Source: Darksidea phi
Taxonomy: Eukaryota; Ascomycota; Dothideomycetes; Pleosporales; Lentitheciaceae
Length of the DNA stretch: 64,000 nucleotides
Direction of reading: 5' to 3'
Assembly (NCBI GenBank): GCA_030770425.1
Contig: JASJFT010000008.1
Span: forward strand, 372,001-436,000
Below the pieces are notes generated by a model. It ran no database searches. It was not told where the DNA came from and worked only from the letters and a program-made list of their open reading frames with translations. Positions 1 through 64,000 of this stretch are shown here, piece by piece. Made by a program: the position numbers and the translations under genes. The first letter of the stretch is position 1, and every line of letters starts with the position of its first letter.

Positions 1-1202
1 GCTGTCTGACCTTCCACCTGCTTGGCCCATGCCTTCTCTCAGAGTCTTCCCGCCTCCGAAAGAGCATTCATCGCCATATGTGGTCATGTCCTTCTCGACC
101 TTGATCCACAGGTCCGTAGCCCCTAGCCTCACCAGATCGCCAGTCGTAGGCCCAAACATGCTGTTGTAGGCTTGTCGCTCCATGGTGCAGATGTCGATGT
201 GGGCTGCATCGCCGACTGGTTCAGACTCGTGCAGAAACCCCCCCTTCTTGATGTTCTCAATAATCTTCTCCACGCTGGACACGTCTTCGATGAAGCCAGA
301 CGCGACTTTGTTCCCACCCTTGATGACCTTGTTGCCGCCGATCTTTACCAGTGTGACTGTTTTGGTATCGCCGGGTTCGAAACGGACAGAGGTGCCAGCG
401 GGGATGTCTAGACGATAGCCGTGCGCTCGTACGCGGTCGAATTGGAGTTGAGGGTTCGTCTCGATGAAGTGGTAGTGCGATCCGACCTGCGCCACGTCAA
501 TGCCATTTCTAACCGATATACCTTATACAACTTACCTGGATCGGCCTGTCTCCGGTGCTTTTGACCTTGAGCTTGATCCTCTTGCGCCCTTCATTCAGCT
601 TAATAGTGCCCGCCTCTCCCTTGACCGCCACGATGGCGCCCGGCTGCTTCGTGCTCTCATAGACGCTCGCTTCGGGAAGCGGAAACATGTCTTCTGACGG
701 GATCGGAAGGAACGATCCATAAAGGGCTTTCTCGAGGTCGCCATTGTCGGTGCTAACTGGATGATGGACTGTGACGAGGTATGTGCCAGTTGGAAAGGTG
801 CCCTCCACCATCAATTCGGAAAGGGATGAGACGACTGAGGGAAGGACGTGGCGACGACCAAGCATGGTCTTGCCGACGGACATGAGGTCCGCGACCGTGT
901 GGTTGCCATCACGGATGAGCTATGCCGTTCAGCACATTGAAGTCGCAAATGCGCGCGTTGACGTACTTCTTGGAGATTGTTTGCGATCAGCGCCTAAGAC
1001 TTGTAAGCAGTCACCAGATCTACAGAAGGCGAATCTCACAGTGGCTTCTGAATGGTTCAGTTTCACGCCGCGAGCAAGGCGACGTTGTGCGAGGAGGCCA
1101 AGCTGAGAGATGACCAGCTTATCGAGCTGTCCAAAACGCGTTAGCGGCGGGGGAATGCGCCCTGAATAATGCCAAGCCCACCTCCTTCGGACACAGCTGC
1201 AT
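1..1202 (-). CDS. Urease, N-terminal part (runs off the window start)
   Basis: Nickel enzyme that hydrolyses urea to ammonia and carbamate in the cytosol. Five exons are seen: 1182-1202, 1040-1126, 967-993, 536-919 and 1-486, with introns 1127-1181, 994-1039, 920-966 and 487-535, all GT-AG. The first exon codes for only MQLCPKE; the ATG at 1202 was chosen because fungal ureases start with this kind of peptide immediately before [16 protein letters not shown]. Next come the gamma-like domain ([23 protein letters not shown]), the beta-like domain ([34 protein letters not shown]) and the start of the alpha-like domain ([32 protein letters not shown]). The nickel-binding catalytic region lies outside the window. 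No frame break is seen. The family call is secure; only the exact first exon depends on my splice choice. Confidence 0.96.
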
Positions 1203-1865
1203 AGTGGACAGTTGGTATACACTGATTGAATATACCAAGACTCGAGTTCCAACTGTATGGGGGGCTCGTGCAGCTCAGAACTTCTCACCGGGAACATCAC
1301 CTGTCTACCCTAGACGCTTCATCTCTTTTGCTATGGTGGCCCGATAAGCTGATAACGTAACCTGATGTGGCGCGCACTTTCGGCGACTTTTGATTTTACC
1401 ACTCACGGCTTAGCCTCCTTCGAACACCTGACCAAAGATTGGATGCAGCGAAGAGCGTGCTGCGGCCTTCTATAGCACTCGGCGTCGGCGTGGTCATGCT
1501 GTAGACATTACGTTCTTCATCACCAGCATCTGTTAATCTCCAGCACTCAAACTTCGCATACTTCGCAACGCTCACCCCTTTGATCCTTCGGGGTTAGTAG
1601 CCTCTTAGCCCACCACTCTTCTTCTCTGGCTTTCTTCCACCCATCCCAACAGTCGTCTCACTATGCTACAAACACACCCCACTACGCAAGAGCCACGTGC
1701 CGCTTCGTGACGTCCTGCATTCTGAACCGGGCTATGGAGCTTCTCCAGGCCTGTCATTCAGCAACTCCTTGCAACTCGAACTTCGAATCAGCAAACATAG
1801 TCCTGGGCCTGTACTTCCCCGCGGCCGTACCACCGTAACGTCAACCTTCGACTTGATAGTTCTCG
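1203..1865. other. Divergent intergenic region between urease and the 1866 gene
   Basis: The stretch separates two divergently transcribed genes and should hold both promoters. I see pyrimidine-rich runs around 1610-1660 but no clear TATA box and no convincing coding frame. A 68-codon frame at 1697-1903 overlaps the start of the downstream gene and has no recognisable content. Confidence 0.5.
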
Positions 1866-3492
1866 ATGAGTTCATGGCTCCAACGCTTGCGGGGGCATCA
1901 TGAAGATGCTACGGGGCGTCGTGATATCCCGCGCGAGCCCCAAGCAGAGAAACGGCGGCCCATCAAACCCAAGCCCAAGGATCCAAATGTGCCGCAAAAG
2001 CGCCTTCAGCTTCACCAGAAGCTCCTTTACGAGCGTATGCTCCCGGGACAGGCCTTCGTCTCGGCTCATGTGAACCGCCTTCAGCATGGGTTCTACGAGA
2101 ATAACGGTGCGCTCCACGAACCCGCCTTGAACAACGTTTACTTCATTTCCTGCCACTTTGTATTCCACCCACACGACCCCCGGTCTCATCGGTTCAAGTC
2201 GGCGGATATAATGGTGTCGGTGCACGGGGACTTTAATCCTTCCGTAGACTTCGATTATGGACGGTATCGGCCGGCTCAGTCGAGCCCACGGATATTGAAG
2301 CACGCACCTGAGCTCATCTATGGCGCGGCAAGTACTGGATGTGCATCGGAACATGACTTTGACTGATTCTTGCTAGGTTTCTCCGGAAAATCTGCAGTGG
2401 AATTTCAGTCTATCGAGCTCTCTGGGCGTCTCACAAGCGCCTTTGACTGCAACACTAAACCCTAACGGTGGCGTTAGGAGCAGCTATAAGATTTACGACA
2501 TGTACGTTACTAAAGACCCTAGTCCGAACTACGCACTGATACGGACCGCGCTGCAGGATGAGCATACAGGGATCCTTACGGTCACTGAAGAGTCCCTTAG
2601 GACCCGAGTACGATATTGAAGACGCTGTGGCTGTGTGGACTCTTGAGGAGAACTTGCTCCAACGCTCTGGATTGCCTCGCGAATTTGATTTCGTGCTACT
2701 AGTCCACAAGCCCGACGATGTGAAGGATGTTTACCTGAGCGTGGACGTCGACACTACGGTGGGGGCATGGTTCGGAGAGTACCCGCATTGGTACACCAAC
2801 CTGTCACAATATCAACCAACTCGAGACCTTACCCTCAACCTAAATACGGACATTGGCCAGCGATTCCTCCCATTGCGCCCAGGGAGAGGTTTCAACTTTG
2901 CCGACCTCCCTCGTCCACTTGAAAACTACGTGATCATGCCAGGGACAGTGTATCCTGCGAATGTAAGATGATGCAGACTCCCGTAGTAGAGTGGAATTAA
3001 CAGGCCTAGGACACGGCCGAGGGATCAGGCCCCCGAGGACGCACGGGCAGAACATTTGATCATCGTTCCCCAGATCTCAACAGGACGTTTGATCCGACTT
3101 TTACAGACGGCAATGCTATAGAAGCTTCTCCGGTTGCTTCAAGTCAACCGTTCACCCCTACAAGACGCTATACAGCTTCGAGTCAGCAGCCCGCTCCGAG
3201 TCGACAAAGTTGGGCGCCAGATACACTCAACGTGCGTGTGATGCTCGAACATAGCTATCCGCATTCCCCATCCGGCCGGCGGTATTCCGGCTCACCTCAC
3301 GGCCACCAGGAACCGGCGCGACATCACTCACTTCGCCGCAGAAGATGCCGCTCAGAGCTCAAGGAGTACGGTGCCCAGCAGGCGCTTCATGAAATGGCCC
3401 GCGAGACGCTCAGGGAGAATGAACGCGAGGAGAAGAGCCGACTCAGTCGCACGAATGGGTGTGTGAAGATTAAAGCGACCGACCTGGGGTGA
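1866..3492 (+). CDS. Conserved fungal protein of unknown function, 491 residues
   Basis: Four exons, 1866-2327, 2377-2501, 2557-2962 and 3010-3492. The first intron (2328-2376) starts with GCAAGT and is a GC-AG intron; the others (2502-2556, 2963-3009) are GT-AG. With these splices the frame stays open over 491 codons. The start is the first ATG after an in-frame TAG at 1857. I recall the central block (ELIYGA, NLQWNFS, QGSLRSLKSPLG, VWTLEENLLQRSGLPREF, FVLLVHKP) from uncharacterised fungal proteins, but I know no function. The first 40 residues are basic and rich in Pro and Lys (KPKPKDPNVPQKRL). The last 160 residues are low-complexity Ser/Arg/Pro and end in a charged helix (RETLRENEREEKSRLSR). 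There is no signal peptide or membrane segment, so it is probably intracellular. Confidence 0.8.
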
Positions 3493-5679
3493 ATGCCTAG
3501 CTTCAGAAGCCTGCCAACGCACGTCTCTCGGCTTGCCACCTTGCTCTTCACTTCTAGGTGCGACCTTGAGCTTAGTCGTTCTCACATGCTTGGACTCGAG
3601 GGCGGGAGCCGAAGGACGGCCGTTCCTCGCATGCTGTGTGATGATGTCATTACTGCTTATGATGTGGTGCAGCAGAGAGAATCTTCATCCGAGTGGACGG
3701 CTTGCGAACGTTCCTCGGCGGCAGACCATTCGCCTCTGGGAAGGTTGCCGTCATGTGAAATTTGCCCAGGAAGATTTCCAGAACGTGGCCGCGCATTTAC
3801 CTACTAGTCGTCGAGTGTGTAGCGGTACAGGGCGTCGTTGTTGCTCCACGAAATATCGGAGGCATATGAATAGACGGCCTGATAAGCCTGGCCCATGTCT
3901 ATGGTACTTAAGTCGACGTCGGACCAAGTTGGGCGCTTGCCGTCCCGATGGAAAGGGTAATCGTTCTAGAGCGTGTGCTACATTTGCAGTTCTTCTAGAG
4001 GGTGCTACGTTCGCATGTGAGCCCGCTTTCGCTGCGCTGCTCATCTTTGGGGCATTCTGGTAATTGACCCCACTGTCTGGTACCTGCCTGATGTAGGCAA
4101 CACGGTCGAAATAGCAACCACCTGACGGCACAGGTACGATATATAAATTAAACATACAGAAGCTGCGCGCGTGCGTGGCATGAAGCATCGTCGGGGTCGA
4201 CTCCGCGTCCATGGACCTTTCAGTTGTTTCTGCTTCGAGTCGCATGAGCTCAACAGGCTGCACTACCTATTGTAGTAGCGTTCGAACGCCACGCCGATGC
4301 AGAGTCATGCAGGTACGCTGCGGTAAACGGGTGTTCTCGTCCCTCAAGCGAACGAGTACTCGCGTGGAAAAGCCGACGCGTACACATGCACCCACGCACA
4401 ACAAATTCTGGAGCGTCACTCACGATACCCACACTTCCTCACGCTCTCAACGTGGGCATTAGCTGGACCAACGTGCCGGTATCGAACAATACATGTGGTC
4501 ACTTCGTCAGCCCGTGGTTGTGCAACGCAATAGTCTCACACGGCCAGCAGCCATCACGATAGGCACACGACATCACCACACCCCCCTTTCCCCCACCCCT
4601 CCATGGACAATGCTCCGAAGAGCCTCATCTCAGCAGCTTCGGACAGAGATTGCGACCCGCGAGCTGAAGTAAGACGCTTCGTGTAGGGCGTTGGCATCGA
4701 GGTTGGAGGCAAGGCCGCGGGCGTGGCGGATTGGTGGAAGGGCACATAGCAAAGAGATGACGGGCATTAGGGCCCGGCGCGCATCTTGGATTAGTGGTAG
4801 GCAGCCGTGCCCGGTGCTGCCAATTTTGGTGGGCAACCGGTTTGGCCTGGTGGTGCTGGAGGAGTGGCGTGATCGGTGATTGGCTGCCGCTCGGCTGCGC
4901 TAGCAGGGGCGTTCTTTCCTCGACGTCCACACATGGCGCTGCGTCGCTTCCTCTCTCGAACACGCCGCCGAGAGGGTTGCGGATGGGCGTGGAAGGGTGG
5001 ATGGAGGAGGGGATTAGTGGGCGAGAAGATGACGGGCGCAGTGCTGGCGTTCCCGGGGGACGGGGGAGGGGGGAGGCTGTCCATGTTTCTCTGTTCTCTC
5101 GCTATTTGTGTCGTTTCCTCGTCGTTTCCACATCTCGTGGTCGAGGTTGGTACTTCCTGCCTCTACCGGCGAACCTGCCCCCCGTTGTGTATCGTCGCTT
5201 CCTCTTCTTCGTTCGGGTCGGACGCCTTCGTTTTTCCTATCGCCTTTTAATCGTAATATCTCCACGCGTTTCTATATCCGTGTCTTGCATTTCCCCTTCT
5301 GAGCCCTGAGCCCCGCTACCTCGAGTCTTTCGTTATAAACTAGGGCTGGCCACATACGGGAGAGTAGACAGCGACTGCAGAGACCGTACCACCTCGAAGA
5401 ACGGAGCTGCACAGAGCCGACGCCAGCCTCTGCGTGAAGACGCACACGGCCAACAGTACAGGACCGCATCGAGTCGTCAATCGAGGCATGTCCTCCACAG
5501 AACGCATCAAGGACTACTCCACTAACATGCAATGCGCTCTAGGCCTCGAAAGGTCCGGTTCGTCCCATAACCCATGGATTGGGCGTCGCAATGCACCCGT
5601 TAGACATAGCCCTCGCCCGAGCCATCGCAGAGGACACCACAAGAGATAGCCAACGGTGACAGTGACGGTGACAGTGACA
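3493..5679. other. Long intergenic region and 5' leader of the next gene
   Basis: No frame here is supported by family similarity. The longest (3533-4063 plus, 3751-4263 minus) are Arg/Ser/Cys-rich and look like chance frames in GC-balanced DNA. The part from 5050 onward is pyrimidine-rich on the plus strand (for example 5085-5130), and 5655-5680 is a short TGACAG/TGACGG run, both fitting a long 5' leader for the large gene that follows. I found no tRNA. Confidence 0.45.
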
Positions 5680-8600
5680 ATGTCAATGGCCTTTGAAAAA
5701 GCACGCGGCCAGAGGGGACCATTGGATTCGAGCTTCACCGGACAAGAGCGGTGTGTGGCGGCCAATCCTGTAAACATGGCCGTTTACAATCCGCATTCAC
5801 CTCGAGCGCGAGCGCACGCACTCGACTCCGTCACACCATTTCACTCCCCACATCACTCGGTCAACAGCTCGACCTCCTCTCGCACTCCCCTCCACACTCT
5901 ATCGCTGCACGAGTATCGCAAACAACAAAACTCGCCCGCCTCGCCCGCCTCGCACGTCGCTACGCCGCCTGGCAAGACCCTGCGAAGGAAGGCAGCCGCT
6001 CCTGCGCTGCCCAAGGTCGAGCGTGTCGCGTCGACATCTCCTTCTCCTCCTCTACACTTTTCGCGGTCAGCTCATCAACTGACCTCCTACCAACCGCTCC
6101 CGCCCTCTCCTCCGCACTTTAGCGGGCATCAATACCTCGCCGACCTGCCGTTTCGATCGCAGTCCGCAGAGCCAAACAGTGAAGGCGGCATTGTGTCTAG
6201 AGATTCCGCCTCAATCGGTGGTAAAAGGGTACGTAACTTCAAACCCATCAAAAGGCTTCCAAAGCCGCCGGCTGCCCCGGCTGTTGGTATCCCCCCTCCC
6301 CCTCTTGCAAACGTGACTCCACCGCAACGACGTCTCTCGCCTCTTCGAACGACCTCGTTTCCATCCGTGGAAAACTCGAATCACTCGCAAACTACGCCAT
6401 CGACATTTTCACTTTCGCGATTTCCGCAACCCCCGCAATTCTTCGACCCGCCCCTTTCACCACCAAATGCCGAACATGAACAGCGCTTAAACACAGCAGC
6501 CTTCACAGCGGCAGCTCCCGCTACACCTCCCGCTACACCGGCAGTCATCCACTATCGCGGCGCATCGTTCGACCTGGTTAACCCGCACGAATCGCTGTGG
6601 TTTCACGACATCGAAACGCCCTCAAGAGATCTTGAGTCTACCGACTATTTGCCGTTGCGGTCCTCAGAGGACCTGCTCGCATTATCTGAGGTAGTAATGA
6701 CTTCATCACCCGGCCATCCCGGAAAATTGACATGTGATAGATGACACCGAAACGCCCCCTGTATGGCGACCTATCGTCTGCTTATACTTCCATCTTAACG
6801 CGCCACAATGGAAACAATCCACATGTGGACCTCCCTCTCCCGCCGACGCCTACGGCTCGTACCCCTGGATCGTCCCAGTATACGAGTCCGCTTCATAGTC
6901 CCGATTCCAATCTGGCTGTATCGCCTTTAGCGCTGAACAAGACTGAAAACGAGTCCCGCTTCTCCTTGAAGCAGCTCACTCGCAGCCTCACGAGGAAGCT
7001 CGCAAAGTCCACAGAGACTAGCAGTGAGGAAGAGCTCCATAATCTATCCCCATCTGGCATCAGCCAGGCGACGACTAGCTTTGGTGGAAACTTCCCTCGC
7101 CCACTTCCCCAGAGCTACCCTGTGGTCACAAAGACTTCAACCTTTCCGGATGACCAGCCAACTCCAATCTCGCCTCTGGACCATGCGGTGAACGTGATGA
7201 GTATGCGGGATTCCGACGTCTCCGAGTATTCTCGCGTCTACCAACGCTATCATTCTGCCCCGCTCACCTCAATGGTTCCCGACGAACCTTCGACTCAAGT
7301 TGGCCGAGCTTCAGATCCACGACCTTCCATGTCCGATGGCGACATGCATTCGAAGCCTTATTACGATGACCTCGCTTCGCTATATCCTAGCTCATCAGTG
7401 TACACGGGCGACGACCATGCGCAATCACATTATGCTCCGAGTGTCGCCAGCGATAGGAGGAGCAATCCTTTCGCGCCTATGAGCCGTGGCGCCGAGGCGC
7501 TTGCAGATGAGTACAAGTCGGATGCTCTATATAGCTATCCAGACTCTCGTCGCACAAGTCATCGTGTATCGAGACCCCTTACGCAAGACATGTTCCGTCG
7601 CTCGATGCAAAAGAAGGTCAATGATCAGACGGACACGATCAGCAAGTTCATCGATGAATACAAGCAAGTCGATAGCACGAGATCTTCACAATCGCTTCTC
7701 CGAGTAGAGAGCTCGGATGATGTCGGACTGGTCACGTCTCCGTCGGGAGCCTTTGAAGATCCACACGTGTTTGAACAGCGTAACGCCCCGAGGGTCAGTT
7801 CTGGCTTTAGTCAATTCAATTTCGACATTCCCCAATCACCCGAAGCTACTTGTGGCGGCGAGGCTGTTGCTCCACCCGTGGACGGTGGGTTCGCAACCCG
7901 ACCAATGAGTGACTACACTTCCGGCGCTCCACCCCCAATGGCTGCTCCCTTGGCGCCCGCCTTCGAGTATGACGATATCTATGACGCTCCTCAGCGCCCC
8001 ATTCCATCGGAAATGTTCTCTAGGGTCTCCTCGTATGGAGATACTCGACAGCTGCTCCAGCTCTCCCAGCCAATGATCCCAGGACATGGGCAGGAACCAT
8101 CATCGTCATACTCTCAGCCAGAAGCCCCATCAACGCTACAGGCCCCGCAAGAAGCCCTTGACTTGGCGGACGAGATCTTCGAGGGTGCGAGACCTGGGCA
8201 GCAAGAGGAGGTCATACCAGCAATGTGGGCAAGGCGGAATTCGGGCAACCTTCTGCGTAGCAAAATCCAGGTCGACGATACCAGCGTTGCTCAGCAAGAA
8301 GAGTTGGATAGTTCCGCCACCGAAGGAGACGATGAAGCATCTGAAGCCAACGGTGACGATTGGGAGACTGTCGGTGAGAGAAGCCAGCCTGGGCGTCTCT
8401 CTGGACGTTTCTCGTCAGGTGGGAGCATTGCGGACTACAGTAGCTCAGGCGGCAGTAGTCGAGATAGCTTGGGGTTCTCCAGCTCTGAGCTACCGGTGTT
8501 GGAAGACGAGCCTTTGGAGCCCGGATCATTCCAGTTTCGCTACCAACATCCGGGCCCGCTCCCTGCCCACTCGAATCCGTTCAACTCGTCTCCTCCACAG

Positions 8601-10052
8601 TTGACGACACGTATGAGCGCCTACTCAGCTCCAAACGACGGTCTTCCAAGCTCACCAGTCTCAAGCCACCTTCTAGGCTCATCGACTGTTCCTACGTTCC
8701 ACAACAGGTACAATCCCGCCGGAAATGATACTGACAATCCCGCCGGAAACGATACTGACAATCCCGCCGGAAACGATACTGACAATCCCGCCGGAAACGG
8801 TACTGGTTCTCCCCAACCGACGCCCACCACTGTATGCTGGATGAATCCGCTGGGTTTGAGTGACAAAGAGACTCAGGAATTCCTTTTGTCCGGACCCAAT
8901 GAGGACATTCTGTACGAAGACGATTACGACGAGGTACAGGAGCAGGAGAAGGGATGTTTTGGCATCGAGGGTGACACTAGCCCATCTCGCTCCGATCGGG
9001 CGGAACCGCCAACCACGAGCTCTTTCGGCGCCAAATACGAGCTTGAGCGTGACAACACCTTCAACAAGTTCACCGTTGTTGGTCCGAAGGGGAATCTTAC
9101 TGGAACACCGCAGGGTACTGGGATGAATGACGCAGGCAGTAGCGTGGCCGACAACAGCAGCCCCGGTGCATACCTCAGCTCGGGCCCTCCCAATACGTCT
9201 CCCTATGACGGGAGCACGCGGGCGAGTTGCCCAATCGAGTACGCGCAGATTAGAGCGGTCCCGAGCCGAACGCCTAGCATTCGACCTGGTATTCCCAGCT
9301 TCAAGCTACCAATGGAAGGGAGCAGTGAATCCAGCTCCAGCCCTAGAGAACCCGGTTTTTATGCTTCGCCAGGACGGAAAGCCAGTGTGCATCGAGTTAC
9401 TCCGGGTCTGAGCATACCTAAACCTTCGGAGGAGCAAGACAGAAGTCCCTCGCAGGTCACCCTGTTCCCACAGCCAGTCCAGGAGGGCATCTTGCGGTCT
9501 GAGCATAGTCGTCGTTCCCGACACTCCGTACGAGTACCCGGTCGCGCTCGTCGTCAGAGCCGTGCTGCAGTTCCTGGACAGACTAAGCTACGGCACATGG
9601 TCCTCGCTCCAGATGTGCAATCCTTGTCTTCTGATCGGACCTCGGACATCTCTCGCTTGATCAGGGCAGCAGACAGCGGGCGCCCCTCGACCAGCAATAC
9701 CCACACGCCCTTGAGGATTCACCAGAGCGAGTCTACTCTGCGTACGATTGTTGCTTATGAACACTCACCGCATCTGCTCTGTCCCGAGCGTGGTATTGAC
9801 CCGGAGGAAGAGGAGGAGAGGCGCAAGTTGTCATGGTACATCTTTGCTCTCTTCTGCCTTCTACCGCCCATGCTCATCCTCTACCGCTGGATGGGTGACT
9901 TCTTCATCGTCAATATCACCAAAGGCCGTCTCTTGCACGTCTCGCCTAAGCCCAAGAAGATTGCGCTAGGTGTCGGAATCGCGGTCAACCTCGGCCTTAG
10001 TACCGCCATCCTTCTCCCGATTCTGATTGCGCACGCGGCGGGTGCTTTGTGA
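5680..10052 (+). CDS. Large Ser/Pro-rich protein with C-terminal membrane segments, 1440 residues
   Basis: Two exons, 5680-6690 and 6741-10052, joined by a 50 bp GT-AG intron (6691-6740, phase 0). The joined frame reads ...ASFDLVNPHESLWF...LALSE then MTPKRPLYGDLSSAYTS. The first ATG in frame is at 5680; a second at 5776 (MAVYNPHSP) is an equally plausible start. Nearly the whole protein is disordered, rich in Ser, Pro and acidic residues, with a conserved-looking element KVNDQTDTISKFIDEYK. The last 80 residues differ sharply: a charged stretch PEEEEERRKLSW, a hydrophobic segment (YIFALFCLLPPMLILY), a short loop and a second one (IALGVGIAVNLGLSTAILLPIL). It is therefore likely a tail-anchored or hairpin membrane protein with a long cytoplasmic disordered region. 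Similar 'serine-rich' proteins occur in many Pezizomycotina; the function is unknown. Confidence 0.85.
8712..8807 (+). repeat. In-frame 24 bp coding tandem repeat, four units
   Basis: Units at 8712-8735, 8736-8759, 8760-8783 and 8784-8807 each encode NPAGNDTD (the last NPAGNGTG). Units differ by single bases only. The array lies inside the disordered region of the large membrane protein and keeps the frame, so copy number could vary between strains without breaking the gene. Confidence 0.95.
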
Positions 10053-10925
10053 GCGATAGCTGGGTTTGTTGGCACTTTGGTAAGTGTTATTAGATGCTTA
10101 CAGGATTTCCACTAACAGGTGGACAGGCACTCTTCCTCCACAATTCACTCTTTGGCGTCGTTGCGCACAATCCGAAGCGGATCGGTATATCGGTTATAGA
10201 GTGGAAAATTCTATCTCTTATCACGCACCCGCGCTTTATTGCCTACCATCTCTGGAACCGACTTCATTTGGAACCGGTCCTTACAACACACTCATTTTGA
10301 CGGCTCCTCTTTGTTACATTTCTTGCATTACCGGAGTTTTTTCTGCGGCAGGTAGACGAGCGCGCGAAGGGTATACTTTATTGCCCCTTCGACGGTACAA
10401 GCCATGGCCGCTGCTGTTTGCATAATTGCCATGGATGGCGAAAAGATAGTTCTAGGCTCCCGAGAGGTTTCCTTGAATGCATTGAGGGTGCATATGGGAG
10501 GCATAGCCTCATTTTTCCTTTGTGTTACTTTATTGCGATAGAATGCGAAGGGCCACAGCAACGGTGGATGAAGGATGATCACAGAAAGCGGAGATCATCA
10601 TCAGCTGTGGCAACTAGTGATATCATGCGATTGCGAAAGCCGAGTGTAGCTGGAGGACCGTCCAAATATGAGTGTTCAAAGTTAGGTGTTGTGTGCTTGA
10701 GTGATGTTTGGAACCGTTGTGATGCTTAGCATGGTGTTGTAGCCCTGCCGTTCCGATCATCGGCAAGCTTAGCCGGGTATGACATAGCTGTGATTCGGCG
10801 CAAGCTCACGTTCGTCCATCATCGACCATGCCACCATCGCACTTCGAGCCACCTAGAACTACACCGGCCCTTAGCCGTCTACAAAAATCCCGAATTGCAT
10901 CAATTGCCCCAACCTAACACCAGCG
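10053..10925. other. 3' region and spacer before the omega-amidase gene
   Basis: It contains the presumed 3' UTR of the large upstream gene and the promoter of the amidase gene. A 113-codon frame at 10084-10425 has no family features and is rejected. No repeat or RNA gene is visible. Confidence 0.45.
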
Positions 10926-11843
10926 ATGTCGCAACTTTTAAAGAAGTCGGTCAAGCTGGCCCTCGTCCAACTCGCCTGCACCGCCGACAAAGCACACAAC
11001 CTCTCGCACGCGCGCACAAAAGTCCTCGAAGCCACCAAGCGCGGCGCCAAAATAGTCGTCCTCCCCGAATGCTTCAACAGCCCCTACGGCACTAAATTCT
11101 TCCCCCAATACGCAGAAACCCTCCTCCCTTCCCCACCCACCGAAGCCCAATCGCCCACCTTCCACGCGCTAAGCAAGCTCGCAAAGGAAGCAGATGCATA
11201 CATCGTCGGTGGGAGCATACCTGAAGTCGTCGAAAAGGGAGAAGGAAAGGGCAAAGATGGGAGTGGAAGGGTTTGGTATAATACCAGCCTTACGTTTGCG
11301 CCGAGCGGAGAGTTACTCGCCACGCATCGTAAAGTACACCTTTTCGACATCGACATACCAGGCAAGATCAAATTCAAAGAAAGCGACGTCCTCTCCCCCG
11401 GCAACAAAATCACCCTTATAAACATGCCCGAATACGGCACCATCGCCGTAGCCATCTGCTACGACGTCCGCTTCCCCGAAGTCGCCACCATCGCCGCGCG
11501 CAAAGGCGCCTTCCTCCTCTTATACCCCGGCGCGTTTAACCTCACCACCGGCGCGCTGCACTGGGAATTGCAAGCCCGCGCGAGAGCCATGGACAACCAG
11601 GTCTATGTGGGGCTTTGTAGTCCGAGTCGCGATATGCAGGCTGAGTACCATGCTTGGGGTCATAGTTGTGTAGTGGATCCTAATGCTGAGGTGTTGGATA
11701 TGTTGGATGAGAAGGAGGGGGTTGTTTTGGTCGAGTTGGAACAAGGGAGGATTGAGGAGGTTAGAAAGGGGATTCCGTTGTATACTCAGAGGAGGTTCGA
11801 TGTTTATCCTGATGTTAGTGAGGGTGGGAGGTTTGAGGAGTGA
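10926..11843 (+). CDS. Nitrilase-superfamily omega-amidase (Nit2-like), 305 residues
   Basis: Hydrolyses alpha-ketoglutaramate and alpha-ketosuccinamate to the oxo-acid and ammonia, clearing products of glutamine and asparagine transamination; the family can also act as a deaminated-glutathione or small-amide hydrolase. It is a single exon covering the whole carbon-nitrogen hydrolase fold. The catalytic triad is visible: Glu48 in VVLPECFNSPYG, Lys136 in HRKVHLFDID and Cys178 in AICYDVRFPE. The sequences around these residues, and FLLLYPGAFN with the later RARAMDNQVYVG, are those of the Nit2 branch rather than plant or bacterial nitrilases. Length matches the family (about 280-310). There is no targeting peptide, so it is cytosolic or peripheral to mitochondria. 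The plus-strand neighbours show no functional link. Confidence 0.95.
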   Translation: MSQLLKKSVKLALVQLACTADKAHNLSHARTKVLEATKRGAKIVVLPECFNSPYGTKFFPQYAETLLPSPPTEAQSPTFHALSKLAKEADAYIVGGSIPEVVEKGEGKGKDGSGRVWYNTSLTFAPSGELLATHRKVHLFDIDIPGKIKFKESDVLSPGNKITLINMPEYGTIAVAICYDVRFPEVATIAARKGAFLLLYPGAFNLTTGALHWELQARARAMDNQVYVGLCSPSRDMQAEYHAWGHSCVVDPNAEVLDMLDEKEGVVLVELEQGRIEEVRKGIPLYTQRRFDVYPDVSEGGRFEE

Positions 11844-13227
11844 AGGCCTGGGCGGTTAGAGGGAGCGTAGGATCATGATGATGTCCTTCTGCTCTGGCTA
11901 TTAGCATATCGGTGCCATTTGTTGGAACGTGAAATTTATGTTGACATTGGCATCACAGCTTGCTTTGTACTTTTTTACTCCTTCTGGCTAACTCCCGGTG
12001 CTTTTGCTTGTTTCTGCCCCGAAACGGCTGCCAAAAGGCTTCGCATCTTGGCGGCAACCTCATTGTATACCTTTGATTATATGAACTACTAACAACAGCC
12101 TCACCTGACGAGGGCATCGAAAACACCTAAAGCAAACAGTCTGTACGAACACTGCCATATAACCCTCTATTAGCAGATACACGGATAGAATAACCAAAAT
12201 ATGTAATGGGCTGCAAGTCCCAACCAGGCTCTGTGGTCCGGCAGCACATGTCATTGCTCGTCGCCTCAATGTTCGATGTTCGAAACATCACCTCGTCGCT
12301 CACGATCGATAGTACCGTTGCAGCTCTACAGCTCTATTATCGTGTATACGGTGTGGATATAGCACCTCTACTGCGTACAAACTCCTACTGTGTTTCGTGC
12401 GGACCTTATAAGGAGACTCCCACTATGAACCAAATACTCCTATCTTATCTATACGCGTTTTTAGTATGTGCGCAGGGCACAGGACGCGGGCCGTGTTACG
12501 CTATTGGATTCCTTGAACGCTACGCTCCCCTGCTTCACACGCACGTCGTCCCGACCAACATAGCAAAAGTATACCAATGTGCCCCCAATCCATCTCGTTC
12601 GTCCCGTCTCTCCTGTATCTCGACCTCTCTTATTTTCTGTCGCTATGCATTTCGCGTGTGCGAAATAGACGGATAATGACCCGGATATTCTCGAGCGGAA
12701 GGGATGCCAGATCTGGAGCGGGGATATTGCCGTATTGACTACACGCCCCATCTTCCTCTACCTCCGAGGTTACACGCCGCCCAGCGAGATTATGGCCCGT
12801 TTAGCAGTTCTCAGTTATCTCGTTTAGGCAAGCTAACATCTTCGGCGACAGCAACAGTCACGTTAGTATTCTCATTGCCGCACAAGATGTAGATGCAGCA
12901 AAAGTAACAACCCGTGGCAAGCCTATTGGATGCATCGATGCAATACCGACTGCAATTTGGATATCACGCTCCTCATATGGGCGAGCGATCTACCCCGGGT
13001 TTGCCCATGCACATCCACACCCGGAGATTCATCCAATACTGGGGTGCATGCCCCGCAGTCCAGGACCAGCACGACCCAATGTCAGATAGCGGCTACGTAC
13101 GACTTATCGTGTTCATCAGGCGTGCATAGATAGATGCTTGCCCTGCAGAAGTGGGGATCTTCTTCTTTTCTCCTTCTCGTCTCTTTCACACAACGAACCT
13201 CCGTTTCGGAACTGACTGAGACCCACA
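11844..13227. other. Intergenic region containing a dispersed repeat
   Basis: No supported gene. The 156-codon frame at 12206-12676 is partly made of the dispersed repeat at 12336-12427 and has no family features. The segment after 13130 is the pyrimidine-rich leader of the sugar transporter (for example 13158-13195). Confidence 0.5.
12336..12427 (+). repeat. Dispersed repeat, family A, copy 1
   Basis: About 92 bp that recur at 55091-55180 in the same orientation. By eye the two copies match apart from about seven substitutions, mostly transitions, and one 3 bp indel. Shared core words are ATAGCACCTCTACTG, TTTCGTGCGGACCTTA and GAGACTCCCACTATG. No terminal inverted repeat or reading frame is apparent, so the element class is unknown. 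Confidence 0.85.
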
Positions 13228-14940
13228 ATGTCGGAAAAGCACGACGCGGAAGCTCCTATTGAGGTGCGCAAGCTGTCGACACAGCAGGATATCGCGGAGG
13301 AAGTCGCTGAGGCTGTTGCGATTGAGCATACGCTTACGTTCTGGGAAGCTGTGAAGCTCTACCCCAAAGCGATTGGATGGTCTATGTACTTCAGCTTGGG
13401 CGTCATCATGTTGTGTGCGTTGAAAGGCTGCCCGCTATATGCGCAATGACTGACCTTGCACCACAGCATTCGACCCACAGCTCCTCGGTAACCTCTACGC
13501 CATGCCAGCGTTCCAGAAAGACTTCGGATACTACTTCGAAGATAGCTACATCATCTCAGCGCCATGGCAGACCGGCCTCAGCATGGGTAATCCTATTGGG
13601 CAAGTCATTGGTGCTCTAGTAGCTGGTATCCCTATGGAGTTGTACGGCAGGAAGAAAACGTTCAACGTATGCGTCATCATGGTTGCAGGACTAGTATTCA
13701 TCCAATTCTTCGCCCGCTCGCTCAGAGTGCTTCTCGCCGGCGAGCTTCTAGCCGGACTCGTCCTCGGAGCTTTCGTCGTCATTGCACCGGCGTACGCATC
13801 TGAGGTAACTCCGCTTGCCATGCGAAGCGTCTCCACGTCGTACGTCAACCTCTGTTTCGTGACAGGTCAACTCCTCGGCAACGGCGTGACAGCCGCCACA
13901 AAGGAAATCAACAACCACTGGGCCTACTCGATCCCCTTCGCACTGCAATGGTTCTGGGTCCTCGTCATCCTACCGGGCATGTTCTTCGCGCCCGAATCGC
14001 CCTGGTGGCTCGCGCGTCAAGGCCGCCTCGCCGACGCCGAAGACTCCCTCCGCCGCCTCTCAAGCAAACACGTCAACGTCAAAGCCGTGCTCGTCCAAAT
14101 CATCGAAACAGACAGACTCGAGACGCAGATGGAAGCCGGCAGCACCTACACTGACGTCTTCCGCAAGGTCAACTGGCGCCGAACCGAAATCGCCATCGGC
14201 GTCTACGCCACCCAAGTACTCTGTGGCATCTACCTCATCAACTATGGCACCTATTTCTTCAGCCTGGCCGGTCTGAATACACAACAGGCGTATAACATGG
14301 GCATTGGGTTCTTGGCTGTCGGGTGGGTCAGCACGATTTTTTCGTGGTTCCTGATGCAGAGGTTTGGGCGCAGGGTTTTGTATAATTCGGGCCTGGCGCT
14401 GCTTATGCTTATTATGTTTTTGGTGGGGATCTTGGACGTGGTGCCGACGAAGGGCGCCATTTGGGCGCAGAGTGCGTTGTTGCTTGTGTGGAATTTTACG
14501 TTTGATTGGAGGTATGTTTCCCCTTCCTTGGTTACCTCGTACTACTTCCATATACTTCATTTCTACACCCCTCCTGTCTCTCTCCATCTTCTTCTCTCTA
14601 AGCATGGTTTTTCCTAACATCGTACAGCGTCGGCCCCGTAGCCTATGCCATCTTCTGCGAAGTAAGCGCCACACGCGTACGTTCTAAAACTATCGCTGTC
14701 GCTACAGCCATCCAAGCCGTCGTGGGAATCATCATGACGGTCGCTATTCCTTATCTGATCAATCCCGATCAGGCGGACTTGAAGGGCAAGTTGGGCTTCT
14801 TTTTTGGTGGGCTGAGTTTGCCTTGCTTGATTTGGTGTTGGTTTAGGGTGCCTGAGATGAAGGGGAGGACGTATGAGGAGTTGGATATTATGTTTGAGAG
14901 GGAGGTGCGGACGAGGGAGTTTGGGAAGTATGTTATTTGA
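13228..14940 (+). CDS. MFS sugar transporter, alpha-glucoside or hexose type, 514 residues
   Basis: Proton-coupled sugar uptake at the plasma membrane. Three exons, 13228-13414, 13467-14511 and 14628-14940; introns 13415-13466 and 14512-14627 are GT-AG, and the joined frame is open over 515 codons. Family signatures in order: FDPQLLGNLYAMPAFQ (after TM1), WQTGLSMGNPIGQ, GIPMELYGRKKTF (the loop 2-3 motif), PESPWWLARQGR before the central loop, QRFGRRVLYNSG (loop 8-9) and PEMKGRTYEELD near the C terminus, where most relatives have PETKG. About twelve hydrophobic segments are present. The PESPWWL and GRTYEELD forms are typical of the fungal maltose/alpha-glucoside permease branch; the actual substrate cannot be read from the sequence. 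The cytoplasmic N terminus of about 45 residues is acidic. Confidence 0.94.
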
Positions 14941-15761
14941 GCGCTGGAGTGGGGTGGAGACGGAGGGGTAGCTGTTTTCATTGATCTTTTAGGGAAAGAG
15001 AAGTGTGGCGTGGTTTTTAGTGTTCCAATCTAGGGAGATTCATTATTTATGGATGGCTTTGGCTGCCACGTAGAGTTGACGATTATTTGTCCAAGTGCAT
15101 GAAAACTCAAGGGTAATGTTTTAGCAGATAACTTGCTAAGGGTTTTCTCCTCGCGCAGCTAAAAAGTTATCCTGGCAACACGGTATTTCAGCATAGTAAA
15201 GGAACAGGCCCTGCTCCTGCAAATACACCAACTTGGTCTCGCAGAAGAGAGAGGAAGTAAAGCTCAAAGGAGACGAACCTTTGAGTGTAGACTAATCCCA
15301 GGCTACGCATAAAAGCTATTTTGCACACTAGTTTCCCTCTAGTCTCTTTGTCCGTGGAAGATGAGGGATGGAGGGCGGGGAGAGGTGAGAGAAGTGAGAC
15401 GGATTACTTCTATCAGCATTGATTGAGGTGATTTGCACGTATTTACCCATCCGTCCACTTAGATCTCTTAGCAGATCTCTTTCACCCAAGCAAGGCAAAC
15501 GACTGGAGGAAGGCACGTGTCTATTCTGTATAAGACCTGGACGGATTTCCCGCCTATTTTCTTTACACACTCTTCGCTACACCGACCTCTTCGATCCGCC
15601 TCTCGCCTATCTATTTCACTTGGAGAAGAAGATATTGAATCCTGAACAGGTATCGTCATCGCCTGTACGTCTCCAACCACAACGCCGTCTCTATTTGCAA
15701 AGAAACCCGATTTGACAGTTCGTTGAGCCCGTCCGCAAGCGCTAACAGACTAGCAAACGAT
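14941..15761. other. Intergenic region
   Basis: Holds the 3' UTR of the transporter and the upstream region of the gene at 15762. The frames found here (15328-15570, 15419-15715) are short and unsupported. No repeat, RNA gene or clear promoter element was recognised. Confidence 0.45.
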
Positions 15762-16412
15762 ATGGCTCCCTCTGCGGCTGCTGCTGCTGCTCTGATCTCT
15801 CGCGTGAGTGGCGTTCTGGAAACCCGTCACATGGAAGATCTTGTTCCCAATCTCGATGTTGATATCACCAACATCAAAAAGATAATGGTGAGCCTTACGC
15901 TCACCCCGGTCGCCAGTGGCGTACTTCTCGACAGCATCCGCGAGCTACAGGCATGGCGTGAGGAGCTTATGGATGCCGCTACTTCGTCCAACCTCGCAGA
16001 GGAGCTCTACAATCGAATCAACGCTATCTTTTTAACTCATGACGCCAAACTGCAGGGCGGGGATTATGCTAGTGATGGCGAGAAAAAGTTGCATGCGCTT
16101 ATCTATCGTGCGTCTCAAGCCGCATTGCAGAAAATAGGGGAAGAGTTCGGTGACCAAGAAGACAGCGCTGCGAAAACGTGGGACACTTTGAGGGCGAGAT
16201 TCAGCGAACTGAACGGCGATGATAGGGAGGCTAGGGCTACGCTTAAGAGAGACGTGGTTGCGCTCTTTGAAAAGGTCAAAGAGCATCAGTGGAGGGATGT
16301 GAGTGCGCGTCTGAGACTGATGAAGTTTCACGCCCCTCAATGGATAGCCAAGCTTCTCCACGAATTCTCCAGGGAGCATCCAGATGCCGCCGATTATATC
16401 TACTTGGGATGA
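15762..16412 (+). CDS. Hypothetical helical protein, 216 residues
   Basis: Single-exon frame; the ATG at 15762 (MAPSAAAAAALISRV) is the first in-frame methionine, although the frame itself is open from about 15723. I do not recognise the family. The protein is almost entirely alpha-helical in appearance, with many Glu/Lys/Arg/Leu heptad-like stretches (ELQAWREELMDAAT, ALIYRASQAALQKIGEEFGD, LKRDVVALFEKVKEHQWRDV), no signal peptide and no membrane segment. The tail FHAPQWIAKLLHEF...HPDAADYIYL loosely resembles the tail of the next gene (LFAEGILWHVVDRYPQAAK). It is the first of three consecutive plus-strand helical genes of unknown function, which may be diverged relatives; that relation is a guess. 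Confidence 0.65.
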   Translation: MAPSAAAAAALISRVSGVLETRHMEDLVPNLDVDITNIKKIMVSLTLTPVASGVLLDSIRELQAWREELMDAATSSNLAEELYNRINAIFLTHDAKLQGGDYASDGEKKLHALIYRASQAALQKIGEEFGDQEDSAAKTWDTLRARFSELNGDDREARATLKRDVVALFEKVKEHQWRDVSARLRLMKFHAPQWIAKLLHEFSREHPDAADYIYLG

Positions 16413-17212
16413 TCAAATCAACCATGAGCGAGTTTCTATGGCGGAATTTACGGTATGCTCTATACTCATTGAAGCATCGCGAACGCTTGCTAATTCTCGA
16501 AGGATCACCAGTCGTCAGCGTTTCACCCTCGTGCGGGGAGAGCCTTAGGAAGGCCTGGTCTCTCCCACATTCGACATTGACTGCGGATTGCAGTTCCTCG
16601 GGAAGTACTTTGAATTTTAGATAGGATCCGATTGGAACTGTCATGGGAAGCATATTATAGAATTGGCGTTGGCGGAGACTGTGGTCATTCTTCTGAAGTA
16701 CACCGGAGTTATCAGATCTTTTCTTCAGAGAGATTAATTACGGATATATTTCTTTCAAAAAAAAACTCACGTTTGCTGATCTCTCGTATTTGTTTAAGTT
16801 TCCTTGATTTCTCGATGTTGGTGACACCTTGCTCATTTACCTCATTGCACCCACGTCCCAATAACACTAGACGGCTGTCCACACATGACTGCTAAAACTA
16901 TAGAGCGCAACCACCCAAACACCCGCTTCTGAGTCGTTCTACCACGCTGACGCTCTGAAACAATCTAGAAACATTCATCACTTTCCACCAGGCTACTTCT
17001 AGTCAATACGATCCCCTCTAGAAATTCTATGCTTTCACCCATAGTGTTGCTGGATCGGCATGGCAGTTCACAAAATGTCTTACCTGGCCAATCCAGTCAG
17101 CGCTCTATGATCTCACTATATAGTGAGAACGTCATATCATAGGTCTGACTGACTCAATACAGTCTCGACCTTGTGAAGGGTTTGGTCCAGGCACGCACGA
17201 AATTTGTAAACA
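16413..17212. other. Intergenic region
   Basis: AT-richer than the flanking genes between about 16680 and 17010. An 8+ bp palindromic motif (CACTATATAGTG, 17115-17126) lies about 90 bp upstream of the next ATG. No gene, repeat or RNA was recognised. Confidence 0.4.
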
Positions 17213-18242
17213 ATGCCCCGGCAACCAGCAAGATTGTCTCAGTCTCTCACGCTTCTTCGCTCATTTAGCCCTCTGACCTTACTACGCCTGGAAGCTTCTT
17301 GCCGAAATATTCAAATACAATCTCTACGCCAACAACGAGCGTGCATGTTTCGAACGCCGCCCAGTGCGACAAGCCCCAAAGGTATACGGACTATCCTATG
17401 ATAGCCATAGCATACTGACATAAGAACGCATAGGCAGTGGGAACTCTCTGACGACCTCCGTAGCCCCAATTGCGCGCCCAGTGGCACCATCCATCATGAA
17501 CAAACCCGCCCCATTCGATGGCAACTTCGACCCCATCAAGCACTTCCCGCCTACCTTCCTCTCGCAGGGCTTCCCTCGCCACATCGAAACCCTCTGGAAT
17601 TCCGTCGCTGATTTACGCAAAGGTGCCAATGTAGCTCTCTCAACCCACGGTCCAAACAGTTCGCGCTACCAGGAGCTCACCCGCAAAGCCATTGCCTGCC
17701 ACACCGCCCTCGATGCCGCAAACGAGCACCTCAACAACTTCAAGGTCCTTGCCCCCATGTACCGCGACCTCTTCCGCAAGTTCGCTGCCGCGCACGAGGG
17801 CACCTGGCATCACTTCACGAGCCGTAAGGACTTCGTCATCAAGATCACAGAGAGGGAGGTGACGAACAAAGAGCTGGAGGAAATCGTCGATGACTTCAAC
17901 GCCTATGAAAAGGACCTCGAGAGAATCCAGCGCAAATTCATATCGGAGTTCGCTCGGCTTAAGAAGAGGTGGGATGCGATCGTGGCAATGGGCGTGGACA
18001 ATATGGGAGAGGAAGTTGGCAAGGCTGTCGAGGAGCTTGCGTACGAGGCTGGAGGACTATTTTTGAGTCCGAAAAATTACACGCTGCTCCTCATCGACAG
18101 ACTCCATGCTTTGGACCCGCTCTTTGCCGAGGGCATATTGTGGCATGTGGTTGATCGCTATCCTCAGGCTGCCAAGCTATCGAAGTTGGATGAGCGTGTC
18201 CTGTTCAAGAGGACCAGCGAGGACGATGCAGCTGCAGAATAG
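17213..18242 (+). CDS. Hypothetical helical protein, 325 residues, possible mitochondrial presequence
   Basis: Two exons, 17213-17381 and 17434-18242, with a GT-AG intron 17382-17433. The exon 1 ATG at 17213 gives an N terminus rich in Arg, Ser and Leu and poor in acidic residues (MPRQPARLSQSLTLLRSF), compatible with a mitochondrial targeting peptide. Translation could instead begin at the internal ATG at 17496 (MNKPAPFDGNF). The rest is long amphipathic helices such as RKAIACHTALDAANEHLNNF and EDFNA-like charged stretches (NKELEEIVDDFNAYEKDLER), giving a coiled-coil impression; there are no membrane segments. I do not recognise the family or a function. It lies between two other helical hypothetical genes on the same strand. 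Confidence 0.7.
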
Positions 18243-18799
18243 GTCCACTCAAGGTAAGTCCCGGTTTCCATGATTAACGAGTATTACAGTCGTTGACCAC
18301 TCATTAGCGCCGTAATCCCCGAAGGAGATGAATATTCGCAATTGTATGTTCTGTCGACCGACCCGCGCAGGATATCAACGCTGGTGCTTGAATGACCGTC
18401 TCACCGCTCAAGGGATGTTTACAGCGGTAATATAGGCATCCGATTCCAAATTTTTCACGTAGAGTAGAGGGTAACTTGAACCTAACTAGCTACACAACTT
18501 CTCCTTCGAGAAACATGTCCTCGCCTACCGGTTTTAGTGAATGTGCCCATCTGTGAGGCTTTTGATGTTCTCTAATTGGCACCATTAGTTACGAAGAGTG
18601 AAAGAGCATGCTAGTTTTTCAGTTGCCTAAGAAACTTCAAGTTCTGTATCCATTCACCCGAAACTAACCCGCACCTTCGGGCCAAGTCTTCTTTCTCTCT
18701 TAAAACCTCACATGACAAACTCAGCTTCCAATACACTCAACCCGCTCGCAAATCATCACAAAGACAAAAACCCCGTACCCACAACAACCCAACCCCGAC
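18243..18799. other. Intergenic region
   Basis: Short spacer between two hypothetical genes; no feature beyond a moderately AT-rich middle (18430-18660) was recognised. Confidence 0.4.
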
Positions 18800-19435
18800 A
18801 TGTCGCAGACCACGGTCGACCTCCTCGCCCACACGATGGCCAATCCACCCGAAGGCGACGCCCTCCCCGAGCTCGTGACCAGCATGCGCGAGCGCCGAGA
18901 CTACCTGCGGAAAATCAAGAACTCCCACTCCACCGCCCTCATCCGCGAACGCGCGCGCTTCCAGATAGCTAGCGGACCCATCTCTCCCTTCTCGATGGAG
19001 CGACCCCACTCCCTCCGCCTCATCGCTACTTACGAGGAAACCGTCAAACTACACAATGATATGCTCAAAACGCTACATGAGAATTGGGTCAAGTTCCACC
19101 AGTACATGAAGGAGGGCACGAGGCTATTGTTTGGAGAGGGTAAAGTAGTGGAGGGTGGTGTGGTGAAGAATGTGGAGCAAGGAATTCAGTGCGCGAGGGA
19201 TGCGAAGTTGTGCTTGGATCGGATCGAGTGGGCTTTGTTCGAGTGGAGGAAGGGTGTCGTGAAAGCTATGGTGGGCATTAGCGAGAAGATGGCTAGCCAA
19301 TGGAGGGACGCGATTTCGGTGTGGTACCCGGTGATGTTGGGAAAGGAGAACCCAAGAGTTCTTGTTAGGCCGGGGCGTGATGGTAGGGGTAGCTCTGGAG
19401 GTAGAGGTGGGCGTGGTGGTCGGAGGCAGACTTGA
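18800..19435 (+). CDS. Hypothetical helical protein with C-terminal RGG-like tail, 211 residues
   Basis: Single exon starting at the ATG at 18800 (MSQTTVDLLAHTMANPPEG). The body is predicted helical with many charged and aromatic residues (SMRERRDYLRKIKNSHS, TYEETVKLHNDMLKTLHENW, LDRIEWALFEWRKGVVKAM). The last 20 residues form a Gly/Arg tail (RDGRGSSGGRGGRGGRR), the composition seen in RNA-binding or arginine-methylated proteins; that role is only an inference. No signal peptide or membrane segment. I do not recognise the family. Third of three consecutive plus-strand helical genes. Confidence 0.65.
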   Translation: MSQTTVDLLAHTMANPPEGDALPELVTSMRERRDYLRKIKNSHSTALIRERARFQIASGPISPFSMERPHSLRLIATYEETVKLHNDMLKTLHENWVKFHQYMKEGTRLLFGEGKVVEGGVVKNVEQGIQCARDAKLCLDRIEWALFEWRKGVVKAMVGISEKMASQWRDAISVWYPVMLGKENPRVLVRPGRDGRGSSGGRGGRGGRRQT

Positions 19436-19649
19436 GCATGGGTTTGGAAGGGTCCATCTTGTTTTGATCGATATTGTCGATGCTCTTGAAATACACCGTC
19501 GAATGCCTCTAAATAGCGCCTTTAATTCAAGCTACTCTCAACGCCAGACCCCACAATTCGTCCTTGAAATAACGTCCCGGTGCCCTTGCTCATCTTTCGC
19601 ACTCTTTGGGCACTCGCCAGACTTCTTCGCCACCTTCTGATCTAGTCTA

Positions 19650-20050
19650 TCATCTAAACGGAACCCACATAATAAGTACACGTCTCCTTATGTACCGCTG
19701 CACACGCCAAGAATCTCTGCACCTATTTATCCCATCCGCAATCGTTTCGACATCTAGATTTCTCAACTTCTGGTTGAACTCTCTCTTCCACGGCAACAGC
19801 GGTCTCATCTCATAGTGCAAGTTGACTATTCTCTCCATATAGTTCTTCGATAAAGCATGGATCTCCTCAAGTCGCTCATCGAGAAGCTGCATGTAGGCTC
19901 TCAGCACCATTTGCTGTTCGAGAATGACTTGATATGTTGGCTATGAATGACAAGGCGGTATTTGAAGGCTTGCGTTGAACAGAGATTTGAACCCCTGTTT
20001 ACAGTCTCAGTGTAAGTACGATGATTTTCGATGGTTGTGGCATCTTTCAT
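19650..20050 (-). CDS. Possible small helical protein, 112 residues
   Basis: Tentative two-exon model: exon 1 20003-20050 (MKDATTIENHRTYTET), intron 19941-20002 with GTAAAC donor and TAG acceptor, exon 2 19650-19940. The second exon encodes a strongly amphipathic helical peptide (ILEQQMVLRAYMQLLDERLE, IHALSKNYMERIVNLHYEM) that looks more protein-like than chance frames nearby. It faces the helical gene at 18800 tail to tail. An alternative upstream frame (20047-20235) could supply a different first exon, and the gene may be broken. Family unknown. Confidence 0.33.
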
Positions 20051-20342
20051 ACAGAGTGCCTTAGTACGTGGGTAAACGTCTCGGATACGAGTCGGCTGAA
20101 CAAGTTGCCCTCTTTATAGAGAGGTGCCGTGCGCACATCGGAGACCGTCGATATTGTGCCGTCTAGATAACTAGCTTTTGCATCATCGTTTAGCATGGAT
20201 CGGGATACAAAGCAAGTAAAGCTGTAGAAGCACAATATTATTTGAAGCTACAGCTACTTTGGGAACTAAGGCCAGCCTGTACGCCAGATTTACTCTCCTA
20301 TAGTATATATGGGTTTATATATGTATAATCGGCTAACCACAC

Positions 20343-20777
20343 ACTATAGTACCATACCCTTATCCTTGATGAGTACGCCCGATCCTTGATGAGGGCGGCC
20401 CTATCCTTAATAAGTACGCCCGATCCTTGATGGGGGAAACCCCTATCCTTGATAAGGGCGCCTCTATCCTTGATTAGGACAACCTTTTTAAGGGTCGGGG
20501 TATAGTATCAGGCACAGTATCAGGCACAGTATCAGGCACAGTATCAGGCACAGTATCAGGCACAGTATGAGGCTCAGTAACTAGCTGATATCGAGTCTAA
20601 TACTAAGCCTAATACTATACCCCGATCCTTAAAAATGTTTTCCTAATCAAGGATAGAGGCGCCCTTATCAAGGATAGGGGTTTCCCCCATCAAGGATCGG
20701 GCGTACTTATTAAGGATAGGGCCGCCCTCATCAAGGATCGGGCGCACTCATCAAGGATAAGGGCATAGTACCATAGT
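20343..20777. repeat. Fold-back element: 166 bp inverted repeat with minisatellite loop
   Basis: The left arm 20343-20508 and right arm 20612-20777 are reverse complements over 166 bp with only about eight mismatches by eye. Each arm is built from about six degenerate units of 20-23 bp beginning ATCCTTGATGAG or ATCCTTGATAAG, followed by blocks such as TACGCCCG or GGCGGCCCT. The 103 bp centre begins with five copies of the 12-mer AGTATCAGGCAC. Transcripts across it would fold into a long hairpin. It has no open frame and no obvious target-site duplication. Confidence 0.95.
20505..20568 (+). repeat. 12 bp tandem repeat, about five units
   Basis: AGTATCAGGCAC is repeated almost exactly five times and ends with AGTATGAGGCTC. 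It forms the loop of the fold-back element. Confidence 0.95.
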
Positions 20778-22574
20778 AACATGTGGAAGAAACAGCGACC
20801 TGCATACTATCAAATTGTTACCTACGAGATCGCAGGCTTCATAGAACCATAGTACGAGCCTTGAAAAAATTAATTAATGCCGAATGCAGTGGAAAGGAAG
20901 GGCCCTTCGATGTACCGACCTAAAGATTTGCGAGTGGTAAGCAGGTAATGACGTCGCGTACAGGGCAGCAACCTCTCTTAATGCCGGAACCAGAGGGTAA
21001 CATAGCATATTGTTTGGGGTGAGGGTTCTTCACGTGGCTTCAACATCCGTGTTCCTCAAGAGCAGTTTACTAGCCCATACCTTCTACGTATTCGAACACA
21101 CTGATTGGTGTTATTTTCTAGACATATACTCAAGCCAAGGATTTCAATAAGTAGTTTACGGACTGTACATCCAAAGCTGAAGACCAAGAACACGGAATGA
21201 ACCTAGAAGTAATAAAAGTTAAACCGCTAGCTATTGTGTAACAAGACATCCAGCTTGACTTTCAATCTTTGTTATTCTTAGATACATCGAGAGCGGTAAG
21301 ACGGACGAAAAGGTCCGTCAGATTGCGATGATGGGGTCCAAAAAACATACACTGAGACTTTCACATGTGCTCTGCTGACTGCTTCACCAAAAGCTGCCGC
21401 CTAGGTAATAGCCCACCAAGGATTAGCAGCAGAGACTAGAAAAAATGATATGACGTGATACAGCTTCTAAAATAATGAAAGACAGTTGAACATGCCTAAC
21501 AGAACACTTCGTATGCCCATGGCAGTCGTTGTACTCCTGACTGACCGATATCGCGTTACACTGCAGATTCTCCCAACCCGCTGAGCTGAGAGTACAAACG
21601 AAGATTCCTTGAGAAAGTTGGTAGACGCTGGTGTCACAGACTAATGAAGCCGGCGTTGGTTTTAAAGACCGAATATTAAAATTTGCAGCTCGCGTAGCAT
21701 AGTGATGAGATACAAACCGGCCATCCTTCATACTCGGGCCTCGGTTTGCACCGTCCCGAATAGGTTAGCAGGTTATTGCGGCGCAGCGCAAGCCGCATGG
21801 GTTCCACGAACCAATAAATGTTGGTGCGTACACTTGTTCTGTACCCACGGAGTTCCGTTTTGACTAAACCCACGGAGCTCCGTTTTGACTAAATGTTGTG
21901 CAACTCAACATCCAGAAGGGCTCACGGAACAGGAAAGTAGGACATACGAGCGGCTGAAAATTTGTGGGTTTGTATTTGCCCGTCGAGCTTATCCAACGGC
22001 ATCCATCGTTATGATTGGATCATTCGGGGAATAAGACTACGCCATTGCGCTTGCGCAATGCTTAGCGGCTAAATCCTTCGTCTCTCTTTTGGGTGCGTCT
22101 AGAATGAGGGTTTTTAACGACACTATTCCATTTTCTTTTGAGTCAACTGTAAGCGATGTCCAACAAAGCTGGAAGTGTTGCGATGTGTCATGTGTTGCTA
22201 CTGTGGATGCGTAATTGGTTGACTGAAGACCTATTTGAGTGCAACTGTAGTACGCAGTTGTTAAACTGTCATTGCCAGACTCTAGCGTTGTCGGACGGTG
22301 TTGGCATTCTTTGTTGTATTTCGGTCGATAACCACCGGTTGGCATTATTGGTGGAGAGTGAGAAACATAGGATCCACCCCTAAGTTCCAACACAGTAAGC
22401 TGGATATTACATGCATACCCCGAAACCAATCTATGCAAGCAGTATCTGAAAGGAAAGGTAAGAGAAGGATGTAGTGAGTACGATGTTTGCCGGCACGACG
22501 ACGTCCGTGACCGGACAACACTACCGTTACGGGCGTATCGGGGCTGTATCAAGTAAGGCTCCTGCCGTACCAAA

Positions 22575-22582
22575 TATAAAAA
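22575..22582 (+). promoter_or_regulatory. TATA-like box of the prenyltransferase gene
   Basis: TATAAAAA lies 75 bp upstream of the ATG at 22650, a usual distance for a fungal TATA element. Confidence 0.5.
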
Positions 22583-22649
22583 CGAAGGCCTCAGCGACTA
22601 ACCGCTGAGTATAACGCTCCTCAAAATCATTTGCACACTAACTCTCACA

Positions 22650-24154
22650 ATGGCTCCTCATGCGGAAGCCCACGACCACATAGGCGACAGCGATCACGCC
22701 AACGATAGCAATATTAAGTCCAAGATACACTCGTATTCTCAACACTCAGTTGTGCAAAAACCCCAGAAGAAAAAATCACCATCCGACATTATCAATTCTA
22801 TACTCACCTTCCGCAACCCGGATCACCAATTCTGGTGGGAAAAAACCGGATCCCAACTCGCCACATTACTCGACTACGCAGGCTACTCAAAATCAGACCA
22901 ATACAACGAACTACTCTTCTATGGTCTTCATGTCGTCCCCGAGCTAGGTCCTGTGCCGGACGCGAACGGTGACCTACGCTGGCGTAGCCCGCAAACTCCC
23001 GATGGAACACCTCTTGACCTGAGCTGGGAATGGGGTCTTGATGGTAAAGGCGTCATAAGAACTTCCTTCGAGCCCATTGGGCCGCTGGCTGGGACGAAAG
23101 CCGATCCCTTCAACCGATATGAGACAGATGTCTGGATCCGACATCTAGAAGACCAAGGGCTTGTCGCGGGACTCGACCTGGAATGGTATCGCCATTTTAC
23201 GAGTAGTGTGCTGCCGAGCGAATTCGAACGCGTAAGGATGACCGAGAAGTTGAATTTCGAGCTTGCTCCCGTTGCGGGGACGTTCGTGACGCGCGACGTT
23301 GATTTGGTGAAGGGGCCTATCATCAAGATGTATATCTTCCCGGGTTTGAGGGCGCAAGAGCTTGGTGTCTCAAATTTGGAAGTCGCAACGAGGGCAATTC
23401 AAACTCTTCCAGAAGCGCAATACCTGGCTCTCCAACCCAAGCCGATGCTAGACTATCTCCATGAGGCGGCCGTAAAGTGGAGTATGGACGTCGGTATCTT
23501 CTCTTTCGACCTAGTATCCCCGGACAAGTCGCGCATCAAGCTTTACACACGCGCCCCGCATACCACTGTTGAATATCTCATGGACGCACTTACGCTCGGC
23601 GGTAGATATGACCTGTCTATGTACAGTGCTGAAGCGATTGCCGACCTAAAGGATTTCTGGAAGATCTTCATTGGAGATGCCCCGGAAGTTCTTCCCAACA
23701 GCGGAGTGCAGCGTGCCGGCCCGGGTTTTTACTTTACCGTGAAGGCTGGTAAGCCGACGACGCCTAAGGTGTATATCTCACCCGCTTCTTTCTGCAAGAA
23801 CGATGCTGAAGTGATTGCGCGATTGAGAAAATACTTTGAGACAAGAAGAAATGCAGGAAAGATGCTGGCGCAGATGAATAATTATGAGAAAGCTCTCAAG
23901 AGTATATAGTAAGTTGGGAGCCTGGCGTTAGTCCGCAGTACATGCTGACCAATAATAGTGGTACTCAATTCCTTCAAGACCAGTGCGACATACATTTCTA
24001 CGTAAGCTGCGCGCTGCAGAAGGATCAGCTGAGGGTTGTTACGTATTTGTGTCCACAGACACTGTCGCGTGAAATTCAATCGAAGAAGCGTCAATTGGAG
24101 GCGGTCAAGCTTGGGGGTAACCAAGTAGCAAAAAACCGTCGGTTGGAGGAATAG
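22650..24154 (+). CDS. DMATS-type aromatic prenyltransferase, 484 residues
   Basis: Transfers a dimethylallyl (or longer prenyl) group from its diphosphate to an indole or other aromatic ring in secondary metabolism; soluble ABBA-barrel enzyme. Two exons, 22650-23908 and 23959-24154, intron 23909-23958 (GT-AG). The second exon supplies the family's C-terminal strand (IHFYVSCALQKDQLRVVTYL). Landmarks in order: FWWEKTGSQLATLLDYAGYS, ELLFYGLHVVPELGPVP, LSWEW (position of the indole-contacting Glu), the diphosphate-binding Lys-x-Tyr motifs in IIKMYIFPG and RIKLYTRAPHTT, GGRYDLSMY, and GFYFTVKAG...PKVYIS. Length fits the family. A basic 45-residue N-terminal extension (QKPQKKKSPSD) precedes the domain. 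It faces a Zn2Cys6 regulator tail to tail 70 bp away, suggesting a small biosynthetic cluster. Prenyl donor and acceptor cannot be told. Confidence 0.93.
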
Positions 24155-24224
24155 CAAAATGTATGGTAAGGATGCTCGTGCAGCATCATGTAAACGTCGA
24201 ATGACATCGGAAGCTGGAACATGT

Positions 24225-26337
24225 TTATAGTCCAAACCCGGTGAAACCGAAATCCAAGTCACCAGAGCCAAAGTGCAGAAATGAAGATGTTCCGAGGCTG
24301 AAGTCATTGCCTAGTCCGGCCAACAGAGTATCATTTTCGTAAAAAGTGTCGTCGAGCGCAGGCAATGCAACACATGGTTCTTGGCCACTGTCTAATCTTG
24401 TATGGGTGACCCCATTCGGTATGCATGTATCGGCATCAGCAATCGCGCTCTTTTCGCTGGCAGCTGCTAGCTTCTCAAGTCCGTCGGCCATAAGATGCAC
24501 AAGATGCCACTTCCCGACCGGAGTCGACCGGAACTGATGCACGGCTCTCGTTGTCAGATCGTGTACGACAGCAGCCTCGATGTACTGCCCGCTGTATTGA
24601 GATGCGACTTTGAGCAAAAAGACGCATGCAAATGCGATCATGGAGTGGAGGTAGTGCGGGATTCCGACTAGACTCTCGCGGATGTCATCGTCGGCCAGAA
24701 CGATCTCAATGGTAGATGTCGCAGCGGAGACTGCTGCTACTGCGCTATCTCGGAAATAGGGCGGGACGGGGGCGCCCTTCAACCCGCGGAAGACGTGTGA
24801 GTGAAGGTGCAGCTTCGCGAGATGATGGTGGAGAACTACGCCCTTCGTAGGAAATTCGCCGAGAAATTGATGATACTGTAACAGTTCAGTCGACCAGTAA
24901 CCCATCCACTGGTCTATTTGCCGACTGAAGTTCGTTAATTGGGGGCCGAAAGCTTGTGGCGCTGGATCGCCTGTATCGGGTCCAAAAAGCTCGCGGACAT
25001 TGCTCATGATTATGAGTAAAGCCATTTGGCTGACCATGCGCTTGTCAGCTTCAGTGAAAGCTGAAGTTCTCAGGAGCTGTTTCCAACCCGAAATCGCAAT
25101 GTCCTCGCGCACAATGGAATGCCGGCCGTAGAGTATGGAGAGATGGTGATCACAGATGTACAGGGCATACCATATCCGCATGCAATCCATGGCCTCCTCA
25201 TTTCCGTCCAATAGCACGCGTTGGTAGTTGCTGCTGAGATTCACCTCTGTAGCGCGGCGGATTGCGTAGCCTGAAAGAGTCCAAGAGATATCGTGGAGCC
25301 AATATGCCCCGATGCACATTGCGCGCATATGATCCTTACCAATTCGACGGTCGAACATTGAGGCAGCCATTAGGCGCTGGAATTCGCGCTTACATACGCC
25401 ATAGAGATGATTACTCATTGGATCGTGAAGAGCAGCGACAGTGCATATGCATGCGGTCAAGATAGGTGATGCGCGCCGCAAGCTATCCAAGCTTTGGTAT
25501 TGAACGCCACCGATAGCATACATGAAGTGATCTATCCGGTTGATGTATAGACCGACTAAGCGTTCCGCGTCTTCAACGCTAATGAGGCCATTCGAGATAA
25601 AATCCGGAACTGCATGGTTTGGAGCACTGGCCAAATTCGTTTTGGATTCTTCCGCCGCATTTTGTGATCGTAGCGAGCGCAGTCTCGTAATTTGATAGAG
25701 CGATTCAATAGGCACATGCGGCACGGCGTCTTCTCGAGAATATATTCGAGGCGAGTTGTCGCATGAAGGGCCAGCCTCTTCTTCTTCCAAAATGTCAGCT
25801 TGCTCCAAAGTCTCGACGTGGTTTCCATCATCGGCTTGTAAAGGTGGGACTGGTGGAAGAGCTAATCTCTCAAGTACTTTTTGCAAGGCCGAGTGTATGT
25901 TATGGAGGTCACTAGTAACTGTATGCTTCCACTCCGACCTCTCTTCAATCAAGGTCTGCAGGCTTTTATTAAGGACGCAAGACAGGTTTCGTTCGGCGCA
26001 TCTTTTGCAGGGTGGCCCATCTTCCATGATACACTTGATCTAGCATTTGGTTAATAGCTGAATACAGAAACATTTCGAACTAACGGACTTTCTGTTTCCG
26101 GCACGCCGCACACGCTTTGACCTTGCGCGAGATCGCTGGAGCTACTACCGGGGCATCTACCCCGGGTTCAGCATGCCTGACCCGCGTCGTCGGAGACAAC
26201 GAGGCTTCCACTCCATTACCCCCATTCGATTGCGCCCAAGTCCGCTTGGGCGGCATTGAGAGGGATCCTGGTGAGACTGGCGCTGCACCGGAGAGTTCAG
26301 GTGCAGTCTTGCGTGTTTTTGCACGAGTCTCAGCCAT
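24225..26337 (-). CDS. Zn2Cys6 fungal transcription factor, 687 residues
   Basis: Nuclear DNA-binding regulator. Two exons, 26089-26337 and 24225-26039, intron 26040-26088 with donor GTCCGT. That donor was chosen because it alone restores the binuclear zinc cluster: Cys76, Cys79, Cys86, Cys94, Cys97 and Cys104 with spacing C-x2-C-x6-C-x7-C-x2-C-x6-C (CAACRKQKIKC ... CKRCAERNLSC). A linker helix follows (LQTLIEERSEWKHTVTSDLH). Residues about 200-520 form the fungal-specific regulatory domain (RRASPILTACICTVAALHDP, HDISWTLSGYAIRRATEVNL, RIWYALYICDHHLSILYGR). The N-terminal 70 residues are disordered. It converges on the DMATS gene, so a pathway-specific role is plausible but inferred. Confidence 0.92.
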
Positions 26338-27021
26338 TGAAAAGACAGGAGTAAAGGTTCAGTTCATTGGTAACAGGTGCCGTCTGCTAATCCCGGAACT
26401 CGTGAAGAAGGAAAGAGTTGCGGAAGGGCCATATCACAAACCTACCGCTTTGCAGGGCAGTCGATACCCGAGGCGATGGAGTGAAGGTCTGGTCTTAGCC
26501 GTCCCAAAATGGACAACCGAGATCACATGACATTCAGTGTCCTGGCCCCAATCTCCTCTTTCATCTTCACAATCTCCCCTTTAGCCGCTGAAAAATCTTA
26601 AGTAACTTGATTCCTTGTATGTAATATCTAGTGTGATTTGCCTCTTTACTTCAAGTTTTCTTTCCAATTTGTACCACGGTATATGGCGGATTATGTCAGC
26701 AGCGACCGGCACCTGCGCCTCACCAAGCCTCAACCATCATCGCCTCATTGGGCCTTGCAGACTACCGCACACTACAGCTGTCGTCAGGTCACCGGGGTTG
26801 CTCGTCCTAAATCCAAATTTGCAGTTTTGTTTGCTTCACAACACGGAAAGATTCGGGGTCCTCTCTGCACATCAATTAGTCAAGCCACCGTGTTTCGAAT
26901 CTTACGTGGCACGAGCTCGTAAGCTTGTGATGGGGCGGAATCCTTCCGACCACGTACCCTCACCGCCCTGCGCTTGATTCTATCAACTCTGTAATTACTT
27001 TACATAGCTACTTTAGCAGAA
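26338..27021. other. Divergent spacer between regulator and ZZ-protein genes
   Basis: Should hold both promoters. Frames of 94-137 codons in it show no family features. No repeat or RNA was recognised. Confidence 0.45.
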
Positions 27022-28833
27022 ATGTCATCACCTGATCCAAGCAAGCAGCAGCCGTTCGGAGGATTCTCCGGGCAGCAAACTCAGCGACCCTCAACGCAAT
27101 ACCCAGATAATCGATACTCGCAAGGGCACCCGTACAACCACCATAGCTCAGGACAGCACCCAGTCTCTACTATGGGCTACATACAACCCTACTATGGTAC
27201 AACGGCGTCCGTACCGCCAATCGCAGAGCTTCCTGCACCACTACCCCCAGCCCCACCGACATCAACGTCGCAAAAGCAATTAACCGAAGATGAACTCCTT
27301 GCACACAAGCTTCAGCAACTGGAGATGGAAGAAGTAAGGCGGAGATCAAGCAGCAACTTGAGCCATCGTCCATCGCAGCACTTCTTAGGCGTCCCCCCAA
27401 GCCCGCAAATTGCCCAAGACCAGGTACAGCAACCAGCAACAAGGTCTTATTCCCAAAGTGTATCTTCACTTGCTCCTTGGGCACCTGAAGCTTTCGGATC
27501 AGCTTCCGATCAGCCCACTCCGAGTCTTCTCCCAGAAGTCGTGGCGGGACCTCGTCCCGTGTCAATGAATGCAATGCGCGCCAACGTATCTGCACCAATA
27601 GCTGTGCCGCACCCAACGGCCCATCTTCCACCGCTGCCAGCAGCTCCCAGCTCACTTTCAGCATATCTAGAGCAACACCGGCAAGTACCGTACCCGCCGC
27701 AATGGGTACTACATCCTCCAGTTTCGACATTGTACGGGTCATTCACCCGTGCTCCAAAGACAGATTGGCTTGATATTCCAGTATCGCGAGAGTGGCGAAC
27801 TGTGCGAGTTACGGAGAATGCCAGCAATCCAACCCCACCATCTTATTCATTTAGTTTCAAGACCAAAGGCGGTAGCTTCCGCGACCCACAATATACATGG
27901 ACCATGTCTCCCACGGCGCCAATGGGCAAATTGAGGAAGACACGAACTACAAACTGGACATACCAACTTAAGATGAACACGACAACAGGGCTGCGGAAAA
28001 GCGAACTACTCTTCACTCCGAAAATGCAACAATTGCTCACAACCTACATCCGCGCACGCAACTACGATAGTTTGCGCTTCGTTGGACCCGAGGGGCGTTT
28101 GTACTTATGGGTCACACATGCCCCACTCAGCTCAATAAATGGCGCGAGGTTCGACACCCTCCGTCACGCCCTCTTCGCTTCTACGCAAACGCAACAGAAC
28201 CCTTTGTATGGCGAAATCGTAGCGGATCACACTTACTGGGACGGCTTCGTACAATACAATGAAGTTCACAATGGTATATCCTGCAAAGGATGTGGCTCCC
28301 TCCCAATAAATGGTCTCCGCTGGAAGTGCAAGTCTTGTGTTGATCATGACATATGCGAAACATGCCGGCTCTCCAAAATCTCACTTCGGCCAACCTGCAC
28401 GTTCACGCTTGTAAATCTACCAGACGAAGCGCTAACTATCCGCTCACCACTGGTAGATCCAGCGTTAGTAGTCGCTACCTTGCAAATAATGAAGGATTGG
28501 GAGCTGCATACGATTCGAGAGCAGAAGAGAACTGATCCAAGGGGGTTCGAAGCTACCGAGAGCGCTGCAAGGAAGACGGATCTGGGACGTATCAGTCATT
28601 GGCGAAGCACCGATTTTGTGCAAAAGGGCACTCCAGCTGACGATGAAGTGCATGGCACTGTTGTTAAATTGAGGGAGCTTTCCAGGACAGCGGCGGAAGT
28701 AGCAAATATCTTGAGCACAGTTGGAGAAGCGATGGGACCAGGCTTGGGAGCTCACGACGTTGGAAGTGGGGCGGGAGACGGCGGCGGTGGAGGAGGTGAT
28801 GGGAGTGGAGGCGCAGGTGGTACAGCCAATTGA
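27022..28833 (+). CDS. ZZ-type zinc-finger protein, 603 residues
   Basis: Single exon from the ATG at 27022. Residues 1-220 are disordered and rich in Gln, Pro, Ser and His (QPFGGFSGQQTQRPSTQYP). The middle (residues about 250-400) is a folded-looking region of unknown family (TDWLDIPVSREWRTVRVTE, DSLRFVGPEGRLYLWVTH). A ZZ finger follows at about residues 419-450: CKGCGSLPINGLRWKC then CVDHDICETC, giving the Cys-x2-Cys ... Cys-x2-Cys ... Cys-x2-Cys pattern. ZZ domains bind zinc and usually contact N-terminal peptides or histone tails. The C terminus is a Gly-rich tail (GDGGGGGGDGSGGAGG). No signal or membrane segment. Whether it has anything to do with the neighbouring prenyltransferase is unknown. 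Confidence 0.88.
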   Translation: MSSPDPSKQQPFGGFSGQQTQRPSTQYPDNRYSQGHPYNHHSSGQHPVSTMGYIQPYYGTTASVPPIAELPAPLPPAPPTSTSQKQLTEDELLAHKLQQLEMEEVRRRSSSNLSHRPSQHFLGVPPSPQIAQDQVQQPATRSYSQSVSSLAPWAPEAFGSASDQPTPSLLPEVVAGPRPVSMNAMRANVSAPIAVPHPTAHLPPLPAAPSSLSAYLEQHRQVPYPPQWVLHPPVSTLYGSFTRAPKTDWLDIPVSREWRTVRVTENASNPTPPSYSFSFKTKGGSFRDPQYTWTMSPTAPMGKLRKTRTTNWTYQLKMNTTTGLRKSELLFTPKMQQLLTTYIRARNYDSLRFVGPEGRLYLWVTHAPLSSINGARFDTLRHALFASTQTQQNPLYGEIVADHTYWDGFVQYNEVHNGISCKGCGSLPINGLRWKCKSCVDHDICETCRLSKISLRPTCTFTLVNLPDEALTIRSPLVDPALVVATLQIMKDWELHTIREQKRTDPRGFEATESAARKTDLGRISHWRSTDFVQKGTPADDEVHGTVVKLRELSRTAAEVANILSTVGEAMGPGLGAHDVGSGAGDGGGGGGDGSGGAGGTAN

Positions 28834-30394
28834 ACGTGCATAGACAATATGAAAGTATGATTCACTTCGAGACGATACTGACAACTTATCCATTCGAGTG
28901 CAAGCCAGCTCGTCTCTGGACTTGGACCGAAGCGGCTTCCTTGAATGCTTCGGGGTTTCTTACTACTTCAACTGCGAATACTATCTAACGTGGCTTGTGG
29001 AATGACGTATGCAAATCTAGAACTTGTCGGTCGCGTTTGTGGAATTTTGGACCAACAGAAAACAAATCAAGGGGCTACGAAGTATGACAATGCCATTCTT
29101 CCTCGTTTCTACTGATTTGTCGTACGGTGCATGGCAGCACTTCTTACGACGTTCCGCTCCACCACTACGACGAAAATAGGATGTCTTTGTTGGCCAACGC
29201 AATGGAAAATTCACAACACGACAGGCGCGCAGTCTTTGTATATCTCTACAAACGCACGCTTCGCTAGAACTTTAACTGCATTTGATTGCAGCAGCAGACA
29301 TGCTTATTAGAGCGACCAATTGAAGATGACTGCGCTCTACGCTAGAAGAAATGTATAGAAATGGAGCAATTTTCGGGCTGCAAGTACACCACTCATGTCA
29401 AGGGCCATGAGATCGAGATTGATATAAATGCGCTTTACAAGCACAGGCCATGATTACACAGGTGACGCTATAGACTACGCCATGGAACGTGTTCAGACAT
29501 ACCAGCACCAAGAACGGAAGTATCGATAGTGCTTTGTTGTCAGTAACAACGACGATCCGGAACTACGCGAAACTACCTATCAAAGAGGACGCAATCCATC
29601 AGCGCCATCATGAACTACAGCACGCGTATCGGCCTTTGGCCCCAACACCACTGAAATGGTGATTTCAAGGGCTTGATGGTTACAGGAATGAAAACTGTAT
29701 AGCTATTTCGTGAAAATATGATCGAATCCTTACCGACTAAGCCGTGGAGTGCGTGGGATTTCGAGCGTTCCGGAAATAGACAGCAATACTTTGGGCTAAT
29801 ACTCTTGTTATCAACGAAATCGTGGGTTATCAGTATACTCTGGTACACCGAGGAGCGGGAACCATATTGAATGGGTACGATCCTATACCGAGGAAGCAGA
29901 GCTCTCGAATCGAGGTGGAAGGCACAAGATTGTTCCACACCCCGCACAATAGTATGGTGTGCGACTCTGTCCTAGCTCCACTACCACGAGTAACATTTGT
30001 GCGTCTTTCCATGATTTTGCGCTGGTAGTCTGCCTCATTAAATCGTCATGAGGCTCTAGGTACTCCAGTAAATCTTGTTAGGACCGTGCACAGCCCAGTT
30101 ACATGCTATCCGTTCGACGATGACGAGCGGGGAAGGGTAGCACAAGGTTTGAACACTTAGGGAGCCGTACCACCTACTCGTACGATGTTGAGTTTGGGGT
30201 ATGGACACTCTTCCTTTTTTCTTATCGAGCAACTGATTCCCCATACGCCTTGTTCCCTACCAAGTAATCACTCCCTGAAGCGCCTATTTCCTGAACAAGC
30301 ATTAATCTATCCAAAGCACAACCCCAGACGCCACTATATTCCCTCCGATCTAACATCCCTCAAATTTACGCCACCGCTCGTCAAAATCTACGTG
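28834..30394. other. Gene-poor region
   Basis: No coding frame, RNA gene or repeat could be supported. Frames up to 110 codons (29615-29947 minus) are unremarkable. Confidence 0.45.
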
Positions 30395-30886
30395 CACTGG
30401 CTGCATCCCCAAAGTTGTCCACCATGACATCGCCAGCACCTCCGAACACGACAGCCCCCACCGTTCCTTCGCCGACGAAGAGTCCTCGAACAACCTGCTC
30501 AGCGACCTCGCGCCCCTCCTCACACTTTTTGGTGAACAAGGCGGCAAACAGTTTTTGAGCAAGTCTCTTGAGTGGGCAGACGACCTCCTCCTCGCAGTCG
30601 GACCCATTGGTATCGTGCCAATCATCGTCAGTGCTATATGAGTTGGGGGAGCCGGATGACTAAAAGCTGTGGTTAGCAGAGCAAGAGCAAGAAAAGCGAT
30701 GGCCGAAATGGAGCTACTTACGTCGACATCGGATGATGTCGTGAGCTGTCGCTGGTGTAGAAGTCTGAGTGCTGGAGCCCCAAGTCTATTTCGGAGACCG
30801 GTTGTCGCGAAAGTCAAGTTGATTCCTGCCTTGACGAAGTTTGGCCTTCTTCATCCGATCTTGGAAGACAAGGATGCCGCTTGGTG
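30395..30886 (+). pseudogene. Relic of the N-terminal module of a large fungal (ankyrin/STAND-type) protein
   Basis: One frame reads LLSDLAPLLTLFGEQGGKQF, LEWADDLLLAVGPIGIVPII, VSAI, stop, VGGAG, stop, LKAVVSRARARKAM and AEMELLTSTSDDVV. I recognise this as the opening module of large fungal proteins that often carry ankyrin repeats, where the corresponding text is SAIRVGG..WLKA..GRARE. The two in-frame TGA codons (30639-30641 and 30657-30659) sit where Arg (CGA) and Trp (TGG) are usual, so each can be explained by a single C-to-T or G-to-A change. There is no in-frame ATG before the module, and the downstream part is missing beyond 30886. Clearly non-functional. Confidence 0.72.
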
Positions 30887-33800
30887 AACGCGGAAAGATG
30901 GTGGCACTTTACTTTGGTTCAGAAGATGGACAGTAAAAAGCAAGTCCCGCGCGATAGAGACGGGGATGTGTTTCAGAGGCACCTAGCTACTAGAACTATT
31001 TTAATAATCCATACAGCCTTTAAAGGCATAATAACATGAAGAATGTTATGTGGGAGTAGAAGATCTGTTTAGTCTGTCCTTCCCGATTAGCTGATATGGC
31101 AAACCTTCATCTGCCTTCAATTTCTCTTCTCAATTTTGGCTACAGAAAGATTTACCTTCTCACACTGAGTGAATTTGCGGGCATCCTAAGGGTCTCCTCT
31201 GAAAAAAGCTTTGCTGTAAAATGCAAGCAAGCACTTCTGCGATAACAGCTGACCTTCTGACGTTTACTGCTGAGGCCAAAGGGGGCAACGCATTCTTTGA
31301 CGATTGTCATAGCTACAGTCACTCTTGATTCTTGTCGATATTCCTTTCAACAAGGGAACTATGTCTATTGTAACTAATCGATGGATACGTAATTGCCAGC
31401 ATTGTACATTAATACACGAAGTTCCGGTTCCTAGACCTTCATCGTGAACCTGCATTTCCTATGCTACTAGAACATGTCTTGCTGTTGTCCCGCAAGTTGC
31501 GGATCATCTAAAACTCTACCAAATTTGGGCCGTGCGCGAATTGACGCGTACAAATCGCGCATGGATTACATACTTGAATTAGTGTATATACCCATTACGC
31601 GGATCGTCGGTATAAGCTATGAGCTGATGTTAAGACTGCTATTATGGATGTATCTAGGGGAGAAGACCTTGATCCATCCTCTCAGCTGGAAGAATTTTGG
31701 TGACTCCAAAACAAAAATGGAATGATATGATCATCACATGCAATCTTTGACTCGCAGAAAATATATAAACTCGAAGGCAATACCCCTCGGGATCCATAAT
31801 CGTAATATGCTCGATGATTCAATCACACAAGCTAAATGATGCAAGCCTTCTGTGAACTTGCTATATCCTCCGGTTCAGCTATGACTCCCATCATAGTTTC
31901 CCTATATCTTTTCCTTGCGCCAATACATCTACAGCCCGTCCAAATGATAATACTTGTTCATTCTACAACCTCTCCAACCGTCCCGATTCAGAAGGCTGGC
32001 AATCGCAGCAACAACTGCAATTAATGCCCGAGGGCGTTTTCTCGTGTTTTAATACAACGTAGGTAGGCGACGACGCGATCCATGGATGACTGTTTCCAAC
32101 ACCGAATTTTCACAACACACCTGCTAGCTTTTTCATCCATAAAATGTGGTAAGGAATCATCCCGACACTTAAGTTTTCTCTCACCAATAGCCTGAAGAAT
32201 CGGTCCGTTGTCATTCTCACGTTACTACACACGACATTAACTGAAGACAGCCATGCAACGCATAATTACTATTATTGTTTTTTTAACACACAGGGGTGTA
32301 AAGCCAAAATCCAAAAATTATATAAATAGGTACAGCGTTCTACCCGAGTTATTTAAAAGCGTTGATCGTATTATTTTATATAATTCGCGTGTTCGACAGC
32401 GTAAACGGGCGCGGTGGCCCTTTAGACATATAATTATCGCGTACTACTTAGGTCGTCTTAAAGGCCGGACGGCGGAACCGCTAAGCCCCGATTAGGACTA
32501 GTAGCTATAGGACGTTTCTACGAAATAGCTAGATATCGAGAGCCTATATATAAGGATACTAAGTACTCCCTCCGCTCCCTCCTTAAGTCTACCTTTACTC
32601 CCTAAATACAAGATAACTTCCTATACCGTCTTCGTAGATTACTACTTCGTTCCGCTTTAGCCTACGGGTATACCCGTACGTCATACTATCCTCTATAACG
32701 CCGCCTAAGCCTACGCCTACGCTTAAGAATATCTAAACTACGAACTCGATGATATCGTCGATCACGATCGTGCCTTCTGGAAGGAGGAATATAGTAAGCT
32801 CGCAATTATAGAGCTATAGCTCGCGTTTGTGGAGGGTTGGTTCGTGTACCTGTTTGAAAGACAGCGGGTGGTGGGGGTGGGGGGCGGTTGTTGGCGTTAA
32901 CGTGGCGGAAATTGTTATGGCATACTGGTCCTTTCCTATACTTGATTGATTAGTAAGACCGAATAAGAGCACACAACAGAATGTCACGCAAAAGAGTTTA
33001 CACAACGGCCTAAGCCTCACTACATAATTACATGTCTGAATAGCCGAGATTATCACGCGTGAGTGTGTAGCGAATAGGACATGGACAAGTTGGACAGTTA
33101 CCAACCCCCATCCTGACATGTAAATCAGCTGTCCAACTCGCCTTTTAATCGTGAGATACCGCGGTTTCTTGTATGAGATATTGAGTACTTATGGGTGAAT
33201 TTTGCCCATTCCGTACCGTAAACCCTGTGGTAAGACAGTTGGCGCTGAATGCTGCCCGATCTCAGATTTTGCAAATACGTCTTCTGCAACCACGTATTAA
33301 ATCTCGCTTCAAGGAATTGAACATATTACTTCCTCTTCATACGGCTCGAGAGACGGATCCTAGACGTTGACATGTGGTGATAGCGCAGCCCATCACACAA
33401 GATGAAAATACATTTGGCTGTCAGGACCTATATTTGCCATTTAATTTTCGCGGCACATAATTCGGATTTCATTGAAGAACCGGGTAATTGAGCTTCTCAT
33501 TAACCAGGGATTTTCCTAGACAAGCGCAGCACAGTTGCATGAGCATATATTCAACCACGTCATCGTACAGCTGAGCATAACGCATGCAGATGGCGTCGAG
33601 CTCGAAGGGTAAACATTGCTACAAGGACAGGCCAATGCCATCGTGGATGACTAAGGTTCTAGAGAGGCCAGTGAAGCTTCCATGTATATCAAATTGGTGC
33701 TCAATCCATATTCCTATTCTGTTCCGCGTAACACTGCAACCGAACGTTTACTATGTCTAGTTCCCTTCATCTGGCACTCTCAAAAGCTAGCGATATTAAA

Positions 33801-34947
33801 GCAAACGCCCTATGGAATTTCCGATTTACACTTGTTCAACCCTATTTCGGGGTTTCTAACGCCGTGATGTGTATCGAAATTTGAAGCGCTTTCCATCCCC
33901 GTGAAGGAATCTCATTCCTCCAATAAGATGATCCCGGTAGGGATCCTTTGTGCAGACACAGCTCCAGTCTATTTATATACAGGTAAGTACACCTGGTCAG
34001 ATGCGGCGGCTGGATGATGAATATGCGTTCACAAATTAGGCGCTGAAGAGGAGCAGCCAGTGATACTTGACTTTGGCATGAAATACTAGTCAATTGAGAG
34101 CTTACTACTCTTGCCCACTGTCTCCAGAAAAGCTCACATAATACTCAAAGCCACATACCACACAAAATTGCTGTGATATAGTTACCCAACGCCTTTCCTT
34201 TTAAGCGGTCGCCTTGCCGTCGCACCGACTCTACTCATTTAGTGAGAAAGAGGCGAATCAGATGAGAAATCGAATGCGACTTGCGGACTGGTGGACTTCG
34301 CTGGGATCTCCGTAACCGGAGTTTACTTTTCCGTCCAATGCCATGAAGGCAACGGCCGACTCCACCTCTTACACAAAGCGAAGGTCGGCTAATCACACAG
34401 TCCCTTTCCCAAACTAGGTCTGTTTTTTCTTGTCGCTTTTTCTAGTTGAAACGGATGCCTTGCAACAGGAAACGAGCTAGGTATGCGAGCAGCCTCGGCA
34501 TGTGGAGAAATTAGATGGCGTCGGGTGCCGCTACTACCCAACCATTTCCGCTTGGAAAATCCGCTGAGCTGTCGGCTAGACATAACAAAAGGCCCCAGTG
34601 TATATTAATCTATAATCATAAATAATAAATACGGCACAACGTTGAGGCACTGGTGCCATCAGGGGCCGTCCTTGACAATATGACATGGGTCTTGACCGGG
34701 ATATTCCCCACAAAACGGAGAAATTCTGGAGCCGCTAGCGAGAACAACTACCGGTGGCAAGTTCGACTTCATTTACACTCCATTAATGACAGGACTTAGT
34801 AGGCCGCTATGAACGAGATTAACCTGGGTATTCGATCATGTGTAGAGAAACCCTAGGGTATGTAAACACCATGGACCATCGCCTCTCCTACCTCAACACG
34901 TCCGACCTCTATCTTTACATCTGCACGTGCAAGAAGAAACCGTTACG
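30887..34947. other. Long gene-free, repeat-bearing region
   Basis: Four kilobases without a supported gene. It includes the RIP-like island at 32255-32820. The 10-mer AGTTGGACAG and its complement CTGTCCAACT lie near 33089 and 33129, a possible small inverted repeat. The last 300 bp are the promoter of the GH62 gene. Confidence 0.5.
32255..32820. repeat. RIP-like degenerate DNA island
   Basis: The segment is unusually rich in TA and CG dinucleotides and poor in CA and TG, with phrases such as CTATATATAAGGATACTAAG and CGCCTAAGCCTACGCCTACG. This is the dinucleotide signature left by repeat-induced point mutation on a former repeat. No open frame longer than 80 codons remains and the original element cannot be named. 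Confidence 0.7.
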
Positions 34948-36086
34948 ATGAGACTCATAAGCGCAGAGCCTAGCCTACTGTCGACCGCCGTTGCACTGCT
35001 AGCGTCGACCGCCGTTGTCGTGGCGCAATCCGCGTGCGACCTTCCCTCATCGTACCGCTGGACATCGACTGGCGCGCTAGCCCAACCGAAAAATGGATGG
35101 GTTTCGCTCAAGGACTGTACGTATGAACCGGGATTCGAACATAGAAGGCTGTTGCAAAATAATCGGGAAGCTACTTGGTGGCATTCTCCAACTCGGCACA
35201 GCCCTACCATGTGTTCTCATCGCTTAACTTATCGTGAATCTACGCTGACTTTGTACCGCTACCTATAGTCACCACCGTCCCCTACAATGGCAAGATACTC
35301 GTCTATGCAACAAACTTTGGGTCGAACTGGGGTTCCATGAACTTCGCCCCCTTCACCAACTGGTCTGATATGGGCTCGGCGGCCCAGAACGGAATGAGCT
35401 CGGCCACTGTCGCACCCACACTTTTCTACTTTGCCCCAAAGAGCATATGGGTCCTTGCCTATCAATGGGGTCCGACCGCATTTTCCTACCGTACGTCAAA
35501 CGACCCCACCAATGCGAATGGATGGTCTGGCGCGCAGCCGCTCTTCTCCGGAAAGATCTCTGGCTCCGACACCGGCCCTATCGACCAGACAGTCATCGGC
35601 GACAGCACAACCATGTACTTGTTCTTCTGTGGCGACAACGGCAAGATCTACAGGGCTAGCATGCCCATTGGAAATTTCCCGGGTAATTTCGGCACATCAG
35701 CAGCGGTGGTCATGAGCGATACCAAGAACAACCTTTTCGAAGCAGTTCAGGTTTACACCCTCAAGGGCCAGCAAAAGTACCTCATGATTGTCGAGGCTAT
35801 TGGGTCACAGGGACGCTACTTCCGTTCATTCACGGCTACCAGCCTAGGCGGTACATGGACACCACAGGCCACAAGCGAGAGCAAACCCTTCGCCGGCAAG
35901 GCTAACAGTGGCGCTACTTGGACCAACGACATCAGCCACGGCGAGGTGGTTCGCGACAACGCTGACCAGACTATGACCATTGATCCGTGCAACCTGAAGT
36001 TGCTGTACCAGGGACGAGCCCCCAACTCTGGCGGTGATTACAACAAGCTGCCTTACCGCCCAGGTCTGCTCACGCTGCAGCGCTAA
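34948..36086 (+). CDS. Secreted GH62 alpha-L-arabinofuranosidase, 328 residues
   Basis: Removes arabinose side chains from arabinoxylan outside the cell. Two exons, 34948-35116 and 35269-36086, with a 152 bp GT-AG intron. Residues 1-26 are a signal peptide ([17 protein letters not shown]); the mature protein starts near [18 protein letters not shown]62 landmarks: GWVSLKDFTTVPYNG with Asp56 as the expected general base, [26 protein letters not shown] with Asp162 as the orienting acid, [29 protein letters not shown] with Glu214 as the expected proton donor, and [20 protein letters not shown] near the end. Catalytic roles follow family knowledge. There is no carbohydrate-binding module. The catalytic residues are all present, so it should be active. 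Plant cell-wall decay or plant infection is the likely setting. Confidence 0.95.
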
Positions 36087-37372
36087 GCCGGAGACTGTTG
36101 ACGCTATAGCTCTATAGCTAGTCCTTTCATTACCCATTTCACATGTATATATTTAGCTACCCTCATTTATAGCTCCACAATCGACGCTGTACTGCTTACA
36201 ATACGCCGCTACTCACCCGTGATACGGTCAATCTTAGCCCAGCTGCAATATGAACTTGAGCCACGTTTAAAATTCTCTCTGCTTAGGTGGGGCATGGTGT
36301 TCGCAAATGAAACCAAAATCTTATTAAATATTAAATAAAACAATGTGTGTCTTACGCAACGACGTTCAATGTTGAGTAAGGCGTAGCCGCGCTAGCACTG
36401 TACGAATCATACCTTGCACTTCTGCATAAGCAAGCATTGCCCAACTTATATGATAAGGCGATAACGTTGGTTACAAGGACAGAGAATCTGTAGCGTCGAG
36501 CGAGTAACGCGCTAGTTATTCGCATTTTCCAAGTCTTGCAGCTCCTCCCTTGGCCGGCTCCAATTTCACTCTAGTGTATTTCAAACACCTAAGACTCACA
36601 GCAAATACAATCCAACCCCCAATGAGCGGCACCGACAGCACGTCGCAACTGGTTCGTCAAGCTTCCACTGCCTTTTCGATGGGGCAACCGGGCAAGCGCA
36701 AGTGGAGAGCTTCTACCGCAAGATACAGATCTGTCCTCCAAGCTGTCCATAGGGAGAATACCTACAGAAGCAGAGCAATAAAATTGTCGCCCAGATACAC
36801 GTATCCTCCATCGCGCTCCTTGCCTAAGAATACCGGCATCATAATCTACACATATGTCAAGTCGTATCGTTGCGGCCAACTAGCAAGATGGCATCATGAG
36901 CGTATGTTCGTCGATATCAACAAAATAGATGATAGAGCTACAGACGATCTATCAGACGCTCCGCAAAGTTCACCATTCAGCACAAGTCAGGATACTCACA
37001 TATCAACGTAGATTAAGTTCTTCCATGAGTATAGAATGTGAAAAGCCCCATCTAGTCCAAAGACATCTCACTCGAGCTTCCTACAGCACTCCAACCTCAT
37101 CACGCGTAGAAACATGCGAATTACATAGAATATTCCATTTTCGCAAAATTGGCGGTTTGACAGCGCACTAACAAGCCTAACCTCGATCCGACTTCGCAGC
37201 AACTATACCAACTTCACAAAGCTCCCGTTTTTGATCTACGAACTATGGTACATCTGACTCACCAATCGACAATCATGTTTTCTGCAAGAGCGTATAAAAT
37301 TACCCCTACTGTGCCACTTCCATTCAACGTCGACCAACGTCGACGAAGCAAAGCCCGCTGAAAGCCCTCCGG
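36087..37372. other. Intergenic region
   Basis: Contains the 3' UTR of the GH62 gene. A 153-codon frame at 36550-37011 has no family features. No RNA gene or repeat was recognised. Confidence 0.4.
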
Positions 37373-38194
37373 ATGACCTTTACACCCATCATGCGCAGCA
37401 GTACTTCGCTTCGTGCCACCGCCATCACAAGCATGAATCGCTTCCCCTCTCCCTCTACAACATGGGATGCATGCGCCGCCAAGTCCGAACGAAATCGGCG
37501 ATACCGTAACGCCCAGGTCAAGGAGCCTAAACGCCGACCGTTGCAGCTGGGTGAGGGCAGTGTCGAGAATGACTGGGTTCTTTTCGGAAAACAGTGGTCT
37601 AAGCGTACTGGAAGTATTCAGAATGAGCGATCCCTCGTCCGAGTTAAGAAGAATAACATCGTCACGAAGCGTGATGCGGCCGCACAGAGTCGTAGCATTC
37701 AAGGCGCTGAAGGTATTCCGGATCAGCAATCTGACGACGGATCGCTGCGCCGGCCAACCAGCGAGCTGTTCGAAGGATGCACTCCAGACGTCCCATCCGC
37801 CAAAACAACGCAGCGGGCTGTAGAATCTAGACATCCTGAGGCTGATGAGATTGAGCGATCCGCCGCGCGGATCGACCGAGTTGTCAACCCAGCCGCCTTC
37901 CTGCAAGGGCATCTCCTGTCGAATCTCACCCCTTGGTCGCCAGTCGTTTCTGGTGTCTGCGGGGGCGAGGGTAGTCTGGAGGAGCAATACGAGCACGCTC
38001 CTTCGGCTACCCTTGCTACCGCAGCGTCGTCGGCCAGGCTTGGGGACATTGGAGTGGAGGGAAAGGAGCCGTACTTCCATCTACCCCCGTTCTTGCGCGA
38101 TGAATACGGAGATATGTGTCCGGACCACGACCCTGCAACATCCGACTTAGTGATTCGGCACCCGACGTACTGCAAATATGTTCTGGGCCTCTGA
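37373..38194 (+). CDS. Hypothetical protein, 273 residues
   Basis: Single open frame from an ATG at 37373. I do not recognise the family. The composition is hydrophilic with Ser, Arg and Glu (RRYRNAQVKEPKRRPL, GSVENDWVLFGKQWSKR) and the C terminus looks protein-like (LPPFLRDEYGDMCPDHDP, PTYCKYVLGL). A canonical AATAAA lies 44 bp after the stop, which favours this strand. An overlapping 273-codon minus frame (37259-38080) covers the same DNA and cannot be excluded. No signal peptide, membrane segment or known motif. Confidence 0.42.
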   Translation: MTFTPIMRSSTSLRATAITSMNRFPSPSTTWDACAAKSERNRRYRNAQVKEPKRRPLQLGEGSVENDWVLFGKQWSKRTGSIQNERSLVRVKKNNIVTKRDAAAQSRSIQGAEGIPDQQSDDGSLRRPTSELFEGCTPDVPSAKTTQRAVESRHPEADEIERSAARIDRVVNPAAFLQGHLLSNLTPWSPVVSGVCGGEGSLEEQYEHAPSATLATAASSARLGDIGVEGKEPYFHLPPFLRDEYGDMCPDHDPATSDLVIRHPTYCKYVLGL

Positions 38195-38237
38195 TTTTGC
38201 CTTGTGCTGCATGTAAATCTCTCTCTGTACTGTAAGA

Positions 38238-38243
38238 AATAAA
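38238..38243 (+). promoter_or_regulatory. AATAAA polyadenylation-type signal
   Basis: AATAAA 44 bp downstream of the stop codon of the hypothetical gene ending at 38194, on the same strand. Confidence 0.4.
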
Positions 38244-38357
38244 GAATATTAACTCAGAATGTGTGTCTTAATCACTCTGAACAGGATGAGAATCGATTGC
38301 TGTCTATACTAAACGTAAAGGGTATCACAGAACACAAAAAGCTTTACTTGGGGCTAC

Positions 38358-39509
38358 TCATCTATTCCCCACCGCCCCATGCGGCACACCCACTCTCCTC
38401 TTCATAATGCTCTGACCAATTGCATTGCGCACCTCTTTTTCTTGGTGCACCACGTTCTGCACCATATACTTTTTCATAGCCTCCCGCAGCTCGCTTTTCG
38501 CCTGTTCATTTTCCCTGAATGGAATGCTCTCCAGTTCTAGCAACCTGGTTATGTCCATATTGGCGTTCTTGACGACGCCTTCGAGACGGTCAATCTGGTT
38601 GTGGCGCGCTTCCTCAGTGTCTTCGGCAGCCTTGATGGGCTTCCGCGGGTCGTCGCGGTAGAGCGGGATTAGCAAGCCCAGGAATTGGGCGGCGGAGATT
38701 GCGGCTTTCTTAGCAATGATGATGAGTTGAAAAGGGAGGTAAGCGGGGCGGAGGTGTGTCGAGGTTACGAGAGGGTTGAGCCATTTGGTGAGGAATGAGG
38801 GGTGGTCAGGGCGCATTGCGGTGCGTAGGTCGAACATGGCGACGGCAACGATGGCTAGGTACCGCCAGTATGCGCCGTCCTTGAGGAAACCGAGCGCGTT
38901 TGCGCCAAGCATGAAGACGAGCAGCACGCCGTACGTCCCCAGCGCCGTGAGCAACGCATGGTCCGTGAATTCTTTGACCGTCAAGCACTTCGGGCACGTC
39001 TGGAGCACATCGGGCCCGAAGCGATCATACGCAAAACGCTTCGCCGGGTCCAGAATGATGTCCCTTGCATGCTTCAAGTGCACATAGTAATCGTTCGCTT
39101 TGTCTCTGTCCGCCGCGCGCACCTTGTCCGGGTGGAAGCGTACCGTGAGCTTCCGGAAGCGTGACTGTATGCCGCTCTCGTCGACGTCTATCGGCACGCC
39201 CAGGTCGTTGTACGCGTTGCTAGACTTCTGCAGGTTGAAGTCGACTTCGTAAATGGTAAAGGCGAAGTAGGCGAGGTAGATGGCGATGAGGATGTAGCGG
39301 CGATGCTTCACGAAGCGGGGGGTGCCGGGCATGGGTTTGGGGTCACCAGCGCGAATGAATATTCCGTAAAGCACACTTTGTGCCCATCCGGCGGCCTAGC
39401 CAGGTCAGCATACGTACATTGGGGGTTACTTATGTGGTCTTACGAGTGGGATGAGGAACTGCCACACGATAAAGGGGCCTATCGTGTCCCAGGAGAGATT
39501 GGTTTTCAT
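38358..39509 (-). CDS. ER-membrane J-domain protein (Erj5-like), 367 residues
   Basis: Hsp70 co-chaperone that stimulates ATP hydrolysis by an Hsp70, probably BiP in the ER. Two exons, 39444-39509 and 38358-39395, intron 39396-39443 (GT-AG). Exon 1 encodes MKTNLSWDTIGPFIVWQFLI, a hydrophobic start; a second membrane segment follows (YILIAIYLAYFAFTIY). The J domain comes next at about residues 82-145 (NAYNDLGVPIDVDE, RKLTVRFHPDKV, DIILDPAKRFAYDRFGPDV) with the essential His-Pro-Asp at 110-112. A short CPKC pair, two or more further hydrophobic segments (ALGTYGVLLVFMLGANALGF; FQLIIIAKKAAISAAQFLGL) and a charged C-terminal tail of about 90 residues complete it. Topology resembles yeast Erj5, though the match is by architecture, not alignment. 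Confidence 0.88.
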
Positions 39510-40605
39510 GGTGGCAGAGGTGGAGGAGCTGTCGAGTGTTCTGACATGTCGAGGGCCGTGTCGCTTTCTTTGTGAACGTTAACGTCGCAAACGCCAGGTG
39601 GCTTCGGCCAATACCAACGCGACTAGCGGCTTAGTCATGCCGCGCCCATCCTTTTACGACCCTTCGTCATCACCTCATCCCGACCAAGAGGAATGCTTGT
39701 CAAAGCTGTTTCCCGGCTGAGGTCGTCATGGTGACTCGTACGGTATTCATTCTCGCCGGACGCTCAAGAGACGCCCGATTGCCACCATCACCCATCAACA
39801 GCAGGACATCACCAACATCCACGAACCATCCTCAAACAACCATTGCAAATCTCTTTTAGCAAATAGCATTTCGCTCATACTAACCAAATTTTACGAATCG
39901 CGTAAACGAATGCTGCTCAAAAAGCACGGTGCTAATCATGTTCTGGAGGTAACCATACGCGCCATCTTTTTGCGTTTTCACTCCAACTATATCGATTTTT
40001 GCTTTCTCGGGACCCTTGTCGCGACTATCACACTCGCAAACATTCTTTTGGCTTTCTTATCCCTCTCCAAAGCCTATGCATCTCCATCTATTGATAGTTG
40101 CATGGATGCAACGCCACCTACATCCAATGACACGTAAACATCTTGGCAGTATACTGCATCAACGCCGAGCCAAGGACCTGGCGCCTACTACAAGTCACGG
40201 AAAACGTCCATCTGCACGTCACCAAGCATGTTGTGGCCAATCGTTGCGCATGGGGGCCAGCGTTCGAGACATACATAGTTCGTAGGATCACGGCTCAGTT
40301 CTACGGAGCTGTGCCACACCAAAAACGCCCAAGTCATTAAGCATCCCCTCTCATCCGCTTTTGTGCCGTCTTCTCTGCCTACACACTGTCAGGCTGTCAG
40401 AGTAGTATGTTTAAAGTAGCGTATTGCGGTGGGCTTTGGATGGTGGCTTTACTACTCGAACTAATAGCCCTTGCAAAGGCTTAGGTCGATCCTATTATGA
40501 TCAAGGGATCGCATTTTTTCTACAAGACGAATTGAACGGCCTTTTCGCAAGTATCAAGCATGCTTATTAAATGGGAAGTGCTGATTAGGTTCAACGCAGT
40601 GCATC
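39510..40605. other. Intergenic region
   Basis: Promoter side of the J-protein gene, then non-coding DNA. Frames at 39910-40137 and 40016-40285 are unsupported. No repeat or RNA was recognised. Confidence 0.4.
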
Positions 40606-41740
40606 GATCCTCTCGCTGATGGGCCGACGTGTAAGAGAGACATCCCCTATTTCAAAACTTTGAGTATCCAAATGCTACGAGTATATTGCATCGATCCGAT
40701 TCTCGACCACAGTTCCTGTATGAACGCACTTGCGGATGCCGGGATCTATGTTTTTAGGCTTGACAAGCCCCAAGAACGGCCTCGACGTCCTAAGTCGGGT
40801 ATGGAACGAAGGACTTTGGAATAAGTTTACCGCGGTGGTGGACTCCCTGGCCAATTTTACGAACACGCTGGCCTACTTTGTTGGATACTATGAAACTCTT
40901 GGGGATGAGATCTCTTTTGCTAAGGTTGCCATTCGCGACGTAAAACAGCATATCAAAGACCGGGGTTATCGAGAGACACCACTTCGTTGGACCTCTTCTG
41001 GAACCTTTTCTAAGTTCCGAACAGTAGCCGACTTTATGACTTGCGATGAGCATCGTGCGGACTTCTTCGGACTATTGATCCCATCGACCTGCACCATCGA
41101 AACAGGCATCGAAGAAATGACACAAGGACTTCGCGACAAAAGCATTCGCTTCTTCCTGTCGGAAACTGGATGCGAGCTGGAAGATCTGTCAAACGATAAC
41201 TGAAGCTACGAGTACATGGCAAATTACTTTTCCGCAGGTGCGGTGGAGATTCTGAGTGGAGCCATTGTATATGGCTATCTCGGCACTCCCTCGCAAAATC
41301 GAACTTTGGATTTTTGGTGAGCGCTCACATAGCGCGCCTCCTGATAGCTTCTAACAGCCCTTGGTGCAGGCATTATTGCGGTAGATGGAACCATGGGCGA
41401 TGAACTCATTTTTATAAAAGGTTTCTTGGCCCTGTCATCTGTCATGGCCTCGTTGAAGCCGACACTTTCTGATTTGGCCACTTACGTACCAACAGCCACC
41501 ACTCCGTCATGCCCTACAAAGACAGGTTCGAGTTTCAATAGTGCTCCGCATTCAAACCCTATCCACTGCTCTGCACCTGCATGGTCGACTCTCTACAATG
41601 TGTTGCCAAGCAAGATGCAGTTAAATCCAACGTTTGTAAGACTTTACGCTAACTTTTAAGGAACTATGTGAAAATGATGTGATTAAGACTTCCGCGGAAC
41701 TCTTGCATGATGTTTCAAATGGGACCTATGGAGCTATCAA
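40606..41740 (+). pseudogene. GH72 beta-1,3-glucanosyltransferase (Gas/Gel family) relic
   Basis: Family text is recognisable in pieces: DPLADGPTCKRDIPYFKTL, MLRVYCIDPILDHSSCM and NALADAGIYVF in one frame, then a frameshift near 40755 to WNKFTAVVDSLANFTNTLAY, FAKVAIRDVKQHIKDRGYR and IRFFLSETGCE. A TGA at 41201-41203 interrupts this frame before YEYMANYFSAGAVEILSGAI. Later pieces (IIAVDGTMGDELIF, YVPTATTPSCPTKTG, ELLHDVSNGTYGAI) match the end of the catalytic domain and the linker to an X8-like region. The N terminus and signal peptide are missing. The acid/base region normally AGNEV reads VGYYE, and the nucleophile region SEYGC reads SETGC. The enzyme normally elongates cell-wall glucan. This copy cannot be functional. 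Confidence 0.8.
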
Positions 41741-43576
41741 GTAAGTTTTGTATCGTGTTTTTGGAAGCTCGCCTAAAGAGATCGATAATAGTTGTAACAC
41801 TTCGGCTGCTTACCAGATGTTCAAGTTCTAATGCGCTCTTCAGGCAACCATTGGTCGCTACAGGCAGGCAAACCATAAGACAAAGCGTTTGGTGTGGAGG
41901 GCGATGCATGTTAGAAAAAAGTTGCCTCTAGGCGCGGCTAGACAACCATGAGCAAGCTGGACTTTATACCTTTACTTTCAGTAAGGATATGCGGCACCAT
42001 GCCCCAATAGCGAGTAGCTTCAAACGTCGCTTAAATTGCTCTCACTTGTCGTCCTTTTTAGAGCAATTATCGGCAAGAACAGGGACCACCACATAGCTCT
42101 CACCTCGTTCCTGTCGCAACTTGCGCAAGGTTTAAGAACAACTTGACTCGCATCCCCAGGTGAACATCTCCGAAGACGAAGGCTACTCAGGCGCAAACGA
42201 ATACATGATCCATCCCAGATTTGAACAACTATTACAAAAGACCGAGCTGAATCTTATCTCATCCGGTACGTCCTTCCGCGCTCCGTAATTCTCATATACA
42301 TATACAGACCTTCACTAGCGATTTCTCCAAGCCCCAACTTCATGTCCTCCGTCTTTCTAAAAACGAGCCCCGATAAGAAATATTGAGGCAGCAGGATGCA
42401 CCCGTGCGCCTCAGTCTAGCTTGAATGCATGATGCAATGTGGGTAGCTGTAACGGGCGGACATGTAGGAACATTAGCTGTAGTGACGAGCCGTGCTGGTT
42501 CGATAAGCCGCTGCAGAGGTTGGGGAGTTGGAGGAAGCAGGCGGAGAGTATGAAGTACTAGATGGAGTTTTTAGAAGTACTTGATCGGCTGGCGGTTGAG
42601 TGGTATCTTTCAAAAAACGACTCCATCTCGGAAGGGAGAGTGCGTTCGGGTATTGAGATTGGTCCTTAAGTCACTTTGGGAGGGTTAGTATGCGAATGAC
42701 TGTGGGAGGTCTTGGTCAATAATGTGGGTCAGCGGCGAGAGAAAAATAATTAATGCTCTCTCCCTTCTGTTCCCTCAGCGTAATCGATAGGCCCTGTTCG
42801 ACCGCTACCACCCCGCTCGTTCTTGACGTTCCGTTACTAGAAAACGTCATCACTATCATGCTACCAACCGCCGGTATCTGCTAAGTAGAGTTAGTTCGTC
42901 TGACCTTCTTTGTTGGCATGGTTGTTAATCGCGGCTACGAAACCCATTTATTCGCTTCAGGAGGCGTTGATGACCAGCTATCACAGTTGACTAACGGGGT
43001 GGTAGAGGTCTGTCACACAGCTAAAAGACACGTCGATACTTTTGCAGGGAATAGATCAAGTAGCTCGTCACTATAAAATATGATGGTTTATCCTGCTGAT
43101 GTGTTAAGATGATATCTCTAGGTTGTTTTTTCCCCATTCAATGTCATATTTTGAAATCTCTCCACAACCCAAGGTCCAACAACGTCATCTATATCGTCCT
43201 CGACGTCGCTCATTGCAAGTTTTGTTACAGTAACAAGTCTCTGCAACCTGGGATGCCTCTCTATCTGAGTTTTGGGTCTATGTCGGCACCACAACGCCAT
43301 ACCATGGGCTTCCACCGCCCGAAATCTTCATATTGGTTTACTCCGCTCCCCTTTCTACGCCTAGTTTCGCACGCCATATGGAGTTAGAGTAGCACGCTTG
43401 GCTCATGCGCGGTCCGTTTTTCCTCTCTCGCCGTACCATTTGGGGCCTGCGTAGACCTGCTTTTACGTTATCTTCTCCCTCACCCCTAATCCTCAGTTGC
43501 TCGACTCCCAGCTGAGAACCGACTGTTTTTCTTGCCTCTACCATTTAGGTTTACTTTATCGAGTATCTGGAGAACG
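41741..43576. other. Degraded intergenic region
   Basis: No supported gene. A frame at 42162-42268 (VNISEDEGYSGANEYMIHP) with a splice-acceptor-like CCAG before it and GTACGT after it looks like an exon remnant of an unrecognised gene. The rest shows nothing I can name. Confidence 0.35.
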
Positions 43577-44308
43577 ATGCGTCTCCTGCTTCTTCTCGCG
43601 GGGCTTCTGGTTTCGGTCCTTGGCGCTGCTGTCGTCAAAGCCGATGTTGACGGCACCCTCACTGAGCTTGGCGCACCTATAAAGCGAGACACACCTGCTT
43701 CTATTGATGCCCGCTCGGTTGCCGAAATTACTGATGTTTCCGTTGATTCTGCAACGAGCATCCAGCAGGGCTGCAAAGAGAGCCGCAAGACCTGTGACGC
43801 TTCGGTACGTTGAGCAACGGCATCCTACTCCGTTCTGCCCCCGATCTGTGGCCTTCGAAAACAACATCAGCTAATAATACACGCAACAGGTCATGTACTT
43901 TCGCGACATTAAGTACCGGGGCGAGTGGTACTCCTTGACGAACAAGTGCTGAACCGCCATTCGGAGGAGCGCATAGCTATCTGCAATTTAGTCCCGTGTG
44001 TCTCCTTATACTTTACACTCTTGCTCCGCTATATTATCAAAATCCTAAACTGACCATGCTTGCAGTGCAAACTTCATGAGCTCCATTCAACTCCGTCCCC
44101 GCAAGGATGGCCGTAAGTGGGGACGCATGTTGTATGCGTAAGTATCCCCAACATTCTCTGGCCCTACATGAGCCTTTGATGCTAACCATTAAACAGCGAC
44201 TCCTCATGCAAAGGTAATGATCACAAGAGCGAGGCTATCTGGATCACTGAGAGCCGTGACCGTTTCCTCGACTGGAATGATAGGACGAAGAGCATCAGGT
44301 GTGGATAG
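43577..44308 (+). CDS. Small secreted four-exon protein, 155 residues (effector-like)
   Basis: Exons 43577-43804, 43890-43945, 44066-44137 and 44197-44308; introns 43805-43889, 43946-44065 and 44138-44196 are all GT-AG with matching phases, which argues that the gene is real although no single frame covers it. The start (MRLLLLLAGLLVSVLGAAVV) is a clear signal peptide, cut near Ala20-22. Lys-Arg at about residues 36-37 (GAPIKRDTP) is a Kex2-type site, so a pro-segment may be removed. The mature part contains four cysteines (QQGCKES, KTCDAS, DSSCKGN, SIRCG), enough for two disulfides, and aromatic stretches (VMYFRDIKYRGEWYSLTN, RKWGRMLYA, EAIWITESRDRFLDW). I do not recognise a family. Size, secretion and cysteines suit an effector or antimicrobial-type protein; that is inference. 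Confidence 0.72.
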
Positions 44309-45015
44309 CGTAGGTAAGTTCGCGGTAAACATTGGCATCTTGAGTTTGCCTCACTGGTGTGGGCTAAGTGAAGGGATTAGCTCAACAAAGTCGCGCGTGT
44401 GATATTTAGGGCATGATATTTTAGATGCCGTTACCTAGTCCTATAAACCTGTTAAACCTTTGCTCTTTCAGTTTCATTTTGTCCATCACCCAAAAACCTC
44501 CATACATCAATAAGAACACCGCTACCATGTGCACCACCATGGCAACTTCTCTTTTACGGTCATTGAAACCCTCATGAGGCGGTACAATACTTTTCAGATG
44601 TGGGCGAATGAGCAAATGACTTCCAGGTTGTCTCCAAGAATGCAAAGGATACAAATTCGGAGCAGGACAAGCTGGAGGAAGAGTGAGTGTTTACGCACAT
44701 ACACAGTATCACGACCGAAACAGCTTTCTTTAGTCCAACCTTTAATTCCACACCATCGACATTTCCGTCCCTTTTCCCGCCCGCACGGTAAACCGCATGC
44801 CGGGATTTTAGCATATCCTTCACTTTAACGTGCCGACAGACCAGTGGAATCCCCGCTGGGCGCTAGGAAAAGTGCGAAGGGAGACGAGTCCGATCAATTA
44901 CTATATATAGTACCCTAACGCAACTCTCGATACGTGTTACCTAGTCCGACGAGCGAAGTGAAGTGTCTCCAGACTTTTATACGCTCATAAATGACAATCG
45001 GCACATCTTCGAGCT

Positions 45016-45132
45016 TATGAGGTGGCTTGTATCGAATGAGTAGCAGCCATCGCGTCGTCAAACTCGCGGAATAACCCAAAAAGGTGACACAAAAAGGCAT
45101 TTCGTCCCCAATACCTATGAGGTGGCTTGTAT
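45016..45132. repeat. 17 bp direct repeats flanking a family B insertion
   Basis: TATGAGGTGGCTTGTAT occurs at 45016-45032 and again at 45116-45132, exactly bracketing the family B element. This is what a target-site duplication looks like; 17 bp would be in the range of retroposed elements. Confidence 0.75.
45030..45115 (-). repeat. Dispersed repeat, family B, copy 1
   Basis: 86 bp that recur in inverse orientation at 57273-57358 with about two mismatches. Core words on the minus strand are GACGAAATGCCTTTTTGTG, CCTTTTTGGGTTATTCCGCG and GGCTGCTACTCATTCGAT. It creates the same chance peptide (DEMPFC.TFLGYSASLTTRW) at both places, which is a product of the repeat and not a gene. Confidence 0.93.
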
Positions 45133-45747
45133 AACCTCCTTTCCAGCCTAGTCTTACTACCTTATTTTTAAAAAAAAGCAAGTAGGATGTCTCTCTCTCT
45201 TCAGCTCTTCCCCATCTCGACTGACGCCAACACTCATACCACCACAACAACTCTGACTCGAAATTCTTCCGCAAATCAGTGCTCAAAGCGCTTGCAATTA
45301 GGATGGGGCATGACGGCTCAGCGGGATCGAAGGAGTGTCGTACGGAGTACCTCCTTGAGAATGATGACCTAGTTCTCTTGCTTGTGGTCAATATAGACCA
45401 GCTGAACTGTGTCTAGTAGCTCGTTCTTGTCACACAGGTCTCGCACTAAACGAAAGCGGATCTTTGCGTGTACCGCAGCAAGCATGCTGCCGCCTTGCGC
45501 CCAATGCGCTGCAACAACTACACCGATATCGCCAGTAGGTTGAAATCGTCATATGGTGAAACAAAGAGCGAAGGAAAGCATGTATCAGGAAGGCCATGAG
45601 CAAGATATGCAAGCTCGTAGTAATAATGATCAAAGCTGCTATCTGGATTGCTTCTGTTATGTAGTAATACATTTATCCACTTATCATCGTATAATACTGC
45701 ACTCAACCTCCCCAACCCCATACAATATTCCAGCATACGCAATGCCG

Positions 45748-47933
45748 CTACGCGACAGCCTTCAGCAGCTTCGGACTAATCAGCTCAGTGAATGTGCCTT
45801 CCCAAATACCCTTATCTTTCTCATCACTCTCATTGACGTCTATGTGGAACCCGTCTTTTGCGTTCTGTACATTCTCGTCGACTTTCTGCTCCTTTGGAAT
45901 ATCGCGTGCAGCAAGTCTGAGTCGGAAGGAACCCGCACCGTTACCAGAGTCTCCTTCCTTCTCAACGACGGCCGTCCTGTATTCGCTGAATTCTGGTGTG
46001 ACCGTTGCTGGGTTGATAATCCACATCTTGAAAATGACGACAGTGCCAACCTGAATGTCCTTAGGCTCAAGCGCAGGCAATGCCTCTACATCCTCCGGTA
46101 GCGACGGTAAGTCTGACTGCGCAGCCACCTGAGCGTCCTGCATGAGTTGGCTTTCAATAGCGGCCGTGGGATCGGAGTCTTGTTTCGGGGGGTTGGGAGA
46201 GTCGTCGTAGTCCAGTATCGGCGTTTCAGTGTTCTCCTCACCCTCCGGGCTGGCTGATCCGCGCTTCTTAAATTTCTTATTCTTTTTCTTGTTCACCTTC
46301 TCTCGCATCCGCTTGCTCGCCGGGTCCCAGTGTTGTTTGAATGGAAACGGGGGGGCGCTGAGCTCAACTTCTTCGTCCCAGCATTCGAAGGCAGAGAGCT
46401 TAATTCTCGACTTCCAGAAATCAGGATCGGACGCGCCTTCAGGCTCTGGGGTTTGTTCAATTGGACGCTTCGTTCGTGGGGACATCTTTTCGATATTCTG
46501 CACTTTGGGTTAGCGTTGAAAGACGACTGAAAAAAAAAGCTTGCCTTGGTCTGACGAGCAAGCATACGGCCAATAGCGCTTGTGTCGGGTCGTAGGCGTT
46601 TCTTCAGCGGTGTTTCACCGGCTTCGCCCGTCGAGGATGTTTTCTCAGATAAAGCCTTCGAAGACCTAGCTTTCGGGGACTCTACTTGTGGACTGTGGGC
46701 CTTGGGCGTCGTAATCTTTGGGGTCTCGGATTGCGGTGTGCCCCTTTCCAAATTTGCCATGAATTGTTGCTTCCGCCGCTCAAGCTCCGTACTCTCATTC
46801 GCAAAGGTGTCTGCGGTCGACTGCTCGGCAAGACGTTTGCGCTTCCCAGTCGGGGCAGACGTATTTTTCGCGGGTGTGGGCCAACCATGGATAACCTCGT
46901 TGTTTTCGATGTAAGCGCGCATGTCTTTCAAAGTGGCGTTCTGGTCCAATTTTCCTGCGCTCTTGAGACGTCTCAATTTTTCAGATTGCGCCCGCCGCCG
47001 ATTTCTAAGCTTTGTACTTTTGTGGCCATCCCCGGGGGGCACGAGCGGCTTTGGAGGAGTCTTGGAGGACACGACATCAGGTGCAGAGCTCAGACTTTCA
47101 GAATCAGAGCCGGTAGACGACGAGTCTGAGTCCGAATCTAACTCTGAATCCAGCTCTAGAGAGGAGAGCTCTGAGCTATCGGAGGAGTCAGACGCAGAAG
47201 AAGAAGAGTCGGAATCCATGGAAACATCCGAGTCGCTCTCTCCGCTGGGAGCGAACTCCTCGTCCTTATTGTCACTATCATCCTCATCACCAGCCTCTGC
47301 TTGCATGAAGCGAACCGTCCTATCGCCCTTCCCAACACGGGTTTGCTTGTCCTTTGGACGAGTGGCGGCGCTGCTTGTCGACCCGTTTCCAACCAGCAGC
47401 GGCAAAGTCTCCCCGTTTGTAATCAAACCCGCAATTTCAGTCTCTTCAGCTCCAGCTTCAGTAAGCTCCTCTAGCCGTCTGCGTTTGCGGGGCGGTATTC
47501 TAACGACGGGGCGACTCGGTTGTCTGAGGTAGGGGCGACCGAACGGGATGCCATCTACGAGGTGCCTTCCATCTTCTGAAATCTGGTGACGGCCACAGAG
47601 TGTGCGCGAGCGAACTTCGGCAGTGAGGAGAGGTCGTATCCTGGAGCAGCTGTTAGTCTAGCATGCTGGCAGGGAGGTACTGTGGACACACGAGACATGA
47701 TCGTCGTCCTTCAGTGCCTGCGAGACAGGCGAGAAGTGCAGGCACTCAAAGCCACCAATCTCTACAATGTAATCCTCTAAACCCCATTGCTCCGCTTCAA
47801 GCGGGAGGACCTGGTTGATGTCTTCGAGCAACCTTGCGATGGTGTACGCCTGTGGGCTATTCGTATCCGGGACGCTCCATAATATATTCGTCGTGGGAAG
47901 GCCATTTCGCTGGACCGAAAGTCGCAGCCGCAT
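45748..47933 (-). CDS. Coilin-like nuclear protein (ubiquitin-like N-terminal and Tudor-like C-terminal regions), 695 residues
   Basis: Three exons, 47692-47933, 46545-47640 and 45748-46497. Intron 47641-47691 is GT-AG; intron 46498-46544 begins GCAAGC and is a GC-AG intron. The conserved-looking start MRLRLSVQRNGLP at 47933 was preferred over an upstream ATG (48059). Residues 1-90 (RLLEDINQVLPLEAEQWGLE, GFECLHFSPVSQALKDDDHV, SIRPLL) resemble the ubiquitin-like self-association domain of coilin. A long acidic Ser/Asp/Glu region (about residues 200-290) with flanking basic runs (PPRKRRRLEE, KLRNRRRAQSEKLRRL) follows. Residues about 589-695 (DIQVGTVVIFKMWIINPA, TVTPEFSEYRTAVVEKEG, WEGTFTELISPKLLKAV) resemble the Tudor-like C-terminal domain of coilin. 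Fungi carry an uncharacterised family with this start; the coilin relation is my inference. A nuclear RNA-processing-body role would follow. Confidence 0.82.
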
Positions 47934-49611
47934 GGTAAATGGCGCGATCGTAGGTTGCGTTGAGCATGGAGGGATTAGCGACAAGTGGTGCTGCATTTCT
48001 TCCGAGAGGAGCTTGGGCCACTTTGAGATAACGAGCATGTGATTTGGTGTCTCAAGCATGTTAGCGTGTCGCGTTCAACTCAATGACGTAGAGCAGCATT
48101 TTACACATCCGAGTAAGCGCTCTCTTTTTGATACCGCAGCAAAACGCTCCGACCCGGACCTAGTGTCTCCCAAAATTTCCAGCCTTGGTCTTACATATGG
48201 ATAAAGGAGCAAACCTCGGATTGCGTTCAGAAATTCCCTTCAAACGGCTTTAGGACCTCTCTTAGCGATTCTAGTACGTTTTACAACGTGCGCTTCAACG
48301 GATTCTTCTCTATTCCACTTTTGCTCTTTCGGCCCTAAAGAGAAGTCAATGCAGCACCGGATCCCTTCGAATAGACCGTCTCCGTATATATCCGAGACAC
48401 GTTCTTGCTACTTTTTTAGGGTGCACGGATCAGTAAATTCATTCGGAGCTCCATCGGAGCCCATGAATTCCTTCCTCATTCGAAGCGTCTCAATGCGCTG
48501 GTTGAGTGTGAGTTCGTAAAACACCAAGGCGGAAAACCATCTTCCTGTATTCTGCTGTAGACATTACCTGGACGTCGGTGTCAACAGCCATATAATCATC
48601 CGGACAGCTTATGTACGGATGCGAAAATACTGGCTTGTGCAAGGAAGAAGAGACCAAGAATTTTATATGGAACCTTTGCAAATATGAAGGCATCCAATAG
48701 ATAGTTTGCAATTGGATGACGGATGATGCCCAAATCTTTGCTAGTACGGAACGCTCCTTTTGTAGCATCACAACTTTGATCGGGTGGTGGGTTTCCGAGG
48801 TAGGTAAGATGTCTTCAAGCCTGACAACAGTGCACTGGTCACTGATAGTTGCGCTTGAGTCGTCCGAATAAAAGGAGGCGCGCTTTCGAGGACGAGATGA
48901 ACCCTAGACATCTGGTTCCGGAATTCCATCTTGACATCTTAGAATAGGTGTTTTTTATCATCAAATTAAGAAAGATCATCTGCGGAGACTCGAGTGATAA
49001 TGATGAAGATTCCAAAGATACAGGTGCAGCGTCAGACGTTGCGTCAGCGTTACAGCGAAGCAACCCTGAGAGACGTATACCATTCTCGTTTCTACCGAGT
49101 TTTGGTTTCTACCGAGTTTTGAATGGAGACATAGGCGACGGGGTATAGTTATCTATATAAGTGATAGCTCCTTTTCAGATTTGGGCAACGACGACGGGGG
49201 GCGGCGATCAGAAGCCATGTATTCAGCACAGACAGCACATATAGAACAAGAGCAGACAGCGGCAAACATATCTGGAACGTCTAGAGAACAAGAACGGGGT
49301 TTTGCTGCTCCAGGATCACTTCCTACAGCTGCTCAGTAGGTTCCTTACCTCCTTCAACTCCCATTCTAACAGCAACAGAGAGCTTGATGAACAAAGTGCA
49401 ATTGAGGCAGTCCATAATGGGGAATCCGCCACTAGATACGCAGAAAGGGCAAACAAGAGGCGGCCGCTCGGCACCAGCCGTACCGCCAAAAGTTCTAGCT
49501 AGTGTTCGATTCATCCCATGTGTGGCACGACGCTTCCACGACGCTTCCACGGCCTCAGCGTTCACAACGTCGCAACCCCAAGTCGCGATATTCCGCAACC
49601 GTTCTACGAGG
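47934..49611. other. Intergenic region with possible coding remnants
   Basis: On the minus strand from about 48895 to 48490 one frame, opening after a TAG acceptor, reads RASFYSDDSSATISDQCTVV, LEDILPTSE and KVVMLQKERSVLAKIW to a stop; it may be an exon of an unrecognised gene. On the plus strand 49218-49340 begins MYSAQTAHIEQEQTAA and ends in a TAG. Neither could be assigned. No RNA gene was recognised. Confidence 0.35.
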
Positions 49612-49800
49612 CTTCCATACCTTCCATACCTTCCATACCTTCCATACCTTCCATACCTTCCATACCTTCCATACCTTCCATACCTTCCATACCTTCCNNN
49701 NNNNNNNNNNNNNNNNNNNNNNNNNNNNNNNNNNNNNNNNNNNNTACCTTCCATACCTTCCATACCTTCCATACCTTCCATACCTTCCATACCTTCCATG
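49612..49800. repeat. 9 bp minisatellite interrupted by an assembly gap
   Basis: CTTCCATAC is repeated without variation on both sides of a run of 47 N (49698-49744): about nine copies before and about six after. The N run means the true copy number is unknown. All three frames are open through it and give meaningless repeats of Tyr-Leu-Pro, Ile-Pro-Ser or Phe-His-Thr. Confidence 0.97.
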
Positions 49801-49844
49801 AATAGATAACTGTCGGAGTATATTCGGCTATATTACAAAAATAA

Positions 49845-50200
49845 CCCCTTCCCCAGGAGCCTTGGCTACTACACGGTGTGACGTTTTATTGGCTCCTACG
49901 CTGGCTATATTTTTCATAATTGTATTATCTTACTATATTTAATATTTTAATATTATAAAGCTAGAATAGTCTTCTTATATATTATAATATTTAGAAAGAA
50001 ATACCTTTTTATATTACCTTTTTGGGCTATTCTACAAGTTTAACGACGCAATAGCTACTACTTATTCGATATAATGTTTATTAATATCGAGTAGGTTAAT
50101 ATATAGCTTAAAAACCTTTACTTAAGTAGCTATAATTTTCTCTACTATTAAGTTCTATACTTATACCTCTTCCTTTATAATATCTATAAATTTCAAGCAT
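49845..50200. repeat. AT-rich RIP-like segment with family B copy
   Basis: A very AT-rich block (for example TTAATATTTTAATATTATAA near 49940) that includes a transition-altered copy of family B at 49998-50072. Confidence 0.7.
49998..50072 (+). repeat. Dispersed repeat, family B, RIP-altered copy
   Basis: Aligned by eye with 57283-57358, this copy keeps length and position but shows roughly ten G-to-A and C-to-T differences (for example TTTGACGACGCGATGG becomes TTTAACGACGCAATAG) and few transversions. Confidence 0.85.
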
Positions 50201-50342
50201 TTAACACCCCACATAAGATTGATCTGCATGCAATCCAAGTATACTGCAAATCAGACATTCACTGAATTTATCTTACCCGCTTTCAGCCTCGTTTTTCTTT
50301 TCATCCCTTCGTTTGCTTACCACCTACCTGAGCCGCTCAAGA

Positions 50343-52246
50343 ATGACAGATCCCCTATCCATACTTGGGGCAGTTAGTGCGGTTGGAACTATTATCGAGC
50401 TTGTCACTAAAACCATTGATGGAGTGCGCGGAATTCGAGGTCGTTGGAAAGAGGCAGATCTCGCATTCGGCAGCCTTGTATCGCAGCTTATAGCACTCCG
50501 TGCAGCATTCAGCAATATTCAGCAGTGGACGAGTAATAATTTGAGGTACGATCCCGATCAGCAAGTTTTAAAGGACCTTGACGTGTCAATATCCTGTTGC
50601 AAATTGCTCGTGGAGCAGTTCGATACTTTCCTCTCCGATCTTAACCAGCATCCCGACACACCCTTGGATTTTCTAGCAGAATGAAATTCCTTTTTGGAAC
50701 GAAGGATTTAGAGGGAGTCCAGAGAATGGTTGAACGACAAGTAAGCGCCTTGACACTACTGCTCACGGCATTTAACTGGTAATGTATGATCCTACAATAT
50801 CTGAATACAAGCCTCTGATTGCCGCCACGATAGTAGAACCATTTCAGAACAGAAGGCTTTACTTCAAGACCCCAGGTCTAGGAGCATTATCGGACAAGTG
50901 GAGCATGATTCTACCTCGTTGTTTTGTTCATCGCGATTCATCTTCTTTATTCAGTGACCGGACAGACAACCTCTCAAGATTCTCAATTCGTTTCGATTTT
51001 GACAAAGAGCTTTTCGTCACTAGAGTATACGACAAGATATTCCGAGGTTCGGTCAAGGATGCGCTTAAACGGCGGAGGGCATTTCCGCAATAAGGAGAGA
51101 ACGCCTCCCGAGACGGGAACACGACAATGGGGCCGACGGAATAGAATCGATGATAAGAAACGGTCTGACATGATTGACCAAGAACTCCGGAGACACCATA
51201 TTATCTCTCACACCCGACATTACCTCTCTAGTCCCCGGAGATCCTACCAGTGGGAAGGATCGGATCTTGAAACAGATGAAATGTCTGAGTCAAGGTGGTT
51301 ACACTGTGGCAGAGCGGATGCAGTATCAACGTGCCATTCATGAAAATGTCATTGAATGCATCCGGTTTCTGTTAGAAACCATGAGGAAGCAAGATGTTAC
51401 GCCGGACTCAGAGATCAACAACGTTCACTATGTTTTCCTGCTCGGTCATGTCCTTCGTCGAGACCCCGTCAGACCACTCCAAGGCAACATTGGTGATGCA
51501 ATCTACTCGCTATGGAATGATCCCTGTATTCATCAAATACTTGATCGTATCCCTGATCTCGAATCAATGGAGTACGGACGATAGTAAGTACTTCGGTTCT
51601 CATGTATGGGCCGACACTAAATACTTGAAGTTTCGTAAGCAACGTTCAACGAATTACTGCCCCAGGATACATACCCTCCGATGCGGATATACTTCAAGCT
51701 CGCATCAAATCGAACGGTATATATACTACCAGGCTTTGCTAAGGAAAATTGACCTTCCGCCTCTCTACTGCCGACTTGGAGACAGCGTGCAGTGTGAAAT
51801 GGCTCCATCAATTCGAAGACGTACAATCGATCATATTTGCCGTGGACCTGTCATGCTATGATCAACCCACTCTGGACGATCCGTCGAAAAACCGAATGAG
51901 AGAGAACATGGTCTTGTTCGATCGTATTATCAATCTAAACTGGTTCAAGCACACGTCAATCATACTGCTCTTCAACCATGTCAGCATTTTCAAACGAAAA
52001 CTGTCTGTGTAGCCCCTCAGAGACCACTTTCCAGAATTTGCTGGTCGCCATAGTTCCAACGAGGCTGCAGATTTCCTGATGCAGAGCTTTATCCGACTCA
52101 ACCGCATCAATCGCCGGGGTATATATGTTTACTTCACGGATGAAGATGATCGTTTGATCCTGCAGCGTGTGATGGGCGCTCTGAAAGATACGATTGTCAA
52201 CTCTCAGCTTCGCGTTTCTGTGGTTCAAGCGGACATCAATACCTGA
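50343..52246 (+). pseudogene. Decayed G-alpha-like gene with fungal STAND N-terminal domain
   Basis: Begins at an ATG (50343) with MTDPLSILGAVSAVGTIIEL, the N-domain common to fungal STAND/NACHT proteins and fused G-alpha proteins; the frame stops at 50684, while GVQRMVERQVSALTLLLTAF continues it in another frame. After MIDQELRR (frame one) the G-alpha core resumes in a second frame: LVPGDPTSGKDRILKQMK, YTVAERMQYQRAIHENVIEC, then an intron 51584-51639, ITAPGYIPSDADILQARIK, a TAA near 51735, VKWLHQFEDVQSIIFAVDLS, WFKHTSIILLFNHVSIFKRK, a TAG near 52010 and DHFPEF. Nucleotide-binding motifs are lost: P-loop GKS/T reads GKD, switch II DxGGQ is TADLET-like, NKxD reads NHVS. Stops can come from C-to-T changes. 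Non-functional in this sequence. Confidence 0.8.
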
Positions 52247-52618
52247 ATTGGTGGAGAGGGCATTTCAAAAACCATCTACATGACGTAGCACATGGGTAAC
52301 GAACTCAGAAAGAAAGGCTACGCAAAGGGCTCAAAGAGAACGAATGTTTGCTCACAAATTGAAACCGGCGTCTTGAATATCGTTATTAGTTGCCCGATAG
52401 CTGCGCGCTCTCGTCTAGATCAAGCAACATTTATGAATCAAGGATGCTATCACGCCCGGTTCACAGCAGCATGTCTGATTGGTACTCGTGGTTACTCTGA
52501 TCCGCGAGATATATCGAACAATATCACATGTCGGCCATCCCCCGCAGTAACCCTGTTCAATTCCCGGCGACAATATGTAGCCTTCCCGCAATGCGGACGA
52601 GGCCTGGAGATTGTCTGG
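52247..52618. other. Spacer between G-alpha relic and precursor gene
   Basis: Would contain the 3' UTR of the minus-strand precursor gene. No further copies of the precursor repeat are visible here, and no gene was recognised. Confidence 0.45.
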
Positions 52619-52925
52619 CTAGTAACCTTGCTCGGCATACGACGAGTCCTGCTTTTCGCCCACGTTGAGCATTGCGTCGGTTTCAAAGTGGGCTCTCTTG
52701 TATGTTTCGGCATACGAGGACTCGGACTTCTCGCCCACATTCAGCATTTGGTCGGGTTCAAAGTCTTGAACACATTGTTAGATCAAGCGCTATATTTCCC
52801 GTCTACATCTGCTGATAGTAGCGGAACGAAATGGGCCACTTACGACCGGAATGGGCTGTCGGAGCTCCCAAAGTGGGAGCCATCAGGGCTAGCGCAAGCG
52901 CGAGAGTAGTAAGGCGAGTGAGCAT
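52619..52925 (-). CDS. Secreted repeat-peptide precursor, 75 residues (candidate RiPP/Kex2-processed precursor)
   Basis: Two exons, 52844-52925 and 52619-52764; intron 52765-52843 has a perfect GTAAGT donor and CAAG acceptor. Residues 1-20 are a signal peptide (MLTRLTTLALALALMAPTLG). The rest is two near-identical units: HFEPDQMLNVGEKSESSYAE plus TYKRA, and HFETDAMLNVGEKQDSSYAE plus QGY at the end. A Lys-Arg Kex2 site lies in the spacer between the units. Signal peptide, acidic repeats, internal KR and Tyr-containing ends are the layout of dikaritin RiPP precursors and other Kex2-processed repeat proteins. Upstream, divergently, lies a truncated UstYa-like gene, the tailoring enzyme family of such peptides. 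The core peptide cannot be assigned; an ordinary small secreted protein is the alternative. On the opposite strand the repeat creates a false 205-codon frame. Confidence 0.75.
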
Positions 52926-53778
52926 ATTTGCTGATTTAGTGTTGAGAGTGGTCAGGCTGCAAGGTATGTCTTCCGGAGCTTTGTTCGTTGTGGGTTGGGA
53001 ATAAGCAAGCTGTGTGCGCCGTTCAGACGACACTCTCTTATACTTTATGATGTTCCACTTCCATGACCAAGGTAGCTCAAAGATTAGGGGACAGGACTAA
53101 CACACCCCCCATTTGAGGGTGAATGCTCTACACTACGCCTAATATGGACGCTCTTTTCTAGATAGATAGTAGGAGCCCATCTAAGTGGTGTACGTATATT
53201 ATGGTATATTGTTCAGAAAAATAAAAGGCAAAGGTGCATGAAAGGCGATAAGCCGTTGTCGAATCGTGAGTCTCATCTACTGCACGATAGCTTGCGAGGA
53301 TCCCCACAAGCCCTACCTTCCCCGCTTCGCTATCAATATGTTTGCCTCTTTTAATTAAACTTGATCATGAGCACAACTTGGGAGTGGCATGTGCAGGTGT
53401 CAACTGGTGGGATATAGCTGCTTGCCTCCTTGTACCCCACCTTCTCCATTCAAATACTAATACCAAACACGTCATTGATATAATGAACTATCGCGTCAAA
53501 CACCCTCTCGGTCCTGAACTAGGGGGATCATTATCCGAATGCATGTGACATGATGTGTCCGGCAGTTGGATGGCAAGACAGTCATACTATGAGCAGGCAT
53601 GTGAATAAAGTCCGTTCTTTAAAAGTGGGGATACCTGATAACCTCATTACGAACCTAAGCTGTGAACCTATCTCCTAGTGCTCAGTCCAAACTTTATAAG
53701 CTCTTTATATTCGAACTAGTGCCTTCGTTCATCCTCGCCTCGTCTGAACAGGTTGGAATCACCGCAATTCTCGTCACC
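52926..53778. other. Shared divergent promoter region of precursor and UstYa-like genes
   Basis: 853 bp between two divergent start codons. A TATA-like element for the minus-strand gene is at 53035-53042. No coding frame is supported. Confidence 0.45.
53035..53042 (-). promoter_or_regulatory. TATA-like box of the precursor gene
   Basis: TATAAGAG on the minus strand, 110 bp upstream of the precursor ATG at 52925. Confidence 0.45.
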
Positions 53779-54210
53779 ATGTTCCGCAAACCTGTCTACA
53801 CAGTGCTCTCTATGAAAGAATCTACTGAATCTAGTGCAGCGCTTCTGAACGATGCTCATTTTCTTCGTGCGGAGAGGCATAGCAAGCTCTGCAAGCGGTT
53901 GCATTGGATCATTCACGTTCTCGCTTGCCTCATCATCGGCGTAATGTCCATCGGCCTATATTCAGCTACGCAGACGAGCCGGACCAAATGCTGGGACATG
54001 TTCAATTATTATTGTAAGATATCGCTAGCCACAAGGAAACAAATAAGCTGACTTTCGGGAACTACGTTTGCAGCCCCCGTGAATGAGGCAGTCACTTCAC
54101 ATTCGTATGTTCACCAAGTCTTCAATGGCTCGCTCTGGAACAAGAATCCTTTCAAAGGACCACCAACGGAGGAGGTTGAGAAGGCGTGGTATGATATTTA
54201 TGAAATGTGA
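53779..54210 (+). pseudogene. Truncated UstYa-like (DUF3328) oxidase
   Basis: UstYa-family proteins carry out oxidative cyclisation in fungal dikaritin RiPP pathways and related metabolite pathways. Exons 53779-54013 and 54074-54210, intron 54014-54073 (GT-AG), giving at most 123 residues against about 230-270 for the family. Visible: a cytoplasmic N terminus, one membrane segment (LHWIIHVLACLIIGVMSIGL), and the lumenal opening SPVNEAV, HQVFNGSLWNKNPFKGPP, TEEVEKAWYDIYEM, which is typical of DUF3328. The frame then ends (TGA 54208-54210), and splicing the possible GTGAGC donor at 54207 to the next acceptor does not restore the family. The two catalytic HxxHC motifs are absent from the following DNA; instead the tail of a 7TM gene begins by 54285. 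Most likely a deletion relic; a functional short protein is unlikely. Confidence 0.78.
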
Positions 54211-54284
54211 GCATAATCACCGCGTCCTGAAGTGTTATTTTTGGGGTGGAAGATCCTTTAACCAACTGACACAGCCTTGTGTAG

Positions 54285-54961
54285 GTATGGCGCCTCCAGC
54301 TCGACCTAAAGCACAAGATAGCAGTCACAGTCGTCTTCCTTCTGGGTGGCTTGTCCGCCTCCCTCCAACCTGCTCCGTAGACCATGCTAACTCTCTTTCA
54401 GCGTCTTCGTCGCCAGCCTCAACAATGCCATTGTTCAGCTCGTCTACCTCACCGACCCCGGTATTGCCAACAAGGAGAGCGGTGCCAATTTCTTCCAAGG
54501 TATATTATGTGGAGGCGACCCTTGTTCCACCTTTATATCAAGCTTTCATCATTTACATTTCCCGCTGACTGTAAACAGGATCTTCTATCCTTTTCTCGAA
54601 CTGGCCCGCTATCGAGGTTGGCGTTGGCTTGCTTGCGTCCAACCTCCCACACCTTTCCTTTCGGATGGCGCGGGCGATTCGAGATTGCCTTCCCTCTGCG
54701 CTGCTCAGCAAATTTCGACATGAGACACCGGCGCACTCTAATGAACCCAAGATTAAGCGACCGTCCGGCCAAGAGGCGCACCAGGGACAGGGCGAGTACG
54801 AAGAAAGAACGGAGAGAGAGCATGTGTTGTGGCAAGATGAGGCTTCCAGAGGCGAGCGCATGGCGATATCCAGATCGTTGGGGCATAGCTCAGGGTGGAG
54901 CACGGATATGATCGAGCTGCGGGAGGTTGGGGGGAGCAAAATCGGTGAACAAGCGGTGTAG
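54285..54961 (+). pseudogene. C-terminal fragment of a fungal rhodopsin-domain (PTH11-related) 7TM protein
   Basis: Three exon pieces, 54285-54352, 54402-54499 and 54579-54961, spliced by GT-AG introns 54353-54401 and 54500-54578, encode about 182 residues in one frame. The text VWRLQLDLKHKIAVTVVFLL, GGFVFVASLNNAIVQLVYLT, FSNWPAIEVGVGLLASNLP is the TM5-TM7 part of the fungal rhodopsin-domain family of integral membrane proteins, followed by a hydrophilic cytoplasmic tail ending RSLGHSSGWSTDMIELREV. TM1-TM4 and the start are missing: upstream sequence is the truncated UstYa-like gene. No in-frame ATG precedes the fragment. It is therefore a 5'-truncated gene joined to a 3'-truncated one. Confidence 0.78.
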
Positions 54962-55428
54962 ATAAGGCGGCGGCGCAGCAGAAGCTCTGAAAGTTGGTCT
55001 CTGACGGCCTTTAGGATTAGACTTAGATTCATGGAATCAAGATAATTGCTTTGGACATCATCCGTTCCTGGAACTCTAATAGGATGGGCAATTATCGTGT
55101 ATAAGGTGTGGGTATAGCACCTCTACTGTGTACAAACTTCTACTGTTTCGTGCGGACCTTACAAAGAGACTCCCACTATGCAAATCCAAACCAAATGATG
55201 AGCAAAATGTTGCTTCGCTCTTTTCCGAACCCGTTTACTCATATATTGATACACCTTTTTTGATGCGAGACGTTGGAGTAAACATGTGGTAAGCACGTGT
55301 CCACAGGTATCTGACATCATTGTTGCCATCCAATCACTCCACACCAGCACCCATTCCTTACTTCCCTTGGTAGCTTCACGCGACTTAACATAATCCGGGC
55401 TATTCGTGGTTTCTGGTGTCTTCGCGCC
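54962..55428. other. Spacer with dispersed repeat copy
   Basis: Contains family A copy 2 at 55091-55180 and the promoter of the FAD monooxygenase. No gene was recognised. Confidence 0.5.
55091..55180 (+). repeat. Dispersed repeat, family A, copy 2
   Basis: Second copy of the element at 12336-12427, same orientation, about 42 kb away. Differences are mainly transitions plus a 3 bp deletion. Confidence 0.85.
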
Positions 55429-56628
55429 ATGGTCCAAAGCGCCACACCTGATGCACCTATCCTTATTATCGGCGCCGGCATAGCGGGCCTCACATTAGCC
55501 CAGGGTCTCCGCCTCCGCTCGATCCCCTTCCGCGTCTTCGAGCGTTATCCCCACTCGCACAGCTCCCAAGGCCACCGCTTCCGCATCTCAGCAAATGGAC
55601 AGGCAGCCCTCACTAGCGTGCTATCTCCCCATTTGCGAACCTTGCTGCGCCAAACTGCGGCCGAGCGCCACTGCTTCGAGCCGCGATATGTCGATGCCCG
55701 GAGCCTCAACTTTGCGACGCCAACGCCCGTGGATCCGGAAACGACACCTGCACTGCCCGTGGACAGGACGTGGGTCCGCATGCTTACAATGCTGGACATA
55801 GACGATGCGATCGAGTACGAGAAGGACTTCTCGGCGTACGAGATAGTGGATGGGCGCGTGCATGCCCGCTTTGCAGACGGCTCGACGGCTTGCGGAGGGC
55901 TGCTCGTCGGCGCCGATGGGGTCAAGAGCCGGGTGCGTAAGCAGTTGCAGCCGAACCGTCGGCTGCTTGATCTGGAGCGCTGGATTATGTGGGGCCGGAC
56001 CTCCCTGACCGAGTCGCTGAAGCAGAAGCTGCCGCCGGATCTGCTCACCTGGTGCATGTATCTGGACCGTGAGGCCAATGTCCAGGCTGTCGTAGAGCCT
56101 ATGACATGGGCGAAGAGCGTGCGGGCAGAGTCAAACGGCACTTTGCCCGACTTTCCGGACTACGTGTACTGGGTCATTTGTACGGCATCGCGCCAGGGCG
56201 CGGACCTCATGCCCCAGACGGTAGAGCAGAAACGGCGATTTCTTGGGAATGTGACGCAGACTTGGGATCCAGCTCTGCAGCTTCTGTTTAATTCGGCCGA
56301 GCACCATCTGCTTGCTTGCGCACCCGTGTATTCAAGCAAGCCCGACATTGAGGTGTGCGCTACGGGCCAGAAGGGGCGAGTTACGCTTGTTGGGGATGCG
56401 GCACACGCAATGAGTCCGATGGGTGGTTCCGGTGGCGATACGGCCATTCGCAACGCAGCAGACCTGGTGCAGACCATTGCTGAACAAGGCATTACGGCAG
56501 ACACAATCGCAGGCTTTGAAGCGAGGATGGAAGAAAGGGCAAGAGAGAGAATCGAGCACTCGTTCATCGGTGGAAAGAAGTACTGGCGCGGGAAGGACTG
56601 GACCGAGTATAGTGAAAGTAATGTGTGA
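55429..56628 (+). CDS. FAD-dependent monooxygenase (PheA/TfdB-type), 399 residues
   Basis: Group A flavoprotein hydroxylase of aromatic or secondary-metabolite substrates, using NAD(P)H. Single exon from the ATG at 55429. The dinucleotide-binding motif is at the start (ILIIGAGIAGLTLAQGL, Gly15, Gly17, Gly20), ending with the acidic residue in FRVFERYP. The DG motif is in LLVGADGVKSRVRKQL and the second FAD motif GD in VTLVGDAAHAMSPMGGSGG. Length matches fungal members that lack a C-terminal thioredoxin-like domain. No signal or membrane segment. It lies 1.2 kb downstream of the UstYa-like and rhodopsin fragments and 2.5 kb from the precursor gene; dikaritin loci often hold flavin enzymes, but the family is also very common elsewhere. 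No defect is seen. Confidence 0.92.
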   Translation: MVQSATPDAPILIIGAGIAGLTLAQGLRLRSIPFRVFERYPHSHSSQGHRFRISANGQAALTSVLSPHLRTLLRQTAAERHCFEPRYVDARSLNFATPTPVDPETTPALPVDRTWVRMLTMLDIDDAIEYEKDFSAYEIVDGRVHARFADGSTACGGLLVGADGVKSRVRKQLQPNRRLLDLERWIMWGRTSLTESLKQKLPPDLLTWCMYLDREANVQAVVEPMTWAKSVRAESNGTLPDFPDYVYWVICTASRQGADLMPQTVEQKRRFLGNVTQTWDPALQLLFNSAEHHLLACAPVYSSKPDIEVCATGQKGRVTLVGDAAHAMSPMGGSGGDTAIRNAADLVQTIAEQGITADTIAGFEARMEERARERIEHSFIGGKKYWRGKDWTEYSESNV

Positions 56629-56687
56629 AAGCCCGTTTGGTTAACTCTACCTCTCACATTGTTAGCCAGGAATGTTTTGAAGAATAA

Positions 56688-56812
56688 CACGAAAAGGTGA
56701 CACGTAAAGTTATTTCGTCCTGCGGACCTTGAAACATAAGGTATCGAACGAGTAACAGCCGTCACTTCGTTAACGACTCGCGGAATAGCTTCAAAAGGTA
56801 ACCGTCGTACCT
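56688..56812 (-). repeat. Dispersed repeat, family B, degenerate rearranged copy
   Basis: Contains altered family B words in two blocks on the minus strand: GCTATTCCGCGAGTCGTTAA with GCTGTTACTCGTTCGATACC, and, further 3', GGACGAAATAACTTTACGTG with TCACCTTTTCGTGTTATTC. The order of blocks differs from the intact copies, as if two partial copies were joined. Confidence 0.6.
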
Positions 56813-57272
56813 ACTTCTGTCGGAGGACTACCGGAACATGCTGGCCTGTCTACAGTCACATAATGGGCCTTATATAATCTGGTATGCTATTACTCTACCT
56901 CCTTAAACATTTGTCTTCTCTCTATTTAAATAGTACCCTTCTTCTGCCTCAGCATTTATATACCTACTTGCCCTGTCATACCTCACAACTACTATATATG
57001 TAGAAAGCGACGAAATGCAACGCTCCGTTTATAGGAGGTTGAGCAGGCAGCAGGTCACATTTCTGGCTGCTCTCGAGTCTGGTAGACTACTGTCGCTACC
57101 GCTCAACATCGTGGCACGCGCCACGCCCTCTCTGAGGCTCTGGCCGTTGCCCACGGCATGCGGCTTGCCCTCTTTCATGAGGCTCGGGCCGTTGCTCTCG
57201 CAGTCATCCCGTGACGTGAAACTCAGGCAATCACAGGCAATGACTGCAGCCAACAACCTTTTTGCGTTTCAA

Positions 57273-57358
57273 GGTATTCGGGACGAAATGCCTTTTTGTG
57301 ACACCTTTTTGGGTTATTCCGCGAGTTTGACGACGCGATGGCTGCTACTCATTCGATA
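57273..57358 (+). repeat. Dispersed repeat, family B, copy 2
   Basis: 86 bp matching 45030-45115 in inverse orientation with about two mismatches. No 17 bp flanking duplication is seen here. Confidence 0.93.
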
Positions 57359-57503
57359 AGGTTAGGGTACGATCGGTAGAGTCTATCTAGAGGAGCGTTA
57401 ATACAGGACAGTGGCGCCTTTGGTATAAGTCATTAAGCACTGAAGCTCTCCTAGATGAGCTTTGCCGACTTTGTAACCCGGCCTTTAGTCTACCCTTAAC
57501 CTT

Positions 57504-59569
57504 CTACACGACAATAATTTCACCGACTTCAACGTCTCTTGATCCTTTATAGAACCAATCCTTGACACCAGAGCAAAGGCCTATTCTCCTATATCTCGGC
57601 ACACCATCATCGTCGCTATCGACTTCCTTTAGTAGCAATCCAAGGTCTTCAAGGAGTAAGAAGCACTTGACCCGCTGTGTCTCTAACGGAACAAGTACCC
57701 CGTTACTCCTAACCATGTACCGAGGAACATGCGGCTGTCGAGCATACAACGCACATAACGTTCTGCTGTCATCTTGTACTCCCAATAGTATGCATTTGCC
57801 GCCGCTGCCGACGTTATGATCTCGCTGGTCTATGCAAGTTCTTCAAAACGCCCACTGATTAAAGCATTACGCAGTTTACCGCGGAGGGTTATATGACCTC
57901 CAGTAACTTCGCCGTACGGGTTGTTGCAATGCTTCAGCTCCGTTTCAACATGAACAATCTCACATACAGGCTTTGTTGTGCTGCAAGGTGTGCTGTATGC
58001 TCCTAGGGGCGTTGTGGCCATATTGTTAGATGAGGCCCACGACCACGAAGGCGCGCGATACTGCTTGGGCGGCGGCTCAACCAGGCTATCCCTTCTAGCC
58101 TCTCCAAAAAAATCGCGCGCATGATCTCAGCTCAATTGAAGCAAAAGGTCGTGCTCCCATATACCGGCAAAGTATCTTGGGCCCAGGACCTCTACGTACT
58201 GTTGGGCCACCGCGGCCAGTGGAGGCAATTTGTCACTAGGAACTGACATCTTCCGTCGGGAGAACTGATCGAGAAGCTTGTACCAACCTTGTAGGGCCCG
58301 CTCTCTATGTTTTGTACCGTAGCCAATGACTTTTCGTTTGGATAACAGTGCAGTGCACCACCCAAATTGCGAGACACAGTCCCGCAGCGCCACGGTAACG
58401 TTTGGGAGGAGCACACCAGAAGGCGCTGAGCGATTATTTGCTCCTGAAAAGTCCATGCTCGTTTGTTGATCGGCTCTTGTCCATCTTTGTGTGCAACGTT
58501 GCATTTATAGCATTGCAGATGAACAGTGCCAAAGCTCCCTTGTGAAATACGGTATGGAAGGGCGTAAGAGTCACGCCGCGAGACGGCACACGTGGATTTC
58601 TGTTTATCGTAGGAGAAACTGGCTGGACGCACCTGTAGAAAGCCGTCGGCTATTTCCTCGGAGCTCATCGCGGCAATGGTCACGATCGACCGACGGTAGA
58701 TCCGGGGCCTATTTGCAATCTCTTGTGCCTTGTCTGTTGCAGAGACTTGAAGCACGCATACGGCGACGATCCATAGATAGTCGACCGGTGTTGCTTTTGC
58801 AACGGAGATGGCATCTTGTACTGTTTGCGGTAGGTCCTGCAGAGGTAGTTGCTGCATGTATTGCTCCATGGTGAGGTTTGTAAGAAGTCCGCTTGGATGA
58901 GGACCCCAACAGTAAGACAGTGTTGCGTATCGTCCTTTGCGCCCGACGGGTTGTATGAGGCGTGGTTGATCTGGTCGGCCTGGGGGACTGACTTCGATTA
59001 CGCGCGTAGGAAGCTCTGCAACGCTCTGCGTTGGGCAGCTTTGATGCTATTTGCACTCCTGCATCCATGAGCGAAGCTGGTGCACCGTGGCGTCGACTGA
59101 GACATCGCGCCGGATTGGCCTTAGTTCGATGTACTGTGCAGCGGGGACCTGGGATTCTGTGACCATAATCCATTTTTCTGATATCTGAACACCCTAGAGC
59201 GGTTTCGGGTTGGTGCAGATGTTGTAACCACTAGCTCAGGTAACACGCAAACAGTAGGAACGAATGTAACAGTGAGCAGTGTGTCGAGAGTAACGTCATA
59301 GTTCGGCCAATGCTTCATTGCGAGGGGCATATCAATTTGCACTAGCGACATTGTGACTGTGAGGACGCATATTTCAGGGTGGACTCATAGCGGGCGCTGC
59401 AGTAGTGGCTGCTAGTTGCGGCTTGTGCATAGGAGAATTCGAAGCTGAGGCTGCAGTACCCATCTTCGTCGTCACTCTGACGCCGCTGGTGGCAGACATC
59501 CTCGTATGCTGGAGTATCGAAAACTCCCGCCCAGCACCGGCTGCAAACAAGCGACTTGGGAGCGGGCAT
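57504..59569 (-). pseudogene. HET-domain (heterokaryon incompatibility) protein, broken
   Basis: HET proteins trigger cell death after fusion of unlike hyphae. The pieces in order on the minus strand are: MPAPKSLVCSRCWAGVFDTP (start near 59569); a frameshifted N-terminal part (DMPLAMKHWPNYDVTLDTLL); YIELRPIRRDVSVDATVHQL followed by an in-frame TAG near 59050 where CAG would give Gln; GRYATLSYCWGPHPSGLLTN; LQDLPQTVQDAISVAKAT and VDYLWIVAVCVLQ, where functional members read YLWIDALCIIQD; IYRRSIVTIAAMSSEEIADG; NKRAWTFQEQIIAQRLLVCS; then another frame with FSRRKMSVPSDKLPPLAAVA and RYFAGIWEHDL; QYRAPSWSWASSNN; a further stop; and a C-terminal part ending near 57504. At least three frameshifts and two stops make it non-functional. 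Confidence 0.85.
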
Positions 59570-59822
59570 GTTGGAGAAGGGCGGCTCTATCGCCGTCTTC
59601 GAAAGAGTGTTCGGTTGAAGACACTGGATCCTCCATAGCGATGGGAAGCTGAACAAGCTGAGAGCTGAGTGGAAGGGGCCGAGATGAAAGGCGGACGTTG
59701 ATATTAACTAGAAACGGTTAGCGTCATCTGCCCCGCGACTGAGGGTGCGACGCGAAAACCCTCCCTATGATATCACGTCTCGAGATGATACCTACACGCT
59801 CACCAATGCTCATCTGATCAGA

Positions 59823-60902
59823 ATGCCTCTCAGCATCGGCAAGCCGATGTGGACGCAGAATGGCACATGGACGCGCCTGCTCGCTTCGGAACGCCTCCGC
59901 CGGTCCTCGCATTCGCTCTCCGTCATAGACCAGAAGGCGTACATCTTCGGGGGCGAGATAGAGCCGCGGAAGCCCGTAGACGACCAGCTCGATGTCGTCT
60001 CATTCGCAGGAGGTAGTGGAGCCCCATTTGACCCTTAGCCATCTAGTACTGACAGCACAGCTCCCTCGCACCAGATCATGTCGGCCACCGCAGCTCCGAG
60101 CCCACGCGTCGGCAGCGCGTCTACAGTCATCGGTTGCAAGATGTACCTCTTCTCTGGCCGTGGCGGCACCGACATGTCGCCCATTGAGGAGGAAGGCGCC
60201 GTGTGGAGGTTCGACTCGGACTCGTGGTGGTCTCTGATCAAGCCCGCCGATAGCTCAAAGCCCTATCCGCCTGCCCGTAGCTACCATTGCGCCGCGAACG
60301 ATGGAAAGAGCACGCTCTTCTTCCACGCCGGATGCCCTGAAAAAGGCCGCATGTCTGACCTCTGGAAGTTCGACATTGATAGCCGGACGTGGACGCAAGC
60401 GCCCGATGCCCCGGCTCCAGAGCGCGGCGGCACCTCGATCGCATACAGTCGAGGGAAGCTATACAGGATGAACGGGTTCGATGGCACAACAGAGCAAGGA
60501 GGCAGCATCGATATTTTTGACATCGCTGCCAACCGCTGGTCGACTGAGACGTTCAAGGCGGACGGTAACGATGGGCCAGAGCCGCGCAGCGTCTGCACGC
60601 TCCTGCCTGTCCGAATCGCAAAGAAGGACAAGCTTCTCACGCTCTTTGGCGAGCGTGACCCATCGTCACTGGGGCACGCTGGCGCAGGCAAGATGCTGAG
60701 CGATGTCTGGATCTACCACATTGAGGAGAACTGGTGGACCAAGCTGAAACCAGGTGGCAGCGACGGTGTGCCAGAGCCCAGAGGCTGGTTCGGTGCCGAC
60801 GTCGTGAAGGCGGCGGATGAGGGCAATGACAGCGTGGTGGTGCATGGAGGGCTTGGCGAGAACAACGAGCGGCTCACTGATGTCTGGCGGCTATCTTTCT
60901 GA
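59823..60902 (+). CDS. Kelch-repeat protein, 343 residues
   Basis: Two exons, 59823-60012 and 60061-60902, with a 48 bp GT-AG intron (60013-60060) that joins DVVSFAG to APSHQIMSATAAPSPR. The ATG at 59823 (MPLSIGKPMWTQNG) was chosen; upstream in-frame sequence has no ATG. The chain is made of about five to six Kelch-type beta-blade units, each with a Gly-Gly or similar pair and an aromatic spacing: RRSSHSLSVIDQKAYIFGGE, PRVGSASTVIGCKMYLFSGR, RSYHCAANDGKSTLFFHAGC, RGGTSIAYSRGKLYRMNGFD, PRSVCTLLPVRI and VVVHGGLGENNERLTDVW. A closed beta-propeller is expected. The sequence resembles fungal Kelch proteins related to nitrile-specifier proteins, but no substrate or partner can be read. No signal peptide; cytosolic. 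Confidence 0.88.
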
Positions 60903-61064
60903 GCTGGGTGGCGAACGCCTGTCACGTTAAATGGAATGATCGTTGGTTTGTTCGTTGACCTGGTGGAGTATTGAATACGCCATCAGCAGCATCACCGGCT
61001 TCTCGTTGCCACGGCGCGAAATGCACATCATCGCCTACTCGTCACAGCAGCCTCCTAAATATGG

Positions 61065-61073
61065 TATATAAAG
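61065..61073 (+). promoter_or_regulatory. TATA box of the cysteine-rich secreted protein gene
   Basis: TATATAAAG, about 100 bp upstream of the ATG at 61172, followed by a C-rich and pyrimidine-rich leader typical of highly expressed fungal genes. Confidence 0.65.
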
Positions 61074-61171
61074 CCCTCTATCCAACACTACACCCATCTC
61101 CCCAAAATACTCCCCCTTCGCACTATTACTTCAGCTTCGACTCCTTAATACCACAACGAACGACCACCATT

Positions 61172-61435
61172 ATGAAGGCTCCCATCTTCCGCCTCCTCGC
61201 TTTCCTAGCCCTCTTCGCCTTCCTCACCCCTACACTCGCCTGTAAATGCCTCGACCATGCGGGTGGCGGCCACCACACTGATATCACGGAGACATGCTGC
61301 CGTGAGGCTCGTGGCAAAATGGTCAAAGGCCCAGACTGCAGTGCCCACTCCATGTCGAATTCCTTGAGCGCTTTCGCCCAATGTTGCGCTCGGCTGTCTA
61401 AGAAATCGGATTGTAGATGTCCGATTAGCTGCTAG
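61172..61435 (+). CDS. Small cysteine-rich secreted protein, 87 residues
   Basis: Single exon starting at the ATG at 61172. Residues 1-23 are a textbook signal peptide (MKAPIFRLLAFLALFAFLTP, cut after TLA). The mature 64 residues hold ten cysteines in the order C-x-C, CC, C, CC, C-x-C, C (ACKCLD, ETCCREARG, PDCSAHS, AQCCARLS, DCRCPISC at the C-terminal end). An even number of cysteines points to about five disulfides. A strong TATA box and C-rich leader suggest regulated high expression. I do not recognise the family; this layout is common among effectors and small antimicrobial-type proteins of plant-associated fungi. No defect is seen. Confidence 0.85.
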   Translation: MKAPIFRLLAFLALFAFLTPTLACKCLDHAGGGHHTDITETCCREARGKMVKGPDCSAHSMSNSLSAFAQCCARLSKKSDCRCPISC

Positions 61436-61819
61436 AGGTATGTAGTCGAGGGCTAATGAGAGGAAGGCTAAATGTCCTGACGTTAGGGAGGCATGTGCTG
61501 AGGAAAGACTTGTCGTCCAAGGAGCGGACTTGGCCTTGGATCGGTTTTCGTTTGGAGAAGCGGAACCGCGTTTGCGTTAGTTACAGAGCGAGCTCACGAG
61601 CTCGGGTATCTTCACGTGCCAAATGAGCATCTTCTCAATAGCCTCAGTGTCATCTGCCACATTTGTGTGTACTAATCTTCTTAATCCCCCAACTCATTCA
61701 CCTGCACTGCTACAACCAACCAACCCCACGCTCTACCCTGCCCCACCCCCGCGAAGTACTCCCTGCACTGCATCTTTTCAGCCCCACCCAACCCATCCCG
61801 CTCCTCTTATTACAGATCT
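61436..61819. other. Spacer with C-rich leader
   Basis: 3' UTR of the cysteine-rich gene followed by a C- and A-rich segment (61690-61810) that may be the leader of the next gene. No other feature was recognised. Confidence 0.4.
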
Positions 61820-62296
61820 ATGTCAAAATACACCTTCTACATCATCATCGAAGGCGCAGGCGACTCCGAAACCCACCGCTCACACTGATCATTCGCCTTT
61901 CTCCCACCCAACTCATCAATAGCCTGTATATATCAAGTCCTCCTCCTCGGCGACAAGCGGCTCATCTACCACTTCGATCGAAGGGATGGCGTGCCGTTTC
62001 CTGTTGTAGGGTCTGAGGGCGCGGTGAGGTTGGGGGAGATGGATTGTGCGCAGTATGTTGGTGTTCGCTCATTACACTGCTTACACTGCAAAATCCCATT
62101 TACACTTCAAAGTTCATGCTAACCCTGTAGATACGTGGAAGCGAAGCGCGTTATTGAAGCAGAACCCCCACCGAGAAATGGCATTGAGAGATGTCAGGAT
62201 TGGGTGCTGAATTGTGTGATTGGTTTGGAGGTTGCTGAGGTGCTTGGGCCGGGGGTGGCGGAGATTGTTGGGGGGTGGGTGGGGAGATGTGGGTAG
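61820..62296 (+). pseudogene. Small fungal protein of unknown function with one internal stop
   Basis: Two exons, 61820-62052 and 62131-62296, with a GT-AG intron 62053-62130. The frame starts MSKYTFYIIIEGAGDSETH and would give 132 residues, but TGA at 61886-61888 stops it after 22. The text around it (RSH-stop-SFAFLPPNSS) resembles fungal proteins with HW at this position, so TGG to TGA (a G-to-A change) is the simple explanation. Downstream the reading frame and splice sites are intact (RLIYHFDRRDGVPFPVVG, VEAKRVIEAEPPPRN, CQDWVLNCVIGLEVAEVLG), suggesting recent loss or a sequencing error. It resembles a fungal unknown-function family (DUF6914-type by memory, not verified). Confidence 0.6.
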
Positions 62297-63176
62297 GTTG
62301 TTGATCTGCTTGGGAGAGAAAGGCTATGAGTTACTGCAACTATCTGCAGAATACTGCCCCAAGTAAAGATGACTACTTCGGCAATGAAAGGGAGGGTGTA
62401 AGCGGGAGAATGAGGTGCTTTGCGCTAGGATTAGTAGACTACTATAAGGGGAGGATAACTTCAACTGAGAGAAGGGATCACTTAGGTCGCATTGTTGGTG
62501 AAGCGAAAGTTCAGTGTTCAGCGCTTGAGAAATCATATCCACAGATTGAATGCTCCCCAGGTCTCCAATTGAGCTCTCTTCCCATTCTGCACTCCAAGGT
62601 ATCTCACATAATACTATGAATAGAAGGTATAGGTAGGGAACTAACGCTAAGTCGCGCCTTCCCAAAATGTTCGGAGCGGCTGAATCTATCCGAAGTTCCG
62701 CTACCCCTCAACCCCACGCCGCCCCTCTTCAGAGCACGCCCGAGTACCTTCTACCAGTACTCACTCACTTCCCGACACGCTACCGCAGACCCCGCAGGTG
62801 ACAGCAGATACGCAGTCCTACGTTTGCGGATGTGCGCGCTTCCCGAGATGACGTGCGCTGAAACCACTCCGGCAACTACGCCATAATGGCCTCGGTTGCC
62901 TGGATTAGCTCGTTCTTGACAACTGCCGGGTGGGGTACCCCCAACGATGCTTCGGGCCAAGACAAATTTTCTCCTGTTTGCTTACTTGTAGCTCGAGTTC
63001 TGTCTTCTTGAATGATCTCTTGCTCTCGTTGTCAATCTTCCCTTCATTTTGTACAACTTGGAAGGACTCGAACGTTGCGGCGTCATAGATACAACAGCTA
63101 GAAGTAAGATACGAGCTTCCCCAGGCTAAGCTTGAAGCATTGGCTGACTGTACTACAGAGACATCGTTCAAGCGCA
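62297..63176. other. Intergenic region
   Basis: Frames of 69-113 codons here show no family features. Likely promoter of the MetE-like gene in the last 200 bp. No repeat or RNA gene was recognised. Confidence 0.4.
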
Positions 63177-64000
63177 ATGGTTCTTCCCTACGGCGTGTAT
63201 CGGGCGGACCACGTGGGCTCGTTCCTGCGACCGAAAGCCGTCCTCGATGCCCGCGAAGCCGTCGCGAACGGCACGTCTACGCACGAAGAGCTCCGAAAGG
63301 TCGAGGACAAGGCAGTCGCCGAGGTAGCCTCCAAGCAGATTGTCAACGGCCTACGCTCAATAACCGATGGCGAGTATCGCCGTGCGTACTTCCATCTCGA
63401 CTTCCTGCAACACCTCTCTGGCATCGATATCAAGGGGCAAACAGGCCCTATCAGACCTCACGGTTTCTCTCCACCCGTCCTAGCTGTTACGGGGAAGCTA
63501 GGCCACCCCAAGGCTATCCAGGTCGATGACTTTAACTTCCTCGAGAAGACCATCAAAGAGAATGGCGGCGCAGCGACGACAAAAGTCTGCATCCCCAGCC
63601 CTACCATGGTACACTTCCGCGGCGGCCGCGCCTCCATTGATATCGAAGCGTACCCCGACCTCGACCCCTTCTTTGAAGACCTCGCACGCGTCTATCAGGA
63701 AGAGCTGGATTCGTTGTATAAAGCTGGGTGTCGCTTTTTACAGCTTGACGATACGAACTTGGCGTATCTGTGTGATCCAGACATGCGCAAGCAGGCTGAG
63801 GATCGGAATGAGGACCTTTCAACCCTCCCACGGAAATACGCCCAACTCATCAACGCCGCCATCTCCAAGCGACCAGCTGATATGAAGATTGGCATCCATC
63901 TCTGCAGAGGCAACTACCGCAGTAAGTGGTTCGCATCCGGAGGCTACGAGCCCGTTGCCGAAGTCCTCTTCAAAGAGTTAAACGTTGATGCGTACTTCCT
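63177..64000 (+). CDS. Cobalamin-independent methionine synthase-like (MetE C-terminal type) protein, N-terminal part
   Basis: Zinc methyltransferase of the MetE C-terminal-domain family, usually about 370-390 residues as a stand-alone protein; in fungi such proteins may act in methyl transfer to thiols rather than as the main methionine synthase. The frame is open from the ATG at 63177 to the window edge (274 codons). Visible family text: YRADHVGSFLRPKAVLDARE at the start, EVASKQIVNGLRSITDGEYR, KVCIPSPTMVHFRGGRA, GCRFLQLDDTNLAYLCDPD, and MKIGIHLCRGNYRSKWF, in which His241 and Cys243 match the zinc-binding His-x-Cys pair. The remaining zinc ligands (Glu and second Cys) lie beyond the window. 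The true methionine synthase is about 760 residues, so this is a paralogous type. No intron is needed in the visible part. Confidence 0.9.
   Translation, partial: MVLPYGVYRADHVGSFLRPKAVLDAREAVANGTSTHEELRKVEDKAVAEVASKQIVNGLRSITDGEYRRAYFHLDFLQHLSGIDIKGQTGPIRPHGFSPPVLAVTGKLGHPKAIQVDDFNFLEKTIKENGGAATTKVCIPSPTMVHFRGGRASIDIEAYPDLDPFFEDLARVYQEELDSLYKAGCRFLQLDDTNLAYLCDPDMRKQAEDRNEDLSTLPRKYAQLINAAISKRPADMKIGIHLCRGNYRSKWFASGGYEPVAEVLFKELNVDAYF

What the first reader, a model, noticed from the sequence alone, without database searches (positions are those of the whole stretch)
52619..54210. Candidate fungal RiPP locus: repeat-peptide precursor next to a UstYa-like gene
A 75-residue protein assembled from two exons has a signal peptide, two near-identical 20-residue units (HFE-D-MLNVGEK--SSYAE) and a Lys-Arg Kex2 site between them. 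It is divergent from a DUF3328/UstYa-like gene, and an intact FAD monooxygenase lies 2.5 kb away. Precursor, UstYa protein and flavin enzyme are the hallmark combination of dikaritin pathways (ustiloxin, phomopsin, victorin). The repeat sequence is not one of the known cores I recall. Because the UstYa copy here is truncated, this may be a relic, or the working oxidase may sit elsewhere.
Basis: partly seen in the sequence, partly recalled or inferred. Interest (0 to 1): 0.88.

Follow-up and report, generated by a model that had tools for sequence, protein, structure and literature searches.

The report
Orphaned two-unit secreted peptide gene
A filamentous fungus carries a small gene for a secreted protein built of two similar peptides joined by a cutting site, next to the broken remains of an enzyme gene of the kind that ties such peptides into rings, so the peptide gene looks like what is left of a known type of peptide pathway.

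Summary
On the minus strand, 52925-52619, two exons around a predicted phase-1 intron (52843-52765) encode 75 residues: a signal-peptide-like start, two 20-residue units (16 of 20 identical) and one Lys-Arg between them. The units differ by 5 synonymous and 4 replacement codons (dN/dS about 0.2). One 42-residue relative from another assembly keeps the Lys-Arg, unit 2 and most of unit 1. The divergent gene is a real UstYa/DUF3328 piece, but only profile 5-94 of 220; it has no HxxHC motif and runs into a probable Fung_rhodopsin tail. The genome has 22 UstYa sites; of the 21 others, 3 have a repeat precursor with a full gene model by a fixed rule, and 2 more by eye. The flavin monooxygenase is a widespread fungal protein and no sign of a cluster. 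Best reading: a decayed ustiloxin-type pair, precursor open, enzyme lost locally; any product now is linear or modified by an enzyme encoded elsewhere. It fails the two-HxxHC criterion for a dikaritin enzyme and the three-repeat criterion for a KEP, so I file it in neither family. Moderate interest.

The parts
52844..52925 (-). precursor exon 1: start codon and signal-peptide-like sequence (MLTRLTTLALALALMAPTLGAPTAHSG)
   Evidence: signal peptide judged by eye and by hydropathy, SignalP not available
52765..52843 (-). predicted phase-1 intron, 79 nt, GTAAGT...TTCAAG
   Evidence: predicted, no transcript data
52619..52764 (-). precursor exon 2: unit 1 with tail (HFEPDQMLNVGEKSESSYAETYKR), unit 2 with tail (AHFETDAMLNVGEKQDSSYAEQGY), stop
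   Evidence: relative P0001
52694..52699 (-). Lys-Arg (AAGAGA) between the units, candidate Kex2 site
   Evidence: read from the sequence; kept in P0001
52926..53778 (.). 853-bp divergent region; TATAAG 117 nt before the precursor ATG and 84 nt before the UstYa ATG; TCGTCTGAAC at 53021-53030 (-) and 53740-53749 (+), each pointing at its gene
   Evidence: the 10-mer occurs only at these two places in the window (0.14 expected, 1 of 100 shuffles has two or more)
53779..54013 (+). truncated UstYa/DUF3328 gene, exon 1 with a membrane-like stretch
   Evidence: no Pfam match on its own
54074..54209 (+). truncated UstYa gene, exon 2; domain similarity ends here (profile 5-94 of 220 for the whole match)
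54297..54961 (+). 3' part of a probable Fung_rhodopsin (PF20684) gene, foreign to the UstYa gene; junction lies between 54209 and 54297
   Evidence: profile 165-232 of 237, E 3.9e-4, 20.5 bits, below the curated cut-off of 27
55429..56628 (+). intact FAD-dependent monooxygenase, 399 aa; neighbour, probably not part of the pair

Best explanation
This is a ustiloxin-type pair, precursor plus UstYa-like oxidase, in decay. The 75-aa precursor has a signal peptide and enters the secretory path (inferred from sequence). Kex2 cuts after the single Lys-Arg to give two peptides, about 22-28 and 24 residues, with the shared pattern HFE-D-MLNVGEK--SSYAE and a second Tyr in each tail (inferred). In the ancestor a UstYa-like membrane oxidase from the divergent gene modified them, probably at tyrosine (inferred from the family). 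A rearrangement joined the first part of that enzyme gene to the tail of a probable rhodopsin-domain gene, so the part of the domain with the HxxHC motifs is missing (shown in the sequence) and this enzyme cannot work (inferred). The precursor frame is still open (shown). Today the peptides are most likely not made or are secreted linear; modification by another UstYa protein of the genome is possible.
For:: open spliced frame, two units, Lys-Arg, dN 0.149 against dS 0.725 between units; one relative, 37 of 42 residues identical, Lys-Arg kept. UstYa match over the cut-off, profile 5-94 of 220; no HxxHC on the + strand from 53779 to 54961, while 20 of the 22 other UstYa stretches (L014-L035) show at least one at or near the UstYa match by my reading. 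Fung_rhodopsin tail; precursor with full gene model at 3 of 21 other UstYa sites (L016, L018, L029), 0 in the rest of the window and L036-L038 besides the gene in question, 0 in 928,092 resampled bases. L029 has a phase-1 GTAAGT intron in the same place; L018 has two units and one Lys-Arg; in 4 of the 5 by-eye cases precursor and nearest UstYa match are divergent; a 10-mer shared by both promoters. [quoted passage not shown] repeats of such KEPs hold Tyr more often (65.6% against 38.2%).
Against: Enrichment of precursors near UstYa genes is not shown for this genome: raw scan rows are as frequent elsewhere (4 in 94,000 bases besides this gene, against 10 in 215,364 bases near UstYa), and the gene-model counts (3 against 0) are too small to decide. 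In plain six-frame reading 4 of the 5 by-eye precursor sites (L016, L020, L029, L034) show only one HxxHC, not two (introns may hide one). Only two units here. No transcript data. No sequence similarity to other precursors of the genome (for L018). No relative of the locus with an intact UstYa could be shown: the UstYa exon search admitted only proteins of 43-136 aa by the tool's length rule and could not find full-length relatives. The 10-mer was found after the fact; about 0.35 exact inverted 10-mer pairs are expected in 853 bp (my estimate). The Fung_rhodopsin match is below its cut-off. The junction could be an assembly error.
Confidence: 0.62

Rival explanations
1. The precursor is still used and its peptides are modified in trans by one of the other UstYa proteins encoded elsewhere in the genome.
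For: 21 other UstYa sites in the genome; open precursor frame and constrained repeat.
Against: No close paralogue of this UstYa: exon 1 finds only itself, exon 2 finds itself and one weak match (36%, E 0.08).
Confidence: 0.13
2. The protein is an ordinary linear secreted repeat peptide (hormone- or effector-like), and the UstYa fragment beside it is coincidence.
For: Most KEPs have no DUF3328 neighbour (6120 of 7878). Raw repeat-scan rows are not more frequent near UstYa genes in this genome.
Against: Divergent adjacency at 853 bp, similar layouts at other sites of this genome, shared promoter 10-mer, Tyr in each unit.
Confidence: 0.15
3. The junction at 54209-54297 is an assembly error and the real locus holds a complete UstYa gene.
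For: Draft assembly of 477 contigs with a gap about 4.5 kb away at 49698-49744.
Against: No other place on this contig matches UstYa at E <= 0.001, and the tandem-repeat scan shows no repeat at the junction.
Confidence: 0.08

Closest known systems
Ustiloxin/phomopsin/asperipin-2a type fungal RiPPs (dikaritins)
   Same: Signal-peptide-like start, repeated units with Tyr, Lys-Arg between units, divergent UstYa-like gene.
   Different: Two units only; enzyme truncated without HxxHC motifs; no tyrosinase or methyltransferase seen nearby; unit unlike the EDYXI core that PMC6339444 gives for ustiloxins and phomopsins.
Kex2-processed repeat proteins (KEPs; Umemura 2020, Le Marquer 2019)
   Same: Signal-peptide-like start plus similar units at a dibasic site.
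   Different: Two units, where Umemura requires at least three; the unit is not among the core sequences printed in section 10 of PMC6339444.
Precursor-like gene at G000:C2 (L018:1872-2147) of the same genome
   Same: Signal-peptide-like start, two units, one Lys-Arg, UstYa genes nearby; a phase-1 intron model gives 74 aa.
   Different: No sequence similarity; its frame is also open without the intron, 92 aa, so the intron is unproved; nearest UstYa match is convergent; UstYa genes there show HxxHC motifs.

Membership tests
Dikaritin (UstYa-type RiPP) locus | Secreted precursor with repeated core/recognition units and Kex2 sites | tested here: met
   two units, one site; signal peptide by eye and hydropathy only
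Dikaritin (UstYa-type RiPP) locus | DUF3328 enzyme with two HxxHC motifs (criterion as given in PMC12048977, section 23) | tested here: not met
   none on the + strand 53779-54961; only profile 5-94 of 220
Dikaritin (UstYa-type RiPP) locus | Tyrosinase, methyltransferase, several DUF3328 genes, transporter or peptidase (older five-gene definition, PMC12048977) | tested here: not met
   Not seen among the 38 entries given to Pfam, a choice from the 78 frames of 130 aa or more plus some shorter ones; a sugar transporter lies 39 kb away
Dikaritin (UstYa-type RiPP) locus | Side-chain cyclised product | not testable with these tools
   needs mass spectrometry
KEP (Umemura 2020) | At least 3 tandem repeats of 8 aa or more between Kex2 sites | tested here: not met
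   Two repeats; criterion read
KEP (Umemura 2020) | Signal peptide by SignalP | not testable with these tools
   Hydrophobic start (best 9-residue hydropathy mean 2.7)

The most novel reading that the evidence does not exclude
Two-unit, single-Lys-Arg precursors beside UstYa genes are a recurrent minimal class (this locus with its relative P0001, and L018) that surveys asking for three or more repeats pass over; and here the precursor has outlived its own enzyme and works as a linear peptide or through a UstYa enzyme encoded elsewhere.
Probability: 0.18. Interest if true: 0.5.

Novelty: new variant of a known kind. Interest (0 to 1): 0.35.

Why it matters
It adds a unit sequence that I found in no paper searched to a peptide type whose units are very diverse, suggests that precursors with only two units occur beside UstYa genes, and gives a case in which a precursor frame stays open although its enzyme gene is broken. 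The genome as a whole, with 22 UstYa sites and several repeat precursors near them, is a richer source of such peptides than this one locus.

Tried and rejected
The flavin monooxygenase as pathway enzyme: rejected as non-specific; its best solved relative is 4hb9, 'similarities with probable monooxygenase', and the 25 of 61 NCBIfam matches shown are far below their cut-offs. Synteny with the 17,834-base contig of P0001: no row among the 120 listed relatives of the flavin protein has that longest-contig length, which decides nothing. Relatives of the precursor in viral contigs and GTDB genomes: none, as expected for a fungus. Published mention of the unit: all 20 papers found for MLNVGEK, LNVGEK or SSYAE hold SSYAE only, and by titles and abstract starts none concerns fungal peptides. 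Repeat-induced mutation as cause of the decay: indices for 52-56 kb do not show it (TpA/ApT 0.66-0.80; CpA+TpG over ApC+GpT 1.27-1.34). Scan rows set aside by eye: window 11333, 62220 and 8695; L020:9538, L024, L033, L037 and two antisense rows (L016, L034). Odds changed for that reason: best explanation 0.66 to 0.62, coincidence rival 0.12 to 0.15, novel case 0.20 to 0.18. Natural control regions could not be fetched; the controls are resampled sequence, the rest of the window and L036-L038 (two of these flank the C2 UstYa cluster).

Full report
Observation. Searches give, on the minus strand, exon 1 52925-52844, intron 52843-52765 and exon 2 52764-52619, together 75 codons plus stop. The intron is 79 nt, phase 1, with a GTAAGT donor and a CAAG acceptor; I read a TCTAAC branch-like sequence before the acceptor in the intron printed. 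Splicing makes the first codon of unit 1 CAC, identical to that of unit 2. The two DNA copies are 58 nt, 81% identical, 75 nt apart. Of 20 codon pairs 11 are identical, 5 synonymous and 4 replacement; Nei-Gojobori dS 0.725, dN 0.149. These are small numbers, but they fit a peptide under constraint.

Relatives of the precursor. A search of 5.8 billion proteins, which hold many annotated fungal proteins (names), found one relative at E <= 1 among 4 candidates: P0001, 42 aa from an ENA contig of 17,834 bases. It begins at the Met inside unit 1 and keeps the rest of unit 1, the Lys-Arg and unit 2, with 37 of 42 residues identical. The held genome has no second copy at E <= 10. Scans of viral and GTDB contigs found none. 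All 20 papers holding MLNVGEK, LNVGEK or SSYAE matched SSYAE only; by titles and abstract starts none concerns fungal peptides. Small spliced genes are easily missed by annotation, so absence from the protein set says little.

The divergent gene. PF11807 (UstYa) matches at 53872-54210 (contig 425872-426210) with 29.6 bits over the cut-off of 25, profile 5-94 of 220; the second exon alone gives 24.4 bits. No HxxHC is encoded on the + strand from 53779 to 54961. Between 54209 and 54297 the sequence passes into what looks like the 3' part of a Fung_rhodopsin gene (profile 165-232 of 237, E 3.9e-4, under the curated cut-off). The enzyme gene is therefore a fragment. Neither exon has a close paralogue in the genome.

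The same genome elsewhere. One search lists 31 UstYa matches at 22 sites. I fetched 10 kb around each of the 21 others (5.4 kb for one). A scan for repeated units with a dibasic site between them gave 10 rows in these 215,364 bases, against 3 in 646,092 resampled bases. By eye 5 of the 21 sites hold precursor-like genes: L016 (C452, three units), L018 (C2, two units), L020 (C59, Gly-rich, the least clear), L029 (C17, three units) and L034 (C426, three units; its likely signal-peptide exon carries a stop codon). Because this was a judgement, I repeated it with a fixed rule that also asks for a signal-peptide start, directly or over one intron: it kept L016, L018 and L029 near UstYa genes, kept the window gene, kept nothing else in 94,000 bases of window and L036-L038, and nothing in 928,092 resampled bases (1 row). 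The raw rows, however, were as frequent outside UstYa neighbourhoods (4 besides this gene in 94,000 bases), so enrichment near UstYa genes is not demonstrated here and rests on the published survey.

Anatomy compared. L018 has two units and one Lys-Arg; a phase-1 GTAAGG intron gives 74 aa, but its frame is also open without it (92 aa). L029 has a phase-1 GTAAGT intron before its first unit; L016 reads as one exon. The window precursor and L018 have no detectable similarity. In 4 of the 5 by-eye cases (not L018) precursor and nearest UstYa match are divergent, as in the window; I did not test whether other genes lie between. At L016, L020, L029 and L034 only one HxxHC shows in plain six-frame reading; a second may be split by an intron or absent.

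Promoter region. The 853 bp between the two start codons hold a TATAAG 117 nt before the precursor ATG and 84 nt before the UstYa ATG, and a perfect 10-mer TCGTCTGAAC directed at each gene, which occurs nowhere else in the window nor in L014-L038 (the four loci listed there are overlapping copies of this same locus). It was noticed after the fact and is a lead only.

Neighbours. The flavin protein at 55429-56628 has at least 307 relatives at E <= 1e-20; the 120 listed are 57-78% identical. The two closest named ones are from Lophiotrema nucula and Melanomma pulvis-pyrius, so the fungus may be one of the Pleosporales (Lophiotrema; Melanomma recalled). A protein so widespread gives no support for a shared pathway. 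Other neighbours: a G-alpha-like gene in pieces, DUF7357, HET and Kelch genes.

Judgement. Umemura (PMC7329392; [quoted passage not shown] Each unit here has one Tyr and each tail another. This fits a former precursor-UstYa pair. The strict criteria are not met: two repeats, not three; no HxxHC (criterion). So I say that it worked like a ustiloxin-type pair, and do not file it as a dikaritin locus or a KEP. Le Marquer (PMC6339444) was read in the abstract and sections 10 and 16; the lichen paper PMC12048977 in passages and section 23. Other papers were seen in listings only.

Noticed in passing
L018:1872-2147 (G000:C2): Two-unit, one-Lys-Arg precursor-like gene (74 aa spliced or 92 aa unspliced) in a stretch with three UstYa matches within 8 kb.
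   Followed up: partly
L029:7058-7363 (G000:C17) and L016:6436-6705 (G000:C452): Precursor-like genes with three units (VVGNLWHAKDDHKR type; LNSRFAKYQAEKR type) divergent from UstYa matches.
   Followed up: partly
L034:8916-9152 (G000:C426): Three-unit DADDLINNVWSESNP repeat near a UstYa match; by eye the likely signal-peptide exon carries a stop codon, so perhaps another relic.
   Followed up: no
L020:7230-7547 (G000:C59): Gly/Lys-rich repeat with KR and RR sites (KGLGALFGANKR type) near a UstYa match; no gene model found by rule.
   Followed up: no
window 22602-23906 +: Tryptophan dimethylallyltransferase (PF11991, E 3e-84), 30 kb from the finding.
   Followed up: no
window 50313-52300 +: G-protein alpha-like gene in separate frames (PF00503 on two pieces), perhaps intron-rich or degraded.
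   Followed up: no
window 49612-49799: 9-bp minisatellite (CTTCCATAC / TACCTTCCA) interrupted by an assembly gap 49698-49744.
   Followed up: no
window 60959-61432 +: Frame with a small cysteine-rich, signal-peptide-like protein weakly matching DUF5948 (E 0.0014, below cut-off).
   Followed up: no
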